A DNA stretch of 64,000 bases from Vulcanimicrobiota bacterium (GTDB lineage: Bacteria > Vulcanimicrobiota > Vulcanimicrobiia > Vulcanimicrobiales > Vulcanimicrobiaceae), in contig JAAXCX010000002.1 in assembly GCA_013036105.1 (NCBI GenBank), positions 148,118-212,117 of the forward strand, written 5' to 3'. This document shows positions 1-64,000 of this stretch, in pieces. The number at the start of each line of letters is the position of its first letter. Positions within the stretch are counted from its first letter, which is position 1. Below the pieces are notes generated by a model. It was given only the letters and a program-made list of their open reading frames with translations. It did not search any database and was not told the origin of the DNA. The position numbers and the translations under genes are program-made.

Positions 1-299
1 CCGGCGTCATTCCGCAACTGGTCTTCAACGTGCGCCGCGCACTCGACGCCGAAGGTTTCAAACACGTGCGTATCGTCGCCAGCGGCGGCTTCACCGCGCA
101 ACGCATTCGCGAGTTCGAGCTGGATAAGGTTCCGGTCGACGCATATGCCGTCGGCGGCGCGTTCTTTTTGGGCGCCGGCAGCGGACGCACCGAATACACG
201 GCCGACGTCGTCGCACTGGAAAGCGGCGGCGCGTGGCGCGAATGCCACAAAGTCGGCCGCCCCGAGCGTCCCAACCCGCGCCTAAAACTGGTTGAGTAA
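1..299 (+). CDS. pncB: Nicotinate phosphoribosyltransferase, C-terminal fragment (cut by window edge)
   Basis: The reading frame is open from base 3, so the start lies outside the window. The visible part contains a phosphate-binding-type segment (ASGGFTAQRIREFE, then VDAYAVGGAFF) typical of the C-terminal half of the nicotinate phosphoribosyltransferase family, which makes nicotinate mononucleotide in NAD salvage. No catalytic N-terminal region can be checked. The TAA at 297-299 overlaps the TTG start of the next gene by 8 bases, so the two are probably co-transcribed. A quinolinate phosphoribosyltransferase-like relative is a less likely alternative. Confidence 0.7.
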   Translation, partial: GVIPQLVFNVRRALDAEGFKHVRIVASGGFTAQRIREFELDKVPVDAYAVGGAFFLGAGSGRTEYTADVVALESGGAWRECHKVGRPERPNPRLKLVE

Positions 300-861
300 C
301 GTGCTGCTCGAGATGCGCGGCGCGACCTTCCGTCGCGGCGGCGAGGAACTCGTAACGGCGCAAAATGTCGAACTCGATGAAGGCGATCGACTCGCGCACG
401 CGTGTTCCGGTAACCGCGCGGCCGCAATCATCGCGATGATGGCTGCTGGGTTGGTCCGCGCATCCGGCGGTGCCGTCTACATCGGGGCGTTCGATCCGCG
501 AATCCAGCCGGTTCACGTGAAGCGGCTCGCAGGATACGTTCCGCACGAAACGCTGCCGAACGAATTTCCGAGCTTCGAACAATACATCGAATACCGTGCC
601 GCGCTGTGGCAATTGCCGCAAGCCGAAAGCGTCGTACGCGCGCGTCACATTCTCGCGGGACTCGACGGCATCCACGAGTCGTTCGCGTACCCGCTAGCCG
701 GCGCGTTGATCGCGCAGCCGCGATTGCTGGTCCTCGATCGTCCGCAAGCGGTGTATGGTCCGCAGATCACCGGCGTCTCGAAGACTTGCGCCATTTTCTC
801 CACGCACGGTTCGGAGGCCGAGGCCGCTCGTTTTCAGGATGCGTGCGCGGTGCGCGTATGA
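292..861 (+). CDS. Degenerate ABC-transporter ATPase-like protein
   Basis: This 189-residue protein follows the layout of an ABC ATPase but has lost its catalytic motifs. The Walker A position (about residues 36-45) reads HACSGNRAAA, with no GxxGxGK[ST]. The LSGGQ signature and the helix before Walker B are missing: the sequence runs from YPLAGALIAQP straight into RLLVLDRP, where the usual catalytic Glu after Asp is Arg. A remnant H-loop (STH, residues 170-172) remains. It starts at TTG 292, overlapping the upstream gene (GTG 301 is an alternative), and its stop overlaps the start of a membrane protein, as in an ABC ATPase-permease pair. It is probably non-hydrolytic, or a decaying gene whose frame is still open. 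Confidence 0.6.
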   Translation: MSNVLLEMRGATFRRGGEELVTAQNVELDEGDRLAHACSGNRAAAIIAMMAAGLVRASGGAVYIGAFDPRIQPVHVKRLAGYVPHETLPNEFPSFEQYIEYRAALWQLPQAESVVRARHILAGLDGIHESFAYPLAGALIAQPRLLVLDRPQAVYGPQITGVSKTCAIFSTHGSEAEAARFQDACAVRV

Positions 862-1457
862 CGGCTCGGTCAGCAATCTCGGCAATCGCTTTCACGCGTT
901 TGCAACGGTTTGGCGGGCAGGTGCTGTACGTCGCGGCGGCCGCGGCCCTGTTCGCTGCACTGCAGATGCATTCCGATCTCGGCGCGCATGCTCTCGGAGC
1001 TGCGCTGTTCGGCTCACTTGCCGGAATCTATTTCGCGCTTGCGCAACGCGGCGGCCGAATGCGCGAATTAGAGCTCTGCGAACAATCGGCGCCGCTGTAC
1101 GCGCGCGAAGTTGCTCGAGCTATCGCGTCGGTCCCCATCTTGGGCGTGGTCATTTCCCTCGCCGGATATTGGATCGTCACCGGAATATCTTCAGGGCCGA
1201 CTGATTTGGTAGCCGCCCCGGTATTCTTATCGATGGCATGCGCGTGTGCCGTTTCCATCGTCGCGCTTTGCGCTACCGTCCGCACCGGCTTCTGGCAAGC
1301 CGTTTACATTGTGCTGGCGGCCGTCATCGCGGCGACCGTGGTGATGTTGGAATACCCGCAGTTGCCGGCAGCATTCCTTTTCTGTGGGATCGCGGGCTTC
1401 ATCGCGCTACGTCAATTCGGTGAAGCTCTGGCCCGCTGGGATCCGGCGCCATTTTAG
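858..1457 (+). CDS. Six-helix membrane protein, probable ABC permease-like partner
   Basis: The ATG at 858 overlaps the stop of the ATPase-like gene (ATGA). The 199-residue product has about six hydrophobic segments (VLYVAAAAALFAALQ, LGAALFGSLAGIYFALA, VPILGVVISLAGYWIVTGI, PVFLSMACACAVSIVALCA, AVYIVLAAVIAATVVML, AAFLFCGIAGFIAL) and little else. Size, topology and position fit an ABC-2-like export permease or a polytopic partner, but I recognise no family motif. A longer open frame extends upstream to 606, but that part is an out-of-frame shadow of the ATPase-like gene. Confidence 0.6.
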   Translation: MTARSAISAIAFTRLQRFGGQVLYVAAAAALFAALQMHSDLGAHALGAALFGSLAGIYFALAQRGGRMRELELCEQSAPLYAREVARAIASVPILGVVISLAGYWIVTGISSGPTDLVAAPVFLSMACACAVSIVALCATVRTGFWQAVYIVLAAVIAATVVMLEYPQLPAAFLFCGIAGFIALRQFGEALARWDPAPF

Positions 1458-2194
1458 CGCCGCCTATCTGGAGTGCGGCGGACTCGGTCCACGACCGCGT
1501 TTATCGCAGAAATCACAGCTGCTGGGCGGTCGATCGGAATCGCCTGCGTCGAACCATTTATGATCATATCAACGCCAAGAGCTGAAAGCCGGGCGATTTT
1601 TTTATTCTCGAAAATCCAACTTTCCACGACCGCTTTTTTCTTCGATATCGGTATTGGAAGCGACTCGATATCCTTGGTCGTCGTGAGGACGACGAGGGGC
1701 ATGAGCCCGTAAGGCCGTTGCTCTCGACGAACCTCAGCAGAACTTTTGTCACTTTCACGCGCAGAGGAAGCGACGGATCTCCACAAGCCGGGCCGCTCCC
1801 ATTGTTGATGAATCACATCGAGCAATTCGCCGGGAATCGCGCGATCCGGCGGCGTGTACATGCATTGCGCGTAGGCCGGTGCGCCCGGATGAATCTCGTG
1901 ATGCTCGGCTGCGGCTACGCAATGCTGCATCCAGGGCATAATAGAAAGCTGCGATTTCAGCGCAGGCACGGCTCTTGCCAGCCATTGGTTTTGATAGGGT
2001 ATATTGGGCGCGACGAGCACCATCCCGGCAATCTGGTGCAGATAGCGGTCGGCGTAGAGACGCGCGTGAAGACCCGAAAGAGAATATCCAACGATGACGA
2101 TTCGACCGGTGAGGCCCGCTCGCGACAGCATCGTGTGCAGGTCCGTTACCGCCGAACCGGCATCCCCGGTGGTGCGTATACTGACGGTTGTCAA
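1454..2194 (-). pseudogene. Truncated, decayed alpha/beta hydrolase
   Basis: The frame keeps the nucleophile elbow GYSLSG (residues 36-41), an Asp-containing strand (PLVVLTTTKD) and a C-terminal helix, all typical of alpha/beta hydrolases. The N-terminal 60 or so residues that normally hold the first strands and the HG oxyanion loop are absent. The frame stays open upstream without a usual start codon and runs into the neighbouring DJ-1 gene. Where these enzymes have the catalytic His (pattern SGHFIxxDRP), this protein reads STQAIPIDRP, so His appears replaced by Gln. The only listed start is TTG 2194. Loss of both 5' end and catalytic His argues for a pseudogene. Confidence 0.55.
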
Positions 2195-2226
2195 TGCCCT
2201 CCGGTCCGCGCGGTAACTCTGTGCTT

Positions 2227-2790
2227 CTAGACGACGGGCGTGGGAATCGCCATCGCGAGCTTCTCGACGATCGCGCGATTAAACTGCGGCAGATCGTCGG
2301 GAGTGCGCGACGTGACCCAGTTGCCGTCTTGCACCACCGGTTGATCGCGATATAACCCGCCGGCGTTGCGAATGTCGTCGGCGATTGCGGCCACGCCCGT
2401 GAGTTGGCGGCCGCGCACGATTTGCGCGGAGATCAACACCTGCGGCCCGTGGCAAATCACAAACATCGGTTTTTTCGCCGCATCGAACTCGCGCACGAGG
2501 CGCTGCACGTCTTTGTTCGTCCGGATGTGATCCGGGGAGGTGCCGCCCGGAATGAGCAGAGCGTCGAAGTCTTCCGCCGTAACGTCGGCCACGAGCTCTT
2601 CGGCTTTGGCGGTTTGGCCCTCGTCCAGTCCACGCTTGCCGCGGATCTTCTGGCGCGACTTCTCGTCGATGCCGACGATGGTCACGATCGCGCCGGCCTC
2701 TTCCAAGGCGCGGCGGGGCTCGGTGAGTTCAGATTCCTCGAAGCCGTCGCCCACGAGCGCGGCGATACGTTTTCCCTCTACTGATTGCAT
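2227..2790 (-). CDS. DJ-1/PfpI family protein (type 1 glutamine amidotransferase-like)
   Basis: The 187-residue protein has the DJ-1/PfpI fold signature: ALVGDGFEESEL at the N-terminus with a conserved Glu (about residue 18), LLIPGGTSPD near residue 80, and the nucleophile elbow FVICHGPQ with Cys 113 followed by His. Relatives of the PfpI/YhbO type act in the cytoplasm as stress-response hydrolases, glyoxalases or deglycases; the actual substrate cannot be read from sequence. The start is ATG 2790. It is followed by the decayed hydrolase and preceded by an HTH-like gene on the same strand. Confidence 0.85.
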   Translation of the reverse strand: MQSVEGKRIAALVGDGFEESELTEPRRALEEAGAIVTIVGIDEKSRQKIRGKRGLDEGQTAKAEELVADVTAEDFDALLIPGGTSPDHIRTNKDVQRLVREFDAAKKPMFVICHGPQVLISAQIVRGRQLTGVAAIADDIRNAGGLYRDQPVVQDGNWVTSRTPDDLPQFNRAIVEKLAMAIPTPVV

Positions 2791-2823
2791 CCGCGTTCGG
2801 TTCTCTGGCGGGGCGACTCGCGC

Positions 2824-3315
2824 CTACGAAGCAGGTTCGACCTGCTGCACCGCCGCGCGAAGCAAGTAGGCCAATTCCAGCTCGATTTTGCCCGCAGCGT
2901 CCAAGATGGGGTCGTCGCCGATGGCTTTGATCGTCACGTTGCGCTTGGTCATGTCGCCTTCGGGCACGCGGTGGCGCGGGTTGATCTCGCGCATGTAGAT
3001 GCGCGCGTCGTACCGCACCTGGCCTTCAGGAAGAAAGTAGAGCGGATCCAATCCAAACGCGTAGAGCTCGAGCGAGAGTAAGTGCGTATGCTGCATGAAC
3101 TCGATGGGTTTGGTTCGCAGCGCGATTATCGCGCGCGCCATCGCCGATGGCGCCAGCCGGCGCGAGCCCGAGTAGACTTCTTGCAGCTCCGGAATGGAAA
3201 CGCCACAGGCTTCGGCGAGCCGCTCGTCGGAAAGCTCGCGCTCCGATGCGTACGTTTTTAAGCCGGCTCCGAATTCGGAACCGCCGGCGGTGCCGGTGAC
3301 GGGGTCCCAGTTCAT
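2824..3315 (-). CDS. Small protein with possible XRE-like helix-turn-helix
   Basis: The ATG at 3315 overlaps the stop of the upstream SDR gene (ATGA), so the two are translationally coupled. The 163-residue product has a segment (LSDERLAEACGVSIPELQEVYSG, residues about 32-54) that looks like a helix-turn-helix of the XRE kind, followed by a helical region and a C-terminal stretch with no family I recognise. It lacks a membrane segment. It could be a DNA-binding regulator of the SDR operon or use the fold for protein contacts. Confidence 0.5.
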   Translation of the reverse strand: MNWDPVTGTAGGSEFGAGLKTYASERELSDERLAEACGVSIPELQEVYSGSRRLAPSAMARAIIALRTKPIEFMQHTHLLSLELYAFGLDPLYFLPEGQVRYDARIYMREINPRHRVPEGDMTKRNVTIKAIGDDPILDAAGKIELELAYLLRAAVQQVEPAS

Positions 3316-4079
3316 CCGAAGAGTCCGCCGATCAGGCCGCCGTCGATCGCAATCGTTTGCCCGGTAATATAACTCGCGGGTTCGCCGCACAAGAAAGCGA
3401 CTAGCGGAGCAAATTCATCGGGCGTCGAGATGCGCCCAATGGGCACGTCTTGACCGGCGCGCTCCATCGCGGCATCGTCTTTGTAGAGCTCGCGCAATCG
3501 TGCGGTGCGCACGCGACCCGTTGCAATCGCATTGATGGTCACGCCGTCGCGCGCAACTTCGGTCGAGGCAGTTTTCAGCGCTGAAATTAACGCCGTGCGA
3601 AAAATGTTTGAGAGTGCGAGCGAGGGGATGGGTTGCTTCACCGAACTCGACGTCAGCGCAACGATGCGACCCCAGCGCCGTTGGCGCATGCCGGGCAAGA
3701 CGCCGTGCACGAGCTGGAGCATGCTGCGCAGCGTGTTTTTATACGCTCTGTCCCAATCGGAGGCGCTGAGTTGCGAAAACGCGCCTGCTTTAGGGCCGCC
3801 GCCGTTTGCGATCAGCACGTCGATCGATCCGAAATCCGCGTTCGCGCATTCGAGCAGCCCGGCGACCGATGCTTCGTCAGTCAGATCGACGCGATAGTGC
3901 CGCGCATCAGGCGAACCTTCCGCGATCGCCTCCGCGGCGGCAGCTTCGAGCTCGCTTTCGCGTCGCGCGGCCAAAGCCACCCGCGCGCCTTCGCGGGCTA
4001 GAGCCATCGCGCAGGCTCTTCCGAGCCCCGAGCTGGCCCCCGTTACAAGCGCGACACGTCCGCGCAATCCCAAGTCCAT
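3312..4079 (-). CDS. Short-chain dehydrogenase/reductase-like protein, atypical active site
   Basis: The 255-residue protein has an SDR Rossmann fold with TGASSGLG at residues 13-20, NGGGP in place of the NNAG motif, and a C-terminal GGLIGGLFG. The catalytic Ser region is present (LTSSSVKQP), but the Tyr-x-x-x-Lys motif is missing: the equivalent helix reads LSNIFRTAL. This matches a known divergent SDR subgroup that resembles 3-oxoacyl-ACP reductases but lacks the tetrad, so activity as a dehydrogenase is doubtful. The start ATG 4079 is at the head of a leftward pair with the HTH-like gene. Confidence 0.8.
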   Translation of the reverse strand: MDLGLRGRVALVTGASSGLGRACAMALAREGARVALAARRESELEAAAAEAIAEGSPDARHYRVDLTDEASVAGLLECANADFGSIDVLIANGGGPKAGAFSQLSASDWDRAYKNTLRSMLQLVHGVLPGMRQRRWGRIVALTSSSVKQPIPSLALSNIFRTALISALKTASTEVARDGVTINAIATGRVRTARLRELYKDDAAMERAGQDVPIGRISTPDEFAPLVAFLCGEPASYITGQTIAIDGGLIGGLFG

Positions 4080-4136
4080 CTCGGGCGGAGTTCGCCCCGC
4101 GAGGCTCCGTCGCTTTTAGCGGGAACCTGATGCTCG

Positions 4137-4511
4137 ATGGCAGAGACCGAACCGATCGTCGAAAAACGCACCGAAATCGTCTTTCCGACCGACGTGAACC
4201 ACTACGGCACGCTCTTCGGTGGAAAAGCCGTCGCGATGATGGACGTCGTCGCTTCCATCGCCGCGATGCGCGCGGCGCACAAACCGGTCGTCACCGCATC
4301 GATCGATCGCATCGATTTCAAAGAACCGATTCGCCAAGGCAACTTGGTCGAAACCGTCGCGCGTGTCGTTGCAATCGGACGCACGTCGATTACCGTTGAA
4401 GTCGAACTTTGGCGCATCCTCGCAGAAAGCGGAGAGCGCGTGCTATCGACGGTCGGTAAATTCGTTATGGTCGCGATCGACCGCGACGGAAAACCGACGC
4501 CGGTGCGTTAA
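4137..4511 (+). CDS. Acyl-CoA thioesterase, hotdog fold (YciA/BACH-like)
   Basis: The 124-residue protein has the features of hotdog-fold acyl-CoA thioesterases: VNHYGTLFGGKAVAMMD, with the Asn and Asp residues of the active-site helix, followed by IDRIDFKEPIRQGNLVE and the beta sheet VARVVAIGRTSITVEVEL. Such enzymes hydrolyse acyl-CoA to the free acid and CoA in the cytosol. The gene is transcribed divergently from the neighbouring SDR, with only 57 bases between starts, and ends just before a cupin gene. Confidence 0.85.
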   Translation: MAETEPIVEKRTEIVFPTDVNHYGTLFGGKAVAMMDVVASIAAMRAAHKPVVTASIDRIDFKEPIRQGNLVETVARVVAIGRTSITVEVELWRILAESGERVLSTVGKFVMVAIDRDGKPTPVR

Positions 4512-4559
4512 CGCTGTCCTACCGTTCGCAACGGTGGGTTTCAATATTTGGGAGGGCGT

Positions 4560-4937
4560 ATGTCGATCGGTCTGCCTGAAAATTTTACGAACAAAGAGAA
4601 CGACAAATATGGAAAACTCAATCTCATCGATATCCCGGCAGAAATTGCGGCGAACATTCCCTGGTTCAACCAGACGCTCACCACCGTTAATGACGCAGTG
4701 GTTCGCCTCGGCATTTTCGAAGGCGAGTTTCCATTTCACAAACACGACGATCAAGACGAGTTTTTCTTGGTGCTGGATGGCGAGATCGAGCTCGATGTGG
4801 AGGGTGGGCAGCCGACACGGCTTGGCGCGCACCAAGGCTTCACGGTACCGAAAGGCGTCGTGCATCGCCCCCGCTCACGCAAGCGCTCAGTAGTTTTGAT
4901 GGTTGAATCGATTGGGATCGTTCCTACCGGCGATTAG
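4560..4937 (+). CDS. Cupin-domain protein
   Basis: I chose ATG 4560 because GGAGGG lies just upstream (4551-4556). The 125-residue product is a single small cupin barrel: HKHDDQDEFFLVLDGEIELDVE carries the metal-binding cupin 1 motif (His, His, Glu), and GFTVPKGVVHRP carries the cupin 2 His. It belongs to a broad family of small metal-binding proteins, and no substrate can be assigned. It sits in the same direction as the thioesterase, 48 bases downstream of it. Confidence 0.85.
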   Translation: MSIGLPENFTNKENDKYGKLNLIDIPAEIAANIPWFNQTLTTVNDAVVRLGIFEGEFPFHKHDDQDEFFLVLDGEIELDVEGGQPTRLGAHQGFTVPKGVVHRPRSRKRSVVLMVESIGIVPTGD

Positions 4938-4946
4938 TTGCGATTC

Positions 4947-5711
4947 CTATTTAGGCGCCAACCTAATCGCGCCGTCCAGGCGAATTACTTCGCCGTTGAG
5001 GTATTGGTTCTCGACGATGTGATGCGCGAGCCGTGCATATTCGGCCGGACTTCCCAACCGCGGCGGAAACGGCGTCTGCTTTCCAAGCGACTCACGCGCG
5101 GCTTCCGGCAATCCTGCCAGCATCGGTGTATCGAAGATGCCCGGCGCGATGCTCATTACGCGAATTTGGTGTTGCGCGAACTCGCGCGCGATCGGCAGCG
5201 TGATCGCGGCGACGCCGCCCTTAGAGGCCGAATAGGCCGCCTGACCGATCTGACCGTCGAATGCGGCGACCGATGCCGTGCAAATGAAGACGCCGCGATC
5301 TTCGCCCGGCTCGACCGCGCGTTTCATCATCTCCGTCGCCGCGATCCGGATCACGTTGAACGTTCCGATGAGATTGATCGTCACGACCTTGGTGAAGTGC
5401 TCGAGCGGCTGCGGTCCTTCGCGCCCGACGACGCGTTCGGCCGTGGCGATCCCCGCGCAGTTGATCGCGCCATGCAGTGCGCCGAATTCTTTGAGCGCCA
5501 GATCGACCGCGGCGCGCACGTCTTTTTCGGCGGTGACGTCGGTGCGGTTGAAGCGCGCATTCGCGCCTGCTTCCTTGGCGACTTCGGCCCCATGATCGTT
5601 CACGTCGCAGATCACCACGTTTGCGCCCGCGCCGGTAAATTCGCGCACGCAGGCCGCCCCCAGCCCGGAGGCTCCGCCCGTTATAAGGAAGGTCTTCTTT
5701 GCAATCTCCAT
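4947..5711 (-). CDS. 3-hydroxyacyl-CoA dehydrogenase, SDR type (HSD10-like)
   Basis: The 254-residue protein is a classical SDR with TGGASGLG at residues 11-18, NCAGIA, a catalytic Ser in TASVAAFDG and the YSASK motif. The overall pattern ([43 protein letters not shown]) is that of type 2 3-hydroxyacyl-CoA dehydrogenases related to mitochondrial HSD17B10, which oxidise short 3-hydroxyacyl-CoAs with NAD in fatty acid or branched-chain catabolism. It is convergent with the cupin gene. Confidence 0.85.
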
Positions 5712-5750
5712 AGGAGCCGCGCTTTAGACGCCGCCCCGCCCAAACCCGGG

Positions 5751-5780
5751 TTGCGCCGCCGGCCGCGGCGGTGGTATGAT
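5751..5780 (+). promoter_or_regulatory. Candidate promoter of rpsO
   Basis: TTGCGC at 5751-5756 and TATGAT at 5775-5780 are separated by 18 bases, a good housekeeping-sigma promoter shape. It lies about 70 bases upstream of the rpsO start in a short divergent intergenic region. The spacer is a GC-rich near-palindrome that could also act as a hairpin. Confidence 0.45.
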
Positions 5781-5850
5781 TCCCCGGTCGCTCGGGCGGA
5801 CCCACGGCCTGCACCGAAGCGAGCCTATCCTTGAACGAGGAGTTCTATTC

Positions 5851-6120
5851 GTGCCAATCACCAAAGATCAGAAATCCGGGCTGGCGGCCAAGTATGGCCG
5901 TTCGGCGGGCGACACCGGTTCAGCCGACGTCCAAATCGCGATCCTCACCGCTTCGATCAACAAACTGAACGAGCACCTGAAGGATCACAAGAAAGATCAC
6001 CACAGCCGCCGCGGGCTGTATCTGCAAATCGGCCAGCGCCGCCGTTTACTCAATTACTTGCAGAACAAAGATTTGGACCGCTACCGCAAACTGATCAGCG
6101 AACTCGGCCTGCGCCGCTAA
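5851..6120 (+). CDS. rpsO: 30S ribosomal protein S15
   Basis: The GTG at 5851 gives an 89-residue protein, the usual length for S15, with ACGAGGAG about ten bases upstream as ribosome-binding site. The sequence carries the family hallmarks: [32 protein letters not shown] and [10 protein letters not shown]15 binds 16S rRNA and helps assemble the platform of the small subunit. In many bacteria rpsO lies directly before pnp; here pnp is about 17.6 kb away. An in-frame extension to 5776 is rejected because it adds a tail no S15 has. Confidence 0.97.
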
Positions 6121-6123
6121 CGA

Positions 6124-6765
6124 TTACCAGCTCTTGGTGACGGCGAACCTGTACTGCCGCACGAGCTGATTTCCGGCAAAGCCGTCAACGCGCAGCGGCA
6201 ACTGCGTATTCGGCGAGAGGTAGAGCACCTCGCGCGTCATCCCGTTGTCTTGCGCCGGGTTGGCGACGTTCAGCGTGACTGCCGTGACCATCGCGCCGTC
6301 CAACTTCGTCGCGCCGCTCGAGAGCGTGCCGCCGGTCTGCTGCGCGTGGGCGAGTATTCCGGCGAAACTCAAGTCGGAGACCGAGTACCCGCGCAGCGAG
6401 CTCACCAGCGGATCGGTTAAGCTCACGGTCTTGCCCATCGTAATGCCGAACGCGCCGCTTTTTGAAGCGTAGACCGTCGGGCCGCCCGCCCACTTTACGT
6501 TCGCGCCTGAATTGGGTCCCTGATTGATGTGCATTGCCACCGTCGACGGCTTGATGAAACTATAGGTGAAGACGGCATGCTCGTTGCTGCCGCCTTTGAC
6601 TTCATAGAGCTGAATCGTCGCGTTGTAACCATGCAACGCCGACCACGATTTTGCAAACGCGTCGAGCGCGTTACCGGTCGCCGCCGGCGCGCTTGCGAAG
6701 CTCAGCGCGAAAAACGCGAGCATTGAAATTGCGGCCGCTCCAATGCGCCTAACCGAACCTGTCAT
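6124..6765 (-). CDS. Exported LolA-like protein (outer-membrane lipoprotein-sorting fold)
   Basis: The 213-residue product begins with a signal peptide (AAISMLAFFALSFASAPAATG) and continues with a domain rich in beta strands, including FTYSFIKPSTVAMHI and TREVLYLSPNTQLPLRVDGF, that resembles the LolA/LolB-like half-barrel. Such proteins bind lipid or lipoprotein in the periplasm; a specific role is not readable. It ends four bases after rpsO in convergent orientation. A second protein of the same general type is encoded at 57713-58381. Confidence 0.6.
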   Translation of the reverse strand: MTGSVRRIGAAAISMLAFFALSFASAPAATGNALDAFAKSWSALHGYNATIQLYEVKGGSNEHAVFTYSFIKPSTVAMHINQGPNSGANVKWAGGPTVYASKSGAFGITMGKTVSLTDPLVSSLRGYSVSDLSFAGILAHAQQTGGTLSSGATKLDGAMVTAVTLNVANPAQDNGMTREVLYLSPNTQLPLRVDGFAGNQLVRQYRFAVTKSW

Positions 6766-6868
6766 AACAGCTCCTTAACAAGCCAGAGGCATGACCCGTT
6801 CTCGGCCCGCCTGCGTGGGCCTTCGGGCAAGCGGCGGTAGTTCCAAGGCGCCCGCCGAAGCGTCGACG

Positions 6869-8263
6869 ATGATCGCTGCTCACACGCCGCGCGAATTGAT
6901 CTTTTCCGACGTTGCCAACGACATCGGGCCGGCGGCGCTTACGGTCGAAGGCACTCTTCCCGGCTGGCTGCGCGGCGCGTTCGTCCGCAACGGTTCGGCG
7001 CGCTACGGCTTTGGGCCGGTGCAATTCCGCCATTGGTTCGATGGCATGGCGTTTCTGCAGCGGTTCGAGTTCGGCGAAGGCAACCTGGAATACACCGGCC
7101 GCTTCCTTCGCACCAAAAGTTACCAAGCCGCGGTCGAAGGGCGCGCGGAATATCAAAGCTTTGCGACGCCGGCCGCGCGCTCGTTCGGATCGTGGCTCGC
7201 GGGCCTAACGACGAAGAACATTACCGACAACACCAACGTCAACGTCGTACGCTACGGCAACGCGAGCGTCGCGCTCACCGAGATCGGCGCGCCGCGCTGC
7301 TTCGATCCGCAGACGCTGGAGACGGGCGATCTGCTGACGTTTAACGACAACCTCGGAATCGGCCCTACGACTGCGCATCCCGTTCGCGCGGGCAAGAGTT
7401 GGGTGAACTTCACGCTCAAGCCGGGCATGCGCAGCGAATACGCCGTGTGGAGTTTTTCCGGCAACGGCCCGCGCAACGTCATCGCGCGCATCTCCAGCAA
7501 ACGCCCGGCATACGTTCACAGCATGGGCGCGAGCGCGAAATATGCAATCCTCATCGAGTATCCGTACCGATTCGACCCCCTCGCGATGATCCTCGGCGGA
7601 AAGCCGTACATCGAAAACTTTCATTGGGGCGGCGACGAGACGCTCATCCATCTCATCGATCTGAGCGGATCCGCGCCGCCCGTTACCTGCTCGGCCGAGC
7701 CGTTCTTCTGCTTTCATCACGTTCACGCGTTCGACGATGGCGACTGCGTCGTGATCGATCTCGTCGGTTACGATGACGCCTCGATCGTTTCAGACCTTTA
7801 CCTCGACCGCGTGCGCGAACGCGCGCCGGTCGCGCCGGGCCTCTCGCTGCGGCGCTACCGGGCGCCGTGCAACGGGCAGGACGCGACGCGCGAAATGCTC
7901 TCGAGCACGCGCATGGAACTGCCGCGCGTCGACTTTCGCGCCGAGCGTCCGCGCTATGTGTACGCACCGCGCGTCGGGGAGGGGGACGCGTTTACCGACG
8001 CCGTTCTGCAGATCGACACGATGTCGGCTTCACAACGCGTTTGGGAACGGCCCGACGAATCTCCCGGCGAAGCGATCTTCGTTCCGAAGCCCGGCGGAAG
8101 CAGTGAAACCGGCGGCGTCGTGCTTTTCGTCGCGTTCAACGCGAAGCAAAACCGGTCGGCATTGGTCGTCGTGGATGCGACGACGTTCGAAGAGTGCGCG
8201 CGCGCATGGGCGCCGGCGATGCTTCCCTTAGGGTTTCACGGCCAATTCTGGCCGAACTACTGA
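6869..8263 (+). CDS. Carotenoid cleavage oxygenase (RPE65/BCO family)
   Basis: All four iron-ligand histidines of the family can be placed: TTAHP, VHSMGAS, FCFHHVHAFDDGD and the C-terminal FHGQFWPNY. TLPGWLRGAFVRNGSARY at the N-terminus is also characteristic. These non-haem iron dioxygenases cleave double bonds in carotenoids, apocarotenoids or stilbenes. From ATG 6869 the product is 464 residues, a normal length, beginning just before the conserved core. ATG 6791 would add 26 residues of low family resemblance and remains possible. The 3' end overlaps the convergent lipoprotein gene by 7 bases. Confidence 0.9.
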   Translation: MIAAHTPRELIFSDVANDIGPAALTVEGTLPGWLRGAFVRNGSARYGFGPVQFRHWFDGMAFLQRFEFGEGNLEYTGRFLRTKSYQAAVEGRAEYQSFATPAARSFGSWLAGLTTKNITDNTNVNVVRYGNASVALTEIGAPRCFDPQTLETGDLLTFNDNLGIGPTTAHPVRAGKSWVNFTLKPGMRSEYAVWSFSGNGPRNVIARISSKRPAYVHSMGASAKYAILIEYPYRFDPLAMILGGKPYIENFHWGGDETLIHLIDLSGSAPPVTCSAEPFFCFHHVHAFDDGDCVVIDLVGYDDASIVSDLYLDRVRERAPVAPGLSLRRYRAPCNGQDATREMLSSTRMELPRVDFRAERPRYVYAPRVGEGDAFTDAVLQIDTMSASQRVWERPDESPGEAIFVPKPGGSSETGGVVLFVAFNAKQNRSALVVVDATTFEECARAWAPAMLPLGFHGQFWPNY

Positions 8264-9285
8264 ATGATGAAGCCGGCGACCTGAGCCGTAGATCCGTCCG
8301 AATAGAGAACGCTTCCAAAGCCTGCGCCGTCCGCGCCGTAGAACGCCGCACTTGCCCCATTGCTGATTTGCGTTACCGCGCCCGACGTTTTTCCAAAGGG
8401 GCCACCGGACATATTTGCCGTCGCGCTCGCATCGGCCGTTGCGTCGCTCAGGGTGACGCCAATCGCGCTTGCCAAGTTGAAAGCGCCGACGGTCACCGTA
8501 AAGGTTCCGGAATCGTTGATCAGCGGATTACCGGCCCCGGTAATCGTCCAGGTCGCGCCCGATGGCGAAAGCGTCATCGCATTGAGCGGAGACAAGTAGG
8601 CTTTGAGCGCCGCACCGCCGGAGTTGACATTGCCGTTCTGCGTGCCGTTGAACGAGAACGTGTTGCCGAACTCGGTGTTGAGCAGCGAGATGTTTTGTAT
8701 TCCACCGAAACCGCACGTGTTGGCGCTGCCCGTCGCGCTGCAGGTTAGCCCGAACGATGCGACAGCGGGGGCTGTTGGGCTCGGCGCGGCAGTGCCGGTG
8801 ACGCTGAATGAAGTCGTGCCCGCGCTTTTCGTGACCGTGCCGCTCAGTGTATTGTAGGCGATCACAGCGCCCGCTTGCGACGTGAACGTCGCCGTTCCGG
8901 AAAGCGTGGAGGCCGTCGCAGAGTTTTGCGTCTGAGTCAAAACGACGTGCGCCAAGATCGTCGTGCAAACCGGATCGTAGAAGACGTCGATGGTCGTCGT
9001 GATGGTGGTCGCGCCTGAAACGATCGAGACTTTGACGCCGTTGTTGCACACCGGCGCCGTGTTGGCTCCGCCGAACGCCTGAGTGGTGCCCTGGCCAAAG
9101 ATGAGCGTCAGAATTCCAACGCCGAACTCGGCAGCCAGCGCGGCCTGCGCGGCGTTGCGCTGAGTCGCGATCGAAAGCGTCGTCTGGGGCGGGCCGGGCG
9201 GCGGCGTCGCCGTGGTTGCCGCGCATGCGGAGAGCGCAAGCGATGCTATGCAGACCAATGCGGAAAACCGGCTCTTCTGAAGCAT
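8257..9285 (-). CDS. Hypothetical lipoprotein rich in Ser, Thr, Ala and Gly
   Basis: The 342-residue protein starts with a lipoprotein signal peptide and lipobox (ASLALSAC), then a proline-rich linker (TATPPPGPPQ). The rest is low-complexity beta-strand-like sequence with repeated Thr-Ser-Ala runs and a few cysteines, which suggests an extracytoplasmic beta-rich domain. I recognise no family. It is convergent with the carotenoid oxygenase gene. Confidence 0.65.
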   Translation of the reverse strand: MLQKSRFSALVCIASLALSACAATTATPPPGPPQTTLSIATQRNAAQAALAAEFGVGILTLIFGQGTTQAFGGANTAPVCNNGVKVSIVSGATTITTTIDVFYDPVCTTILAHVVLTQTQNSATASTLSGTATFTSQAGAVIAYNTLSGTVTKSAGTTSFSVTGTAAPSPTAPAVASFGLTCSATGSANTCGFGGIQNISLLNTEFGNTFSFNGTQNGNVNSGGAALKAYLSPLNAMTLSPSGATWTITGAGNPLINDSGTFTVTVGAFNLASAIGVTLSDATADASATANMSGGPFGKTSGAVTQISNGASAAFYGADGAGFGSVLYSDGSTAQVAGFIIQ

Positions 9286-9398
9286 CCGGCGATCTTGCGT
9301 TGGGCCGTTGAACGATACCTGCGAAGGTCCCCCGCCCGAAGCTCCGTAAGCCTTTTCCCCTATCGCCTTCGCCTTTTTATGAAGAGGGGGAACTTCGT

Positions 9399-9746
9399 AT
9401 GGTTACTCGTTTGCGTCACATCGCCGTCGTGCAATTTGCGCTCGTCGCCGCGGTACTCTATGGTTTGATCGGCATACTCATTGGATTGGTATGGTGGCTG
9501 GTGATCGGGCCCATCATGATCGCGGAAATGTCGAGAACGCTGATGCCGTCGGCCGGACTAGGTGCTCTTAGCGGCATCGGGTTCTTCGCAATTATCTTTT
9601 TCCCGATCTTCTACGGCATCATCGGTTTTATCGCCGGCCTGCTTTACGCCGGGCTCTATAATTTGGCCGCCCGCTGGACCGGCGGCTTCGAGTTGACGCT
9701 CGATCAGGTTGTCCCGGTTTCGACGGTGGCCATCACGACGGTCTAA
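9399..9746 (+). CDS. Small membrane protein (2-3 helices)
   Basis: The 115-residue product has hydrophobic helices at about residues 10-35 and 50-85 (VVQFALVAAVLYGLIGILIGLVWWLVIG; IGFFAIIFFPIFYGIIGFIAGLLYAGLY), followed by a short cytosolic tail. A strong ribosome-binding site (AGAGGGGG) precedes ATG 9399. It resembles small DUF3566-like membrane proteins in layout, but I cannot assign it firmly. It is convergent with the transketolase genes. Confidence 0.65.
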   Translation: MVTRLRHIAVVQFALVAAVLYGLIGILIGLVWWLVIGPIMIAEMSRTLMPSAGLGALSGIGFFAIIFFPIFYGIIGFIAGLLYAGLYNLAARWTGGFELTLDQVVPVSTVAITTV

Positions 9747-9747
9747 A

Positions 9748-10746
9748 CTATTTGCGCGCGATGACGCGGCGAACCGCCGCTTCGATCGCGCCCGATCCCA
9801 TGCCGTAGTGTTCGATCAGCTCGGCGGGATCGCCGGACTGCCCGAACTGATCGGCGACGCCGATAAATTCGATCGGCGCCGGTCTGCGCTGCGCGAGAAT
9901 CTCGGCAACGCGCGAGCCCATACCGCCGGAGATTTGGTGTTCTTCAACGGTGACGACCGCGCCGCAACGTTCGGCGGCTTCGACGATGGTTTTTTCGTCC
10001 ATCGGTTTGACGGTGTGATTGTTGACGACCATGCACTCGATGCCTTCGCGCGCGAGCGTTTGCGCGGCGATGAGCGCATTGTAGACCAGAATGCCGCAGA
10101 CGACGATGGCTACGTCTTTGCCTTCCCGGAAAATTTGCGCCTTGCCGAGTTCAAACGGCGTCTCGCCGGTCGTGACGACGGGCGTTTTTTCGCGGCCGAA
10201 ACGTAAGTACACCGGGCCATCCATCGCTGCGACGGCCAGCGTCGCGCGCTTGGTTTGAATGGAATCGCACGGAACGACGACGGTCATGTGCGGAATGCAG
10301 CGCATGATCGCGATATCTTCAATCGCCTGGTGCGTCGCGCCGTCGGGCCCGACCGAAACGCCCGCGTGCGCGCCTGCAATTTTAACGTTGGTTTCGTTGA
10401 GCGCCATCGTCGTGCGCACTTGCTCCCACGAACGGCCGGGATTGAACATCGCGTAGCTCGCAATGAACGGGACCTTGCCGGTGCTGGCCATGCCCGCGGC
10501 CATCGCGACGAGCATCTGTTCGGAGACGCCGATCTCGATGTACTGATCGGGTAACGCCTCCTTGAAACCCAGCATGCGCGTGGACTCGGAAAGATCCGCG
10601 CAGATCGCGAGCACGTTGCGGTTGCTTTTGCCCGCCTCGATGACGCCTTCGCCGAATCCGTTGCGCGTCGGCACTTGCTTGACGCTGGCGGGATCTTGGA
10701 GCTCGGCCAGCCGCATCGCGGCGACGCCGTCGAGCGCGTTAGCCAT
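9748..10746 (-). CDS. Transketolase, C-terminal subunit
   Basis: The 332-residue protein corresponds to the pyrimidine-binding and C-terminal domains of transketolase: RNGFGEGVIEAGKSNRNVLAICADL, the ISEQML-equivalent EIGVSEQMLVAMAAGMA, and HAGVSVGPDGATHQAIEDIAIM. It pairs with the upstream half to form the thiamine-diphosphate enzyme that moves two-carbon units in the non-oxidative pentose phosphate pathway. Its start overlaps the end of the N-terminal subunit gene by 8 bases, so the subunits are translationally coupled. Confidence 0.9.
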   Translation of the reverse strand: MANALDGVAAMRLAELQDPASVKQVPTRNGFGEGVIEAGKSNRNVLAICADLSESTRMLGFKEALPDQYIEIGVSEQMLVAMAAGMASTGKVPFIASYAMFNPGRSWEQVRTTMALNETNVKIAGAHAGVSVGPDGATHQAIEDIAIMRCIPHMTVVVPCDSIQTKRATLAVAAMDGPVYLRFGREKTPVVTTGETPFELGKAQIFREGKDVAIVVCGILVYNALIAAQTLAREGIECMVVNNHTVKPMDEKTIVEAAERCGAVVTVEEHQISGGMGSRVAEILAQRRPAPIEFIGVADQFGQSGDPAELIEHYGMGSGAIEAAVRRVIARK

Positions 10747-11596
10747 TGGCGGTCAACCGTTCGCGTTCGGCCTGAAGTTCGCGCAGCGCGACATCCGCCT
10801 GTTCTTTATTGGGCGGCTTGCCGTGCCAGGTGTAGTCGCCTTCCATATAACTGACGCCTTTGCCCGGCACCGTGTTGGCGATGATCACGCTCGGGCGGCC
10901 TTTGACGGCCTTGGCTTTTTCGATCGTCTCCGTAAACTGTGCGATGTCGTTGCCGTCGCACTCGAAGACTTCCCAGTTGAAGGCCCGGTATTTGTCCGCA
11001 AAAGGTTCCAGCGGCATGACGTCTTCGGTGCTTCCGTCGATCTGAATGAAGTTACGGTCGACGATTGCGATCAAGTTGTCGAGCTTGAATTTGGCGGCGG
11101 TCATCGCCGCTTCCCAATGCAGCCCGCACTGGTGCTCGGCATCCGACGTCACCACGTAAACGCGCCAGCTTTTGCCGTCCATCTTCGCGGACAGCGCCAT
11201 ACCTGTGCCTTGAGCTAAGCCTTCACCCAGGGGCCCCGACGTCGTCTCCACCGCCGGCAACCGCACGCGCTCGGGATGCCCTTGCAGGCGCGTTCCGAAC
11301 TTGCGCAGCGTCAGCAATTCTTCGACCGGAAAATAGCCGCCGTACGCCATCGCGCTGTACCGAACGGGCGCGATGTGCCCGCACGAAAGCAGCAGCCGGT
11401 CGCGGTCATCCCACAGTGGTTCTTTCGGGCGGTGATTCAGCACGTGTTCGTAGAGCACGGTGAAGACGTCGGCCATATCCAGCGGCCCGGCCGAATGCCC
11501 GGACCCCGCGGCCAGGAGCGAACGGATAATTCCCTCGCGCACGTTGGTGGCGTGGAGTTGAAGTTCGGTGATACGTTGCGGCGTGAGCGTGGACAT
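10739..11596 (-). CDS. Transketolase, N-terminal subunit
   Basis: The 285-residue protein has the thiamine-diphosphate-binding half: GSGHSAGPLDMADVFTVLY at residues about 32-50, SCGHIAPVRYSAMAYGGYFP, GPLGEGLAQGTGMA and KLDNLIAIVDRN. The GDG-type cofactor motif reads TSDAEHQCG, a variant of the TSDGEHxxG found in split transketolases. Splitting into two chains of about 285 and 332 residues is usual in archaea and several bacterial phyla. It lies 42 bases downstream of the sensor-kinase gene. Confidence 0.9.
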   Translation of the reverse strand: MSTLTPQRITELQLHATNVREGIIRSLLAAGSGHSAGPLDMADVFTVLYEHVLNHRPKEPLWDDRDRLLLSCGHIAPVRYSAMAYGGYFPVEELLTLRKFGTRLQGHPERVRLPAVETTSGPLGEGLAQGTGMALSAKMDGKSWRVYVVTSDAEHQCGLHWEAAMTAAKFKLDNLIAIVDRNFIQIDGSTEDVMPLEPFADKYRAFNWEVFECDGNDIAQFTETIEKAKAVKGRPSVIIANTVPGKGVSYMEGDYTWHGKPPNKEQADVALRELQAERERLTANG

Positions 11597-11638
11597 ACCA
11601 GGCCGTAAATACCCGGCTTTGCCGGAGTCTCCTCGTCT

Positions 11639-12553
11639 TTACTCCTGCAAACGCGGCAGACGCACGACGAATTCGACGCCGCCCGCTTCACCATCGCGTA
11701 CGAATGCCTCGCCTTGATGCGCGCGCGCGATCCATCGCACCAGCGCCAGTCCCAGCCCGCTGCCGCGTGCGTCTCCGCTAAAAGCGCGCTCGAAGATCCG
11801 ATCGCGGTACGCTTCGCCAACCGCATCGCCGTCGTTGAAGATGAGCAAATCGACGGTACGTCCGTTTGCATGGGAATCAACGACGATCAGTCCGCGCGCG
11901 TGACGCAGCGCATTTTCGAGCAGATTGCGCAGCAGCTCGCGCAGGCGCAGTTCGTCGCCGTTGACGATCGCCGACCGGGCGCGATTGTCGATCGCTAGTC
12001 CACGCTCGGCCGCGCGCGCTTCGAACTCTTTGGAAACATTTTTGGCGAGCACGGCGACGTCGACCGGTTCGAGCTGCAGCAGATGTGAATCGGCCGGCCG
12101 CGACAGGGTCAGCAGTTCGCCGACCGTTTGCGACGCGTCGAGCGCAGCTTGCGTGATCGTATCGAAATCCTGCGCGAGCCCGTCAGGCGCGCCCGGCTTG
12201 GCGGCTTGTGAAACCGCGGCGATCGTGGCCAGCGGCGAACGCAGCCGGTGCGCGGCGTCGGCGACGAATTCACGTTCGCGCTGGCGGCCGGCGATCAACG
12301 GCTGCAGCGACGCGCGCGCCAAGAGCCAGGACGCCCCACCGACGATTGCGAGCAGCGGTACGTCGAAGCTGAGAATGGTTTCGAATACGCGCGTCATGGC
12401 CGTGCGGTATCCGGCCGCCGCCTCCGGTGTTCCGATTGCGGGCAGCAACAGCTCCCGGTACTGAACCGACATGAACGCGTAAGCGCCCGCGCTGAGCAGC
12501 GCAAGGACGACTGCGAACACGAGCAGATACCGGAGCGCCAGGCGCGCGATCAC
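11639..12553 (-). CDS. Two-component sensor histidine kinase
   Basis: The 304-residue protein has two membrane helices (about residues 5-30 and 65-85) around a short periplasmic loop of about 35 residues, then an H-box FVADAAHRLRSPLATIA (His 102), an N-box LLRNLLENALRHA and a G-box ARGSGLGLALVRWIARAH. The architecture fits QseC/CusS-type kinases, although the sensor loop is very short. The start overlaps the response-regulator stop by 4 bases. Its place after the cupredoxin/SCO operon suggests metal or redox sensing; that is inference. Confidence 0.9.
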   Translation of the reverse strand: MIARLALRYLLVFAVVLALLSAGAYAFMSVQYRELLLPAIGTPEAAAGYRTAMTRVFETILSFDVPLLAIVGGASWLLARASLQPLIAGRQREREFVADAAHRLRSPLATIAAVSQAAKPGAPDGLAQDFDTITQAALDASQTVGELLTLSRPADSHLLQLEPVDVAVLAKNVSKEFEARAAERGLAIDNRARSAIVNGDELRLRELLRNLLENALRHARGLIVVDSHANGRTVDLLIFNDGDAVGEAYRDRIFERAFSGDARGSGLGLALVRWIARAHQGEAFVRDGEAGGVEFVVRLPRLQE

Positions 12554-13218
12554 GCTTCCAACTTATATCCGACGCCCCAGACGGTATGGATCACCTCGCC
12601 GGCGCCGGCGCGTTTGAGTTTGCGGCGCAGCTGGCTGACGTAAACGTCGACAATATTGGTCGAGCCCTCAAAGTCGTAGTCCCACAGATGTTCGAGCAGC
12701 CGTTCGCGCGAGAACGCGATGCCGGCATTGCGCGCGAAAAATTCGAGCATCCGGAATTCGGTCGCGCCCAGCGGCAGACGCTTTCCGGCGACGCTGACCT
12801 CGCGGGCGGATGCGTCAATTTCGAGCGATCCGGCGCGCAGCGTGTCGTGCAGGGGCCGGTCGGCGCGCCGCGTGATGGCGCGCAGACGAGCAAAGAGCTC
12901 TTCTTCGACGAACGGCTTGACCAAGTAGTCGTCGGCCCCGCAATCCAAGCCGCGCACGCGATCTTCGACCGCGTCGAGCGCGGTCAGCATGAGGATCGGA
13001 GTTTGTACGCCTTCGCCGCGAGCGGCCTTGGCGACCGAGAAACCGTCGCGTTTGGGAAGGACGACGTCGAGAATCGCGGCGTCGTAACGCTGGCGCAGCA
13101 AATGCTCCAAGCCCGCTTCCCCGTCCGCCGCCAAGTCCACCGCATATTTGCGGCGTTCGAGCATCGTGCGGACGGCAGCGGCGATCGAGGCGTTGTCCTC
13201 GACCACCAAGATCCTCAT
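12550..13218 (-). CDS. OmpR-family response regulator
   Basis: The 222-residue protein has a receiver domain (VVEDN at residues 5-9, phospho-acceptor Asp 51 in AAILDVVLP, Lys in YLVKPF) and a C-terminal winged helix (RLLEHLWDYDFEGSTNIVDVYVSQLRRKL). It is the cognate regulator of the overlapping histidine-kinase gene. The start codon is only 7 bases after the end of the haem-c outer-membrane gene, so it is probably also read from that operon. The arrangement recalls CusRS/CopRS-type regulators. Confidence 0.92.
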   Translation of the reverse strand: MRILVVEDNASIAAAVRTMLERRKYAVDLAADGEAGLEHLLRQRYDAAILDVVLPKRDGFSVAKAARGEGVQTPILMLTALDAVEDRVRGLDCGADDYLVKPFVEEELFARLRAITRRADRPLHDTLRAGSLEIDASAREVSVAGKRLPLGATEFRMLEFFARNAGIAFSRERLLEHLWDYDFEGSTNIVDVYVSQLRRKLKRAGAGEVIHTVWGVGYKLEA

Positions 13219-13225
13219 GCCTCTA

Positions 13226-14356
13226 TTATAGGTGCGCTGGCCAGGGAAATCCCACCGTCAGCGCCGCGCCGAGATGGCCGGAAGCGCCGACGGGCTGAAC
13301 TTGCTGGATGAGCAGCCGCGCGTGCGGCGTCACGTGAAACGCCGCGTAGTATACCCAGTCGCGCGAGATGAACGGAACGGCTTGCGCGTCGTAGCGCACG
13401 CCCAGATATGCATGCGGCGTGACGTAATATTTTAAACGGGCGTAGCCGCCCGCACTTCCGGTACGCGTGCCGAACCCGTCGGCGTTTTGATCGCTGCCCC
13501 ACCATTGCTCGGCTTGCAGCTCCACCTTGTGCACGGTGAGTTTCGCGAGCACGCCCTCGCGCTGATAGGCATCGGAAAAGGTGTTCCGACCGGCAGGGAC
13601 GATTCGCCGCGATCCGGTGATGAAGTCACCGCCCACCTGAACATTGGATGTTAGCGGCGCACGCAAGAACATACCAAACTCAGGTGAATTCGCGGCGGTC
13701 GTCTCGCCGGTCGGAACAGGTTTGCCGCCGTACGCGGAGCCTTTGAACTCGCCGAAGTCGACCACAAAATCGGCAGTGGCCGATCCTATGGCGCGTTCGG
13801 CTTGCAAGCCCCAGCGTGGCGACGACAGCGATAGATCGTTCAGGCCGACGTGCGCGCCGTAATACCCGTATGGCGCGAGATCGTCGAGCCGCTGTCCCGG
13901 CGATTGCGCCAGCGGCAGCTCGAATAAGCCTAAACGATACAGCGATTGCGTATGCGCGTTGTAGGTGGCGAGATAGCCCAGAAAGAGTCCCGCCGGGCCT
14001 CCGCCCGCGCCCAAATTATAATGAATGAAAGCGCTCACGGCGCCGATGTCGGCATTCGAAAGCAGCACGCCGCCGGGAGAAAACCGCCGTGTGCCTGCCG
14101 CCGGATCCGCTTCCCACTCCATTTGATAGCGCATCGCGACGCCCGTCGTGCCGTGCTTTGGAATGGGCAGCTGGTAGCCGTGCGCGCGAAACGCATTGCC
14201 GAACGAGTTGAGTTCGGGAAGTACGCTGTGACAGGCAGAGCACTGCAGCTGATAGCGCTGCGCGAACAGAGGAATGGCTCGCGCCGGTGCGCGCAGCGCC
14301 AGCGTGAATGCGGCCGCAAGCGCGAACGCCGCGGCGATCCGCAGTTTAGCGGGCAA
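13226..14356 (-). CDS. Outer-membrane beta-barrel-like protein with N-terminal haem c site
   Basis: The 376-residue protein has a signal peptide (residues 1-28), then FAQRYQLQCSACHSVLP, a single CxxCH haem-attachment site, and LNSFGNAFRAHGYQL. The remaining 300 residues are alternating short strands with aromatic girdle residues, ending LGAALTVGFPWPAHL, which fits an outer-membrane barrel. No second haem motif is visible. The start overlaps the end of a cupredoxin gene by 11 bases. This is the last of four overlapping genes for copper and haem proteins; it may carry electrons at or across the outer membrane. Confidence 0.75.
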   Translation of the reverse strand: MPAKLRIAAAFALAAAFTLALRAPARAIPLFAQRYQLQCSACHSVLPELNSFGNAFRAHGYQLPIPKHGTTGVAMRYQMEWEADPAAGTRRFSPGGVLLSNADIGAVSAFIHYNLGAGGGPAGLFLGYLATYNAHTQSLYRLGLFELPLAQSPGQRLDDLAPYGYYGAHVGLNDLSLSSPRWGLQAERAIGSATADFVVDFGEFKGSAYGGKPVPTGETTAANSPEFGMFLRAPLTSNVQVGGDFITGSRRIVPAGRNTFSDAYQREGVLAKLTVHKVELQAEQWWGSDQNADGFGTRTGSAGGYARLKYYVTPHAYLGVRYDAQAVPFISRDWVYYAAFHVTPHARLLIQQVQPVGASGHLGAALTVGFPWPAHL

Positions 14357-14804
14357 TGATTTCCGCTCTCATCGGGCCGCCGTAATGATAGAAGCAGCCA
14401 AAGAGATACGTGCCGGGCTTATCGACGAGCAGCGTCTGCGAAGACGCGCCGGGCGCTAAACTTCCGCTGCTCCAGTTTTGCGAGATCGAACTGCCGCTCT
14501 GCGTTTGCGCGGAAGACGAATACGGCGATCCCGCTGGAAAGGTCGTCGCGCCCGGAATGGCGGTCGCGGTATGCGCGAAGCCATCGGAATTCACGAACCG
14601 CAGCATCGTGCCGACCGCAACGTTAGTCACTGCCGGTGAATAACCGCCGGCACTCCCCGCCGGAGTTTGCGAGCTCGGATTGAGCGTGAGGTTGACGTCG
14701 ATCGTTTGGACTTGCGAGCCGCCACCGCCGCCCGACGGCGTCATCGTTCCCCCGCCGGTGCAAGCGGCGAGCGAGAGCAGGGCGATGCACAGTGTTGCCC
14801 TCAT
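14346..14804 (-). CDS. Plastocyanin-like cupredoxin lipoprotein
   Basis: ATG 14804 overlaps the SCO1 stop (ATGA) and gives a lipoprotein signal with lipobox LLSLAAC. The mature part is a cupredoxin: a first copper His in GFAHTATAIPG, and a C-terminal CFYHYGGPM that provides Cys, His and Met in the C-x2-H-x4-M spacing of type 1 copper sites. A Gly-rich linker follows the lipidated Cys. It probably shuttles electrons in the periplasm or on the cell surface. A longer in-frame reading from 15023 is an out-of-frame shadow of the SCO1 gene. Confidence 0.85.
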   Translation of the reverse strand: MRATLCIALLSLAACTGGGTMTPSGGGGGSQVQTIDVNLTLNPSSQTPAGSAGGYSPAVTNVAVGTMLRFVNSDGFAHTATAIPGATTFPAGSPYSSSAQTQSGSSISQNWSSGSLAPGASSQTLLVDKPGTYLFGCFYHYGGPMRAEIIAR

Positions 14805-15370
14805 TGTGTCAGTTGCCGCCATTGCGCGTTGACTTCGGCGACGACTTGAGCGGTGAGATCGGTCGATGCAAGCAGAGTTCGGCGAAGCGACCCGTGCGAG
14901 TCGATAAAATAGACGAACGTCGTGTGCACGTCGGCATAACCCTTGCGTCCTTGACGCGCGACGACGCCGAAGGCGCTCATGACGCGGTGCACGTCCGATA
15001 TGTTGCCGGTGGCCAGCGTCCACATCCGCGGATCGGCTCCGAACGTCTTAGCCATCGAACGCATGTCGGCTCGTGAATCGTGCTCCGGGTCGAGCGTGAT
15101 CGTCAACAAGTGAATGCGCCTGTGCTCGGATGAAAAAATTCGCGCCGCCGCGGCGAATTGCGCGTTCACGAGCGGACAGGCGTCGGTGCAATGTGCGGCG
15201 ACAAACGTGACCACCAGCGGCGTGCGCGCGAGCGAAGCAAACGTAAACGAGCGTCCCGTTTGATCCACAAGCACCGGAGGCGCGGTGCGCGCGGCCGATG
15301 GGAGGGCCGGCGCGAAGATTGCAATCGCAATCGCAACGATCGCGCCGGCAGGCTTGAAACGACTTAGCAA
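14801..15370 (-). CDS. SCO1/SenC family copper chaperone
   Basis: The conserved thioredoxin-like SCO domain is clear: VDQTGRSFTFASLARTPLVVTF, the copper-binding CTDACP motif, ITLDPEHDS and the distal His in DVHTTFVYFID. These proteins are membrane-anchored, face the periplasm and help insert copper into cytochrome oxidase or other cuproproteins. TTG 15370, overlapping the stop of the upstream gene by 7 bases, gives a 189-residue protein with an N-terminal anchor (AGAIVAIAIAIFAPALP). Flanking cupredoxins are likely clients. Confidence 0.88.
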   Translation of the reverse strand: MLSRFKPAGAIVAIAIAIFAPALPSAARTAPPVLVDQTGRSFTFASLARTPLVVTFVAAHCTDACPLVNAQFAAAARIFSSEHRRIHLLTITLDPEHDSRADMRSMAKTFGADPRMWTLATGNISDVHRVMSAFGVVARQGRKGYADVHTTFVYFIDSHGSLRRTLLASTDLTAQVVAEVNAQWRQLTQ

Positions 15371-15987
15371 TAGGGGCCCTGGCAGCCGTTGCCGCCACCG
15401 AAACCGCCGCCGCCCGGGGTCGTGGGTTGCGGCGTCGCCTGTGGGCCGGGCGCTGCGTTCGCGCTCACCTGGATCACGTCGCGCATGCTGATCGCATCCA
15501 TGTAGTGATAAGCGCATCCGATGTAGTACGTGCCGGCCGTCGCGAGCGTCACGCTAGCCGATTGGCCGCCGTGAATCGTGCCGCTCGTGTACCCTGCGGC
15601 GAGGGTCGTGCCGCCGGAGGCCGTTGTCGGAAGCGACGGCGCCGCCGGAAAACCGGTCGTGCTCAGCACGTTGAGCGTATGGTCCGTCGCGCTTGATAGG
15701 TTCCGAATCGTCACGACCGTGCCGGGCGGAAACGCGATGGTCTGCGAGTACACGTTTTGCGTGTATCCGCCCACGGTCCCGAATGTCGGATCGTTGACGA
15801 CGCCAATCGTTCCGTCGGGAAGCGCGAATCCAATGGTCAAGCTACTTACGCCGGTGGGCGGGCTACTGGTCGTACCTCCGGTCGATCCCGGGAGGCTCGA
15901 GCCGCCCCCTGAGGCGCCGCCTCCACAGGCCGCTAGCGATAATGCAAGTGCGGCCAAACTGAATACGGCGATTCGAGTCTTGTGCAT
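15364..15987 (-). CDS. Cupredoxin-domain lipoprotein
   Basis: The 207-residue product has a lipoprotein signal (SLAALALSLAAC) followed by a Gly/Ser linker. The core fits a cupredoxin: TIRNLSSATDHTLNV with a copper His, and IGCAYHYMDAISM with Cys, His and a Met six residues after the His, a slightly wider C-x2-H-x6-M spacing than usual. The C-terminus is a Pro/Gly tail that ends in two cysteines. It is the first gene of the four-gene copper/haem operon, with a 70-base gap upstream that should hold the promoter. Confidence 0.8.
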   Translation of the reverse strand: MHKTRIAVFSLAALALSLAACGGGASGGGSSLPGSTGGTTSSPPTGVSSLTIGFALPDGTIGVVNDPTFGTVGGYTQNVYSQTIAFPPGTVVTIRNLSSATDHTLNVLSTTGFPAAPSLPTTASGGTTLAAGYTSGTIHGGQSASVTLATAGTYYIGCAYHYMDAISMRDVIQVSANAAPGPQATPQPTTPGGGGFGGGNGCQGPYC

Positions 15988-16057
15988 ACGCGTTCTCCAA
16001 GAGCAAAAAGTGTCTCAGCAAGAGCGTAAGACTCAGGGATGAAAAAAGTTTGAAGGG

Positions 16058-16876
16058 CTAGCGGGATTTGATGGCGTCGCGCATCGCGACGGCCAGATTT
16101 CTCAGAGCCGGGTCGGTGGCGGCGTCGCCCGCCACCGTGGCAAACGCCGCGCGCGCCTGAACGCGCTTGCCTTCGTGCAGCAGCACGGTTCCCAGTGCGA
16201 AACGCGCCCGCGCGTACTGGGGCGCGAGGTCGACCGCGAGCTGAAATTCACGCTCGGCCGAAGCGTAATCGTTGGTTTTGGCTTGCGCCAACCCGAGATT
16301 GTAATGGGCGTAGGCGTACTTCGGATTTGCCTGCAGAAACTGGCTGAAATCGTTGCGGGCCGTGGCCATGTCGCCCGAGCGCAGCGCTACCAGACCATGA
16401 TCGTAGAGGGCGCGGGCCGAATCGGGAGCTGCCGCTACGAAGCGGTCCGCCACCGCGCGCGCGTCGCGCAAGTCGCCGCGCTCCAAATCAACGGCAATCA
16501 AGTTTGCCATGGCCGCCAAAAAACCGGGATCGCGCGCGATCGCCGATTGCAACTGGCGCGCGGCGTCATCGAGCCGGTGCATGTTCGCATAGGCGATCGA
16601 CAAATCGTAACGCGCCGTCGAATTTTGCGGTTCGCCCGGATTGAGTGCGATGATGCGTTCGAATTCGGCGGCGGCCGACGGCCAGTCCGCGCGCTGCTCG
16701 GCGCCGATTCCTAAATGAAAGCGTTCAACGACTTCACGGCCGGCGGCCAGCGCCCGGAGCTGGGGAATGTTGGTCGTACGCGGGGCCGGAGTGGCGTGCG
16801 GATACATTTGAGCGCGCGCAAAGGAGCCGCACGCCGCGAAGACGATCAGCGCCGGCACCAGCCAGGAGCGTCGCAC
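16058..16876 (-). CDS. Exported TPR-repeat protein
   Basis: The 272-residue protein has a signal peptide (residues 1-22), then at least five tetratricopeptide repeats, for example STARYDLSIAYANMHRLDDA, ARALYDHGLVALRSGDMATA and AYAHYNLGLAQAKTNDYASA. TPR arrays mediate protein contacts. The export signal places it in the periplasm or attached to the envelope. The preceding lipoprotein gene ends 3 bases upstream, so the two form a pair. Confidence 0.8.
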   Translation of the reverse strand: MRRSWLVPALIVFAACGSFARAQMYPHATPAPRTTNIPQLRALAAGREVVERFHLGIGAEQRADWPSAAAEFERIIALNPGEPQNSTARYDLSIAYANMHRLDDAARQLQSAIARDPGFLAAMANLIAVDLERGDLRDARAVADRFVAAAPDSARALYDHGLVALRSGDMATARNDFSQFLQANPKYAYAHYNLGLAQAKTNDYASAEREFQLAVDLAPQYARARFALGTVLLHEGKRVQARAAFATVAGDAATDPALRNLAVAMRDAIKSR

Positions 16877-16879
16877 CTG

Positions 16880-17125
16880 TTACGGCCGGGGCAGTTCCGC
16901 GTTTTGCCAGGAGGTCGCGCCCGCGGCCTGCTCGGGTTTGCAGGCCCATCCAACGCGCCCGGCTTCGGTAATCGGGCCTAGGAGGGCGGGAGCGGCTGAA
17001 GGCTGGAGGGCGCCGTCGAGCATGGCCTCGAGCGACTGAGCGCCGGCATATCCCCGTTCAAATCCGAATGTGCAGGCGGCTAAAACCGCCGCCAGCACGA
17101 AAAGCCTGAGCCACCGCCTTGACAT
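16880..17125 (-). CDS. Small hypothetical lipoprotein
   Basis: ATG 17125 gives an 81-residue protein with a lipobox (VLAAVLAAC). The rest has no recognisable domain; one further Cys is near the C-terminus (GWACKPEQAAG). It is followed after 3 bases by the TPR protein gene, which suggests the two act together at the envelope. It is divergent from the first TonB-receptor-like gene. Confidence 0.65.
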   Translation of the reverse strand: MSRRWLRLFVLAAVLAACTFGFERGYAGAQSLEAMLDGALQPSAAPALLGPITEAGRVGWACKPEQAAGATSWQNAELPRP

Positions 17126-17158
17126 CACCTCTAGTATAGCCGAATCTCTGAAGAATCC

Positions 17159-18961
17159 GTGAAACGCGCTATAGGAATTCCGGCCCTGCTCCTGACGCTG
17201 GCTGCCGCCCCGGCGCCGCTGGTCGTCGGCTCGGTCCGCGACCAAGAAGGCGCTCCCATCCCCGGCGCGTCGGTCGCGGCGGGAATGCTGCGCACGGCCA
17301 CCGCCGCGGACGGCACATTCGCGCTGCAGGCGGGCGGCGTGCGCTCGCTACGCATCACGTGTTCGTACTGCAAATCCGTCGTCGTCAGCGTGCAAAATTC
17401 CGAACCGGTCGTCGCCATCGTACAGCGATATCACGCGCTCAGCGAGAGCTCGCCGTCGGCGCGCGACCTGCGGTCGCTGCCGTATTCCCGTCCCGAATCC
17501 GCGAGCTCGCTGCATCCGTTCGTCGTGCTCACCGACAGCAGAGCATTCCTTCCCGGCGCGCGCCTGGCGGATCGGGCGGCATCGGCGCAAGGAGGCGCAG
17601 TCATCGACGACAGCATTCCCGATTACGACATCGCCGCCAACGTCTCGCTGCTCCCGGTCATTCCATCGTTCGATCTGCAATCGTCCGATGCGTTCGCACC
17701 GGGTCAGACATCGTACACCGGCGATCAAGCCTCGGGCGGCGTCTTTATTTTGAACGACATTCCGGCGCAAGGATCGGATGCATCGCTCACCGGCGGCAGC
17801 GATTATGCCGCCCGCCGCGGAGTTTTTACACCCAATGCGGCATACGCATTCTCCGCTTCGAGCAATCAGAGTACGAACAGCGCGCGCGGGGCCGCGCAGC
17901 TGCATGTTCCCGTGGGCATAGATTCGCTCGATCTCTCCTTCTTAGGAGCGAGCGCCGGAGTCACGCGCAGCTCCGTGTGGAGCCGCGAAGGAATCGAAGG
18001 ATTTCGCGCGCAGTACGCGCGCGTGCGCGACACGGCGCTGCAGGCGACGTTCGTCGCCGACCGGGCCGGTTACGTCACCACGTTTGCTTCGGCGCCGCTC
18101 AGTTCGACGTGGAGCGATCTGGTGGGCGACCTGACCGTTTCATCACAAACGCCGGTACAGATCTTCGGAGATTTCGGCGTGCGCCAGTCCACGGGCTTGT
18201 ACGACGCCGACGCGTTTCATCTGCGCATCGCGGGTTCGGTCTCGCAAACGCATTTCGACGCCGGCGCGCAAACGAGCGGGCCGGGGTATTCGGCGCGCGC
18301 AACCATCGGCGCTTACGCGATCGCTTATAACGGCGGCACCGGCGGCGTTGCGCTGCCGCTGCAAGCGCAGGCGCTGGTGCCTTCGGTCTACGCGTCGTAC
18401 GCGCTTTCGCCGCAGTGGAACCTCGAGCTTTATGCCGGAACTTCGTTCCGTCTGCCGACGCTTCTCGAAGCGTACGGAACGAACCCGGATCCCGATCTGC
18501 ATGTTGACCGCTACGCGGAAGTCACGCAAACGGTGACATATTCCGATTTGAGCCGCATCAAGGTTTCGATGACGTACATGAGCGAGAAGCTCAGCAGTCT
18601 CGACGCGGGAACGGTGCATTCCGCGGGCGCGTCGATCGCATGGCAGGTTGCGCCGGAGCTCTCGCTGCGCGCATGGACGATGTGGTTTAACGACACCACG
18701 CAGCCGTACGAAAATATCTTGCGCTTCGGTCGCGACGCGCCCGCCGGAACACCCGGCTCTCTATGGCTGACCTATGAGAACCCCTCGGGTTTCCGGATCG
18801 ACACCATTTACCGCTCCGATTTTCTCGACGCTCTGCCGCAACGTCACGTCGATGCTTCGGTTTCGGCCCCGCTGGGCGCAGGACTCCGCTGGTTCGTAGG
18901 CACCGAACGGCTGCAGGACGCCCGGACGGTCGACGCGGGGATCAAGTTCGGCGAGCCCTAA
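17159..18961 (+). CDS. TonB-dependent-receptor-like protein with N-terminal carboxypeptidase-regulatory domain
   Basis: GTG 17159 begins a signal peptide (GIPALLLTLAAAPAPLV). Residues about 22-75 form a CarboxypepD-reg-like domain (GSVRDQEGAPIPGASV, TATAADGTFALQAGG). The rest is a series of barrel strands typical of TonB-dependent receptors, with NLELYAGTSFRLPTLLEAYG near residue 430. At 600 residues it is short for the family and I cannot point to a normal plug or TonB box. It is followed by a related gene. Confidence 0.7.
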   Translation: MKRAIGIPALLLTLAAAPAPLVVGSVRDQEGAPIPGASVAAGMLRTATAADGTFALQAGGVRSLRITCSYCKSVVVSVQNSEPVVAIVQRYHALSESSPSARDLRSLPYSRPESASSLHPFVVLTDSRAFLPGARLADRAASAQGGAVIDDSIPDYDIAANVSLLPVIPSFDLQSSDAFAPGQTSYTGDQASGGVFILNDIPAQGSDASLTGGSDYAARRGVFTPNAAYAFSASSNQSTNSARGAAQLHVPVGIDSLDLSFLGASAGVTRSSVWSREGIEGFRAQYARVRDTALQATFVADRAGYVTTFASAPLSSTWSDLVGDLTVSSQTPVQIFGDFGVRQSTGLYDADAFHLRIAGSVSQTHFDAGAQTSGPGYSARATIGAYAIAYNGGTGGVALPLQAQALVPSVYASYALSPQWNLELYAGTSFRLPTLLEAYGTNPDPDLHVDRYAEVTQTVTYSDLSRIKVSMTYMSEKLSSLDAGTVHSAGASIAWQVAPELSLRAWTMWFNDTTQPYENILRFGRDAPAGTPGSLWLTYENPSGFRIDTIYRSDFLDALPQRHVDASVSAPLGAGLRWFVGTERLQDARTVDAGIKFGEP

Positions 18962-19001
18962 ATACGTTCTACACCCACTTAAGAAAGAGGGTACTTATCC
19001 T

Positions 19002-19040
19002 ATGACTGACTTCTTCGTCAAACAGGCGGGCGCGAAGTAA
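19002..19040 (+). other. Twelve-codon open frame before the second TonB receptor (possible displaced start)
   Basis: ATG 19002 has a good ribosome-binding site (AAGAAAGAGGG, 18981-18991) and reads MTDFFVKQAGAK before TAA. It runs into the region that, one frame over, encodes the signal peptide of the downstream receptor. It may be the real start of that receptor separated by a one-base frameshift, or a short upstream frame. Confidence 0.4.
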
Positions 19041-19072
19041 AGAGCGCGATTCGCTTTGCTGCAGCCGGCGGA

Positions 19073-20830
19073 TTGCTGATGGCCGGCTTTCTGCCGGTCT
19101 CGGCTCTTTCGGCGAGCGCCCCGATAACCGGCGTCGTTGTCGATCGCGACGGCCAGGCAATCGACAAGGCCGACGTCCATTTTTACGCCGAGAACTCGCG
19201 CGAAGTCGGACACGGCCGATCCGACCAGCGGGGCCGCTTTTCGATCGACGTGAGCGATCCGCCCGAAACGTGGCGCGTCGAAGCCAAAGGCTTTGAAACG
19301 CGCTCGCTGCGCTTTACCGAACTCGACTCGAATACAGTCGTGCTCTATCCGCGCGAAGCCAAGTCGCCCGCCAAAATCGACGGCGCCGATTTCGCCGTGT
19401 TGCCCTATCAAGACGTGGGCTACGTCTTTGCGCTCGCGCCGTTCGCCGTGATTCAGGGAGGCGGAGCCATCGGCGTCGGCGACCGCGGATTGAGCGGCAG
19501 CGCGAATGCACTCGAAGGCAACGGCACGTCTTTCGAAACCGTGCCGGCGCACTATCTTTCGTTCGCCGGAATCGCGGACGCATTTCATTCTTACCGCTAT
19601 TCCGACGGCGCCTCCGGGCACTACACGCTGGGCTTCGATAAGGCCGCGGGAAGTTCGCTGCAGGCCGGCGGCGGTTCGCTTCAGATCGATTCACTTCAAG
19701 GCCGCGCGGGAGACGTCGCGTTCGGCTACGGTTCCAGCTCGGGCGATCTGACGCAGCATTCGCGCGCCGATCTCGTTTCGCGGACCCCCCTAGGCGCGGG
19801 CAAATTGCTCGTCCTTGCGGGGCGCAGCTTTCTGGTCGATCAAAGCGGCAGCTCGGAAGAACTCGGCAACTCGAGCGCGACGGAGATTCGGCTCGATGAG
19901 CCTTGGCTGGGCTCGACTGCAACGTTCGAACTCAAAGCCAAGCAAAAAATAAAAAACAAACTCGCCGATTATCATGAGTCCGACAGCGAGGTCGAAGGTG
20001 AGTTCCGGCTGCGCAACAGCGGCCCGCTTTTCGGTAACGAGATCGGCGTCAAGATGACGCGCGACACGGGCGTGCGCGATTACACGACCAAACTCTACAG
20101 CGGCTCCGCGCTGACCAACGAGATTTTTGCAAGCGAAACGTACCAAGGCACGCGCTTTGCCGCACACGCGACCATCGCGTGGTACGGATTGCACGACGCG
20201 GGCGTCACGAAAAAGCTTCCGGGCGGAGTCTCGCAAACTGCCGCGGGCGCAGCCGCCTCGCTGCGCGCCCGCTGGCAGATCAACAACCGGTTTTCGCTCG
20301 AAGCGTCGCGCGGAAACTTCGAGGATACGCCGTCGGTCAGCGGCCAGTTCTTCGCCGATCCCGTGCCCGGGCTCGTGCTCAACCGCAGCAACCTTACCGA
20401 GGGTTCAATCGTTTACGGATCTCCCGGCGGATTTCAAGCGGAGGTGACCGGTTATTCCGAGCGTTACACGACGGCGCTCCCGACCACGCAGCTCAGCGGC
20501 TTCGGCATCGCGGTGGACTGGCCGTTGGGTTCGGATTTTCGCCTGCGCGCCTGGACGCTATCGCTGCACGACACCGCCGCGGGCGTCAGTCAACCAGATC
20601 TCGGTCCGTCGCTCGGCCGTGACGTCGCGTGGCTGACCTATTACGGCGGACGCCGTACGCGATTCGACGTGATCTACCGGCGCGAAACGGATCCCGTGGA
20701 AGCGGGACGCTACATCGATGCGGATGCGGCGATCGCGATCGCACCGCATCTCTCGCTGATCGGCACGATGGAACACCACAGCGTCACCTCGTCGTACGGA
20801 CTGAGCCTCAGCTTCGCAGAACGTCCGTGA
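19073..20830 (+). CDS. Second TonB-dependent-receptor-like protein (5' end uncertain)
   Basis: The 585-residue protein has an N-terminal carboxypeptidase-regulatory-like domain (ITGVVVDRDGQAIDKADVHFYA, GRSDQRGRFSIDV) and a barrel with many amphipathic strands, similar in plan to the preceding gene. TTG 19073 or ATG 19079 are the only canonical starts but leave an incomplete signal peptide. The same frame upstream encodes KSAIRFAAAGG, which would finish it. That stretch begins with GTA rather than GTG and has a stop at 19007. The 3' end overlaps the next gene (GTGA). Confidence 0.7.
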   Translation: MLMAGFLPVSALSASAPITGVVVDRDGQAIDKADVHFYAENSREVGHGRSDQRGRFSIDVSDPPETWRVEAKGFETRSLRFTELDSNTVVLYPREAKSPAKIDGADFAVLPYQDVGYVFALAPFAVIQGGGAIGVGDRGLSGSANALEGNGTSFETVPAHYLSFAGIADAFHSYRYSDGASGHYTLGFDKAAGSSLQAGGGSLQIDSLQGRAGDVAFGYGSSSGDLTQHSRADLVSRTPLGAGKLLVLAGRSFLVDQSGSSEELGNSSATEIRLDEPWLGSTATFELKAKQKIKNKLADYHESDSEVEGEFRLRNSGPLFGNEIGVKMTRDTGVRDYTTKLYSGSALTNEIFASETYQGTRFAAHATIAWYGLHDAGVTKKLPGGVSQTAAGAAASLRARWQINNRFSLEASRGNFEDTPSVSGQFFADPVPGLVLNRSNLTEGSIVYGSPGGFQAEVTGYSERYTTALPTTQLSGFGIAVDWPLGSDFRLRAWTLSLHDTAAGVSQPDLGPSLGRDVAWLTYYGGRRTRFDVIYRRETDPVEAGRYIDADAAIAIAPHLSLIGTMEHHSVTSSYGLSLSFAERP

Positions 20831-22296
20831 AACTACGCAGCGCTTTCGCGCTTTTCGCGATCGCATCCGCACTGTCGGCTTGCCACGGCGCCACAAGCGG
20901 ATTGCCGCAGACCAGTTCCACGCCCGGATCGCGCGCAACGCCGCCGCGGTTGGGCGCCGTCGGAACCGGCCACGCCAACTACACAGTCTACATGTTTCAC
21001 AATTACTCCGCGTCCAACGGGCTGCCGACGTCGCCGCCCAACGACGGCGCGCTTCCAAAAGGGTCGCTCACGCCCGTATCGTCGGGAAGCGGAACGGCGC
21101 TCTATGGGCGCACGGCGGCCGGCGGCAATCCTATCGGGCACGACGGCATCGGCTGCGGAACGGTGTTCAGTACGAACACCGCTTTCACCAGCTATAGCGT
21201 CGTGTATGCATTTAATGGAAGCGATGGCTGCGATCCCCGGCACGACGCGATGGTTCCGATCAACGGTTCGCTCTACTTCACGACGCAAGGCGTGAACGAC
21301 ACGTCCAAGGACACATACAACAACGGCGACGCGTACTCGCTCGCGCCGGGGAGCACGCCTTCGATCGTATTGTCTTACGGCGGCGCGCCCAACCAGGGCG
21401 CGGAGCAGCATAGCTCGTTCACGCTCGACCAAATGTTCGGCAACGTGATCTTCGGTCAAACCGCCAAAGGCGGAGCGAACGACAAGGGCCAGGTCTACGC
21501 CATCACGCCGAGCGGTTCGGCATATTATCCTATCCACGATTTCAGCAAGAGCGAAGGCACCGAACCGCATGGCCGGATCATTCAGCTCGGATCGACGCTC
21601 TGGGGAATCACGCGCAGCGACGGTGCGGGCGGAGGCGGTACCGTCTTTTCACTGGTGCTGAGCTACAGCAACGGCATTCCGCAGCCGCAGCCGGCGATCA
21701 ACGTTATTCACGCGTTCGTCAGCGGCGGAAGCGACGCGTACTTTTCCGATCACGGCTATTTGACGCCCGTGACGGAAGCCGGTCAAACGATGCTTTATGG
21801 CCTGACGCAATGCGGCGGCGGCGGAACCGGCGGCGACAGCCATCACTGCGGAAGCGGCATGGGCGACGGCGCGATCATCCGCATCATTCCGCACATGACC
21901 AACGGTCAATACGACGGCACCGGAACGTACAGCGTCTACTATGCCTTCCAGGGACAAGATGCGGCGCTTCCCAACGGCGAGCACGACGGCGCCGATCCAT
22001 ACGGATCGCTGTATTACGATCAGACGTCGGGATATCTCTACGGGATGACCGCCTACGGCGGCTCGAGCGACGACGACGGCACCGTCTTTCGCTTCATTCC
22101 GGGATCGCTCTCGACGTACCAAGTGCTCTATCATTTCACGGGAAAAAATGGCGACGGCGCCAAGCCGATCGACAACGTCATCATTTCGGGCGGATTGATC
22201 TACGGCATGACCGTTTACGGCGGGACTGCCGATGACTCGCTCGACGGCACCAAAGGCGGCGGAAACGGCACGATTTTCGCGATCCCGGTGCCGTAA
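20827..22296 (+). CDS. GloVer-type tandem-repeat lipoprotein
   Basis: GTG 20827 overlaps the receptor stop and gives a lipoprotein signal with lipobox ASALSAC. The rest consists of tandem units of the kind GTVFSxxx-YxVxYxFxGxDG and LYGMTxYGG (for example YGMTAYGGSSDDDGTVFRF and YGMTVYGGTADD), the pattern of GloVer repeats in surface proteins of Acidobacteria and related groups. Such repeats probably form a propeller or solenoid; the function is unknown. Co-transcription with two TonB-receptor-like genes suggests a surface-exposed partner. Confidence 0.8.
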   Translation: MKLRSAFALFAIASALSACHGATSGLPQTSSTPGSRATPPRLGAVGTGHANYTVYMFHNYSASNGLPTSPPNDGALPKGSLTPVSSGSGTALYGRTAAGGNPIGHDGIGCGTVFSTNTAFTSYSVVYAFNGSDGCDPRHDAMVPINGSLYFTTQGVNDTSKDTYNNGDAYSLAPGSTPSIVLSYGGAPNQGAEQHSSFTLDQMFGNVIFGQTAKGGANDKGQVYAITPSGSAYYPIHDFSKSEGTEPHGRIIQLGSTLWGITRSDGAGGGGTVFSLVLSYSNGIPQPQPAINVIHAFVSGGSDAYFSDHGYLTPVTEAGQTMLYGLTQCGGGGTGGDSHHCGSGMGDGAIIRIIPHMTNGQYDGTGTYSVYYAFQGQDAALPNGEHDGADPYGSLYYDQTSGYLYGMTAYGGSSDDDGTVFRFIPGSLSTYQVLYHFTGKNGDGAKPIDNVIISGGLIYGMTVYGGTADDSLDGTKGGGNGTIFAIPVP

Positions 22297-22301
22297 TATA
22301 T

Positions 22302-22352
22302 TGTCATCCTGAGCGTAGCATTTCGCGTTTAGCGAAATGCGAAGTCGAAGGG
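22302..22352 (+). repeat. Intergenic hairpin element, possible dispersed repeat and terminator
   Basis: Downstream of the GloVer gene, GCATTTCGC (22318-22326) and GCGAAATGC (22332-22340) form a perfect 9-base stem with a 5-base loop. It is framed by GTCATCCTGAGCG and GAAGTCGAAGG, wording that matches a type of intergenic palindromic repeat seen in many bacterial genomes. Only one copy is in this window. It could end transcription of the receptor operon, but no U-run follows. Confidence 0.5.
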
Positions 22353-22485
22353 GGGTCGAGCGTCCGCCGCCGCTATAACGACCTTTGCGTTTGACGCGCA
22401 CGGCGGTTGTGTGCCATAGTGAAGGCCACTCCTGCGCGATCTTTCGAATACGATTGAGCCGCGCTCTCTTCGAAAGATTTCCACA

Positions 22486-23667
22486 ATTCATACCTTCGAT
22501 CAACTAGGCCTCAAGCCGGCGTTGCTGCGTGCCGTGCACGATCTCAAATTCACCGAACCGACGCCGATTCAAATCATGTCCATTCCGCCCGGCCTCGAGG
22601 GCCGCGACGTGCTCGCCAGCGCCGAAACCGGCAGCGGAAAATCCGCCGCGTTCGGCCTGCCGATTCTCAACAAATTGATGGACCTGCCGCGCGGAAAGAC
22701 GCGCGCGCTGATCCTGGCTCCGACCCGCGAACTCGCCGACCAAATTGCCGCGCACTTGAAGCTGCTGGCAAAATACACCGATATCCGCATTGCAGCCGTC
22801 TATGGCGGCGTCGGATTCGGACCGCAAGCGACCGCGTTTAAGCGCGGCAGCGACATCGTCGTCGCGACGCCCGGACGTCTGCTCGATCATATCGAGCGCG
22901 GCACTGCAAAACTGGGCGACGTCTCGCTGCTCGTTCTGGACGAAGCCGACCGCATGCTCGACATGGGCTTCTTGCCGCCGGTGCGCCGCATCCTGAGATA
23001 CGTCGCGCGCGAACGTCAAACGTTTTTCTTCTCAGCGACGCTGCCGCCGGCGATCGCCGGTCTGGTTCGCGAGATGCTGCACGATCCGGCGCGGGTCGAA
23101 CTTGCCGCCAAAGCGTCGCCGGTTGCCGGCCTCACGCAAACGGTCTACGCCGTGCCCAACGAAAAGAAAACCGATCTCTTTCTCGAGCTGCTCAAGGACA
23201 ACACGATCTACTCGGCGATCGCCTTCACGCGAACGAAAGCTCGCGCGAACCGGCTGGCCGCGGCGCTCGAAAAACACCGCATTCCGTCGGATTTGATCCA
23301 CGGCGATCGCTCGCAGTCGCAGCGCACCCGCGCGCTCGAAGACTTTAAGCGCGGCAAGCATCGCGTGCTGGTCGCGACCGACATCGCGGCGCGCGGCATC
23401 GACATCCTCGAACTCGGGCACGTGGTCAACTACGACGTCCCGCGCGCGGCCGAAGATTACATGCACCGCATCGGACGCACGGCTCGCGCGAAGTCAACGG
23501 GCGACGCGATCACCTTCGTCTCATCGGACGAAGAGCCGCTGATGAAGCAGATCGAGTACGCGCTGGGCAAGCGCTTGGACCGCACGAAAAATCCGCTCTT
23601 CCCCGATGCCAGCACCGCGCCGCCCAAGGCGCAGGTCGTCTACCGGTCGCGCACCCGCCGCCGCTAA
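22486..23667 (+). CDS. DEAD-box RNA helicase (start codon unclear)
   Basis: All core motifs are present: PTPIQ of the Q motif, ASAETGSGKSAAF (Walker A), APTREL, TPGRLLDH, VLDEADRMLD (DEAD), FFSATLPP (SAT), and HRIGRTARA (motif VI). These RhlE/CsdA-like ATPases unwind RNA in ribosome assembly and decay. The conserved upstream residues FDQLGLKPALLRAV continue in frame before the first canonical start (TTG 22522), so I place the start at ATT 22486, with GAAAGA as a weak ribosome-binding site. It is followed by pnp, a usual degradosome partner. The C-terminal extension after the helicase core is short and basic. Confidence 0.88.
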   Translation: MHTFDQLGLKPALLRAVHDLKFTEPTPIQIMSIPPGLEGRDVLASAETGSGKSAAFGLPILNKLMDLPRGKTRALILAPTRELADQIAAHLKLLAKYTDIRIAAVYGGVGFGPQATAFKRGSDIVVATPGRLLDHIERGTAKLGDVSLLVLDEADRMLDMGFLPPVRRILRYVARERQTFFFSATLPPAIAGLVREMLHDPARVELAAKASPVAGLTQTVYAVPNEKKTDLFLELLKDNTIYSAIAFTRTKARANRLAAALEKHRIPSDLIHGDRSQSQRTRALEDFKRGKHRVLVATDIAARGIDILELGHVVNYDVPRAAEDYMHRIGRTARAKSTGDAITFVSSDEEPLMKQIEYALGKRLDRTKNPLFPDASTAPPKAQVVYRSRTRRR

Positions 23668-23677
23668 GACCCAGGGC

Positions 23678-23708
23678 GGCTTGAGTACGGTCCCGAACGG
23701 GACGAGCC
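23678..23708 (+). promoter_or_regulatory. Stem-loop in the pnp leader
   Basis: GTCCCG (23690-23695) and CGGGAC (23698-23703) make a tight inner stem; GGCT (23678-23681) and AGCC (23705-23708) extend it. It lies between the helicase stop and pnp. In enterobacteria the pnp leader is a stem-loop processed by RNase III for autoregulation; whether this one has that role is unknown. Confidence 0.35.
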
Positions 23709-23747
23709 TCATAATAAAACGATAAATAACGAAAATAGGAGTAAATT

Positions 23748-25970
23748 GTGCCTGAATCCGTCTCATTAGAGATCGGCGGGCGCACGATGACCATCGAGAC
23801 CGGCGAGCTCGCGAAGCAAGCGAACGGCTCCGCCTTGGTCCGGTATGGCGACCAAAATGTCGTGCTCTGCGCCGTCACTGCCTCCGAGAAACCTCGTGAA
23901 GGCATCGACTTCTTCCCCTTAACCTGCGATTTCGAAGAGAAAATGTACGCTGCCGGTAAAATTCCGGGCGGCTACATCAAACGCGAAGGCCGCCCGTCCG
24001 AACACGGCGTGCTCAGTTCGCGCCAAATCGATCGCCCGATCCGTCCGCTCTTTCCCGACGGTTTCCGCAACGACATCCAGATTGTCGCCAACGTGCTCTC
24101 GATCGATCGCGAGCTCGATGCCGACGTGCTGGGCGTCTGCGCCGCCGGAGCCGCGCTCGCGCTCTCGGATATTCCGTTCGACAAAACGGTTGCCGCAGTA
24201 CGCGTGGGCCGCGATGAGGACGGCGAATACATTTGCAATCCCACGCTGCCGCAGTACGTTACCGGCGGCATGGATATCGTGATCGCCGGCACGGCCGACG
24301 CGGTTATGATGGTCGAAGGCGGCGGAAACGAAATCACCGAGGATGATTTCCTGGGTGCGATCGAATTCGCGCACGAGCAGATCAAACTGATCGTCGCATC
24401 GATCGACAAGCTCGTGAAGAAAAACGGCAAGAAGAAACGCGAGTTTCCGCTGCTGCGCCCGAACTCTGATCTCGAAAAATGGATGCGCAAGACGTTCAAA
24501 GACGACGTCGCCAAAGGCATGCGCGTTTTCGAGAAGCTGGAGCGCGAACAGACGCTCGGCAAGATCACGGTCGACGAAGCGATCGCGCGCTGCAAGGATC
24601 CGGAAATCAAGGCGCTCCTTGAAGATAAAGTGCTCGCCAAAGACTTCGGCAAGATCCTCAAATCCATGGAAGAGGACGAGCTGCGCGTCATGGTCGTCGA
24701 CGAAAAAGTTCGTCCGGACGGACGCAAGCCCGACCAAATCCGCGACATCTGGTCTAAAGTCCATTACGTCCCGCGCGTGCACGGTTCGGGCCTTTTCCAG
24801 CGCGGTCAGACGCAAGTCTTTACCGCGGCAACGCTCGGATCGATCGGCGACGCACAACGTTTGGACGGCATCCTGGATCTCGGATCGCAGAAGCGCTACA
24901 TGCACTTCTACAACTTCCCGCCCTTTTCGGTCGGCGAGACCCGCCCGATGCGCGGACCGGGCCGGCGCGAAATCGGCCACGGCCATTTAGCCGAGCGCGC
25001 GCTCGTTCCGGTGCTTCCTTTAAAAGAAGACTTTCCGTACACGCTGCGCCTGATCAGCGAAGTGCTCGAATCCAACGGGTCGTCGTCGATGGCGTCGGTC
25101 TGCGGAAGCTCGCTTGCGCTCATGGACGCGGGCGTTCCGATTCGCGAACACGTCGCGGGCGTCGCGATGGGCCTGATCCTCAAAGGCGACAAGTACACCA
25201 TTCTCACCGACATCCAGGGAATGGAAGACGCGCTCGGCGAGATGGACTTCAAAGTTGCGGGCACCAAAAAAGGCATCACCGCAATTCAAATGGACATCAA
25301 AGTCCAAGGCGTGACGGTGCAGATCATGCGCGAGGCAATGGCCGAGGCCAAAAAATCGCGCCTGTTCATTATCGGTAAACTCGAAGAAACGATCGCGCAG
25401 CCGCGTGAAGAGCTTTCGAAGTACGCTCCGCGCATGATCGTCGTGCAGATCAATCCGGCGAAGATCAAAGACGTCATCGGTCCCGGCGGAAAGATCATCA
25501 ACAAGATCATCGAGGAAACCGGCATCGAGAAAATGGACATCGAGGACGACGGCAAGGTGTACATCACCGCGCTCGACGGCGAGTCGGCTGAAAAAGCCCG
25601 CGCGCAGGTCGAGGCGATCACCAAAGACATCGTCGTCGGCGAAACCTATACCGGTGAAGTCACCCGCATCATTGCCATCGGCGCGTTCGTGAAGATCCTG
25701 CCCGGCAAAGAAGGCTTGGTGCACATCAGCCAACTCGCGCCGACCCGCGTCGAAAAAGTTGAAGACGTCGTCAAAGTCGGCGACGAGCTCACGGTCAAAG
25801 TCATGGAAGTAGACGGCCAAGGCCGTCTCAATCTCTCGCATAAGGCCACCCTTGCGGGCGCATCGGGAAACGGTTCGTTCGAACCGGCGCCGGCGCGCAG
25901 CGGTGACGGCGGATTCGGCGGAGGCAGCGGCGGGAGCCGCCGCCCGCGCAGACCGCGACGCCGCGAGTAG
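23748..25970 (+). CDS. pnp: Polynucleotide phosphorylase
   Basis: GTG 23748, with AATAGGAG just upstream, gives a 740-residue protein, normal for PNPase. It has two RNase PH domains (PGGYIKREGRPSEHGVLSSR in the first; GQTQVFTAATLGS and SNGSSSMASVCGSSLALMDAG in the second), then a KH domain (IGPGGKIINKIIEETG) and an S1 domain (YTGEVTRIIAIGAFVKILPG), with an Arg-rich tail. It degrades RNA 3' to 5' using phosphate. It sits just after a DEAD-box helicase gene and before a strong terminator. Confidence 0.97.
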   Translation: MPESVSLEIGGRTMTIETGELAKQANGSALVRYGDQNVVLCAVTASEKPREGIDFFPLTCDFEEKMYAAGKIPGGYIKREGRPSEHGVLSSRQIDRPIRPLFPDGFRNDIQIVANVLSIDRELDADVLGVCAAGAALALSDIPFDKTVAAVRVGRDEDGEYICNPTLPQYVTGGMDIVIAGTADAVMMVEGGGNEITEDDFLGAIEFAHEQIKLIVASIDKLVKKNGKKKREFPLLRPNSDLEKWMRKTFKDDVAKGMRVFEKLEREQTLGKITVDEAIARCKDPEIKALLEDKVLAKDFGKILKSMEEDELRVMVVDEKVRPDGRKPDQIRDIWSKVHYVPRVHGSGLFQRGQTQVFTAATLGSIGDAQRLDGILDLGSQKRYMHFYNFPPFSVGETRPMRGPGRREIGHGHLAERALVPVLPLKEDFPYTLRLISEVLESNGSSSMASVCGSSLALMDAGVPIREHVAGVAMGLILKGDKYTILTDIQGMEDALGEMDFKVAGTKKGITAIQMDIKVQGVTVQIMREAMAEAKKSRLFIIGKLEETIAQPREELSKYAPRMIVVQINPAKIKDVIGPGGKIINKIIEETGIEKMDIEDDGKVYITALDGESAEKARAQVEAITKDIVVGETYTGEVTRIIAIGAFVKILPGKEGLVHISQLAPTRVEKVEDVVKVGDELTVKVMEVDGQGRLNLSHKATLAGASGNGSFEPAPARSGDGGFGGGSGGSRRPRRPRRRE

Positions 25971-25996
25971 CGTCCGGACGACGACTGTCGAATGAC

Positions 25997-26023
25997 AAGG
26001 GCCCGCAGAGATGCGGGCCTTTG
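25997..26023 (+). terminator. Rho-independent terminator after pnp
   Basis: AAGGGCCCGC and GCGGGCCTTT pair as a 10-base stem around the loop AGAGAT, followed by a short T-rich stretch. It lies 27 bases after the pnp stop and before the ribosome-binding site of the next gene. Confidence 0.75.
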
Positions 26024-26047
26024 CGTTCCATTTAGAAGGAAGAGAGT

Positions 26048-26533
26048 ATGCCGATCCGTTCACAGATGCTCCCTCTGGTCTTTGCCGTGCTCGCCGGATT
26101 TGCGGGTGGAATTCTTTCTCAGCAGCTGGTCCGGCCGGTTCAAGCCGCCGGTGCGCCGGGCGTCATTTCCGCCCGCGATTTTCGTTTGGTGGACGCGCAG
26201 GGCAAACTGCTCGCCGAGCTGGCGCTGGTGAAATATCCCGACAAGAGACCTGCGGAACCGCAACTGAACTTTTTTGCCGCCAACCATTACCTCACGACGC
26301 TTGGCCCCGGAGGACTCTACTACGGAAAGGGCTATGGCGACGAGAATCTTGGAGTTGGTTTCTCGTACGGGTCGTCAGGCAAACTGAGCCCTTCGGTGTT
26401 CTTCTGGTTTAACAAAAAGGGCCGCATGGGATTCATGCTTGACGCCGACAAGGGCGGCGCGCCCTCCGCGTGGATGTACGACGCAAACGGCAAAACGATC
26501 TGGCGAGCTCCGGCCGCCACGCCGACACCTTGA
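26048..26533 (+). CDS. Hypothetical membrane-anchored or exported protein
   Basis: The 161-residue product has an N-terminal hydrophobic segment (MLPLVFAVLAGFAGGILS) followed by a domain with strands ARDFRLVDAQGKLLAEL, GPGGLYYG and SPSVFFWFNKKGRMGFML. I recognise no family, although the start of the domain looks like a repeated beta-hairpin (DAQGKLLAEL, DANGKTIWRAP). GAAGGAAGAGAG provides the ribosome-binding site. Its stop overlaps the TTG start of the SDR gene. Confidence 0.6.
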   Translation: MPIRSQMLPLVFAVLAGFAGGILSQQLVRPVQAAGAPGVISARDFRLVDAQGKLLAELALVKYPDKRPAEPQLNFFAANHYLTTLGPGGLYYGKGYGDENLGVGFSYGSSGKLSPSVFFWFNKKGRMGFMLDADKGGAPSAWMYDANGKTIWRAPAATPTP

Positions 26534-27366
26534 AAGAGGCCATCCTCGTCACCGGTGCGTCGACCGGAATCGGCTATGCCGTGAGCGCGTTGCTCGCGGC
26601 TGAAGGCTATACGGTTTTTGCCGGTGTGCGCAACGCGGCCGACTCCGAGCGTTTGGGGGCGATCGCTGGCGTGGCGCCGCTGCAGCTCGACGTCACCGAC
26701 GCCGAACAGGTTCGCGATGCGGCGCACATCGTGCATGAAAGCGGTCAAAGGCTACGCGGCGTCGTCAACAACGCCGGCATCGCCATTCCGGGCCCGCTGG
26801 AGTTCTTGCCGCTCGATGAGCTGCGCCGCCAATTCGAAGTGAACTTCTTTGGAGCGATCGGCGTCACGCAAGCCTTCCTGCCGATGCTGCGCGCTTCCAA
26901 AGGGCGCATCGTGTTCATCAGTTCGGTTTCGGGACAGATCGCTTCGGCATTCGTTGGCGCCTACAGCTCCTCGAAGTTCGCGCTGGAAGCCGCGGCCGAC
27001 GTGCTGCGCATGGAGCTGCGCGGTTCGGGCGTCTGGGTAGCGGTGGTGCAGCCGGGCAACGTCGACACGCCGATCTGGAACAAAGGCCGCGGCCAAAAGG
27101 AGTCGCTGCTCGCGCGGGCTCCGCAAGTCCGCGACTATTACGAAAAACATCTCAACGCGCTTGCGAGCTTGAGCGAAAGCCAGAAGCGAACCGGGATCGA
27201 TCCGGCCGTCGTCGCGCGCGTCGTGCTCCATGCGCTGTCGGCGAAAAAACCTCGCGCGCGCTACCCCGTCGGCGCGCCCGCGGGCTGGATGCGCCGCATC
27301 TTCACCGCGCTTCCGGAACGCGTGCGCGACCGCACGCTCATGCGGCGTATGGGTTTCGAGGAATGA
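26530..27366 (+). CDS. Short-chain dehydrogenase/reductase
   Basis: TTG 26530 overlaps the previous stop (TTGA) and begins directly at the Rossmann fold: LVTGASTGIGYAV, then NNAGIAIPG, a catalytic Ser in ISSVSGQIAS and YSSSKFALE (Tyr and Lys). The pattern RGSGVWVAVVQPGNVDTPIW is typical of classical SDRs acting on lipophilic alcohols (retinol/17-beta-hydroxysteroid dehydrogenase-like). The substrate is not known. Its stop overlaps the UbiD start (ATGA), so it may belong to the same pathway or operon. Confidence 0.85.
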   Translation: MKEAILVTGASTGIGYAVSALLAAEGYTVFAGVRNAADSERLGAIAGVAPLQLDVTDAEQVRDAAHIVHESGQRLRGVVNNAGIAIPGPLEFLPLDELRRQFEVNFFGAIGVTQAFLPMLRASKGRIVFISSVSGQIASAFVGAYSSSKFALEAAADVLRMELRGSGVWVAVVQPGNVDTPIWNKGRGQKESLLARAPQVRDYYEKHLNALASLSESQKRTGIDPAVVARVVLHALSAKKPRARYPVGAPAGWMRRIFTALPERVRDRTLMRRMGFEE

Positions 27367-28844
27367 CCTACGACTCGCTGGGCGATTTCGTTGCGGCGCT
27401 GGAACGCGCCGGTCAACTTCACCGCATCGAGAGCGAAGTCGATCCAAAATTAGAGATCAGCGAAATCACCAACCGCGTCGTGAAGCGTGGCGGTCCCGCG
27501 CTGCTTTTCACCAACGTGCGGGGCTCGCAGTTTCCCGTTCTGACCAATCAGTTCGGATCGCGCCGGCGCATGGCGATGGCGCTCGGCGCCGCGACGCTCG
27601 ACGAAGCCGGCGACCGTATCCGCAAACTGCTCGACATGTCGATGCCGCAGTCGGCGATGGAAAAGATCGGCAAGTTGCTTTCGCTTGCGCCGCTCGCCGC
27701 GGCACTTCCGAAAACGGTTTCTTCAGGAAGCTGCCAAGACGTGGTGCTCGACAAGCCGGACCTCACCAAACTTCCGGTACTGACCACGTGGCCCATGGAC
27801 GCCGGTCCGTTCATCACGTTGCCGCTCGTCGTGACCAAAGATCCGCAAAACGGACGCTTCAACGTCGGCATGTACCGGATGCAAGTCTACGGTCCGAACG
27901 AAACCGCGATGCACTGGCAGCGGCACAAACAAGGCCGCGCGCACGCAGGAGCATGGGGAGATCGCGTTCCGGTGGCGGTCGCGATCGGGTCGGATCCCGT
28001 GCTAACGTACGCGGCGACCGCGCCGCTTCCGCCGGTGGTGGACGAGTATCTTTTTGCCGGTCTGCTGCGCGGGAAACCCGTGAAATTGGTCGCGTGCAAG
28101 ACCGTCGACCTCAAGGTTCCCGCCGATGCCGAATTCGTGCTCGAAGGGTACGTTGATAATACCGATGTGCGCGTCGAGGGCCCGTTCGGCGATCACACGG
28201 GCGTTTATAGTTTGGCCGACCGCTATCCGACGTTTCACGTGCAGTGCGTGACGCACCGGCGCAACGCGATCTATCCTGCAACGGTCGTCGGAAAACCGCC
28301 GATGGAAGACGCGTGGCTCGGAAAAGCGACCGAAAGAATTTTTCTGCCCCTTCTGCAGATGGTCGTACCGGAGATCGTCGACATGAATCTGCCGGTCGAA
28401 GGCGGCTTTCAAAATCTGGCGATCGTTTCGATTCGCAAAGCGTATCCCGGCCAGGGCAAAAAAGTCATGAACGCGCTGTGGGGGCTGGGGCATATGATGA
28501 TGCTGACGCGCGTCCTCGTCATCGTCGATGAAGACGTTGATGTTCAGGATCCGCGCACGGTCGCGTGGTTCGTGCTCAACAATCTCGACGCGCAACACGA
28601 CGTTGTCATGATGCCCGGCCCGGTTGACGATCTCGATCACGGATCGTACACGCCTGCGCTCGGCATGAAAGTCGGCGTCGACGCAACACGCAAGACGGCG
28701 GCCGAAGGCTATACGCGCGAGTGGCCTCCCGACATGATCATGGACGACGCGACGCGCTCGCGAGTGGACGCGCGCTGGAAAGAGTACGGGTTGGACCGCA
28801 TCGAGCGTGCGCTCGAGCCCGACGACTGGTCGGGCCAAAGATAG
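27363..28844 (+). CDS. UbiD-family decarboxylase
   Basis: The 493-residue protein matches the UbiD family across its length: SLGDFVAALERAGQLHRI, RFNVGMYRMQVYGPNETAMHW, GDRVPVAVAIGSDPVLTYAA, the catalytic region EGYVDNTDVRVEGPFGDHTGVYS and PATVVGKPPMEDAWLG. These enzymes use prenylated FMN made by UbiX to decarboxylate aromatic acids, for example in ubiquinone or futalosine-route menaquinone synthesis. No UbiX lies in this window. The overlapping UbiA-type gene downstream supports a quinone role (UbiD with a UbiA/MqnP-like partner). Confidence 0.92.
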   Translation: MTYDSLGDFVAALERAGQLHRIESEVDPKLEISEITNRVVKRGGPALLFTNVRGSQFPVLTNQFGSRRRMAMALGAATLDEAGDRIRKLLDMSMPQSAMEKIGKLLSLAPLAAALPKTVSSGSCQDVVLDKPDLTKLPVLTTWPMDAGPFITLPLVVTKDPQNGRFNVGMYRMQVYGPNETAMHWQRHKQGRAHAGAWGDRVPVAVAIGSDPVLTYAATAPLPPVVDEYLFAGLLRGKPVKLVACKTVDLKVPADAEFVLEGYVDNTDVRVEGPFGDHTGVYSLADRYPTFHVQCVTHRRNAIYPATVVGKPPMEDAWLGKATERIFLPLLQMVVPEIVDMNLPVEGGFQNLAIVSIRKAYPGQGKKVMNALWGLGHMMMLTRVLVIVDEDVDVQDPRTVAWFVLNNLDAQHDVVMMPGPVDDLDHGSYTPALGMKVGVDATRKTAAEGYTREWPPDMIMDDATRSRVDARWKEYGLDRIERALEPDDWSGQR

Positions 28845-29706
28845 GTTTGCGCTGAACCGGGCCGCCGCGTTTTTCAAAGAGATCCGCATCGAGCATACGC
28901 TCTTTGCGCTGCCTTTCGCCTACACCGGCGCGATATTTGCCGCCGGCGGAATCCCGCGGCTTCACGCGCTGATCTGGATCACGCTCGCGGTGCTCGGCGC
29001 GCGCACCGCGGCGATGGCCGCGAACCGCTACTTGGATCGCGAGATCGACGCGCGCAATCCGCGTACGGCTAACCGCGAGCTCGCCGCCGGCAGACTCGAT
29101 CCGGCGGTCATGCTGTGGGCGTGCGGTGCCGGACTCGTGCTGCTGACAATCTCCGCGTGGGAGCTGAATCCGCTCTGTGTCAAACTGTTACCGGTAGCGG
29201 CGCTCGGGGCGATTTTCTACCCGCTCTGCAAGCGTTACACATGGCTCACGCATTTTGTTCTCGGCGCGGTCGATGCGTTGGCGCCGCTCGGAGCGTTCAT
29301 CGCGATTCGCGGCGGAATCGATCTTTCAGCGGTCCTCCTCTTTCTCGCAGTCACGGTCTGGGTCGCCGGGTTCGACGTGATCTACGCGCTCATGGATTTT
29401 GCGGTGGACCGTGCGCAAACGCTCAGCTCGCTGCCCGCTCGTTTCGGCGAACGCACGGCGCGCAGCTGGGCAACCGGCCTGCACGCACTCATGATCGTAC
29501 TCCTGACGGCCGCCGGCCTCGCCGGGCATGCAGGCAAGCTCTATGTGCTGGGCGTCCTCGCCGCGGGCGTGCTGCTGCTCGCCGAAATTCGCGCGCTCGA
29601 GCGGGAGCCGGATATCTTCGCGCTCAACGATCTCGTTTTCAAGGCGAATATGGCGTTCTCGGTCGTCTTTTTTGCGACGACAGCCGTAGCGTTTTCGTTG
29701 GGATAG
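28807..29706 (+). CDS. UbiA-family prenyltransferase (UbiA/MqnP-like)
   Basis: The product, up to 299 residues, has the prenyl-diphosphate-binding motif NRYLDREIDARNPRT and the second Asp-rich motif in DVIYALMDFAVDRAQ, with about eight membrane helices. It transfers a polyprenyl chain to an aromatic acid in the membrane. With UbiD beside it, 4-hydroxybenzoate or 6-amino-6-deoxyfutalosine-derived naphthoate are the likely acceptors. GTG 28807 overlaps UbiD by 38 bases; no later ATG, GTG or TTG precedes the first helix, so this start is accepted with doubt. Confidence 0.88.
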   Translation: MRSSPTTGRAKDRFALNRAAAFFKEIRIEHTLFALPFAYTGAIFAAGGIPRLHALIWITLAVLGARTAAMAANRYLDREIDARNPRTANRELAAGRLDPAVMLWACGAGLVLLTISAWELNPLCVKLLPVAALGAIFYPLCKRYTWLTHFVLGAVDALAPLGAFIAIRGGIDLSAVLLFLAVTVWVAGFDVIYALMDFAVDRAQTLSSLPARFGERTARSWATGLHALMIVLLTAAGLAGHAGKLYVLGVLAAGVLLLAEIRALEREPDIFALNDLVFKANMAFSVVFFATTAVAFSLG

Positions 29707-29708
29707 CG

Positions 29709-30857
29709 GTGAAGCGGAAGCACTTTTTGACTTTGGCGGCAAGCGGAGCCGGCGTACTGCCGGGCGCCCGCGCTTTGGCCCAGAACTTTCAGCTGCAAGT
29801 GACGATCGGCATCATCGGCCCGCTCTCGGGAACGGGCAGTGAAGCGGGCCGGCAACTCGTCAACGGCGTCCGCGCGGCGGTGGACGAAACCAACGTCAGC
29901 ATCGGATCGTTCGGTACCGCGTACGCTTACCGCGCCTTCGACGATCAAGGCGAGCTCGCGCAGATGATTCAAAACGCTCAGTTTGCCGCGTCGGATCCGT
30001 CGATCGTCGCCGTCATCGGCGGCTTGGATGGCAAGCTCACGGCCGCCGCACTTCCGACCTACGCAAACGCGCAGCTCCCGCTGCTGGTCTGCGCGTCAAC
30101 CGCTAACGTGGTGACCGCTCGCGGCTACCGCAACGTTTGGCGCCTCCCGGCCAAAGACGGAACCGAGGGCCAGCTCTTCGCACGGTATCTCGCGCGGCAC
30201 GGAAAACCCAAACGTGCAATCGCCGTCACCCAGGACGGAGATTACGGTCCGGACGTCGCCGCCGGTTTTGTCGATCAGGCGGGCGCGCTGGGCATCGCCG
30301 CCGAGACGTACATGTTTTCATGGGACTCGCCCGCGTACGGCGCGGCGGCAAAAGCCATCCTTGCGAAAAAGCCCGACTACGTTTACCTCTGCGGCGAAAC
30401 CAGAGGATTGGGTCCCCTGGTAGATGCGCTGAAAACTGCCGGTTTCGGCGGCGCGTTTGGAGCGAGCGAAGGTTTTTTCAATCAGGGAACGCTCGACAAG
30501 TACGCCGGCGCTTTAAGCGGCGCGCTGGTCTCGACGTCGTTTCCGCCGCTCGACCGGGCGCCCGATGTCGCCAACGTGCTCTCCGATTTTCGCGCCCGCA
30601 CGCCGGTCACGGCGATATCGGCATTCGCTTACGCCGCCGCGCAAATCGTGATCTCGGCTTCAAAACGCACGGGCGCGACGAACCGTCTAGCGATGCTCTC
30701 CGCGCTGCAAGCGCCGATCTCTTACGACACGGTCGTCGGCTCGTTTCAGTTCGGCTTCGACGGCGACCCCGTCGATCCGAACGTGTACTTCTACACGGTA
30801 ACCGGAGGATCGCTCAAATACACTGCGGCCTCGCATCCGAGCGCGTTCATCCTTTAG
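29709..30857 (+). CDS. Branched-chain amino-acid-type ABC substrate-binding protein
   Basis: GTG 29709 gives a 382-residue protein with a signal peptide (HFLTLAASGAGVLPGARALA) and a LivK-type periplasmic binding fold: IGIIGPLSGTGSEAGRQLVNGVRAAVDE, VIGGLDGKLTAAALPTYANAQLPLL and AIAVTQDGDYGPDVAAGF. Such proteins bind amino acids, amides or aromatic compounds for an ABC importer. No permease or ATPase for this class is adjacent, so it is an orphan receptor here. A far longer open frame upstream is a shadow of the UbiA gene. The end is convergent with, and overlaps, the microprotein gene. Confidence 0.88.
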   Translation: MKRKHFLTLAASGAGVLPGARALAQNFQLQVTIGIIGPLSGTGSEAGRQLVNGVRAAVDETNVSIGSFGTAYAYRAFDDQGELAQMIQNAQFAASDPSIVAVIGGLDGKLTAAALPTYANAQLPLLVCASTANVVTARGYRNVWRLPAKDGTEGQLFARYLARHGKPKRAIAVTQDGDYGPDVAAGFVDQAGALGIAAETYMFSWDSPAYGAAAKAILAKKPDYVYLCGETRGLGPLVDALKTAGFGGAFGASEGFFNQGTLDKYAGALSGALVSTSFPPLDRAPDVANVLSDFRARTPVTAISAFAYAAAQIVISASKRTGATNRLAMLSALQAPISYDTVVGSFQFGFDGDPVDPNVYFYTVTGGSLKYTAASHPSAFIL

Positions 30858-31003
30858 TTCAGCATGCTCTGCAGAGAAACCGGACGCTGCGAGGGCGCAG
30901 GTTTCGGCTGCATCGCTACCGCCTCGGCGTCTTCGAGCATCAGTACGAAACGCAACCGCCACGCGCCCAGCGCCAGTGAAAACTTCATTCCGAACAGGTC
31001 CAT
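30854..31003 (-). CDS. 49-residue microprotein at the end of the GntR/ABC operon
   Basis: GGAGG lies 8 bases before ATG 31003, within the end of the permease gene region (permease TAA at 31007-31009). The product reads MDLFGMKFSLALGAWRLR, a hydrophobic-aromatic N-terminus, then an acidic turn and a Pro/Gln-rich tail that ends SLQSMLN. It may be an amphipathic, membrane-associated accessory of the transporter. The stop overlaps the convergent binding-protein gene by 4 bases. I know no family for it. Confidence 0.65.
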   Translation of the reverse strand: MDLFGMKFSLALGAWRLRFVLMLEDAEAVAMQPKPAPSQRPVSLQSMLN

Positions 31004-31006
31004 GAT

Positions 31007-32038
31007 TTAAGCCTCCACCCGGCGCCATTGCAGCACCGCGAGCGCCGCGTACACGACGGTGAGCAGTAAGAGCATAAGAGTCGAGAATTCGATGCTGCCG
31101 ACGACGGTGTGCATTTGCAGTCCGGCGCTTTCCATCGATCCGTGAAACGAGATGTACGCGATTGGATCGATGTAGGCGAGCGGCTGGAAAATCGAGTGAA
31201 TCGTGCGACCGATATCGCTGGAGCTGGTTGCGGTTGCTCCGGCAACACTTGGAATCATCAGCGCCGCCAGCCATCCCAACCCACAGACCAGCCCGAGGCC
31301 GCGCTTGAGGGATGCACTGAACGCCGTCAGGCACGCATACCAGGCGAGCGGCGCTAGCACCGCGAGCCCGATCACCCAAGGAGTGAGCGCATTGGCGTAG
31401 AGATGCGGCCGGACGAACATCAAGACAACGATGAGCGTGAGCGCAAACATCGCAAGCTGAGAAACGACGATCGTTACCATGTCCACCGCGATTGAGGCGA
31501 TGGCCAAACGCTCGCGCGAAACCGGCTTGGTCCACGCAAGCTCCAAATGGCCGTCGTTTTCCTTGGCGAGCACGCCGCCGAGCATCGTTGCCGTCACCAG
31601 CCCGATGATACACGAAATGGCGAACAAGATACCGATGCCGATATTTGCCGACATGTCGCGCACCACGCGAATGTGCGCAACGCCGGAGCGTTGGTTTTGA
31701 TCGATACTGGAATACCCCATCGAGAAATTATTGTGGCTTGGCGCCTCACCAATCGGCATGGTCGCATCCATATGAAAAACTGCTCCGCGCCGCTCGACGA
31801 TCGCGTGCACGTGTTTGAACTTGTCGTCGATGACGGTCTCGACCGTTCCGTCGGGGAGCGTCTTCGTGGTCACGTGCGCGGTCGGCGAGCCTTGCAGCGC
31901 GGTCGCAACACTCTCGGGATTGTGTTCGCTGAGCGCCCACAGCCGCATGACAATTGCCAGCGCCAAGAACACGCCTAAAATGATGGCAACGACGCGCAGC
32001 GCGCGCATTCCGCGCAGCACTTCCGAATAGTAGTACAT
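31007..32038 (-). CDS. ABC-2-type permease
   Basis: The 343-residue protein has one N-terminal helix (LRVVAIILGVFLALAIVMRLWAL), a soluble extracytoplasmic domain of about 130 residues, and then five more helices, among them GIGILFAISCIIGLVTATMLGGVLA. The motif KPVSRERLAIASIAVDMV is typical of ABC-2 exporters. Its start overlaps the ATPase stop by one base. The large outer domain after helix 1 recalls YtrC/D and bacitracin-type permeases. Likely role: export of, or resistance to, a peptide or lipid-linked substrate. Confidence 0.85.
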   Translation of the reverse strand: MYYYSEVLRGMRALRVVAIILGVFLALAIVMRLWALSEHNPESVATALQGSPTAHVTTKTLPDGTVETVIDDKFKHVHAIVERRGAVFHMDATMPIGEAPSHNNFSMGYSSIDQNQRSGVAHIRVVRDMSANIGIGILFAISCIIGLVTATMLGGVLAKENDGHLELAWTKPVSRERLAIASIAVDMVTIVVSQLAMFALTLIVVLMFVRPHLYANALTPWVIGLAVLAPLAWYACLTAFSASLKRGLGLVCGLGWLAALMIPSVAGATATSSSDIGRTIHSIFQPLAYIDPIAYISFHGSMESAGLQMHTVVGSIEFSTLMLLLLTVVYAALAVLQWRRVEA

Positions 32039-32943
32039 CAGCGAGCCTCCACGACATCTGCAGTCTGCGAACCGGGCGAGACGGCATTGAGAAAAATATC
32101 TTCCAAGTTCAAGTCAACGATCCGCACGCTCTGTGCGCCCATACTCGAAAGCGCCTCCGCCAGACCGCCGCCGTCGGCGGTGACCGTCAGCCGAAGAATG
32201 CGGCCGGATTGATCGAGCCGCTCGATGCGTGCGTCGCGGCGCAAGCCGTCCAGCGCGATCGTCTCGGAAGGGAAGATTCCTTCGACGATCTTGCGATCGG
32301 ATTTCAAATCGTCCACGGCGCCGGACAGAATCACGCGTCCATTTTGCAGGACGGCGAGATGATCCGCCGCGCGTTCGACCTGACCGATTTGATGGGACGA
32401 GAGCACGATGGTCGCGCCTTGTGCGGCGCTTTCAATAATAAGGTTGAGAACCGCGCGCTGATTGACCGGATCGAGACCACTGGTCGGCTCGTCCAGCACG
32501 AGCGTTTCCGGATTGATCGCGAACGCCATCACGATCGCGAGCGCCGTACGCATGCCTTTGGACATCGCGCGCACGCGTTTGCGCGGATCCAACTTGAACA
32601 GATCCATCAGCTGTGTTGCCCGTTTGGAATCGTAACGCTTGAACGTGCGCCGCTGCATTTCCAGATGCTCGGCCCCGTTCATCCATTCATAGAGAACGCT
32701 GCGTTCGGGCACGTACGAGATGCTTTCGAAAAGCGCCGGGGTTAACTCGTTGCCGTCAAAGCGGACCACGCCCGAACTCGTGCGCGCCAGCCCCAGCAGG
32801 CATTTGAACGTCGTCGTCTTGCCGGCCCCGTTGGGTCCGAGCAGGCCGAAGACGGAACCGGTCGGGATCTCGATGGTTACGTCGTCGACGGCCAGAAATT
32901 TTCCGTACGACTTGCTCAAATGTTCGATGGAAATGGTGCTCAT
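32038..32943 (-). CDS. ABC transporter ATP-binding protein
   Basis: ATG 32943 overlaps the GntR stop (ATGA) and has CCGGAGG upstream. The 301-residue protein is intact: GPNGAGKTT (Walker A), MSKGMRTALAIVMA (signature variant SKGM), LVLDEPTSGLDP (Walker B) and LSSHQI (H-loop). The C-terminal 90 residues form the extra domain usual in ABC-2 drug or peptide exporters (YtrB/CcmA-type). It works with the neighbouring permease. Confidence 0.93.
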   Translation of the reverse strand: MSTISIEHLSKSYGKFLAVDDVTIEIPTGSVFGLLGPNGAGKTTTFKCLLGLARTSSGVVRFDGNELTPALFESISYVPERSVLYEWMNGAEHLEMQRRTFKRYDSKRATQLMDLFKLDPRKRVRAMSKGMRTALAIVMAFAINPETLVLDEPTSGLDPVNQRAVLNLIIESAAQGATIVLSSHQIGQVERAADHLAVLQNGRVILSGAVDDLKSDRKIVEGIFPSETIALDGLRRDARIERLDQSGRILRLTVTADGGGLAEALSSMGAQSVRIVDLNLEDIFLNAVSPGSQTADVVEAR

Positions 32944-33335
32944 TTTTCCTCCGGAAACCACCGCGTCAGTGCGGACTCAAAGAGTTCGCGCACGCCGGCG
33001 GCGGGTAAACCTAACGATTTTGCTTCACGGACCGCTTGTGTCACCGCTTCGCCCGCAACGTCGGTCGCGGCGCGAGTCTGTTTGGCGACTCCATCCGCCC
33101 GCACGAACGAGCCACGCCCCGGAGCCGTCTCGATAACCGCATCGTGCTCGAGGTCGCGGTACGCCCGCGCCACCGTGTTCGGATTGACGGTCAGATCGAC
33201 GGCAAGTTGTTTGACCGTAGGCAGTTGCTCGCCGGGAGCGAGGACGCCGAGGGCCACGGAGCGTTTGACTTGCTCGATGAGTTGGAGGTAGATCGGAACG
33301 CCGCTGCGCGGGTCTACCGTGAATATTGCAGGCAT
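32940..33335 (-). CDS. GntR-family regulator, YtrA type
   Basis: The 131-residue protein has an N-terminal winged helix (VPIYLQLIEQVKRSVALGVL, QLAVDLTVNPNTVARAYRDLE) and only a short C-terminal dimer segment, the layout of the YtrA subfamily that controls adjacent ABC transporters. AGGAG precedes ATG 33335. The likely operator is the palindrome at 33483-33494. In Bacillus, YtrA-type operons respond to cell-wall-active peptides; the signal here is unknown. Confidence 0.9.
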   Translation of the reverse strand: MPAIFTVDPRSGVPIYLQLIEQVKRSVALGVLAPGEQLPTVKQLAVDLTVNPNTVARAYRDLEHDAVIETAPGRGSFVRADGVAKQTRAATDVAGEAVTQAVREAKSLGLPAAGVRELFESALTRWFPEEK

Positions 33336-33346
33336 GGCCGGCTCCT

Positions 33347-33451
33347 TTAGAGCTTCGGACCCCAGCCTAGGAACAGGCTTCCCTGGTTCGAGAGCGGGAA
33401 GCTCGGGCTGCGACGCTCGGTCGCTTCTTGGAAGTTGATGGGGAACGTCAT
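33347..33451 (-). CDS. 34-residue peptide with C-terminal F-x-GWGPK motif
   Basis: This is the first gene after the operon promoter. AAGGAG lies 7 bases before ATG 33451, and the stop is followed by the GntR ribosome-binding site. The peptide has an N-terminal MTFPINFQEATERR, a Ser/Pro-rich middle and ends GSLFLGWGPKL. A second small gene 5.1 kb away (38593-38739) ends SGVFSGWGPKA. No signal peptide is visible. With a GntR regulator and ABC-2 transporter in the same operon it may be a substrate, signal or immunity peptide. I know no described family with this ending. Confidence 0.7.
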   Translation of the reverse strand: MTFPINFQEATERRSPSFPLSNQGSLFLGWGPKL

Positions 33452-33482
33452 TTCGCTTCTCCTTAGAGTACCAATACGCTGT

Positions 33483-33527
33483 TGTACTAGTACACTAGTA
33501 TAATAGCACGAAACTCCCCGTCGTCAA
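33483..33527 (-). promoter_or_regulatory. Promoter and operator of the peptide/GntR/ABC operon
   Basis: On the minus strand, TTGACG (33527-33522) and TATTAT (33505-33500) are 16 bases apart, a near-consensus promoter. Immediately downstream lies the perfect 12-base palindrome TGTACTAGTACA (33483-33494), over the expected transcription start, where a GntR repressor would block initiation. The leader to the peptide start is about 35-45 bases. Confidence 0.7.
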
Positions 33528-33610
33528 CCCCCTTTGCGAAACTTTTTGGTCTCGCGGGGCACCTGTGCCAAGAGGCAGCCAAAGGGGTCGGATAGCAATT
33601 TACAGGGGCC

Positions 33611-33662
33611 TTGCCTATAAGGTGGGAGGCGTCTATTATAGTTTGGACTAGCGAAACTATAA
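33611..33662 (+). promoter_or_regulatory. Promoter and operator of the fic gene
   Basis: TTGCCT (33611-33616) and TATTAT (33634-33639) are 17 bases apart. An inverted repeat, TTATAGTTT (33636-33644) and AAACTATAA (33654-33662), overlaps the -10 box and start site. The Fic protein has a C-terminal winged-helix region, so autoregulation is plausible. Confidence 0.65.
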
Positions 33663-33673
33663 CATTAAGGTCC

Positions 33674-34843
33674 ATGATACGAGAAAACTTTACTCCGCAG
33701 GCGCCTGGCCGCCTGGTAGATTTTACCGACGAACGGGGTAATAAGGGCGTTGCTTTTCTACCGGACCAGCTGCCTCCGAAGTTCGATGTCGGATCAAAAG
33801 CGATCCGCATAGCGCTATCTCATGCAGACCGGGCTCTGGCGCTCCTCGATGGCGTCGCCCAACATCTTCCAGACCCGCAGAGTCTCTTCCGAAGCGCACT
33901 AAATCGCGAAGCGCTGATGTCAAGCAGAATCGAAGGCACGAGGACGACGCTGGGGGATCTCGCTCTCTTCGATTTGACTCAGAGGCCGGACCATGATGCC
34001 GTTGCCGTTGCTAGTTACGTCGAGGCTTACAAGTATAGCCGCAAACGTTGCAATGACATTCCCTTTGGACTTGGACTGTTGTGTGAAATTCACAACGTCC
34101 TTATGCGAAACATCGAGCCAGAAAAAACCACTCCGGGCCGCTTGCGCGATCGCACGGTGCTTATCGGAATGCCTCCGCCGTCACAAGCGCAATTTGTTCC
34201 GCCGCCCGCAGAGTTCGTCCGTGAGCTTACTGAAGATTTGGCATCTTATCTGGAAAGCAATGATGAGCCGCCTCTGATAAGGCTCGCTGTGGCGCACTAT
34301 CAGTTCGAGACCATCCATCCATTTCGCGACGGAAACGGGCGCGTTGGACGCATCATGATATCGGCGTGGCTTGAATGCCAAGAAATCCTAACGGCTCCGA
34401 TGCTTTACATTAGTGCTTTCTTTCAACAACGTCAGGAAGAATACTACGACAAACTCTTAAGAGTTAGCACTCGCGGGGCATGGGAAGATTGGGTGCTTTT
34501 TTTCCTAGAGGCAGTAACCACGCAGTCTAAGGATTCTGCGGCACGAGCGAAGTTGTTGGCCGGTTTACGTACACGTTACCATGCGCTCGTGGAGAGCACC
34601 AAGGTTCGATCTCATAAGTCTCACATTCTCGTAGATGCCCTATTTGACGTGCCGGTTATGTCGGTGCCGCGTGCGAAAACTCTGACGGGTATCACGTATC
34701 CCGCCGCAAAGTCGCATGTGCAAAGGCTTATCGATCTCGGAATATTGTCGAAGGAGCCCTTTATTCACAGGGGCGTCACGTTCTACTTTGCTAACGAGCT
34801 CATTGCTGCCGCAGAGCGTCCGCTCGACGAGCAGGAGCTCTGA
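33674..34843 (+). CDS. Fic-domain protein with N-terminal inhibitory motif
   Basis: ATG 33674 gives 389 residues. The Fic core HPFRDGNGRVGR (residues 215-226) is complete, with the catalytic His and phosphate-binding loop. SSRIEG (83-88) matches the [ST]xxxE[GN] inhibitory motif of class II Fic enzymes, which transfer AMP to protein hydroxyls when released. The C-terminus (SVPRAKTLTGITYPAAKSHVQRLIDLGIL) looks like a winged helix. Codon and base use are visibly more AT-rich than neighbours, which suggests recent transfer. A palindromic operator lies over its promoter. It is monocistronic. Confidence 0.92.
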   Translation: MIRENFTPQAPGRLVDFTDERGNKGVAFLPDQLPPKFDVGSKAIRIALSHADRALALLDGVAQHLPDPQSLFRSALNREALMSSRIEGTRTTLGDLALFDLTQRPDHDAVAVASYVEAYKYSRKRCNDIPFGLGLLCEIHNVLMRNIEPEKTTPGRLRDRTVLIGMPPPSQAQFVPPPAEFVRELTEDLASYLESNDEPPLIRLAVAHYQFETIHPFRDGNGRVGRIMISAWLECQEILTAPMLYISAFFQQRQEEYYDKLLRVSTRGAWEDWVLFFLEAVTTQSKDSAARAKLLAGLRTRYHALVESTKVRSHKSHILVDALFDVPVMSVPRAKTLTGITYPAAKSHVQRLIDLGILSKEPFIHRGVTFYFANELIAAAERPLDEQEL

Positions 34844-34855
34844 CTCGAAGAGCGA

Positions 34856-36208
34856 TCAGGCCGGTAGCTTCAAGTATTTCTTGAAGCGGCGGTCGCCGCG
34901 GACCGCATCGAAACGCGGATCGACCGCCATGCGGCCGGCGTTCGGACCGGCGGACTTGAGCATCGCAAGCGCGTCGCCGCGGCGATTCAGGGCGATGAGC
35001 GCGAGGGCGACATCTCCCGAATCGGCCGACTCGGGACCCCGGCGGGCCATGGCCAGCTGCGCCGCGGCCGCGCGAACGTCGCCTCCCCGCGCATAGGCGT
35101 GGGCGAGCAGCGCCGCCGCCTCGCTGCGGCAGCCTGGGCAGATAACGGCGTACCGGCGGAATTCGCGTTCGGCGGCCCCATAATTCCGCATTGCCTCGTA
35201 GGCAAGCCCCATGTCAACGTACGGGTCGGCTCGCTCCGGCGAGAGATCAGAGGCTTCGCGCGCGTAGGCGATTGCCTCGTTGTAACGCCGCGAAAGATAG
35301 GCGGCTTCGGAAAGCCAGGAAAGCGCCGCGGGTGAAACCGGATCGAGCTGCGCCGCTTTGCGCAGCTCGAGGAAGCCTTCGCGAGCTCTTCCCTGCTGGA
35401 CGAGCGCGGAGCCGTACCACTGGTGCGCCGCGGCATAACCCGGATCGAGCGCGATCGCCGTACGGTACTGTTCGCGCGCGGCAGCCCGCGTGCCGGGCAC
35501 ATCTTCGGCGATCCCCATCGCGGCGTGCGCCTGGGAAAGTTGCGGATCGAGTTTGAGCGCGGTACGCGCGATCGCGCGCGCCGTCGCATACGTTCTCTTC
35601 ATCGGTGCGTAGCCGTAATCGCCTTCGATCGCATAGGCTTCCCCCAGCGCTGCATATCCGCGCGCATTTTTTGGATCGGACGCGATCACCGCGCGAAAAT
35701 ACCGGATGCTCTTTTGTACGCTCGCTTCCGTGCGCTGCTTCCAATAATAGGTCCCCATCGCGAGGAGGCGCTGGCCGTTGGCGCTCAACTCGGAGGGCGC
35801 CGGCCGGGAACGCGCGGTGCCGTGGACGAGCGTGAAACTGAGTGAAATCGCAAGCGCCGCGGCTGCGGCAACGTATTGCCACCGCACGGCGGCGCGATGC
35901 GGGGCCGGCGACGTGGAGACCGCGCCTGTAAAAAGATAGCCGCGGCGCGGAACGGTCTCGATGCAATCGGTCCAGTGAGCGCGCAGAACTTTCCGCAGCA
36001 CGTAAACGTTTTGCGCGAGGTTGCCTTCCTCAACGAACCCTTCTGGCCAAACGAAATCGAGCAGCTCGCGCTTGGCGAGCACCTGCCCCGGACGTTCGGC
36101 GAACGCGAGCAGCGTGCGCACGACTTTCGGGCCCAGCGGCAAAGGACGCTTGCCCACACTCAGGAGCAAGCGCTCGGAGTCGAGGCGGAACGGTCCAAAG
36201 TACAGCAT
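34856..36208 (-). CDS. Membrane-bound winged-helix regulator with TPR domain (CadC/ToxR-like plan)
   Basis: Residues 1-95 form an OmpR-type winged helix (LGPKVVRTLLAFAERPGQVLAKRELLDFVWP, VYVLRKVLRAH, ETVPRRGYLF). One membrane helix follows (YVAAAAALAISLSFTLVHG), then about 300 residues of TPR repeats outside the membrane. This plan is common in Acidobacteria and related phyla: DNA binding inside, protein or peptide contact outside. It is divergent from the DUF5916 gene, 57 bases between starts, and so a candidate regulator of it and of the peptide gene beyond. The end is 12 bases from the fic stop. Confidence 0.88.
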   Translation of the reverse strand: MLYFGPFRLDSERLLLSVGKRPLPLGPKVVRTLLAFAERPGQVLAKRELLDFVWPEGFVEEGNLAQNVYVLRKVLRAHWTDCIETVPRRGYLFTGAVSTSPAPHRAAVRWQYVAAAAALAISLSFTLVHGTARSRPAPSELSANGQRLLAMGTYYWKQRTEASVQKSIRYFRAVIASDPKNARGYAALGEAYAIEGDYGYAPMKRTYATARAIARTALKLDPQLSQAHAAMGIAEDVPGTRAAAREQYRTAIALDPGYAAAHQWYGSALVQQGRAREGFLELRKAAQLDPVSPAALSWLSEAAYLSRRYNEAIAYAREASDLSPERADPYVDMGLAYEAMRNYGAAEREFRRYAVICPGCRSEAAALLAHAYARGGDVRAAAAQLAMARRGPESADSGDVALALIALNRRGDALAMLKSAGPNAGRMAVDPRFDAVRGDRRFKKYLKLPA

Positions 36209-36265
36209 TTTGATGGCTTTCTGAAGACGGCGAAACCGGTGAAAGATTAATTTAGTAGTTGAAAT

Positions 36266-38542
36266 GTGGAGTATCCTCTGAAGTTTTCGTCATGCCTGAG
36301 CGCGAGCGCCATGCTCGCCGCCGTGCTCCTTGCCGGGTCGCCCGCCCGCGCGTCGGTCGTTGCTACGTTGCAGCTTCCGGCTGTAAAAGCGCCGGCGCCG
36401 CCGCCGCTCGATCCGTCCATTCCGGCGGCGGCGTGGACAGCCGGTGCCATTCCCGAATCGGGCGGTTTTGAGGATCTGACGACGCGCACGATCGCACCGC
36501 ACGCTACGCAAGTGTGGATGATGTATGACTCGCGCAACCTCTACGTCGCCTTTCGCGCCGAGCAGCGCGGCACGCCGATCACGGCGACGCAGGCGACCAA
36601 CGACGTCGGCTTCGGCAACGACGATTTCGTGGGCGTCGAGCTCGACACGAGCGGATCCGGATCCAACGTGTACTTTTTCGAAACGACGCCGCGCGGCGCG
36701 CGCTACGAGCAGGCGAGTGAAAATGCGCGCTACCGTCCCCTCTGGCAATCCGCCGCCGCGATAAACGGCGACTCGTGGAGCGCCGTCATGATCATTCCGC
36801 TCGACGTGCTGCGCATACGCGGCGGGGCCAACCAAACCTGGCGCATCAATTTCATTCGCAACGTCGCGGCGCCCGCGGAACACTATACGTGGGCGTACGA
36901 TGGCGTTATGCAGGACGGCCAGGTCGGCAATCAGTTCCCGCTGTTTTCCGACGCCCGTTTTTGGCCGTCGTGGACCGGCATTACCACCGGCGCAACGGCG
37001 GCGGCGAAACCGAAGCCGCGCGCTGAACTCTACACGCTCGAAACGCTCGGCCGGGATCGTAAACTTTTTCAGCAAGCCAACGGGCAGTTTTTGCCCGAAA
37101 CGGTGCGCGTTGCCGGTCTCGACGTCAGCTATCCGCTGACCAGCACGATCAACTTCGTCGGCACGGTGAACCCGGACTTTTCAAATGTGGAGATCGATCA
37201 GCAGACGATCGCGCCGCAAGAGTTCCGGCGCTTCTTGCAAGAGTATCGTCCGTTTTTCTCCCAAGGCGCCGCGTTTCTCAATCCCAATCAGGCGCCGGCG
37301 GGCGGAAATGAACTCTTTTACTCTCCGTCGGTCGGTCCGTTCGACCGCGGTGAGAAGGTAGAAGGCACGTTCGGCCGCCAGGCATTCGGCGTACTGAATT
37401 TCCGCGGCTACGATCAAACAACGGGCAATACGTTCGACGACACGGCCTTCGGTTACACGCACACGCTGCAAGACCGCACCTTTCTGTGGTGGGCCGACGG
37501 CGTGATGGCGCACCACAGCGTCTTCGGCGACGACACCTCGCTCGAAGCGGGCATCAAAGGGCGCAACCTGAAGAACGGCTTCGTATACGGCGTCAACGAT
37601 GCGAGCGAGCACGGTTCGTGGGTTCCGGGCGGCGTCGCGCACAGTCTGAACGGCTTCATCGACGTGCACAAACCGAACTACGAGTGGAATCTCGACTACA
37701 GCGACATTAGTCCAAATTACAACCCCCTAGATGGCATCACCGCCAATTCGGATATTCACGGTTTCAATTTCTTTGGAGATGCCGGCGGCTCGACGAAGGC
37801 GGTAAAAAACTTCATCGTCTTCGTGAACGCCGATCGCTTCTTGGACCGCTCGGGTGCGGTGCATCAATCCGATGCCAGCATCTCTCTGAACGCTACGTTC
37901 AAGAACGCTTTTTCGATCGGCCTCGGTCCGTCGATCGACGAGTTGCGCAGTTATTCGCTCGTCGACCCGGCCGGTTTTCATACCAACTGCAACGATCCGA
38001 ATCTTCCGCGCTCGTATTTCACGGGGTTCCCGGGCTATTTCTGCGGACGAACCGACACGTTCAGCCTTGCAACGGTAGCGGTGGGCTATCGCGACGGAAC
38101 CGCCACGCCGGTCGATTTCCAGACAGCCTATGGAAAGTTCGGGTTCGGTTTTGTCGGACCCAACGACAACGGGCCGGACTACATGCACATTTATTCATTC
38201 ACGACGTCGCGGCCGCTCGGGCGCATCTTCTCGTTGGGATTGGAGTACGACGGCAACTTCGAACGCGCGATGACGACCGGCGCCTTCGATTCGCAATGGC
38301 TGCGACGTATATCGCTCGGCGCGCAACTGGGGCCGTATGAAAACTTCACGATCTCGTTGCGCTCGGTCAACGGGCGCGGCGGCTTTTCGCCGCCGGGCGT
38401 CAATCTGGCGGCGGCCTATCACCACCGGTTCCGCACCGGCGATGAGCTGTTCCTCAATTTCGGAACGCCGGCGGCGGCACGCACACTCGACCGTTTTGTG
38501 GTCAAGTATCTCTTTCGGTTCGGCGGCGACGCCGGAACGTAA
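36266..38542 (+). CDS. Outer-membrane DUF5916 protein with CBM9-like domain
   Basis: GTG 36266 begins a signal peptide (CLSASAMLAAVLLAGSPARA). Residues about 40-215 resemble the carbohydrate-binding family 9-like domain (WMMYDSRNLYVAFRAEQ, DDFVGVELDTSGSG). Then comes the DUF5916 hallmark GTVNPDFSNVEIDQQ with EYRPFFSQGAAFLNP, and a beta barrel with aromatic girdle up to the C-terminal FVVKYLFRFGGDAGT. The function is unknown, but this architecture is a surface or outer-membrane protein. The small GWGPK peptide gene follows after 41-50 bases on the same strand. Confidence 0.85.
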   Translation: MEYPLKFSSCLSASAMLAAVLLAGSPARASVVATLQLPAVKAPAPPPLDPSIPAAAWTAGAIPESGGFEDLTTRTIAPHATQVWMMYDSRNLYVAFRAEQRGTPITATQATNDVGFGNDDFVGVELDTSGSGSNVYFFETTPRGARYEQASENARYRPLWQSAAAINGDSWSAVMIIPLDVLRIRGGANQTWRINFIRNVAAPAEHYTWAYDGVMQDGQVGNQFPLFSDARFWPSWTGITTGATAAAKPKPRAELYTLETLGRDRKLFQQANGQFLPETVRVAGLDVSYPLTSTINFVGTVNPDFSNVEIDQQTIAPQEFRRFLQEYRPFFSQGAAFLNPNQAPAGGNELFYSPSVGPFDRGEKVEGTFGRQAFGVLNFRGYDQTTGNTFDDTAFGYTHTLQDRTFLWWADGVMAHHSVFGDDTSLEAGIKGRNLKNGFVYGVNDASEHGSWVPGGVAHSLNGFIDVHKPNYEWNLDYSDISPNYNPLDGITANSDIHGFNFFGDAGGSTKAVKNFIVFVNADRFLDRSGAVHQSDASISLNATFKNAFSIGLGPSIDELRSYSLVDPAGFHTNCNDPNLPRSYFTGFPGYFCGRTDTFSLATVAVGYRDGTATPVDFQTAYGKFGFGFVGPNDNGPDYMHIYSFTTSRPLGRIFSLGLEYDGNFERAMTTGAFDSQWLRRISLGAQLGPYENFTISLRSVNGRGGFSPPGVNLAAAYHHRFRTGDELFLNFGTPAAARTLDRFVVKYLFRFGGDAGT

Positions 38543-38592
38543 CGAAACAAATGTCATATCGCGCCGTATAACCATGCGGTAGGATGATGATG

Positions 38593-38739
38593 ATGAAAAA
38601 CAATATGAACGAGCGTGAACCGCTCAGCCAGCTTGCGTTGCCGGAGAATAACACTCCGAGTCCGACGATCTTGAGCGAACGCGTTACGACAATTCCGACA
38701 CCTTCAGGCGTTTTCTCGGGCTGGGGCCCTAAAGCTTAG
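38593..38739 (+). CDS. 48-residue peptide with C-terminal F-x-GWGPK motif
   Basis: Four consecutive ATGs (38584, 38587, 38590, 38593) follow TAGGA. ATG 38593 gives the best spacing to AGGA and a 48-residue peptide; 38584 would add three Met. It begins MKNNMNEREPLSQLALPEN, has a Thr/Pro-rich middle and ends SGVFSGWGPKA. The ending repeats that of the peptide at 33347-33451 although the rest differs. There is no signal peptide. It lies downstream of the DUF5916 gene and overlaps the end of the convergent GNAT gene by 11 bases. Confidence 0.65.
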   Translation: MKNNMNEREPLSQLALPENNTPSPTILSERVTTIPTPSGVFSGWGPKA

Positions 38740-39241
38740 ACAGATCTCGCCAGCCGTAGAGGTGTTCGCGGTATGCAAAACCGTCGATCTCTTCGGTAGT
38801 TTGGCAGATGACTTGCGCGCCTAACTTTTCGTAAAAGCGCCGCGCCTGGGTGTTATCCGACAAAACTCGCAGCCACGCAGATTGAAAGCCTTTAGCTTGC
38901 AGCGCCGTACCCGCGGCGCGGAGCAGCCTTTCCCCAAGGCCTTGACGTTGCGCTTCGGGCAGCACGTAGATCGCGCCGATCTCGCCGTCGAAGCCGTCCA
39001 CGGGTTCGCTTGAGGCCAAGCTTGTCGCGAATGCGACGACCGTCCCGTGCGCATCGCACGCGACGAACACGTCCTCTTGGCCGGCGTGCAAACGATCGTT
39101 CCATTGGGCCGTGCGCAACGCTATGGTCCGCCGGTCGAGGTGTTCTTGCGGCAGAAGCCCCGCGTACGCGGCGTGCCACGTGCGAACCTGGACGGCCGCG
39201 ATGGCGGCCGCATCTTCGAGCGATGCGCGCCGGATAACCAT
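38729..39241 (-). CDS. GNAT-family N-acetyltransferase
   Basis: The 170-residue protein has the GNAT fold: VIRRASLEDAAAIAAVQVRTW at the N-terminus, IGAIYVLPEAQRQGLGERLL with the acetyl-CoA-binding QRQGLG loop, and WLRVLSDNTQARRFYEKLGAQ. Such enzymes acetylate amines, amino acids or protein termini; the substrate is not readable. The gene follows the NIPSNAP-type gene after 2 bases and overlaps the end of the convergent GWGPK peptide gene. Confidence 0.9.
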   Translation of the reverse strand: MVIRRASLEDAAAIAAVQVRTWHAAYAGLLPQEHLDRRTIALRTAQWNDRLHAGQEDVFVACDAHGTVVAFATSLASSEPVDGFDGEIGAIYVLPEAQRQGLGERLLRAAGTALQAKGFQSAWLRVLSDNTQARRFYEKLGAQVICQTTEEIDGFAYREHLYGWRDLSKL

Positions 39242-39243
39242 GA

Positions 39244-39549
39244 CTATGCTCGTTGCAAAATCGAACGGTCTTCGTTCAGGATGCAGCCCGCACGCTCGAT
39301 GCGCGCGACGTTAGCGAGCGCCTCGGCATCTTGGCCCAGTCTTTCCCGATAGCGCCCGTACGCGGCAAGGTTCTCAAAGTCGATCAGCGCCAGCGCGAAA
39401 TTTGTCGGGCCGGCGATTCGGGTCGGCAGGTAGTAGCCGACCAGCTTGCCGCCGCAGCGCTCGATCGTTTCCGGCCATGCCTTCGCATAGGCTTCAAAAT
39501 CCGAAAGCTTGTCGTGGTCGAGCGTATAGCGAATGCAGAGTGTTATCAT
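39244..39549 (-). CDS. NIPSNAP-family protein
   Basis: ATG 39549 with GGAGGA upstream gives 101 residues: MITLCIRYTLDHDKLSDFE, YYLPTRIAGPTNFALALIDF and NLAAYGRYRERL. This is the dimeric alpha/beta-barrel fold of NIPSNAP proteins, small cytosolic proteins of unclear function often beside enzymes. It precedes the GNAT gene by 2 bases and is probably co-expressed with it. Confidence 0.8.
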   Translation of the reverse strand: MITLCIRYTLDHDKLSDFEAYAKAWPETIERCGGKLVGYYLPTRIAGPTNFALALIDFENLAAYGRYRERLGQDAEALANVARIERAGCILNEDRSILQRA

Positions 39550-39626
39550 GCTGTCCTCCAGCAATTCGTTCTCATAAAAGCCGCGCGGGTCTTGCTAGCA
39601 CCTGATATCTTGCGTACAATCCAGCT

Positions 39627-40169
39627 GTGTCGCCCGAATGGCTAACCGCGGTTTCGTCGCTGCTGACGCTGCTCGTCGTCGCCGCATCGGTCGTGGCTGC
39701 GCTCATTCAGTTGCGGCACATGCGGGGCGGCAATCAAATCACGGCGCTCAACGAGATTCGCGAAACGTTCGAGTCGGAAAAGTTCCGAACGGCGATTTTA
39801 TATGTCTATCGCGAATTACCGCCGCTCTACGCCGATCCGGCCGTGCGAGCCGAGTTGGTCGCGGTCCCGTTGCCGGCCAAATACGAGCAAGCGCGCACGG
39901 TCGCGAATTTCTTCGAAAACGTCGGTTTGTTTGCGAAGCGTGGAGTCTTGGACCGATCGTTTACGGCGGACATGTGGGGCGACATCATTCTCACCGCGTG
40001 GCTGCGCCTCTCTCCGATGATCACGAACAGACGCATTGCGACGAAAACGCCGGCGTTGTGGGATAACTTTGAATTCATCGCGGTGATCTGCAAGCAGTTC
40101 AAGGAGGCTCACCCCGAGGGCGCGTATCCGAAGGGTATCGACCGCATGCCGCAATCCGAACTGTGGTGA
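39627..40169 (+). CDS. Membrane-anchored DUF4760-like protein
   Basis: The 180-residue protein has one N-terminal helix (LLTLLVVAASVVAALIQLRHM) and a cytosolic helical domain: ALNEIRETFESEKFRTA, ARTVANFFENVGLFAKRGVLD and the C-terminal WDNFEFIAVICKQF. This layout matches the DUF4760 family, whose function is unknown. The start is GTG 39627. It lies 1 base before a secreted hydrolase gene. Confidence 0.65.
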   Translation: MSPEWLTAVSSLLTLLVVAASVVAALIQLRHMRGGNQITALNEIRETFESEKFRTAILYVYRELPPLYADPAVRAELVAVPLPAKYEQARTVANFFENVGLFAKRGVLDRSFTADMWGDIILTAWLRLSPMITNRRIATKTPALWDNFEFIAVICKQFKEAHPEGAYPKGIDRMPQSELW

Positions 40170-40170
40170 T

Positions 40171-41112
40171 ATGCATTTAAAAACGGCTGCTGCCTCTCTG
40201 CTCCTTCTCGGGCTCAGCCTATCCGCTGCCCGAGGGCAAACTCCGGGCAATCTCGTCACATACGTGGTGTCGCCGCACGATGCGGACCCGTCGGTCAATA
40301 GGTTCTTGAACGGCAATATTGTCACGTTTGCCCCAAACGTATCGGAGGCTGCGCCGTTGCTGGTATTCTTGCCGGGAACCGGCGGTACGCCGAGCGGTGT
40401 CCGCACCTTTCTGGCAACAGCAGCGCTCGATGGTTACCGCGTCATCGGATTGATGTACGACGACGCCGATGCGGTAAACGTCGTGTGTCCACGAAATCCG
40501 AATCCGTCGTGTTCCGAGCAGTTTCGCCAGAAGCGCATTTATGGCGATCCTGTAACGAGCGTGATAGACGACTTGCCATCGGAATCGATCGGGAGCCGTT
40601 TGGTGCACCTACTGAGTTACCTCTCACGCACGCACCCGAAAGACGGATGGGATGCCTACCTAACCGGCGGCGCGCCAAATTGGGCTCGCATCGCTTTTGC
40701 CGGACATTCCCAAGGCGCCGGCATGGCCGCCTTCATTGCAAAAGATCATCCTCTGTATCGCGTCATTTTGTTTTCGAGTCCCTGGGATTTCCAGGCACCG
40801 GCGCGGCTTTCGAGTTGGCTATCTAAGCCGCCGGCTACGCCCGTTAGTCGCTGGTTTGGCGTTTATCACGTCAACGAGCCCATGGCGGGACTCATTTCCA
40901 GAGCGTACGCAGCACTCCAGATTCCGACCGCAAATATCCGGCCGCTTTCATTGGAGCCGCGCCATCCACCGGGCACCGACCGCCTGGGAAGAATGATCTA
41001 CCACGTGAGCGTGATCGGCGATGGAACGACGCCGCTTTCGTCCGACGGAACGCCAAGCTATTTGCCAGATTGGCTGTTTCTGCTGGGAAGAGTCAGCTCA
41101 CCAAAAATGTAG
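40171..41112 (+). CDS. Secreted alpha/beta hydrolase (BPSS1187-like)
   Basis: The 313-residue protein has a signal peptide (AAASLLLLGLSLSAARG), an oxyanion-type loop LLVFLPGTGGTPSG, and a nucleophile elbow IAFAGHSQGAGMA with Ser. The C-terminal VSVIGDGTTP and surrounding residues may hold the acid. The layout is that of the BPSS1187-type family of exported hydrolases; the substrate is unknown. It is co-oriented with, and touches, the DUF4760-like gene. Confidence 0.8.
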   Translation: MHLKTAAASLLLLGLSLSAARGQTPGNLVTYVVSPHDADPSVNRFLNGNIVTFAPNVSEAAPLLVFLPGTGGTPSGVRTFLATAALDGYRVIGLMYDDADAVNVVCPRNPNPSCSEQFRQKRIYGDPVTSVIDDLPSESIGSRLVHLLSYLSRTHPKDGWDAYLTGGAPNWARIAFAGHSQGAGMAAFIAKDHPLYRVILFSSPWDFQAPARLSSWLSKPPATPVSRWFGVYHVNEPMAGLISRAYAALQIPTANIRPLSLEPRHPPGTDRLGRMIYHVSVIGDGTTPLSSDGTPSYLPDWLFLLGRVSSPKM

Positions 41113-41180
41113 ACGTTGCAGTAGTTTAGCGGCTGGCCATCGCACAGAATACTCCGACCGATTCACTGGAAGGAGCCTTC

Positions 41181-41495
41181 ATGATTCGTCGTATTTTTAC
41201 CGTTGGATTTGCGGCAGCGCTTGCGCTGGTACCGTTGTCCGCATTAGCTGCGGATCTGACCATCAACGTGGAACGTCCCAACACGCTAAGCTGGGTTCCG
41301 CGCGAGCATTGCCGGATGCAGGGCCGCGGCGCGGTCTGCACGAGCGCCTCTCATGGTGGAATGACGATTACGGTATTAGCACGCAAAGGCCAATGTTACG
41401 TGGACTTCGACAACGACGGAGCGCGCTGGCACTTGCGCGGCACGCGTGGAAAATGCAGAGCACGACTAAGCGGTAATACGTTGACCGTCTCTTAA
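41181..41495 (+). CDS. Small secreted hypothetical protein
   Basis: A strong ribosome-binding site (GGAAGGAG) precedes ATG 41181. The 104-residue product has a clear signal peptide (residues 1-24, ALALVPLSALAA) and a mature domain with four Cys (REHCRMQGRGAVC, KGQCYVDFDND, RGKCRARL), probably two disulphides. No family is recognised. It is followed after 1 base by another small exported protein gene. Confidence 0.7.
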   Translation: MIRRIFTVGFAAALALVPLSALAADLTINVERPNTLSWVPREHCRMQGRGAVCTSASHGGMTITVLARKGQCYVDFDNDGARWHLRGTRGKCRARLSGNTLTVS

Positions 41496-41496
41496 A

Positions 41497-41853
41497 ATGA
41501 GGAACATTATCTTCGCAATATCCGTGGCGTCGCTGGCGCTTCTTGCGCTGAGCCCCTCTAACGCCTCGCAACAATACCGGTTTACGATGCGCAACGAAGC
41601 CGACGTGTACGCGTATTTCCACGTGTGGGACAAGAGCCAAGTGCAGGCGCACAAGTTTTGTCTAAAACCGCACGGAAGCAACGCACGGACGTTCAAAGGG
41701 CCCGTGATCATAGTCGACGTTCTGCCCTACAAAGATGGATGCAACGGTCCGAGCGTTGGCCGGGCGACACTGAACCGGAAAGCTACCGACGCGAAGGATT
41801 TGACGGCGACCTTTAGCGGAAGACCGAGCAATTACAAGCTGCGGTGGGGTTAG
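41497..41853 (+). CDS. Small secreted hypothetical protein
   Basis: ATG 41497 starts one base after the previous stop. The 118-residue product has a signal peptide (FAISVASLALLALSPSNA), two Cys in the mature part and a compact beta-like domain (QYRFTMRNEADVYAYFHVWD). No family is recognised. Coupling with the previous gene suggests the pair works together outside the cytoplasm. Its stop overlaps the convergent anti-sigma gene. Confidence 0.65.
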   Translation: MRNIIFAISVASLALLALSPSNASQQYRFTMRNEADVYAYFHVWDKSQVQAHKFCLKPHGSNARTFKGPVIIVDVLPYKDGCNGPSVGRATLNRKATDAKDLTATFSGRPSNYKLRWG

Positions 41854-42488
41854 CGTGTGTTTTCCCGAACGATGCGATCCACCATCGCCGGCGGTATTCC
41901 TTGGGGCAGTGTCTCCATGAAGATGTTTCCGTGCTTCCAGCGGCGCAGCGGAAGCGTCCACGTGCGATCGTGTATCCGCCCGTCCTTTCCCTTGAATAGG
42001 GCCTCGAAGTGCGCGACGGGAGGGCCGCTGACGGCCGTCGTCTCGTTGATGTTGATTCGGTAATACTCCGCGCCGATCTGGGTTTGGTAAAGCAGCGCAA
42101 CGCGTGGAATCGGGTGTTCGCTTACGACGTGGGCATATTGAAATATCGTGTGCGGCGGCAATCCAGCCGGTACGACGATCGTAAATGGCATGTGCTGCTG
42201 CGCTTGCGCGATCGTGAGCCGGTCGGCGCGGTGAATAAGGGGCGGCAACGGTTTCACCGACCCTTGGAAGAAACGCGCGAAGCCGTCGGGTAGCACACCG
42301 GAGGCCTGACCGGCGACGCCCGCGCTAACGAAGACAACGAGTACCGCGCATGCGTACGCCCAGCCAAGCGATCGCGGGCGTGGCCTGGCGGATTGCGCCG
42401 GCCGCCACGGACCATGCGGACATTCCGGGACGACAGCCCGCGCAAATCGCCGCTCGAGCGCCGCTTCGATGATCTGGCTTTCATTCAT
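41850..42488 (-). CDS. Probable anti-sigma factor, membrane protein
   Basis: The 212-residue protein has a short cytosolic N-terminus, a membrane helix (AYACAVLVVFVSAGVAG, about residues 44-60) and a periplasmic domain (MPFTIVVPAGLPPHTIFQYA) like DUF4367 domains of anti-sigma factors. The start overlaps the stop of an ECF sigma factor gene (ATGA), which is the main reason for the call. A zinc-binding HxxxCxxC motif is absent. Confidence 0.65.
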   Translation of the reverse strand: MNESQIIEAALERRFARAVVPECPHGPWRPAQSARPRPRSLGWAYACAVLVVFVSAGVAGQASGVLPDGFARFFQGSVKPLPPLIHRADRLTIAQAQQHMPFTIVVPAGLPPHTIFQYAHVVSEHPIPRVALLYQTQIGAEYYRININETTAVSGPPVAHFEALFKGKDGRIHDRTWTLPLRRWKHGNIFMETLPQGIPPAMVDRIVRENTR

Positions 42489-43048
42489 GATACTGTCTCC
42501 TGTGCCGTTGCCGGCGCGGTTGAATCCGAGAGAAGTGGCCGCAAGCGGTGACGCGCGATCATTAGGCGGAAACGCACGGTCGCTGCCGGTACACCGAGTG
42601 CAACGCCGACTTCCCCGCTTGTTAGACCGAAGAAATAGTAAAGTTCCAGCGGCAGACGCAGCGACGCGGGCAGCATAGCGATCGCCGCTTCGAGATCGAG
42701 CCGCGCAATCGGCTCATCGCGCGTCGACACGCCGCTCGCTGCTTCGTAGCCGACCGCCTCTCGACGCAGTAAACGAGATCTCGCGCGAGCGTGGTCGCGT
42801 GCGTGCGAAACGATGATCCGAGTTGACCAGCCGGCAAACGCACGCACGTCGGAAAGAGTCTGAAGTCTTGCGCAGATGGTGGCACAGGCAGCTTGGGCGG
42901 CGTCTTGTGCCGCGCAGCGCTCGCCGAGGATCGACCAAGCAATTCGGTATGCGTTGGGCCACAGCGCGCGAATCAGGGCGTCGTAGGCCTGTTCATGCCC
43001 ATTCAGGGCGGCGATCGCCAAATCCGAGAGCGGGGCGCGATCCTTCAT
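42485..43048 (-). CDS. ECF-type RNA polymerase sigma factor
   Basis: ATG 43048 gives 187 residues with region 2 (AYDALIRALWPNAYRIAWSILG, AQDAAQAACATICARL) and region 4 (LPASLRLPLELYYFFGLTSGEVGVALGVPAATVRFRL). The region 2 core is divergent (AQDAAQAA rather than the usual AEDLVQE). An upstream in-frame extension would run into the tRNA gene and is rejected. The overlapping downstream gene is its likely membrane-bound antagonist. Confidence 0.88.
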   Translation of the reverse strand: MKDRAPLSDLAIAALNGHEQAYDALIRALWPNAYRIAWSILGERCAAQDAAQAACATICARLQTLSDVRAFAGWSTRIIVSHARDHARARSRLLRREAVGYEAASGVSTRDEPIARLDLEAAIAMLPASLRLPLELYYFFGLTSGEVGVALGVPAATVRFRLMIARHRLRPLLSDSTAPATAQETVS

Positions 43049-43100
43049 ACTATATAAGACGCCGGCTCGCGACGAAGTGTTTGTGCAGCGTCGATAAATC

Positions 43101-43184
43101 TGCCCAGAAAGGGACTCGAACCCCCACGGCCTTGCGGCCACTGATACCTGAAACCAGCGCGTCTACCAATTCCGCCATCTGGGC
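43101..43184 (-). tRNA. tRNA-Leu (anticodon CAG)
   Basis: On the minus strand the acceptor halves GCCCAGA and TCTGGGC pair, the D-arm has GGCGGAATTGGTAGACGC, the anticodon loop is TTCAGGT, a long variable arm (TGGCCGCAAGGCCG) marks a type II tRNA, and the T-arm has GGTTCGAGTCC. CCA is not encoded. It reads CUG leucine codons. Confidence 0.95.
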
Positions 43185-43265
43185 TTAGAGGCCGTCCGCT
43201 TCGCGGGGCGCCCGCGCGGCCCTCTGTGAAACCGCGTCAAAACGCCGCAGGTTCCAAAAGGCACC

Positions 43266-44219
43266 ATGGCCGTTCCACTCCACGCCGTCTCGGAACAGAG
43301 CGAAGTTTCGCCGCTGGACGCTTACTCGCAAGCCGTCACGAACGCCGCACAAACCGTCAGCCCTTCGGTCGTCGGAATCGAAGTGCGCTCGGGACGGAAA
43401 CGCGGAAACGGTTCGGGCTTCGTCTTCACGCCCGACGGATTCGTACTGACCAATAGCCACGTCGTCCACGAATCGGATCGCATCGATGTCTCGCTGCTCG
43501 ACGGGCGCGAGCTCGCCGGGCGGCTCGTCGGCGAAGACGAACACACGGATCTCGCGGTCGTTCAAATATCCGCGCCCGAGCTTACGCCGGCCAAGCTCGG
43601 CGATTCGTCGCAGGTGCGTCAAGGCCAACTGGTTGTCGCCGTCGGCAATCCCTACGGGCTGCAATACACCGTCACTGCGGGCGTCGTCAGCGCGCTCGGA
43701 CGATCGCTGCGCGCGCAATCGGGGCGCTTGATCGACAACGTCATCCAAACCGACGCGGCGCTCAATCCCGGCAATTCCGGCGGCCCGCTCGTTACCGGCG
43801 ACGGATCGGTGGTCGGCGTGAATACAGCGGTCTTTCCCGGTCAAGGCATTTGTTTCGCGATTGCCGTCAACACCGCGAAGTTCATCGCCGCCATGCTAAT
43901 GCGCGACGGCCGCGTTCGTCGCGGATATCTCGGCATCGCGGGCCAAGACCTCGAAATCCCGCGGCGCCTGGTCCGGTTTCACGAGCTGGCCACGGCGCGG
44001 GCACTGTTGATCGTAACGGTCGAGCCCGGCAGCCCCGCCGAAACGGCCGGTCTGCGCGAAGGCGACCTCCTCACGGCGTTCGAAGAGCAACCGGTGCGCG
44101 GTATTGACGATTTGCACCGCCTGTTGACGCTGATCGACCTGCGCCGGAGTTATCGCTTGACGGTCATTCGCAAGAGCGAAAAAATATATCCGCTCGTTCT
44201 GCCGATCGAAGCCGAATGA
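43266..44219 (+). CDS. HtrA/DegP-like trypsin-fold protease with PDZ domain, no export signal
   Basis: The 317-residue protein has a chymotrypsin-fold domain with the triad His (TNSHVV), Asp (EHTDLAVV) and Ser ([10 protein letters not shown]), then one PDZ domain ([22 protein letters not shown]). HtrA proteases degrade or refold damaged envelope proteins. Here the N-terminus ([18 protein letters not shown]) shows neither a signal peptide nor a membrane helix, so it may be cytoplasmic, or the true start may lie elsewhere. The stop overlaps the MFS gene by 4 bases. Confidence 0.88.
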
Positions 44220-45394
44220 TACGGCGGCTTTTCCCGATCCTCGGGATCACGTTCATCGACATCCTCGGCTTCAGCATGCTGATTCCGCTGCTGCCGTACT
44301 TCGTGACGCACTTTGGCGCGTCGCCGTTCGTCGTCGGCGTGCTCTTCTCGACGTTTTCGTTCTGTCAGCTGATTTCTGGTCCGATCTGGGGCAACGTTTC
44401 GGATCGCATCGGACGCAAGGGCGTGCTGATCATCAGTCAGATCGGCGCGACGATCGGCTGGGCGATGCTCGGAGCCGCGGGCAGCATCGGGTTCGTCTTT
44501 GCGGCGCGCATCCTCGAAGGCTTCTCGGGCGGAAACATCGGCGTCACCCAAGCGTACGTGGCGGATCTCGTCGAGCCGAAAGAACGTTCGCGCGCGTTCG
44601 GTTTGATCGGCGCAACGTTCGGCGCCGGCATGATCTTTGGCCCGCTGATCGAGTCGGTGCTTTTTCAGCGCTTCGGCTATAGCGCGCCGTTCTATGTCGC
44701 GGCCGGTCTGCAGGCCCTCACGCTGCTCGTGACGATTCGCTATCTCCCCGAATCGCGCGGAAAAACCGAAGAAGTCGTCGGTCCCACCGAAATCGTTCGG
44801 ACCTTTCAGAACAAGAAATTCGCTCCGCTGCTGTGGCAAAAATTCGCTTTATCGCTTTCGCTCTACGGCTGGTTCAGCGTGATGGCGCTCTATCTCGCCA
44901 GACAACTGCATTTCACACCGGAGCAAACCGACTATTTCTTCTCGAGCACTTCGATGCTCAACGTTTTCGTTAATGTGTTCCTGATTAGCCGCGTCTCGGA
45001 CTGGCTCGGCGATCGCGGCATGTCCACACTCGGACTTGGATCGCTGTTTGTGGGGTTCGGCCTGCTTGCGATCGTCCACTCGATCTATGCGCTGGCGATT
45101 GTGGCCGTGCTCTTTAGTCTAGGATTGGCGCTCAGCAATAGCGGCTTGACCGCGCTGATCAGCGTGGCCGCCGATGCAAAGCGGCAAGGCACCGTGCTTG
45201 GCGTGACGTCATCGCTCGATTCGCTTTCGGGGATTATCTCGCCACCGATCTCTACGGCGACGTTGGGAAGCTTTGGCCCTCAATGGTCGGGCGCCTACTC
45301 CTGTTTCTTTGCGTTCGTCGCGCTTATCGCCGGGTTGATACAAACGCGGCGCGAGCCGCGGCGGCAAGCGCAGTTGAAAGAAGAAACCGCTTAA
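44216..45394 (+). CDS. MFS transporter (drug-efflux type)
   Basis: The 392-residue protein has 12 predicted membrane helices and the MFS motif [15 protein letters not shown] in the loop after helix 2, with [17 protein letters not shown] in helix 1 as in TetA-type efflux proteins. It probably exports a small toxic compound by proton antiport; the substrate is unknown. ATG 44216 overlaps the protease stop, so the two are coupled. Confidence 0.88.
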
Positions 45395-45397
45395 GAC

Positions 45398-46249
45398 TTA
45401 GGCGCTCTTGCGGCGTTTAGGTGCGGCCTTATGCGCTGCGCGTTTTTCGGCAGCTGCAGTGCGCGCACCGCGCTGCTTCTTGCTCGCTTCGACGCTTTGG
45501 GCGAGCACGTCCATGAGATTGACGACCTTCGCCCGCGCGGGCGCTTTCTTGGGCTTGGGCAATTCCTTGCCTGCCGCGCGCGCTTCGATCATTGCGAGCA
45601 GTTCCTCGTGGTACGTGTTGGTGAATTTTTCGGGCTGGAACTCATCGACGCTCATCGCGTCGATCAGCATCTTGGCCATCTTCATTTCAGGCTCGGGCAG
45701 TTTTGTTTCGCCCGGCAGATCGAGCGTTGACTCTTCGATCATCTCGTCGGCCCAATGCATGATCTCCAGCACGAGCGCGTCGCCCGACGGTTTGACCGCG
45801 GCGATCGTTTCTTTGGTGCGGATCACGACGCGCGCGATCGCGACTTTGTTAGCCTTTTCGAGCGCTTCGCGCAGCAGGGCATAGGCGTGACGGCCCTGTT
45901 TGGTCGGCTCCAAATAGTACGGCTTGTCGAAGTACATCGGGTTGATCTTGTCGAGCTCGACGAACTCCAAAATGTCGACGCTCTGCGTCGCCTCCGGATT
46001 GACTTTCTTGAAGTCCTCGTCGGTGAGAATGACGTAGTCGCCCTTTTCGTACTCGTAGCCTTTGACGATCTCGTCCCAGGGAACGGGCTTGTTGTCGACG
46101 GTGCAGATGCGCTCGTAGCGGATCCGCCCCTCGTCCTTGGCGTGCAGCATGTTAAACGACAGGTCGTTTCCGCGAACGGCCGTGAAGAGCTTGACCGGAA
46201 TGGTGACCAGTCCGAAGTTGATAGATCCGGACCAAATGGCGTGTGCCAA
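45398..46249 (-). CDS. ku: Ku protein of bacterial NHEJ
   Basis: The 283-residue protein matches bacterial Ku throughout: AIWSGSINFGLVTIPVKLF, RIRYERICTVDNKPVPWDEIVKGYEYEKGDYV, DILEFVELDKINPMYFDKPYYLEP and EIMHWADEM. It forms a ring on DNA ends and recruits LigD. The C-terminus is a Lys/Arg/Ala-rich tail (KRAAHKAAPKRRKSA) as in Ku of other bacteria. The start is TTG 46249 with AAGGGG upstream. LigD genes lie 3.7 kb to the right on the same strand. Confidence 0.95.
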   Translation of the reverse strand: MAHAIWSGSINFGLVTIPVKLFTAVRGNDLSFNMLHAKDEGRIRYERICTVDNKPVPWDEIVKGYEYEKGDYVILTDEDFKKVNPEATQSVDILEFVELDKINPMYFDKPYYLEPTKQGRHAYALLREALEKANKVAIARVVIRTKETIAAVKPSGDALVLEIMHWADEMIEESTLDLPGETKLPEPEMKMAKMLIDAMSVDEFQPEKFTNTYHEELLAMIEARAAGKELPKPKKAPARAKVVNLMDVLAQSVEASKKQRGARTAAAEKRAAHKAAPKRRKSA

Positions 46250-46281
46250 GCAAATGCCCCTTGTGGATAACTGCGACTAGG

Positions 46282-46308
46282 ATTATACCCGACCGGCGAC
46301 CTGAAAGC
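46282..46308 (-). promoter_or_regulatory. Candidate ku promoter, possibly stress-sigma type
   Basis: On the minus strand, GGGTAT (46290-46285) lies 12 bases after GCTTTC (46308-46303), similar to SigB/SigF promoters (GTTT...GGGTAT). TATAAT (46287-46282) overlaps it, so a housekeeping promoter with a weak -35 box is also possible. It lies about 33 bases from the ku start. Confidence 0.4.
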
Positions 46309-46403
46309 GACCCGTCCCTCGTCCGGGCTGCCCAGGAAGCCGCCCGCCCGGGTGAAACCGAAGCCCCAGGCGGCGCGCCTAAAGCCTTAGGTCCGGAGGG
46401 GAT

Positions 46404-48383
46404 ATGTTTCTCGTTCTCGCGGCCGCTACTGCGGTGCATCTGATCGGCTGGGCGGCCGGCCCTGGGTCCACTCAAGAGCTGGACTGGGAGAAGGCCTTCG
46501 CCGGCGTGCCTAGCGCCGCAAACGCGGCGGCAATCGAGCAGCAGCTATCCTCGAAGCCGCACCGCGCCGGCACGCCCGCCGACTACGCGACCGCGGTTTT
46601 TCTCCAGCGGCGCCTGCAAGCCGACGGCTTTGAAACGCGCGTCATTCCGTATGACGTCGAATTCACCGCTCCGGTGCGCGAATCGCTTGCGATCGTTGCG
46701 CCGAACCGGGTGCAGTTTGATTTGCTTGAGGGCACATCCGGACATCACACGCCGCAAGAGATCGCCGCCGGCGCGCCGTTTGCGGGAAGTTCCGGCGACG
46801 GCGACGTCACCGGGCCGCTGTACTACGTCAACTACGGCAGCGCCGCCGATCTGCAGGCGCTCGACGCGCTGCACATCGATCTGCACGGCGCGATCGCGCT
46901 GCTGCGCAGCGGCGGCGGCGCATCGTATGCCGAGTTAAAGAAACGCGGCGTTGCCGGCATCGTCGAATTCACCGATCCAGCAAACGACGGCTTCGGACGC
47001 GGGCAAACGTGGCCGCGCGGCAATTACAAGAATATGGATATGGCCGAACGCGCAGGCGCGCCGGCTCCGTCGGGTTCGCCGACGCCGCTGCCGCCCGGGG
47101 ACGTAACGCTTCCCGGACAAGTGCCGCTGCCGGGAGTTCCGCATAACGCTTGGAACAGCGTTCCGCGTCCCGACATTCCCGAGCTTCCGGTTACGCAGCG
47201 CACCGCTCGCGCGCTGCTCGCGTCACTGGGCGGACCGGTGGCCACGCCCGAATGGCATCCGCTGTTTGAAATCGTCACGCACGTTGGCGGGAACGTGCGC
47301 GCGCATTTGACCGTGCAGATGCAGCGCAAAGTCGTGCGCATTTGGAACGTCATCGGAGACATTCGCGGAACCGATCAGCCGAATTCCATCGTCATGATCG
47401 GCAGCCACCGCGATGCCATGGCGTTCGGCGCGATCGATCCCGGCAGCGGCACGACGGTGCTCATGCAAGATGCCGACGGTTTTCACAGGCTGCTTCAGCA
47501 GGGATGGCGTCCGAGGCGAACGATCGAGATCGCGTCGTGGGATGGCCACGAGCTCGGTCTCTTCGGATCGATCTCGTACGCTTACCAATTCGGTCCGCAG
47601 CTGCGCGCCAATATGGAACAGTACATCAACACCGATCAAGTCACGACCGGCAGCCCGTTTCTCATTCGCGCCTCGCCCGAACTGTGGGCCTCGATCAAAC
47701 AGATTGCCGACGGTGTACCCGGCCCCGACGGCGCAATGCTTGGAAGCGGCAGCGGAACAACCGCGACAAACCCGTTATTGCAGCCGCCCAGCAGCGGGTC
47801 GGACCAGCAAACCTTTGCCTACCAACTTGGCATTCCGAGCTCGTCGAATGGTTTCCGCGGTGACTTCGGCGCGCATCACACCGCCGAAGATAACATTCCC
47901 GGAATCGCCGTGTACGATCCGGGCTACAAAGAAGCCGTTGCCGACGCCGTGCTCACGGGAATTCAAGCCATGCGCGCAGCGAGCGCGACGGTTTCGCCAT
48001 GGCGGGTCTCCGATCACGCGCAAAACCTGGCGACCGCGCTCCGGCTCGACGCGCCGTTTATCAAGACCGGCGTAGACGTAACGGCGCTGCAGAGCGCGCT
48101 AACAGAGTATGTTTCGGCGGCTCGCGCGGTAGATGCCGCGTTGGACGGCGCGGAAATTGCAGGAGACGCCGATGCTATGAAAGCGCTCTCGGCCAAGCAG
48201 CACGCGGCCATCGCCGCGTTCTACGCTGAAGCAGGCCTCTCGAACTATCGTTACTACCATTCGATCGATCGCGCACCGCTGGCGTTTCCGGAAGTCGTTA
48301 ATGCTACCAACGCCGCGGATCAGCAGGCGGCCGTCGATCGTTTCATCAGCGTTGTGAGAGCGGCAACCGCCGCGTTGCGCTAG
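46404..48383 (+). CDS. M28-family peptidase-like protein (glutamate carboxypeptidase II plan), altered active site
   Basis: The 659-residue protein has an N-terminal hydrophobic segment, a protease-associated domain (GPLYYVNYGSAADLQAL, GAIALLRSGGGASYAEL), an M28 zinc peptidase domain (GSHRDAMAFGAIDPGSGTTVL) and a TFR-dimerisation-like C-terminus. Zinc ligands can be placed (His in GSHRD, Asp in IDPGSG, Glu in DGHELG, Asp in INTD, His in HHTAED). The general-base Glu of the DAEEFG motif is replaced by His (DGHELG). It may be non-catalytic like transferrin receptor, or use another base. Confidence 0.8.
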   Translation: MFLVLAAATAVHLIGWAAGPGSTQELDWEKAFAGVPSAANAAAIEQQLSSKPHRAGTPADYATAVFLQRRLQADGFETRVIPYDVEFTAPVRESLAIVAPNRVQFDLLEGTSGHHTPQEIAAGAPFAGSSGDGDVTGPLYYVNYGSAADLQALDALHIDLHGAIALLRSGGGASYAELKKRGVAGIVEFTDPANDGFGRGQTWPRGNYKNMDMAERAGAPAPSGSPTPLPPGDVTLPGQVPLPGVPHNAWNSVPRPDIPELPVTQRTARALLASLGGPVATPEWHPLFEIVTHVGGNVRAHLTVQMQRKVVRIWNVIGDIRGTDQPNSIVMIGSHRDAMAFGAIDPGSGTTVLMQDADGFHRLLQQGWRPRRTIEIASWDGHELGLFGSISYAYQFGPQLRANMEQYINTDQVTTGSPFLIRASPELWASIKQIADGVPGPDGAMLGSGSGTTATNPLLQPPSSGSDQQTFAYQLGIPSSSNGFRGDFGAHHTAEDNIPGIAVYDPGYKEAVADAVLTGIQAMRAASATVSPWRVSDHAQNLATALRLDAPFIKTGVDVTALQSALTEYVSAARAVDAALDGAEIAGDADAMKALSAKQHAAIAAFYAEAGLSNYRYYHSIDRAPLAFPEVVNATNAADQQAAVDRFISVVRAATAALR

Positions 48384-48419
48384 CTCAAGGCGCTGCCTTC
48401 TTGCAGGTCAGTCACGGAA

Positions 48420-48471
48420 GGCGAAACGCCGGAAACTCGCCAAAGTTCGATTCCCGTTGGTGCAACCAACG
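48420..48471 (+). promoter_or_regulatory. Two-hairpin leader before a secreted-protein gene
   Basis: GGCGAAACGCC (48420-48430) is a perfect 4-base stem with an AAA loop. CGTTGGT (48455-48461) and ACCAACG (48465-48471) form a perfect 7-base stem with loop GCA. The ribosome-binding site AAGGAAG follows. The layout could be a cis-acting RNA, but I could not match it to a known riboswitch. Confidence 0.35.
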
Positions 48472-48488
48472 TATAAGGAAGATTGCAA

Positions 48489-48938
48489 ATGCGCACCGTG
48501 GCGAGCTTTATCTTCGCGTCCGTTTTCCTGGCTGCGCCTCGCCCTTTCGACGGCGCCATTATCGAAGCCCGCACGACGGCGTCATCCACGCTTTTCTTGT
48601 GGGAGGCAACTCCATACGTTTCCCGCCTCGCGCACGATGGGATCTCGGGCGCGGCCGGTCTTCGCGAAATGGAAGCTACGGGCGTCGCGGTTTTGGTAAA
48701 ACGGACAAAGGGATTACACTCTCGCCGTTTCGAGCTGCGCGCTCTCTATCAAAAGACTGGAGCGGTAAGCCCCGTCTACCAAGCTGCTACGTTCGAGGGC
48801 GTTGAACGTATCTTCACGATGCGCTCGGACGCACGAGCCCTCGAAAGAAATGCCATTGCCTGGACGAGGGATTTGCGTCGGGGAATCACGCCGCGCGGAC
48901 TGGTCATTGACGTAACGGGTTCGCTGCCGCCGCCGTAA
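48489..48938 (+). CDS. Secreted hypothetical protein
   Basis: ATG 48489 gives 149 residues with a short signal peptide (ASFIFASVFLAAPRPFDGA). The mature part has mixed strands and helices (FELRALYQKTGAVSPVYQAATF, GLVIDVTGSLPPP), no Cys and no family I recognise. It is preceded by two hairpins in its leader and converges on the SGNH hydrolase gene. Confidence 0.6.
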   Translation: MRTVASFIFASVFLAAPRPFDGAIIEARTTASSTLFLWEATPYVSRLAHDGISGAAGLREMEATGVAVLVKRTKGLHSRRFELRALYQKTGAVSPVYQAATFEGVERIFTMRSDARALERNAIAWTRDLRRGITPRGLVIDVTGSLPPP

Positions 48939-48980
48939 GGGAGATTGGAGCAATCAGGCTTCCTGGACCTGTTTCGGCCT

Positions 48981-49907
48981 TTAACGCGACCACGGTTTCC
49001 AAGATTCCAGATAGCGTAGAATCGCTTTTCCAATCCAGGTGAAGCCCTGAGAAGAAGGATGCGGATCATCGGGGCTTCCGAAGGCAACCCTGTTCGGACC
49101 GCGTTCCGCTTTTTCCATTTCTGCAGCAAGACGAAAAGTTGGCATTCCGAAAGATGCCACCCGGTCTTCGAATTTTCGAGCCTGTTCAAAGCCTTCCAAG
49201 AAATCCGCCGGAAGCGCGAGGAGCTCCAGTGGCGATACTTGCGTGCTGTAGGGAACTGGTACGAGAAGAATCCTTGTTCCGCTTGCTGTCAACGCTTGTT
49301 GCGTGGTGGTAAGTTGTTTTTTGATTAACGCATCCAAAGCAGCCTGGCTGAGCTCCGGATGTTTTCTTGCAGCGTAGCCAAGAAGATCGCCCTCAACCGG
49401 GACAATAACCAGATCAGCCTCGCCGTCGGCAAGAAAGGTCCTCACAAAGCTAGCGACATCCAGAATGTCGATTCCCGAGTATCGAATGGCAATAACCGAA
49501 GGACATCTATTGAGGCCGTTACTGTCATGGTCTCGCGCGAGGCCCGCCTCAACTTGCGCCTGCATCGATTCAGGCCAGGTGATGCCGTAGAAATCGAACG
49601 AGTCCCCGAAGAAAACGATTCTGTAGGTTCCCTTGGGCTGAGAGATTCCAGCTAGGCTCGGGCCGATGATACCGCGCGGGTCGACATCCGGACCGATTGC
49701 AACTCCAAGCGGACCCACGAATCCGGCGTCGCGAGCAATGCCATTCGCTTGGGACGGCGCGCCGCTTCCCGCGAGCATCTGTAGCGTTGGATGAAGAATT
49801 CGATCGTTAGGGCATGAGGCGAGCGTTACGATCGGGTTCAAAACTGCACAGACGATCGCCAACGTTACGACGCAATGCTTGCGCGATCTGCTCATCCGCT
49901 TGCGCAC
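48981..49907 (-). CDS. Exported SGNH/GDSL-type hydrolase
   Basis: The 308-residue protein has a signal peptide (CVVTLAIVCAVLNPIVTLA), block I of SGNH hydrolases (IVFFGDSFDFYG, nucleophile Ser) and a C-terminal DPHPSSQGF block V with the Asp-x-x-His pair. Family members remove acyl or acetyl groups from lipids, sugars or peptidoglycan. Blocks II and III are weak, so the substrate is unknown. The base composition looks less GC-rich than neighbours. ATG 49895 is an alternative start. Confidence 0.7.
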   Translation of the reverse strand: MRKRMSRSRKHCVVTLAIVCAVLNPIVTLASCPNDRILHPTLQMLAGSGAPSQANGIARDAGFVGPLGVAIGPDVDPRGIIGPSLAGISQPKGTYRIVFFGDSFDFYGITWPESMQAQVEAGLARDHDSNGLNRCPSVIAIRYSGIDILDVASFVRTFLADGEADLVIVPVEGDLLGYAARKHPELSQAALDALIKKQLTTTQQALTASGTRILLVPVPYSTQVSPLELLALPADFLEGFEQARKFEDRVASFGMPTFRLAAEMEKAERGPNRVAFGSPDDPHPSSQGFTWIGKAILRYLESWKPWSR

Positions 49908-49946
49908 TTGCTTTTCTTTGTGGGAAACCGAACCGCATCCCTGGCA

Positions 49947-50897
49947 TTACGTCCAGGCGCGCTGCGCTTTTTTCAAGGCGGGTTCGAGCGCGGCCGGTCT
50001 CCAATGCTTCCCGGCCCAAAGATCGCCTTCGTCCTGTAGCCGCTTACGCGCGTTGGCGATCGTCCAGCGCGCATTGGCCGCGTCGGGCGTGAGGCGCTTG
50101 GATGCAAACTCTTCAATCTCCGACCAGTCCAGCGTCATCGAAACCGGAGCTTTATCCCGCGCGCGCACACCGTACGGCGGAACGACGGTCTTTCCGCGAC
50201 CGATCTGCACCCAGTCCAGGAGCACCGTCCCTTTGGGCCGGCGCGCGATCGAGCGTTCGAGCGTCGTGAGCTTCGGCAGCTCGCGGTTCACGCGCCGCGC
50301 CGCTATTTCGGCGAACTGCTTGATCGCGTCGTATTCGTATTTCGGCCGCAGCGGTATGACCAAATGCAAACCGCTCCCGCCAGTCGTTTTCACCAACGGC
50401 GTGAGTCCGATATCCGCGAGCATATCGTGAAATTCGAGCGCGACTTTGGCGAGCGTCTTCATCGGGCATCCGTCGCCCGGATCGAGATCGAAGAGCGCAT
50501 AGTCGGGATACTCCAGCGTGGGCCGGTGCGAGTACCATACGTGCAGCACGATCGCCGCGAGGTTCGCGCACCACGCGAGCGTCGCTTCGTCGTTGCAGAG
50601 CACGTAAGCGATTTTCCGGGAGCCTTGATCGGCGGTCACGTCGATCGTCTTGATCCAGTCCGGCGTAAACTTCGGCGCCTGCTTTTCGAAAAACGATTGG
50701 CCGGCGATCCCGTCGGGATAGCGCTGCAGCGTTAACGGGCGATCTTTGGTGTACGGCAAGAGCCATTTTGCGACGCTCAAGTAATAGGCAATCAGATCGC
50801 CCTTCGTATAGCCGTCGCGCGGCCAAAAAACCTTATCAAGATTTGAAAAGGTCAGCTCGCGCCCACCGACCTTCGCTTTCTGCGTCGTGCGGGCCAT
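49947..50897 (-). CDS. ligD: LigD polymerase domain, stand-alone
   Basis: ATG 50897 overlaps the stop of the ligase gene by one base. The 316-residue protein is a primase-polymerase of the LigD type: ELTFSNLDKVFWPRDGYTKGDL, LTLQRYPDGIAGQSFFEKQAP, LFDLDPGDG with the catalytic Asp pair, and KTTGGSGLHLVIPL. In bacterial NHEJ it fills gaps with ribonucleotides at broken ends. In many bacteria it is fused to the ligase; here it is a separate chain. Confidence 0.95.
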   Translation of the reverse strand: MARTTQKAKVGGRELTFSNLDKVFWPRDGYTKGDLIAYYLSVAKWLLPYTKDRPLTLQRYPDGIAGQSFFEKQAPKFTPDWIKTIDVTADQGSRKIAYVLCNDEATLAWCANLAAIVLHVWYSHRPTLEYPDYALFDLDPGDGCPMKTLAKVALEFHDMLADIGLTPLVKTTGGSGLHLVIPLRPKYEYDAIKQFAEIAARRVNRELPKLTTLERSIARRPKGTVLLDWVQIGRGKTVVPPYGVRARDKAPVSMTLDWSEIEEFASKRLTPDAANARWTIANARKRLQDEGDLWAGKHWRPAALEPALKKAQRAWT

Positions 50898-52564
50898 TAG
50901 GCTATGTCGTCCGTATCGACCGCGACTTCGCGCACGCACTCTTTCGGTTTTTTGTCCGTCCGTAGTCCCAGAAATGCCGGCTGGCGCATGACGCCGTCGC
51001 GGGTCCACTCCGTGAAACGAATCTGCGCGACCAACTTCGGCTCGACCCAGTGCGCCTTGGTATTCGATGCAACGTCGTTGGCGAACGGCGAGATTTTACG
51101 TTCGGTTATTTTCAGTTGCGCAGTCATCGCGGCAAGGGTCTTCGTGTCGAACCCCGTGCCGACGTGCCCAACGTAGTACAGTTTGCCCTTGTCGTAGAGC
51201 CCGAGCAGAAGTGCGCCAAAGCCTTTGCGGCTGCCGCGCGGCTCGGTGAATCCGCCGATGACGCACTCCTGCATCAGTTGCGCTTTGATCTTCACCCAAT
51301 CGCGGGTGCGGCGTTCGTGATAGGTCGAGTCGCGGCGCTTTCCAATGATGCCTTCGAGCTGCTGGCGCTGGGCTTGTTCGAAAAAAGCCCGGCCGTCGCC
51401 CACGACGTGTTTGGAGTAGAGCACGAGCTCGGTATCGCCGATGGCGCGTTCCAAAATCGCCTTACGATCTTCGAGCGGCGTCTTGCGCAAGTCTCTTCCG
51501 TCGGCGTAAAGGACGTCGAAGACCGCGTAGGTCAGCGGATATTTCTTCGCGTCGCTTGACCGCGCGCTTGGACGGTTGCGGTTGAAACTGCCCTGCAGCC
51601 GCTGGAAAGAGGACCGCCCGCGTTCATCGAGGCTCACGATTTCGCCGTCAACGACAACCGGCAGCGTGCTCCAAGCGCCGCGCAATTCTTCCAGCTCCGG
51701 AAACTGCCCCAAAAAGTCCAGCCCGTTACGCGAAACCAGCGATATCTTGCCGTTTTCGCTGACGGTGCAGATCGCGCGGTATCCGTCCCACTTTATTTCA
51801 AAGAGCCACTCGTCGTCATCGAACGGCTCGTCCACCAGCGTTGCGAGCATGGGCGTGTGGATGACCGGTACCGGATCGCGTTTAGCGCTTTTTTTTTCCT
51901 TGGTTGCGCCTCGCGCCGCTTTACGCCCGGAGTCCCAGTGCGGCGCGCGCGGATCCTCCGCGTACGATTCGACCGTCCGTCCGGTCTTCGCCGACTTGTT
52001 ATCCTTGGCGATGTCGTATTTCGGATCGACGAACTCGTCGTGGTCTTTGATCAACAGCCACGGATCGCCGCTATCGCCACTGCGGCCTTTGATACGCACG
52101 AGGGTGAACTCGCCGTTGAGTTTCTTTCCGGAGAGAATAAATTTGATTTTTCCGCGGCCGATTTCGGTGGCCGGATCCTCGCCTTCGGCCAGCCGGTACC
52201 AGCCCTCGTCCCAAACGATCACTTCGCCCGCGCCGTACTGGCCTTTCGGAATGATGCCTTCGAACGTGCGGTAATCGAACGGATGATCTTCAACGTGCAT
52301 CGCCAGGCGGCGATCGGCGGGATCGCGTGACGGCCCCTTGGGAACGGCCCACGATTTGAGGACGCCGTCCGCTTCCAAACGGAAATCGTAATGAAGACGC
52401 GATGCGCGATGTTTTTGAATGACGAAACGCAAACGCTTGCCGCCCTTAACCGGCTTTCCGCGCGGTTCGGGCGTCGCTTTAAAATCGCGCTTGGCGTGAT
52501 AACGTTTGAGCGAGCCGGGTTCCCGCACCCGGCCCGCTCCTTTAGTCGTTTTCCTAGCCGGCAT
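50897..52564 (-). CDS. ligD: ATP-dependent DNA ligase LigD with phosphoesterase domain
   Basis: The 555-residue protein has an N-terminal 3'-phosphoesterase domain (RFVIQKHRASRLHYDFRLE, GYGAGEV-like GQYGAGEVIVWDEG, residues about 45-190), then the ATP-ligase core with the adenylated Lys in FEIKWDGYRA, VVVDGEIV and WVKIKAQL, and an OB-fold (GKLYYVGHVGTGF). No polymerase domain is attached; it is encoded by the overlapping downstream gene. It works with Ku to seal double-strand breaks. Confidence 0.95.
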   Translation of the reverse strand: MPARKTTKGAGRVREPGSLKRYHAKRDFKATPEPRGKPVKGGKRLRFVIQKHRASRLHYDFRLEADGVLKSWAVPKGPSRDPADRRLAMHVEDHPFDYRTFEGIIPKGQYGAGEVIVWDEGWYRLAEGEDPATEIGRGKIKFILSGKKLNGEFTLVRIKGRSGDSGDPWLLIKDHDEFVDPKYDIAKDNKSAKTGRTVESYAEDPRAPHWDSGRKAARGATKEKKSAKRDPVPVIHTPMLATLVDEPFDDDEWLFEIKWDGYRAICTVSENGKISLVSRNGLDFLGQFPELEELRGAWSTLPVVVDGEIVSLDERGRSSFQRLQGSFNRNRPSARSSDAKKYPLTYAVFDVLYADGRDLRKTPLEDRKAILERAIGDTELVLYSKHVVGDGRAFFEQAQRQQLEGIIGKRRDSTYHERRTRDWVKIKAQLMQECVIGGFTEPRGSRKGFGALLLGLYDKGKLYYVGHVGTGFDTKTLAAMTAQLKITERKISPFANDVASNTKAHWVEPKLVAQIRFTEWTRDGVMRQPAFLGLRTDKKPKECVREVAVDTDDIA

Positions 52565-52585
52565 TATGCCGATAGGTGCGAGAGT

Positions 52586-52744
52586 CTAGACCCTCGCTCC
52601 TCGGCCGCTCAGCAGGTTGACGATCAGCAAGATCACCGCGATCACGATGATGATGTGGATCAATGCTCCACCAAAATGGAGCAGAAAACCGAGTAACCAA
52701 ATAACGACCAAGATAACGATAATCGTCCACAATAAGCCGGCCAT
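52586..52744 (-). CDS. Lmo0937-like small membrane protein
   Basis: ATG 52744 overlaps the preceding stop (TAATG). The 52-residue product is two hydrophobic helices (LLWTIIVILVVIWLLGFLLH and LIHIIIVIAVILLIVNLLSG) joined by a short loop, the layout of the lmo0937 family of small membrane proteins found in many phyla, often near stress genes. It ends 21 bases before the LigD ligase gene and could be co-transcribed with it. Confidence 0.75.
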   Translation of the reverse strand: MAGLLWTIIVILVVIWLLGFLLHFGGALIHIIIVIAVILLIVNLLSGRGARV

Positions 52745-52944
52745 TAGGGTTTCGTACCTCCTCCAGTAGTTGTGGTGTTGGTAGTCGTGGTGCCACCGTT
52801 CGTCGACGTGCTGCTGCTCGTCGAGGACCACGGATGCCATACGAAGATCGCGATCAAGATCGCGATGAGGACGACGATAACGATGCCTACCGCAGCCGCT
52901 CCGCCCCCACTGCCATCATTGACTACAACCGGGCCATCAGCCAT
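52744..52944 (-). CDS. Single-pass membrane protein with Thr-rich tail
   Basis: ATG 52944 with AAGGAG upstream gives 66 residues: a short N-terminus, one helix (AVGIVIVVLIAILIAIFVWHPW) and a Ser/Thr/Gly-rich tail, probably outside the membrane. No family is recognised. It overlaps the following lmo0937-like gene by one base. Confidence 0.7.
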   Translation of the reverse strand: MADGPVVVNDGSGGGAAAVGIVIVVLIAILIAIFVWHPWSSTSSSTSTNGGTTTTNTTTTGGGTKP

Positions 52945-53028
52945 ACGAGTCACTGCTCCTTTCGTAGCTCGGCGAGGTTTATACCCAGAGTGCAAGCGAG
53001 CGTACCGGGGGGCGGCGAAGCGAGCGGT

Positions 53029-53334
53029 ATGTGGGTTTGGTCCGGTTTTGTACTCAGCCTAGGCCTGGCCGCCCTGGCCTGGTGGCGCTGCAAGGCGCGG
53101 GCCCAGACGTTCTACGAGGAAGAGGTCTATGGGATGGGGGCCGCCGGCCACCGCACCTGTGCCCTGGCCTTCGCGATTGCGGCGGCCCTGTTTCTGGCCG
53201 AACTGGCTGGGCCGGCGTGGATAGCCCGCATACCCGAAGTCTGGCGCCTGGATGGGCCGCTGGCGCTGGTCGTGCTCGGCGGGATACTCTACGGCGCCAC
53301 GTTCCTGCGCGGCGCTACGGGGGAAGACGAGTAA
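53029..53334 (+). CDS. Small membrane protein (about three helices)
   Basis: ATG 53029 gives 101 residues with three hydrophobic stretches (GFVLSLGLAALAWW, CALAFAIAAALFLAELAG, ALVVLGGILYGATFL). A longer open frame from 52834 is an antisense shadow of the neighbouring gene. It precedes the thioredoxin-domain protein gene by 1 base and is probably co-expressed. Confidence 0.6.
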   Translation: MWVWSGFVLSLGLAALAWWRCKARAQTFYEEEVYGMGAAGHRTCALAFAIAAALFLAELAGPAWIARIPEVWRLDGPLALVVLGGILYGATFLRGATGEDE

Positions 53335-53335
53335 G

Positions 53336-55090
53336 ATGAGCTCGGAGTTTCATTTTTCGCCCCGGCCCAACCGCGCCGGCGAGATCGCTTGGCAGGCGTG
53401 GGGAGAGGCGGCCTTCGCCCAAGCCGAGCGCGAGCAGAAGCCGATACTGCTTTCGATCTCTGCGGTGTGGTGCCACTGGTGTCATGTCATGGACGAAACC
53501 AGTTACTCCGATCCGCGCGTGATCGAACGCATCAACCAACGTTTCGTGCCGGTGCGCGTTGACAACGACCGCCGTCCGGACATCAATGCGCGATACAACC
53601 AGGGCGGCTGGCCGACCACCGCGTTCCTCGCGCCGGCCGGCGCGCTGCTCGCGGGCGCGACATACATGCCGCCGGAGCAAATGCTCGGGGCGCTCGACCA
53701 AATCGCCGACTTTTACAAAGAGCATCGCGAACACGTCGAAGAGCGCGCAGTCCAACTGCGCAAAGAAAGCCCCGCCGAAAATCCCGCTTCGGGGGAGCTG
53801 CGCGAAACGATGATCGCGCGCGTGCTCGAAGAGATCTCCGACGCCTACGATCCGGAATACGGCGGCTTCGGCACCGAGCCAAAGTTTCCAATGACCGACG
53901 TGCTCGACTTTCTCTTGCAAGAGTATCGCGCCACCGGCGATCAGCGGCTCTACGACATGTTGGCCAAGACGCTGTTGGCGATGTCCGGCGGCGGCATGTA
54001 CGACCATACCGAAGGCGGATTCTTCCGGTACTCGACGACGCGCGACTGGAGCGTTCCGCACTTCGAGAAGATGACCGAAGACCACGCGGCGCTGCTGCGA
54101 ATCCTGGCCGAATTGACGCGCACGACGCGCAACCAAGCGTTTCGATCGACGCTGGAATCGGCGCTGCGATACGTGCGCACCGTTCTTCGCGACGCAGAAA
54201 CGGGTTTTTTCGCAGGCAGCCAAGATGCGGACGAAGCCTATTTCGCCCTTCCGCTGGACGAACGGCGGAAACGCGAAGCGCCATACGTCGATCGCACATC
54301 ATACTCGAACTGGACGGCCGCGATGGCCGGCGCGTTCGCGCTCGCTGCCGCCGCACTGGAAGACGACGACGTGATGCGCGAGGCGCACGCTGCACTCGAC
54401 GGTTTGCACGAGCGCATGCGCGACGAGAACGGTTTGCTCTACCATTTTCTCGATCCGGGCGGAGCTCCGAAAGTACGCGGACTGCTCACCGATCAAGTAG
54501 CATATTTGCGCGCGCTGCTCGATGCGCACGAATGCGCCGGGGAGCCGCGCTTTTTGGAGCGTGCGCGGGAGCTGGCCACGGCGATCGACGGCTCCTTCGC
54601 GTCAACAAACGGCGGATATTACGACCATGCAGGAGAGGAAGAACAGCTCGGCAACCTGGCCGTCCGGCAACGTCCGCTGGCCGACAACTCGCTGCTAGCA
54701 GAGACTCTCTTGCGGCTCGCGGTGTTGGAAAATGACGATGCTAAGCGGGCGACCGCGGAGCGCACGCTGCAATTCTACGCATCGAATTACGGCGGCATGC
54801 GGATGTTTGCCGCGCCATTCGCGCGCGCCGTGCGCCGCTTTTTCGGCGGCTCGGCGTCGGTCGTGCTGGTGGGATCGCCCGAACAGACGAGCGACCTTCG
54901 CGAAACCGCCCGCGCGCTGCCGGATCCGTTGCTGGCCGTGCGCACGATCGCGCCCGATGACGCAAAGACTTTACGCGATCGCGGAATGGATTCGAAGCTC
55001 GCGCCCGCCGCATATCTCTGCCGCGGAAACATGTGCAGCGCTCCGGCCACAACGGCGGCCGATTTACGCGACGCGTTCGAAGCGCGCTAG
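53336..55090 (+). CDS. Thioredoxin-domain protein of the YyaL/SPATA20 family (DUF255)
   Basis: ATG 53336 gives 584 residues. The N-terminal thioredoxin-like domain carries SAVWCHWCHVMDETSYSD (a CxxC-type pair), and the rest is an alpha-toroid domain (AYDPEYGGFGTEPKFPMTDVLDFLL, GGMYDHTEGGFFRYSTTRDWSVPHFEKM, HFEKM motif). The family is conserved from bacteria to man, and its biochemical role is unclear. It is somewhat shorter than typical members of about 650-700 residues. Confidence 0.9.
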   Translation: MSSEFHFSPRPNRAGEIAWQAWGEAAFAQAEREQKPILLSISAVWCHWCHVMDETSYSDPRVIERINQRFVPVRVDNDRRPDINARYNQGGWPTTAFLAPAGALLAGATYMPPEQMLGALDQIADFYKEHREHVEERAVQLRKESPAENPASGELRETMIARVLEEISDAYDPEYGGFGTEPKFPMTDVLDFLLQEYRATGDQRLYDMLAKTLLAMSGGGMYDHTEGGFFRYSTTRDWSVPHFEKMTEDHAALLRILAELTRTTRNQAFRSTLESALRYVRTVLRDAETGFFAGSQDADEAYFALPLDERRKREAPYVDRTSYSNWTAAMAGAFALAAAALEDDDVMREAHAALDGLHERMRDENGLLYHFLDPGGAPKVRGLLTDQVAYLRALLDAHECAGEPRFLERARELATAIDGSFASTNGGYYDHAGEEEQLGNLAVRQRPLADNSLLAETLLRLAVLENDDAKRATAERTLQFYASNYGGMRMFAAPFARAVRRFFGGSASVVLVGSPEQTSDLRETARALPDPLLAVRTIAPDDAKTLRDRGMDSKLAPAAYLCRGNMCSAPATTAADLRDAFEAR

Positions 55091-56265
55091 TTTCCCGAAC
55101 GCAAGAACACGTTCCAATACCAAACGCCGTACAGACTTGCCACGAACGAATACGCGATCAACACTTTGACCCACACCGGTAAGCGTTCGCGCGCGCCCAG
55201 CACCATCAGCACGTACAAAAACGGAATGAAGTCGAGTGCGTGACGCATACCGTACTGCGCAAATCCGTTGACGTAGTAGAGAAATGACGGCAGGGCCACG
55301 AGGACCGTCGCCGCCCACATCGCGATGACGAACGCACGGGGCTTTCTCGACCACAGGGCATAGATGAGCGCCGGACTCGTCCACGTCAGCGCAATGCCGG
55401 AGTACGACGGACGTATCCATGGAAACGCCGCCGAAAAGTCCGGGCGCTGCACGAAGAACGACCAGAGTTCGTAGCCCGCATACTGCAAGCGGAACGGCGA
55501 TCCGGTGGGCGATCCCGCCGGGTCTTGATGGTACCAGCTCGTGTAACCAATGTCGGCGGCGGTTCCCCAGCGCGCAAAATTGTACGCCACATAGAGCGCG
55601 CCCGCGCCCACTAAGACGCCGGCGAACCCGAGCAGTGCTGCGCGCATCCGCGACATATCCACGCGCCAACTTGGCGGCACCGGATCCGCAGCGATGAGCA
55701 GCGCCGCATAGACCGGAATCGCGAGCACTAAGGAAAACCGCGAGCCCGCCGCCGCTACCGCCCACAATGCCACCAGCCATCCCCGCCGCTTGCCGCACAA
55801 CTCCACGAGCGCCAACAGCGTGAATGCTGCGGCGCTAACGTGCGCGATGAACCAGACGTCACCGAGCATCGCGCACCATAAGAGGTCGGTTCCCGCCAGC
55901 AAGAACGCGGTTAGCCATACGTTGACCGTGCGTTGCAGCCCCAAACGCTCGCCTAGTTCCCACGCTGCACCGATCGCGACGCCGCAAAGGATCGCCGAGA
56001 GAAGCGTTTGATTTGCGGCCGTTCCCGCGATCGCGACGTAAGGGAGGAGCAGCAGCGCCGGGACGGGACCTTCGATCACATAGTGCTGGCCGCGGTAGGC
56101 GAGCGCGTCGATGTATGCACCGGGCCACGTGATCCACGTATGCCCGTGCAGCAGCGCGCCGGCAAGCAGAACATAGTTGTTGTAGGGCGTCGTGCGGAAA
56201 TGGCCGGCGATCAGGGTGATCAGCGTTGCGACAATTCCCGCCGTCACGCATCCGCGCGCTTTCAT
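55087..56265 (-). CDS. Polytopic membrane glycosyltransferase-like protein
   Basis: ATG 56265 overlaps the upstream stop (ATGA). The 392-residue protein has about nine to ten helices and a conserved luminal loop plan (GHTWITWPGAYIDALAYRGQHYVIEGPVPALLLLP) similar to GT-C transferases that use polyprenyl-phosphate sugars. An N-terminal extension in frame is a shadow of the upstream gene. It is paired with a GT117/DUF2723-type gene, so both probably act on surface glycans or proteins. Confidence 0.7.
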   Translation of the reverse strand: MKARGCVTAGIVATLITLIAGHFRTTPYNNYVLLAGALLHGHTWITWPGAYIDALAYRGQHYVIEGPVPALLLLPYVAIAGTAANQTLLSAILCGVAIGAAWELGERLGLQRTVNVWLTAFLLAGTDLLWCAMLGDVWFIAHVSAAAFTLLALVELCGKRRGWLVALWAVAAAGSRFSLVLAIPVYAALLIAADPVPPSWRVDMSRMRAALLGFAGVLVGAGALYVAYNFARWGTAADIGYTSWYHQDPAGSPTGSPFRLQYAGYELWSFFVQRPDFSAAFPWIRPSYSGIALTWTSPALIYALWSRKPRAFVIAMWAATVLVALPSFLYYVNGFAQYGMRHALDFIPFLYVLMVLGARERLPVWVKVLIAYSFVASLYGVWYWNVFLRSGN

Positions 56266-57719
56266 CGCTTCTCGACCCGGTAGAGATCGGGCGAACCCGG
56301 AATGCGAGTCAAACGATACCCCGGCACGGATCCGAAGACTTGATCGACCACGTACACGTGACGCCCGGCGCGGATCCAGCCGGGCACGCGTCCGGCTTCG
56401 TCGCTGAGCCAAGCGTTGTCGACGATACGCTTATCGAGAGAACGATCCACGTACGCAGCGTACGCCAACGCGGTCGAATCGATCCAGGGCGCCAGCAGCA
56501 CGGCGTCGTTTGGCGTGCGGCCTTGCACGGTGCGAATCAGTCCCTCCGCGCCGCTCGATTTGGGCTGCGCGAACGTGCTTCGATTGAGAACCAGCAGCGT
56601 GACCGCAATGGCCGGCAAGATCAGCATCGAGACGACGCGCAATTCGGGCATGGCTTTGGCAATCGTACTCGCGCCATACCCCGCCAGTATCGCCGTAACG
56701 ATGAACGGAATCAGATAATAGCGTTCGAGATCCGCTTCGACCGGATAGCCGAAAGCGAAAACCGCGGGACAGACGGCGGCCAGCAATACCGCCGCCGCAA
56801 GCCACGGCCGGCTGCGCGCGAGCGCAATCGCGCCAGCGGCTGCTACCAAGATCCCAAGCGCGGTAAATTCACTCCACAGAGAAAGGAGAAACGGCGGCAC
56901 ACCCGTGCGATACGTTTCCGGATGCAAAGCCGCGGAAAACGCTTGCAGCGCGCCATAATCGGAGCCGCTCAAGAAACTGCGGAACCCCTGCCATGTCGCC
57001 GGATGATTCATATCCCAGAAGGCTTTGCCCGGCGGCAAACCCAGCGCGAGCGTGGGATCGAGGCGCGCGTGCGTGACAACGGCGCTGCGAATCGGAAGAT
57101 AGGCGTAAAGGGAGACGCCGATGGCAAACAGCAGCAAGCCCTGCGCGAATGTACGCAGGCGCAGCGCGCGCACGCGCGCGCAGAGCGCGACGAGCAGCGC
57201 CGGCGCGAGCAGCGCGGTCACCGGATGCGTCGCGATCGCAAGTCCCCAGCACAGCGCCCCGATGACGAACGCGCGCGGCTCGCCGCACACATACCAGCGC
57301 ACGCAAAAATAGAGTGTCAGCGCCGCGAGTCCCGCCGCCAACGCGTGCACTTCAGCACGCGTACCGCGCGTCCAAGCAATCTCGCCAAAAGCGAACACCC
57401 AGCTCGCGCCGAGCGCAATCCACACGTCGCATTTAAGTTCGCGCAGCGATGCGAAGATGGCCCAGCATGCGGCGCTCATGGCAATCGCGCTGAACAACGC
57501 AATCCGCCACGACACGGCGCCGAGCGGGAAAAGATGCGCGAATATTCCGGCGGCCAGCGTAAACGCCGGAAATCCCGTCGGGTGCGCGATGCCGAAGATC
57601 CACGGCACCACTTGAGACTCGCCTGTATCCCAGTAGCTGACCGCGCCCTCAAGCGACGCGGCGTATACCGCCAGCGGCACGAGCCACGCGGCCCACGGCG
57701 CCAGGCGAGCGGTTAAAAT
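56262..57719 (-). CDS. GT117/DUF2723-family membrane protein (start codon unclear)
   Basis: The protein has about ten helices and the N-terminal GT117 pattern SYWDTGESQVVPWIFGIAHPTGFPAFTLAAGIF, with WTRGTRAEVHAL in a second loop. Family members are GT-C-type, protein O-mannosyltransferase-like. The coding frame overlaps the end of the upstream LolA-like gene and has no ATG, GTG or TTG at the expected place. I use ATT 57719; GTG 57680 is the first canonical start, and GTG 57869 would add a low-complexity extension. About 485 residues. Confidence 0.75.
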   Translation of the reverse strand: MLTARLAPWAAWLVPLAVYAASLEGAVSYWDTGESQVVPWIFGIAHPTGFPAFTLAAGIFAHLFPLGAVSWRIALFSAIAMSAACWAIFASLRELKCDVWIALGASWVFAFGEIAWTRGTRAEVHALAAGLAALTLYFCVRWYVCGEPRAFVIGALCWGLAIATHPVTALLAPALLVALCARVRALRLRTFAQGLLLFAIGVSLYAYLPIRSAVVTHARLDPTLALGLPPGKAFWDMNHPATWQGFRSFLSGSDYGALQAFSAALHPETYRTGVPPFLLSLWSEFTALGILVAAAGAIALARSRPWLAAAVLLAAVCPAVFAFGYPVEADLERYYLIPFIVTAILAGYGASTIAKAMPELRVVSMLILPAIAVTLLVLNRSTFAQPKSSGAEGLIRTVQGRTPNDAVLLAPWIDSTALAYAAYVDRSLDKRIVDNAWLSDEAGRVPGWIRAGRHVYVVDQVFGSVPGYRLTRIPGSPDLYRVEKR

Positions 57720-58381
57720 GTCGGCAAGACCGCCGGCGGAAGCGCTCGCGGAGACTGAAACGTCGAGTGCGGCAGCGCCGGCGGAAATTGATAGCCGCTG
57801 AAGATGATGCGTTCGCGCGCGGCCCGTCCGTTTACGGTTCCCTGCACCGCAATCGAAAGCGGGACCCAATACTTCCCCGCCGCGGTAAACGCTAACGTTC
57901 CGTCGCCGCGCGCGCCCGCACCGGTGCTGTGAAAGCGGATCTCGCGCGGCAAAAATGTTTTTCCGTCGATGGTCATCGTCCGCACGGTGAACGCGGCCGG
58001 CGCGCCCAGCGGCACGGCCCGGTACAGATAGTCGTATCTGCCGTTGCTGACGACCGGACGCACGAAAAGGAAAACGTACCGCGCGGTGCGCGGCGCCAAA
58101 TCGTGCAGCGTGTAGCGGTTGCGGTAGCGTGCGATACGCGTCGTCTTTTGTTTGACGCCGTCAACGACGAGCGTTTCGTCACGCACCAGACTGCCGCTGC
58201 GATAGACGCGGTGCATCTGATCGATGTCGAGCGGGCCCGCCTGCGAAACGGAGTACAGAAAAATGAGCGTTTGCGGATCTTTGGTCGCCGCGAGCCGCGC
58301 TTCGTAGCGCCGCAGCACGAGCTGGGAATCGAGCAGCTTCGGCAGGGTGAGCGACGCGGCGAGCGCGAGTGCGGCCATCAT
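57713..58381 (-). CDS. Exported LolA-like protein
   Basis: The 222-residue product has a short hydrophobic N-terminus (MMAALALAASLTLP) and a beta-rich domain (FLYSVSQAGPLDIDQMHRVY, DYLYRAVPLGAPAAFTV, RIIFSGYQFPPALP) like LolA/DUF1571-type carriers. ATG 58381 overlaps the alaS stop. It lies between alaS and two membrane glycosyltransferase-like genes and may serve cell-envelope assembly. Confidence 0.55.
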   Translation of the reverse strand: MMAALALAASLTLPKLLDSQLVLRRYEARLAATKDPQTLIFLYSVSQAGPLDIDQMHRVYRSGSLVRDETLVVDGVKQKTTRIARYRNRYTLHDLAPRTARYVFLFVRPVVSNGRYDYLYRAVPLGAPAAFTVRTMTIDGKTFLPREIRFHSTGAGARGDGTLAFTAAGKYWVPLSIAVQGTVNGRAARERIIFSGYQFPPALPHSTFQSPRALPPAVLPTF

Positions 58382-60999
58382 GCCGGAAGCACCGCGTCAC
58401 GAATCGCGTTCAATGCGGCCTGCGCGCCGGCGGGATTCTTTCCTCCGCCTTGCGCTTGTCCCGGCTGTCCGCCGCCGCGCCCGTCTATCAACGGTGCGGC
58501 GAGCTTGACTAGATTGCCCGCATGCACTCCGGCTTTGACCAGATCGTCGCTGACGCTGACGAGCAAACTGACCGTTTCGCCGTCCACTCCGGCCAACGCG
58601 ATAGCCCCGCTGCGCACGCGCTGGCGAATTGCGCTGCTCAAATGCCGGAGCGCTTCGGCTCCCGCATCCGGAACGACCGCGCCCACGAAACTGCGGTCAC
58701 CTTTGCGTTCAACGTTCTCGACATAGCTTTGCGCGTCGGATGCGGCAAGCTTCGCCTTCAAATCGCCGACCGCGTTTTGCAGGTCCTTGACGTCACTCTG
58801 CAGCTTTTCGATGCGTTCGCCCAGTTCTTCGGGACTGGCCGCGAGCGCCGCCGCGAGATTGCCGACAAGGTCTTGCTGGCGCTGGACGTACTCTTCGGCG
58901 CTCTGCGAAACGCACGACTCTATGCGGCGAATGCCGCTGCCGATCGAAAACTCGCTGAGAATGAGAAACAAGCCGAGCTCGCCGGTCGAATGCGAATGCG
59001 TGCCGCCGCAAAATTCGACTGACGGTCCGGCCGTCACGACGCGAACTTCTTCGCCGTATTTTTCGCCGAACATCATGATCGCGCCGCTCGCGCGCGCTTC
59101 TTCGATCGCCAGAACGCGCGTTTCCAGCGGGGTGTCATCGCGGATCATTTCGTTCACGCGGTGCGCGATGTCGCGTTTTTGCGCGGGCTCGAGCGCACCG
59201 TGCGGCCAACGGAAATCGAAACGCATGCGATCGATGCCGACCCACGAACCGGCTTGCGTGACGTCGTCGCCCAACACGTCTTTGAGCGCGCGCTGGAGTA
59301 AGTGCGCCGACGTGTGATGGCGCCGGATCTCGCGCCGCCAATCCGCCGAAACTTCCGTACGCACGCGGTCGCCGACTCGCAGTTCGCCCGAACGGACTGT
59401 GCCCGCATGCGCGATCGCCTCACCCGCATATTGCGTATCGGAGACCTCGAAGAACGCGCCGTTCCCGGCATCGGCGGAGCGCAGCGCACCGCGGTCACCG
59501 ATCTGGCCGCCTTTTTCCGCGTAGAACGACGTGCGGTCGAGCAACACGTCGCCGCGCTCGCCTTCGCGCAGTTCCGCAACCGGTTCCCCGTCCTTGAGCA
59601 GCGCCGCAATCGTGCCCTCGCCTTCCAACCCGTCGTAACCGGTGAACTCGCTTCTGATCGCGGGCAGATCGGCGACCGCAACCACGGGGCGCTTCGATGC
59701 GGCATCGCGGCGCGCGCGTTCACGCTGCTCGTTCATCGCTTGCTCGAATCCGCGCATGTCGACGCTCAGACCGCGTTCGGCGGCAATCTCGCGCGTGAGT
59801 TCGACCGGAAAGCCGAACGTGTCGTGCAGTTCGAAAGCAGCCTGCCCCGGCACGAGTTTGCTCTTACGAATCTCAGGTTCGTCGAAGAGCGCGGCGCACC
59901 GGGCCATCCCGCGTTCGAGCGTGCGGTCAAACGTTTGTTCTTCAATGCGCAGCGCATCGACGATCCGCGTTTGATTCGCCCGCAGCTCCGGATAGCCGGA
60001 CTCGAGCGATTTTACGACCGCGGGAACCAGTCCGGTCAAGAAACCGTCGGGATAGCCGAGCAAACGTCCGTTGCGAATCGCTCGGCGAATGAGAAAGCGC
60101 AGCACGTAGCCGCGATCGGTATTGCCCGGATACACGCCATCGTTGATGAGAAACGTGACCGCGCGGATGTGATCGGCGATGATGTTGCGCCGTTCCAGCT
60201 GGTCCTTTTCAGAAAGGGCGGTCTTGCCCACGCGCGGCTGCGCGTCGATCAGGTCGGTGAAGAGATCGGTTTCGTACATCGACCGCTTGCCGTTGGCAAT
60301 TGCGAGCGTGCGGTCGAATCCCATACCGGTGTCGATCTGTTTGCGCGGCAACTCTTCGAGAGCACCATCGGTGCCGCGATTGAACTGCTGAAAGACCAAA
60401 TTCCAAAACTCGACGAAGCGATCGCCTTTGTTGGGCCCGTCATCGTCCGGGCCGGCCGCGTACTCCGGACCGTTGTCGTAGAAGAGCTCCGTGCACGGAC
60501 CGCACGGCCCGGTCGAACCCATCGTCCAAAAATTCTCTTCGTCGAAGCGCGAGATGCGTTCGGGCGGAATCCCGAGCTCGAGCCAAATTTTTTCCGCTTC
60601 GTCGTCGCCGGTATGCACGGTGATGGCGATGCGTGCGGGATCGAGTTTGAGAACTTTCGTGACGAACTCCCACGCATAGCCGATCGCCTCGCGTTTGTAG
60701 TAGCCGCCGAAACTGAAATTGCCGAGCATCTCCATCAACGTGCCGTGGCGGCCCGTGCGCCCGACGTGCTCGATGTCGCTCTTCGCGCCGGCTACGCGAA
60801 GGCAGCGCTGCACGGTCACGACGTTTTGCGCCGGGGGCGGCTCGTCGCCCAAGAAAGCCGGTACGAATTGCTCCATTCCGGCGATCGTGAACAGCGTCGT
60901 CGACATCGCGTCCGGAATCAAACTCGCGGACTGGACGTGCTTGTGCCCCCGCGACGTAAAAAACTCGACGTACGCCGAGCGCAGCTCCTGGCTCTTCAT
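58378..60999 (-). CDS. alaS: Alanine-tRNA ligase
   Basis: The 873-residue protein has the class II catalytic core (MSTTLFTIAGMEQFVPAFLG, FWTMGSTGPCGPCTELFYD, LEELPRKQIDTGMGFDRTLA), the editing domain (HHTSAHLLQRAL with HxxxH, and FCGGTHSHSTGELGLF) and a C-terminal Ala-rich coiled region plus C-Ala domain ending GGGQPGQAQGGG. Length and domain order are those of normal bacterial AlaRS. It follows the SigB gene after 39 bases and starts a three-gene overlapping group. Confidence 0.98.
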   Translation of the reverse strand: MKSQELRSAYVEFFTSRGHKHVQSASLIPDAMSTTLFTIAGMEQFVPAFLGDEPPPAQNVVTVQRCLRVAGAKSDIEHVGRTGRHGTLMEMLGNFSFGGYYKREAIGYAWEFVTKVLKLDPARIAITVHTGDDEAEKIWLELGIPPERISRFDEENFWTMGSTGPCGPCTELFYDNGPEYAAGPDDDGPNKGDRFVEFWNLVFQQFNRGTDGALEELPRKQIDTGMGFDRTLAIANGKRSMYETDLFTDLIDAQPRVGKTALSEKDQLERRNIIADHIRAVTFLINDGVYPGNTDRGYVLRFLIRRAIRNGRLLGYPDGFLTGLVPAVVKSLESGYPELRANQTRIVDALRIEEQTFDRTLERGMARCAALFDEPEIRKSKLVPGQAAFELHDTFGFPVELTREIAAERGLSVDMRGFEQAMNEQRERARRDAASKRPVVAVADLPAIRSEFTGYDGLEGEGTIAALLKDGEPVAELREGERGDVLLDRTSFYAEKGGQIGDRGALRSADAGNGAFFEVSDTQYAGEAIAHAGTVRSGELRVGDRVRTEVSADWRREIRRHHTSAHLLQRALKDVLGDDVTQAGSWVGIDRMRFDFRWPHGALEPAQKRDIAHRVNEMIRDDTPLETRVLAIEEARASGAIMMFGEKYGEEVRVVTAGPSVEFCGGTHSHSTGELGLFLILSEFSIGSGIRRIESCVSQSAEEYVQRQQDLVGNLAAALAASPEELGERIEKLQSDVKDLQNAVGDLKAKLAASDAQSYVENVERKGDRSFVGAVVPDAGAEALRHLSSAIRQRVRSGAIALAGVDGETVSLLVSVSDDLVKAGVHAGNLVKLAAPLIDGRGGGQPGQAQGGGKNPAGAQAALNAIRDAVLPA

Positions 61000-61038
61000 A
61001 AAGGTCGGTTCGGTATTGGCGGGTTTTGGGGCGGGGGC

Positions 61039-61827
61039 CTACTCCTGAAGCACGTGACGGAGCTTTTCGAGCGCTTTCTGCTGGAGGCGCGATACGTGCA
61101 TTTGCGAGACGTTCAAACGCTTGGCGATCTCCGTCTGCGAAACGCTCTCGTAAAAGCGCAGGTAGAGAATGACGCGCTCCCGGCCGGTCAGCACTTCGAA
61201 GGCGTGCTCCAGATTGGCTTTATCTTCGAGCAGCGCCAGGCCGGCGTCGGTCGTTCCGATGTAATCGGCCAGCGTCTGCGATTTCTTGTCGCCTTCGCCC
61301 GAGAGCTCGGTGTCGAGCGACAGGAGATTGTACGCCTGTCCGAGCTCTTGCGCTTCCAGAATATCTTCTTCGGTTGCGTTTAAGTGCTGCGCGAGCTCCG
61401 CGACGGTCGGGCTGCGCCCGATCTTCACCGAGAGTTTTTCGACCGCGCGGTTGACCGCGAGGTTGAGTTCTTGCAGACGGCGGGGAACCTTGACGGCCCA
61501 GCCCTTGTCGCGGAAGTAGCGTTTGATTTCGCCGACGATCGTCGGCGTCGCGTAGGTCGTGAACTCGACGCCGCGCTCCAAATCGAAACGATCGATCGCC
61601 TTGAGCAAGCCGACGGTTCCGACTTGGATCAAATCGTCGAGCGCCTCACCGCGGTTGGCGAATTTTACGGCCAAATACCGCACCAGATTGAGATGAGCCA
61701 CAACCAGCTCGCTGCGCAGTTTGTCGTATTCGGGGGTGCCGGGCTGTTTTTTGGCTTCGGCAAAACGCCCGAACGCTTCGCGCGTCTTCTGCCTATCCCA
61801 ACGCTCTTCGTCGGTGTGCGAGTGCAC
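61039..61827 (-). CDS. SigB/SigF-type stress sigma factor
   Basis: The 262-residue protein has region 2 (NLVRYLAVKFANRGEALDDLIQVGTVGLLKAIDRFD, YATPTIVGEIKRYFRDKGWAVKVPRRLQELN), region 3 and region 4 (LTGRERVILYLRFYESVSQTEIAKRLNVSQMHVSRLQQKAL). This is the SigB/SigF/SigG group. RsbW- and RsbV-type genes directly upstream form the classical partner-switching module. Its regulon probably covers general stress; a candidate target promoter is at ku. Confidence 0.93.
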   Translation of the reverse strand: MHSHTDEERWDRQKTREAFGRFAEAKKQPGTPEYDKLRSELVVAHLNLVRYLAVKFANRGEALDDLIQVGTVGLLKAIDRFDLERGVEFTTYATPTIVGEIKRYFRDKGWAVKVPRRLQELNLAVNRAVEKLSVKIGRSPTVAELAQHLNATEEDILEAQELGQAYNLLSLDTELSGEGDKKSQTLADYIGTTDAGLALLEDKANLEHAFEVLTGRERVILYLRFYESVSQTEIAKRLNVSQMHVSRLQQKALEKLRHVLQE

Positions 61828-61836
61828 TATGACACG

Positions 61837-62268
61837 CTAATGGGCGACTTTTTTTGTCATTACGAGATTCGTTCCGCGGTCCGGATGCACGTCGTACTCG
61901 ACGGAATCCATGAGCGAACGAATCAGGAAGACTCCTAGCCCGCCGACCGTCGGTTCGTCCGTGCGGCGCGGGCGTATACCTTCAGGACGCGTGCCGTGCC
62001 CGAAGTCGCTAACGCGAACCGTCAAACCTTCGGGTCCGGTTTCGCAGGTGATTTGGATCTGGGCGCTGCCCTCCGCGTGCTGAATGCAGTTGGTGCACGC
62101 CTCGGCAACGGCGAGCTTCACGTCCTCAATGTCTTCGATCGAGAAATTGAGTCTGTTGGCGACTGCGGCTACCGCTAAACGCGCGACGGCAACCCACTCG
62201 GCCTTGCTCGGGATGCGCAGCTCGACGACGCCGAGCGACCCTTGCGCCTGTGTGGCCGGCTGGTTCAC
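61837..62268 (-). CDS. Anti-sigma factor, RsbW/SpoIIAB-type kinase
   Basis: The 143-residue protein has the GHKL ATP-binding motifs: N-box AVAEACTNCIQHAEGS and G-box GGLGVFLIRSLMDSVEYDVHPDRGTNLVM. Such proteins bind the sigma factor and also phosphorylate the anti-anti-sigma factor on Ser. The start overlaps the stop of the RsbV-type gene by 4 bases and it is 9 bases from the sigma gene, so stoichiometry is set by coupling. Confidence 0.92.
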   Translation of the reverse strand: MNQPATQAQGSLGVVELRIPSKAEWVAVARLAVAAVANRLNFSIEDIEDVKLAVAEACTNCIQHAEGSAQIQITCETGPEGLTVRVSDFGHGTRPEGIRPRRTDEPTVGGLGVFLIRSLMDSVEYDVHPDRGTNLVMTKKVAH

Positions 62269-62609
62269 ACCAGCGCCTGCATCGCGGCGTCCTCGTCATC
62301 GTAGATACCGAAGATCTTCACCAAGCCCGTAATGTCGAATATCTTCTTGATCTGCGGGTTCGTGCAGACGAGGTTCACCGTGCCCCCGTGTTCGCGGACG
62401 CGTTTGAGTCCGCCGATGAGTACGCCCAAACCGGTCGAATCGATGTAACGCACTTTCTCCAAATTGATCACGAGGTTGTAGTGACCCTTGTCGATCAGGT
62501 CGCCGATGGCGTCCTTGACCTTGGGCGAAGTGTAAACGTCGATCTCGCCGTTGAGATCGACAACGTACATGTCGCCCTTGGATTCCCGAACGTCTACTTT
62601 AATATCCAT
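62265..62609 (-). CDS. Anti-anti-sigma factor, RsbV/SpoIIAA-type
   Basis: The 114-residue STAS-domain protein has the phosphorylatable Ser in VRYIDSTGLGVLIGGLK and the family's strand-helix order (VVDLNGEIDVYTSPKVKDAIGDLI). When unphosphorylated it takes the anti-sigma factor away from the sigma factor. An AGGAG site precedes ATG 62609. No PP2C phosphatase for it is in this window. Confidence 0.92.
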   Translation of the reverse strand: MDIKVDVRESKGDMYVVDLNGEIDVYTSPKVKDAIGDLIDKGHYNLVINLEKVRYIDSTGLGVLIGGLKRVREHGGTVNLVCTNPQIKKIFDITGLVKIFGIYDDEDAAMQALV

Positions 62610-62615
62610 GTGCTC

Positions 62616-62888
62616 CTATGTTTCCGACGCATTGCGCGTCACATCGTCAGCCATGTTCGAACGCGCCGAGTCGACAACGTCCCGTCCGCGCTGGTAAAGA
62701 TCGCGCAGGTCGCCCGTCGCGTCCATTGCGCGGTTGCCGGCTTCCCGGGCTTTACCCACGATCAGGTCCCGCGCATCCTCTTGCATGATCACGTAAGCGA
62801 GAAGAATTCCGATGATCGCGCCGGCCACGAAACCGCCGAGAAAACCGTTTCCCCGCGGCGACGCGCCGCCGCCCTGCTGTTCGTTCAC
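62616..62888 (-). CDS. YtxH-domain protein
   Basis: The 90-residue protein has one N-terminal helix (GNGFLGGFVAGAIIGILLAYVIM) and a helical, charged tail (IVGKAREAGNRAMDATGDLRDLYQRGRDVVD), the plan of the YtxH/general-stress family. It ends 6 bases before the RsbV gene. In Bacillus the YtxGH pair is under SigB control. Confidence 0.85.
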   Translation of the reverse strand: MNEQQGGGASPRGNGFLGGFVAGAIIGILLAYVIMQEDARDLIVGKAREAGNRAMDATGDLRDLYQRGRDVVDSARSNMADDVTRNASET

Positions 62889-63292
62889 GATGGTTCTCCG
62901 TTCGAATTGCCGCGCACGAAGCGGCGAAGCCCCGCGCTGATGCCGCCCAGTGTGGCCCCGACGTTGACGATCGCGGGCGAAATCGCTTCCTGCGTCAGCT
63001 TAGCGGCGCTCGCAACCGACGCGGCCACTTGCTCGAGCGACGACACTGCGCCCGACAGACGCGCAAGCGTGCGATCCGCCGTGTCGGCAATGCCGCCGAC
63101 GTGCGTCAGCGTTTCCGCGACCGGCTTCCCGAGCGCGGCCATCTGCTGGTCCACGCCGTCGAGCGTACGGTTCAGCCGGCGCAGCGTGCGCGCTAGACTC
63201 AGCATCGCCAAAAAGATGCCCAGGCCCGCTAGAAATGCGCCCAGCCCCCCCGCAACATCGAGAAAGGCGGGCCAAGTAAAGCCCGTATTCAA
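62885..63292 (-). CDS. DUF948/YtxG-like membrane protein
   Basis: TTG 63292 overlaps the cysteine desulfurase stop (TTGA) and has GGAGGA upstream. The 135-residue protein has one helix (VAGGLGAFLAGLGIFLAMLSLA) and a coiled, amphipathic region (LNRTLDGVDQQMAALGKPVAETL), typical of DUF948. It overlaps the YtxH-type gene by 4 bases. Together they look like the YtxG/YtxH pair upstream of a SigB module. Confidence 0.85.
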   Translation of the reverse strand: MNTGFTWPAFLDVAGGLGAFLAGLGIFLAMLSLARTLRRLNRTLDGVDQQMAALGKPVAETLTHVGGIADTADRTLARLSGAVSSLEQVAASVASAAKLTQEAISPAIVNVGATLGGISAGLRRFVRGNSNGEPS

Positions 63293-64000
63293 AAGTGTCC
63301 TCCGCCGGCAGTGCCTTGGCGTGAACCAAGTATTCCCCGTTCTGCTTGGTTTGAAAAGCCGGATGCCGCGCGCATCGCCGAGACGCCCCGCTCCAGCAGC
63401 TCCCCGGCGCGCGTTATTTCTTCCTCGGTCGTCAGGCGTCCGAGCGAGAGCCGGACGACGCCTCGCGACCATTCCGCCGGGAGCCCCAGCGCCGCCACGA
63501 CGTGGCTCGGCTCGACCACACCCGACGCGCACGCGCTGCCCGCCGAAACCGCCAGCCCATCAAGGTCGAGAAGCGCCAGCAGCCGGTCACCTTCGATGCC
63601 CGAAAAAGCGAGGTTCAGGTTGTTGGGCAGCCGGAGCGCCCCGCCGCCGTTCACGCGCACCCCGCCGAGCCGCTCGCGAACCAGCACCTCGAGACGGTCC
63701 CGCAATTTCTCCGCGCGCGCCGCGGCCTCGTCGCGCTCCGCCGAGGCCAGTTCCAACGCGCGCGCCATTCCGACAATGCCCGCCACGTTCTCGGTTCCCG
63801 CGCGCTTGGCGAACTCTTGGCCGCCGCCGTGCACCTGCGCCGCGATCGGCGTGCCTTCGCGCACAAACAGCGCGCCGACGCCCTTCGGACCGTAAAACTT
63901 ATGCGCCGCACGCGAAAGCAAGTCCACGCCGAGCGCGCGCACGTCGCGCGGCAAATACGCCGGCGCCTGCACCGCCCCCGTCTGGAAGAGGGCGGCGCGC
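63289..64000 (-). CDS. Cysteine desulfurase, IscS/NifS type (5' part outside window)
   Basis: The frame is open to the window edge. It carries the PLP Lys in RAAHKFYGPKGVGALF, AKRAGTENVAGIVGMARAL and the active-site loop SAGSACASG with the catalytic Cys, and ends with a short tail. It is a class I (IscS/NifS-like) desulfurase supplying sulphur for Fe-S clusters or tRNA thiolation. The stop overlaps the DUF948 gene start. Confidence 0.9.
   Translation of the reverse strand, partial: RAALFQTGAVQAPAYLPRDVRALGVDLLSRAAHKFYGPKGVGALFVREGTPIAAQVHGGGQEFAKRAGTENVAGIVGMARALELASAERDEAAARAEKLRDRLEVLVRERLGGVRVNGGGALRLPNNLNLAFSGIEGDRLLALLDLDGLAVSAGSACASGVVEPSHVVAALGLPAEWSRGVVRLSLGRLTTEEEITRAGELLERGVSAMRAASGFSNQAERGILGSRQGTAGGGHF

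Follow-up and report, generated by a model that had tools for sequence, protein, structure and literature searches.

The peptides described in this work resemble several known systems. ComS/XIP and SHP of streptococci are short leaderless precursors whose active part is the C-terminal end, and the PSMs are amphipathic peptides. The anti-adaptors IraP, IraM and IraD of E. coli are reportedly stress-induced small proteins that share one target, RssB, and bind it in distinct modes. In Bordetella, the CruR (DUF2946) upstream ORFs encode a small protein that heads many operons, carries a C-terminal RAPP motif and is linked to a copper theme (PMC9426467). In Staphylococcus aureus, the PSM-PmtR-PmtABCD system combines a small peptide, a GntR-type repressor and an ABC transporter, and the peptides can bind the repressor (PMC5080381). 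YtrG is reportedly a small protein of unknown function encoded first in a GntR-ABC operon tied to envelope antibiotics.

Here we analyse two small genes in a window of 64,000 nucleotides from a Vulcanimicrobiota bacterium (contig JAAXCX010000002.1, positions 148,118 to 212,117). Like CruR, they belong to a group of small proteins that come first in many different operons and have a conserved C-terminal motif; as with PSMs and YtrG, a GntR repressor and an ABC transporter are encoded beside one of them; as in ComS/XIP and SHP, a short leaderless precursor would have its active part at the C-terminus; and, as with the anti-adaptors, small proteins tied to different stresses may act on one target.

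A peptide family defined by its ending

The two window genes are members of a previously undescribed peptide family, mostly of 31–52 residues. Gene 1 (type A; 33347..33451, minus strand), which has orthologues in its genus, codes for 34 aa ending in GSLFLGWGPKL, and gene 2 (type C; 38593..38739, plus strand), which stands alone, for 48 aa ending in SGVFSGWGPKA. By translation and motif alignment, the tails FLGWGPKL and FSGWGPKA lie at 33350..33373 (minus) and 38713..38736 (plus). Both genes start with ATG, and the Shine-Dalgarno sequences read upstream are AAGGAG for gene 1 (33459..33464, minus) and AGGA for gene 2 (38581..38584, plus). The coordinates, the translations and the good ribosome-binding sites of the original prediction were all confirmed.

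It had also been proposed that a shared ending of this kind was unlikely by chance, and the searches bear this out. The pattern G-W-G-P-K-x-stop, which placed no constraint on position -8 or on the last residue, has exactly two matches in the 2.34-Mb window genome, the two window genes, against none for the reversed-pattern control; across 60 genomes, the window's own included, 26 carry a total of 33 matches, compared with two for the control. All 31 translated copies have F at -8 and end in L, I, F or A. Together, the reversed-pattern controls and these unconstrained residues rule out a chance resemblance of the endings, and show that the ending is not confined to the window genome.

The recurrence expected in related genomes was found: the motif F-x-G-W-G-[P/V/I]-x-[L/I/F/V/A]-stop matches in 98 of 113 genomes from families f1 and f3 of the phylum Vulcanimicrobiota (Candidatus Eremiobacterota). 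Outside these families 6 of 36 other genomes of the phylum match, which is the control level. The 10 genomes of genus g25 lack the peptide. Conservation is strongest in the tail, which always lies equally far from the stop codon, as had been supposed, with 120 of 120 listed homologues ending exactly at the motif. Coding selection on the tail is likewise borne out by codons that vary synonymously while the residues are kept; between gene 1 and its counterpart L115 there are 3 synonymous and 0 non-synonymous changes, and gene pairs of unequal length were left out of the dN/dS comparison. Outside the tail the peptide body diverges among copies. In the alignment of 85 copies (L249, L252 and L253 omitted for a doubtful start or context) the search pattern itself fixes F, G, W and G, and the lack of variation in these four columns adds no independent support; such support comes from the F of the 31 copies in which -8 was unconstrained and from the end position of the 120 listed homologues. 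Position -3 is P in 69 of the 85 copies, with V or I also occurring, and -2 is K or instead R, S, T or Q. The ending F-x-GWGPK-x, as first proposed, is therefore real but too narrow, and residues at -7, -3, -2 and -1 differ even between copies within one genome.

An NCBIfam profile scan of both window peptides returned 0 families, the precomputed Pfam annotation is empty for 5/5 and 120/120 listed homologues, the product name, wherever readable among these, is 'hypothetical protein', and the literature searched gave no description of the family, all of which agrees with the original remark that no described family with this ending was known. The tail had been interpreted as a functional core (secreted signal, toxin, ligand) or as a recognition tag. 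The tag comes closer; secretion and toxicity have no support. The bodies of the 85 copies are hydrophilic and none has a hydrophobic stretch (top 15-residue Kyte-Doolittle mean, 1.33).

Operon contexts and upstream elements

Most of the 85 copies are the first gene of an operon, and at least six kinds of operon are represented. Forty copies (type A) precede a GntR repressor and an ABC transporter, 11 belong to DUF4097/DUF6249 operons, and others precede BlaI-BlaR1, PadR, ECF sigma factor or VOC genes. A further 11 copies stand alone, with neither a gene nor a coupled small ORF downstream, a count that leaves out L256, L259 and L263, which overlap a 37-47-aa ORF. Near four of these 11 (L084, L255, L258 and L261) there are only short frames of 20-45 codons, which are taken as chance, and two of the 11 are followed by a hairpin and a T-run.

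Gene 1 is the first cistron of a type A operon. The GntR-family repressor gene (32940..33335, minus; PF00392, 54 bits; orthologues) begins 11 nt after it, followed by the ABC transporter ATPase (32038..32961, minus; PF00005, 86.6 bits) and the permease (31007..32038, minus), which is assigned from its operon position and a weak PF12679 match (19.8 bits, below the cut-off of 27.2). Upstream lie a predicted sigma-70-type promoter read from the sequence (33500..33527, minus; -35 TTGACG at 33522-33527, -10 TATTAT at 33500-33505, 16-bp spacer) and a predicted GntR operator with TACTA[AGC] boxes, TACTAGTGTACTAGTAC (33484..33500, minus). Such a box precedes all 40 type A copies, and TTGAC 38 of them; two or more boxes are found in 28/40 type A copies versus 1/923 other genes.

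This context raises an exporter-linked alternative, by analogy with described peptides: the peptide or its C-terminal octapeptide might be carried by the type A ABC transporter, act as a ligand that releases GntR as PSMs release PmtR, or be a ComS/XIP-like pheromone. In its favour, 40 of the 85 copies are leaderless peptides encoded next to a GntR repressor and an ABC transporter, and PSM binding takes PmtR off its promoter (PMC5080381). The GntR orthologue occurs in 100 of the 113 f1 and f3 genomes and in 0/36 others, together with the peptide in 93. Against the PmtR and PmtA profiles, the window GntR and ATPase score 64.4 and 127.9 bits, but neither reaches its NCBIfam cut-off (200 and 350, respectively) and both fall far below it. 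Moreover, GntR is retained in genus g25, which lacks the peptide; G012 and G031 encode the peptide, and no GntR orthologue was found in them; the bodies are hydrophilic, unlike amphipathic PSMs; and the scanned neighbours include no RRNPP-type receptor. We regard this alternative as rather unlikely, and g25, G012 and G031 weaken GntR as sole partner.

Upstream of gene 2, between the DUF5916 gene and the peptide, lies a predicted ECF-sigma promoter, GAAAC-N16-CGTA (38544..38568, plus), an element found upstream of 15/85 copies versus 3/923 other genes. A search of the window genome for the ECF sigma factor conserved in type B operons gave a best match of 35% identity, too low to assign a factor to gene 2. 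Upstream elements are thus not the same from group to group: gene 1 has a GntR-type operator, gene 2 an ECF-sigma-type promoter, and a BlaI-like repeat also occurs. No Rfam match was found within 31000-40000. As to the predicted neighbours, GntR/ABC and DUF5916 are real in the window, but direct GntR linkage holds for the type A copies only, and DUF5916-then-peptide is limited to the window and L114-L116, all of the window's genus.

A candidate docking tail and its alternatives

Type A copies lie 3-20 nt from the next gene in 37/40 cases. This spacing would fit a nascent-chain leader, in which the ribosome halts on the tail, on the stop codon or close to it, and expression of the next gene depends on that stall. 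Small first cistrons, a conserved end whose position relative to the stop does not change and the frequent P at -3 would fit it too, and CruR with its C-terminal RAPP is a precedent (PMC9426467). Nevertheless, the 11 stand-alone copies have nothing behind them to regulate, P at -3 can be replaced by V or I, no RNA structure or attenuator was detected at the stop codon of the type A copies (mean z 0.22, n 40), and some clades lose the peptide while keeping the promoter and the next gene. No RAPP-like C-terminal motif occurs in the 85 copies, whose tail is F-x-G-W-G-[PVI]-x-[hydrophobic]. We regard a leader function as rather unlikely.

Our preferred reading, to which we give a probability of about 0.4, is that the peptides may act in trans: several stress regulons would each produce an intracellular peptide, and all of these would dock through the C-terminal tail on a single shared partner. 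It is supported by a tail kept at the protein level at the very end of a divergent body, in unrelated operons or alone; by the 11 stand-alone copies, two with hairpin and T-run; by genus g21, whose type B operons keep promoter and DUF4097 gene with a decayed tail, and g25, with GntR and no peptide; by upstream elements that vary with the group of copies; and by the lack of RNA structure at the stop codon of type A copies. AlphaFold yielded no fold, as expected of a linear motif. Against it weigh the close next gene of type A, since a cis leader would look alike, the only partial co-occurrence of GntR and peptide, and the failure of two candidate partners; given the tail residues that vary within a genome, a single partner must tolerate variation.

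The first of these candidates was the adjacent wHTH-TPR protein c5 (34856-36208) as receptor. It is disfavoured: at an E-value limit of 1e-90 it has no match in G070, G071, G085, G086 and G011, which bear the peptide and are 91-95% complete, and it matches in 10/10 peptide-less g25 genomes. The second, YcaO, belongs to the proposal that the peptide is a RiPP precursor (ribosomally made, enzymatically modified) processed in trans. Its short length and conserved terminal Trp and Lys/Arg would suit such a precursor, and one copy, L097, lies two genes before a YcaO gene. YcaO, the one enzyme searched genome-wide, is not co-distributed with the peptide, however: it is present in 46/149 genomes, 0/7 of the window's genus and 9/10 of peptide-less g25, which disfavours it as common modifying enzyme, and the neighbours scanned share no modifying enzyme. 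A RiPP origin is thus very improbable.

How would a trans-acting tail work? Judging from the upstream sequences, GntR, an ECF sigma factor, BlaI and other predicted regulators would each control a separate group of copies, and the level of a peptide would report that its own regulon is active. The tail with its free carboxylate could then be a short linear motif recognised by one cytoplasmic partner that all copies share, and binding would block, recruit or deliver this partner. Many stress inputs would converge on one output, in parallel to IraP, IraM and IraD acting on RssB. A full alarm-peptide system, in which several unrelated antibiotic- and envelope-stress regulons of one bacterium each make a small disordered peptide with its own body and a common docking tail, and any of these stresses engages one effector, is plausible but less likely than not. 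To our knowledge, a shared-tail peptide code of this kind is known from no other organism. The tail ties together regulators usually studied apart (GntR-ABC, ECF sigma factors, BlaI-BlaR1, PadR and LiaG-like operons). If it has one partner, a shared stress-response branch of a poorly studied phylum could be exposed; a tail that stalls ribosomes would instead be a new arrest motif.

Comparison with described systems

IraP, IraM and IraD reportedly act on RssB in distinct modes, whereas here the common tail is the shared part. YtrG is a small transmembrane protein, unlike the 85 copies. Compared with ComS/XIP and SHP, the peptide belongs to stress operons of several kinds (PMC6211226). CruR is bound to copper operons and RAPP; the window family has another motif and unrelated regulators, with 11/85 copies alone (PMC9426467). 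As for PSM-PmtR-PmtABCD, profile scores lie far below cut-off, and in our family the peptide leads the repressor operon, keeps only its tail and belongs to other regulons too (PMC5080381).

The shared tail and its distribution

Peptide gene 1 (33347-33451, minus strand) codes for 34 residues ending in GSLFLGWGPKL and peptide gene 2 (38593-38739, plus strand) for 48 residues ending in SGVFSGWGPKA, as the original prediction had read them. In their 2.34-Mb host genome (G000, contig C2, 148118-212117) these genes are the sole matches to G-W-G-P-K-x-stop, with none in the reversed control, and across 60 genomes, this one included, there are 33 matches in 26 genomes versus 2 in the control; the claim that the common ending is unlikely to arise by chance therefore holds. 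Position -8 (counted back from the C-terminal end) and the last residue were left free in this pattern, yet F stands at -8 in each of the 31 copies translated, and each closes with L, I, F or A. A pattern that demands F and relaxes K matches 77 of the 149 phylum genomes, every one of which belongs to family f1 or f3 (113 genomes together); the other 36 give none. When P at -3 is also loosened, the homologous short ORFs sought in related genomes are found in 98/113, a few perhaps by chance, and the remaining 36 genomes give 7 matches (in 6 genomes) versus 9 in their reversed control.

A contig scan of 84,980 species genomes, using the K variant only, matched 45 contigs, chiefly from records under the title Candidatus Eremiobacterota, which the NCBI taxonomy resolves to Vulcanimicrobiota. 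Thirty-five are titled Eremiobacterota, Eremiobacteria or Eremiobacter, and 4 only 'bacterium'; three of the latter (L229, L234, L235) share positions with copies in G114, G102 and G103, and L207 codes for a typical peptide. In the 6 contigs from other phyla the matches are frames with no further resemblance. When 5.8 billion proteins were searched with a profile, 324 matched at E up to 10, and in all 120 matches listed the C-terminal end falls exactly at the motif. Among gene 2 homologues, P0007 carries one more alanine, and the tail is missing from P0006. In agreement with the statement that no described family is known to have this ending, a search of 5.39 million papers with GWGPK and GWGPR showed nothing on tail-motif peptides in the titles and first lines of abstracts, and Eremiobacterota with 'small protein' gave nothing on point at the same level.

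The 85 copies used to analyse conservation come from 77 regions and the window, were picked for diversity, and represent 83 distinct peptides; three doubtful copies had been dropped. Position -3 is P in 69, V in 15 and I in 1; position -2 is K in 44, R in 33, S in 3, T in 3 and Q in 2; and the peptides end in L (34), I (28), F (9), A (7) or V (7). Synonymous codons are used at the F, G, P and K positions, all three stop codons are represented, and the tail conservation acts at the protein level. Coding selection, on which the original prediction turned, is also seen in close orthologues of equal length, which differ by synonymous changes only (3:0 for gene 1 between the window and L115; 3-5:0 for gene 2 among L020, L022 and L023); a wider pair, window and L025, has 9 synonymous and 7 non-synonymous changes (dN/dS 0.18). 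The peptides are 31-52 residues long in 84/85, the other (L260) having 17 and an uncertain start. Conservation had been described as confined to the tail: the end is indeed fixed and the body drifts, but P at -16 (41/85), R at -18 (34/84) and V at -19 (32/84) are weakly conserved. Maximum hydropathy over any 15-residue stretch is 1.33, and an AlphaFold model of peptide 2 has no secondary structure (53 aligned sequences; mean pLDDT 63.2, pTM 0.15).

Genomic settings and upstream elements

The suspected GntR/ABC and DUF5916 neighbours are both present. Peptide gene 1 heads an apparent operon with a GntR repressor 11 nt on, an ABC ATPase and a permease, and a DUF5916 gene (36311-38542) ends 50 nt ahead of gene 2, with a predicted promoter in the gap; a convergent GNAT gene overlaps the stop of gene 2. 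DUF5916 proteins recur near peptides of different types in 11 regions (L246-L248, L087, L095, L106, L114-L116, L262 and the window). Besides DUF5916, the stretch separating the two peptide genes contains a regulator that combines a winged helix with TPR repeats (c5; 34856-36208, minus strand) and a Fic/DOC-family gene (33611-34843, plus strand; PF02661, PF13784). The latter escaped a gene caller that relies on codon usage and had been trained on these regions, and so may be a recent acquisition.

In the type A setting (40/85) the peptide immediately precedes GntR, followed in most by ATPase and permease. Every one carries a TACTA[AGC] box no more than 95 nt upstream, and 38 have TTGAC; at least two TACTA[GAC] boxes occur in 28/40, versus 1/923 non-peptide genes of the same regions. 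In type B (11/85) nine peptides directly precede DUF4097 'Toastrack' and then DUF6249, and two directly precede DUF6249, the operon being divergent from genes for an ECF sigma factor, a response regulator and a histidine kinase; against the LiaG profile this DUF4097 scores 37 bits (cut-off 285). A predicted ECF-type promoter, GAAAC-N16-CGTA, lies ahead of 15/85 copies (the 11 of type B, three of the gene 2 kind, or type C, including the window but not L116, and L089) and of 3/923 other genes, two of which occupy the position of the divergent sigma factor. An ECF-sigma-like gene (42485-43141, minus strand), which shares 29% identity with the sigma factor of type B, sits 4 kb beyond peptide gene 2 and is a candidate driver of this promoter.

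Elsewhere the downstream gene codes for BlaI and then a BlaR1-type M56 protein (3/85), VOC/glyoxalase (4/85), PadR (2/85), an ECF sigma factor (2/85, one at 247 nt), a calcineurin-like phosphoesterase (2/85) or, in single cases, a diguanylate cyclase or ParA/Mrp. The next genes of L064 (STAS-like by eye), L097 and L264 had no Pfam match or fell outside the scan, that of L257 is 1303 nt off, and L260 lies at the edge of its contig. Upstream, TTAGTTGACA and CAACTAA are common to the lone L084 and the three copies linked to BlaI; AGGTTA or TAACCT boxes occur at eight copies, mostly the GWGV group of f3, several of which adjoin a gene of an ABATE/CGNR regulator cluster. For each upstream element, those of types A and B included, the identity of the bound protein is inferred.

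Stand-alone copies and neighbour genes without the peptide

A convergent gene neighbours 14/85 copies, three of which (L256, L259, L263) overlap an ORF of 37-47 aa, leaving 11 stand-alone copies: type C (window, L114-L116), L070, L084, L110, L121, L255, L258 and L261. L070 and L121 have a hairpin and T-run directly 3'. The small ORFs of L256, L259 and L263 start at an ATGA stop overlap and share the pattern L..Q/A.R.I..LR.

GntR orthologues (over 150 bits) occur in 100/113 f1 and f3 genomes and in 0/36 others. Both GntR and peptide are present in 93, GntR only in 7 (all of genus g25), peptide only in 5 and neither in 8, with a few peptide matches possibly due to chance. Two peptide-only loci lie at contig ends (G005, G019) and one genome is 68% complete (G074), which leaves G012 and G031. 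Forty further GntR regions were taken; 5 without a repressor start found by the script, a distant paralogue without peptide (L187) and an already known copy (L191) were left out. Of the resulting 33, 23 have a peptide, always a GWG[VI] variant, and 10 have none, namely 8 of g25, where the operator abuts GntR directly, plus the second GntR copies of G120 and G017. One in-frame stop lies inside the GntR match of G106:C32, G080:C227 and G082:C144, from a broken repressor or assembly error.

Similarly, in genus g21 the tail has decayed in the type B operon, which keeps its promoter and DUF4097, and truncated remnants are found in L277 and L279; in L273, L274, L271, L277 and L279 a decayed or truncated type B peptide lies between an intact ECF-type promoter and a retained DUF4097. 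Since the peptide is lost while the promoter or next gene persists, it is an add-on on which the next gene does not depend.

A candidate docking peptide

A leader that acts in cis alone sits badly with the stand-alone copies and these losses, an unchanging end on a variable body points to a short linear motif over a folded protein, and the same tail behind different promoters suggests many inputs and one recipient. Taken together, these lines favour a peptide acting in trans within the cell, to which we give a probability of about two in five: separate inputs would drive its production through the different promoters, and the common tail would dock on a single recipient. That recipient was not found among the three candidates considered. 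The regulator c5, which has relatives close to type A peptides in some 20 regions, is not co-distributed with the peptide and fails the distribution test, as does the candidate modifying enzyme YcaO; GntR passes in part. Behind the docking peptide we place an exporter-linked or PSM-like signal, which seems rather unlikely, and then, at nearly the same probability, an arrest leader acting in cis, against which the stand-alone copies and the loss of peptides without loss of the next gene count. Among these types of small peptide, our tentative preference is thus for one that docks in trans inside the cell.
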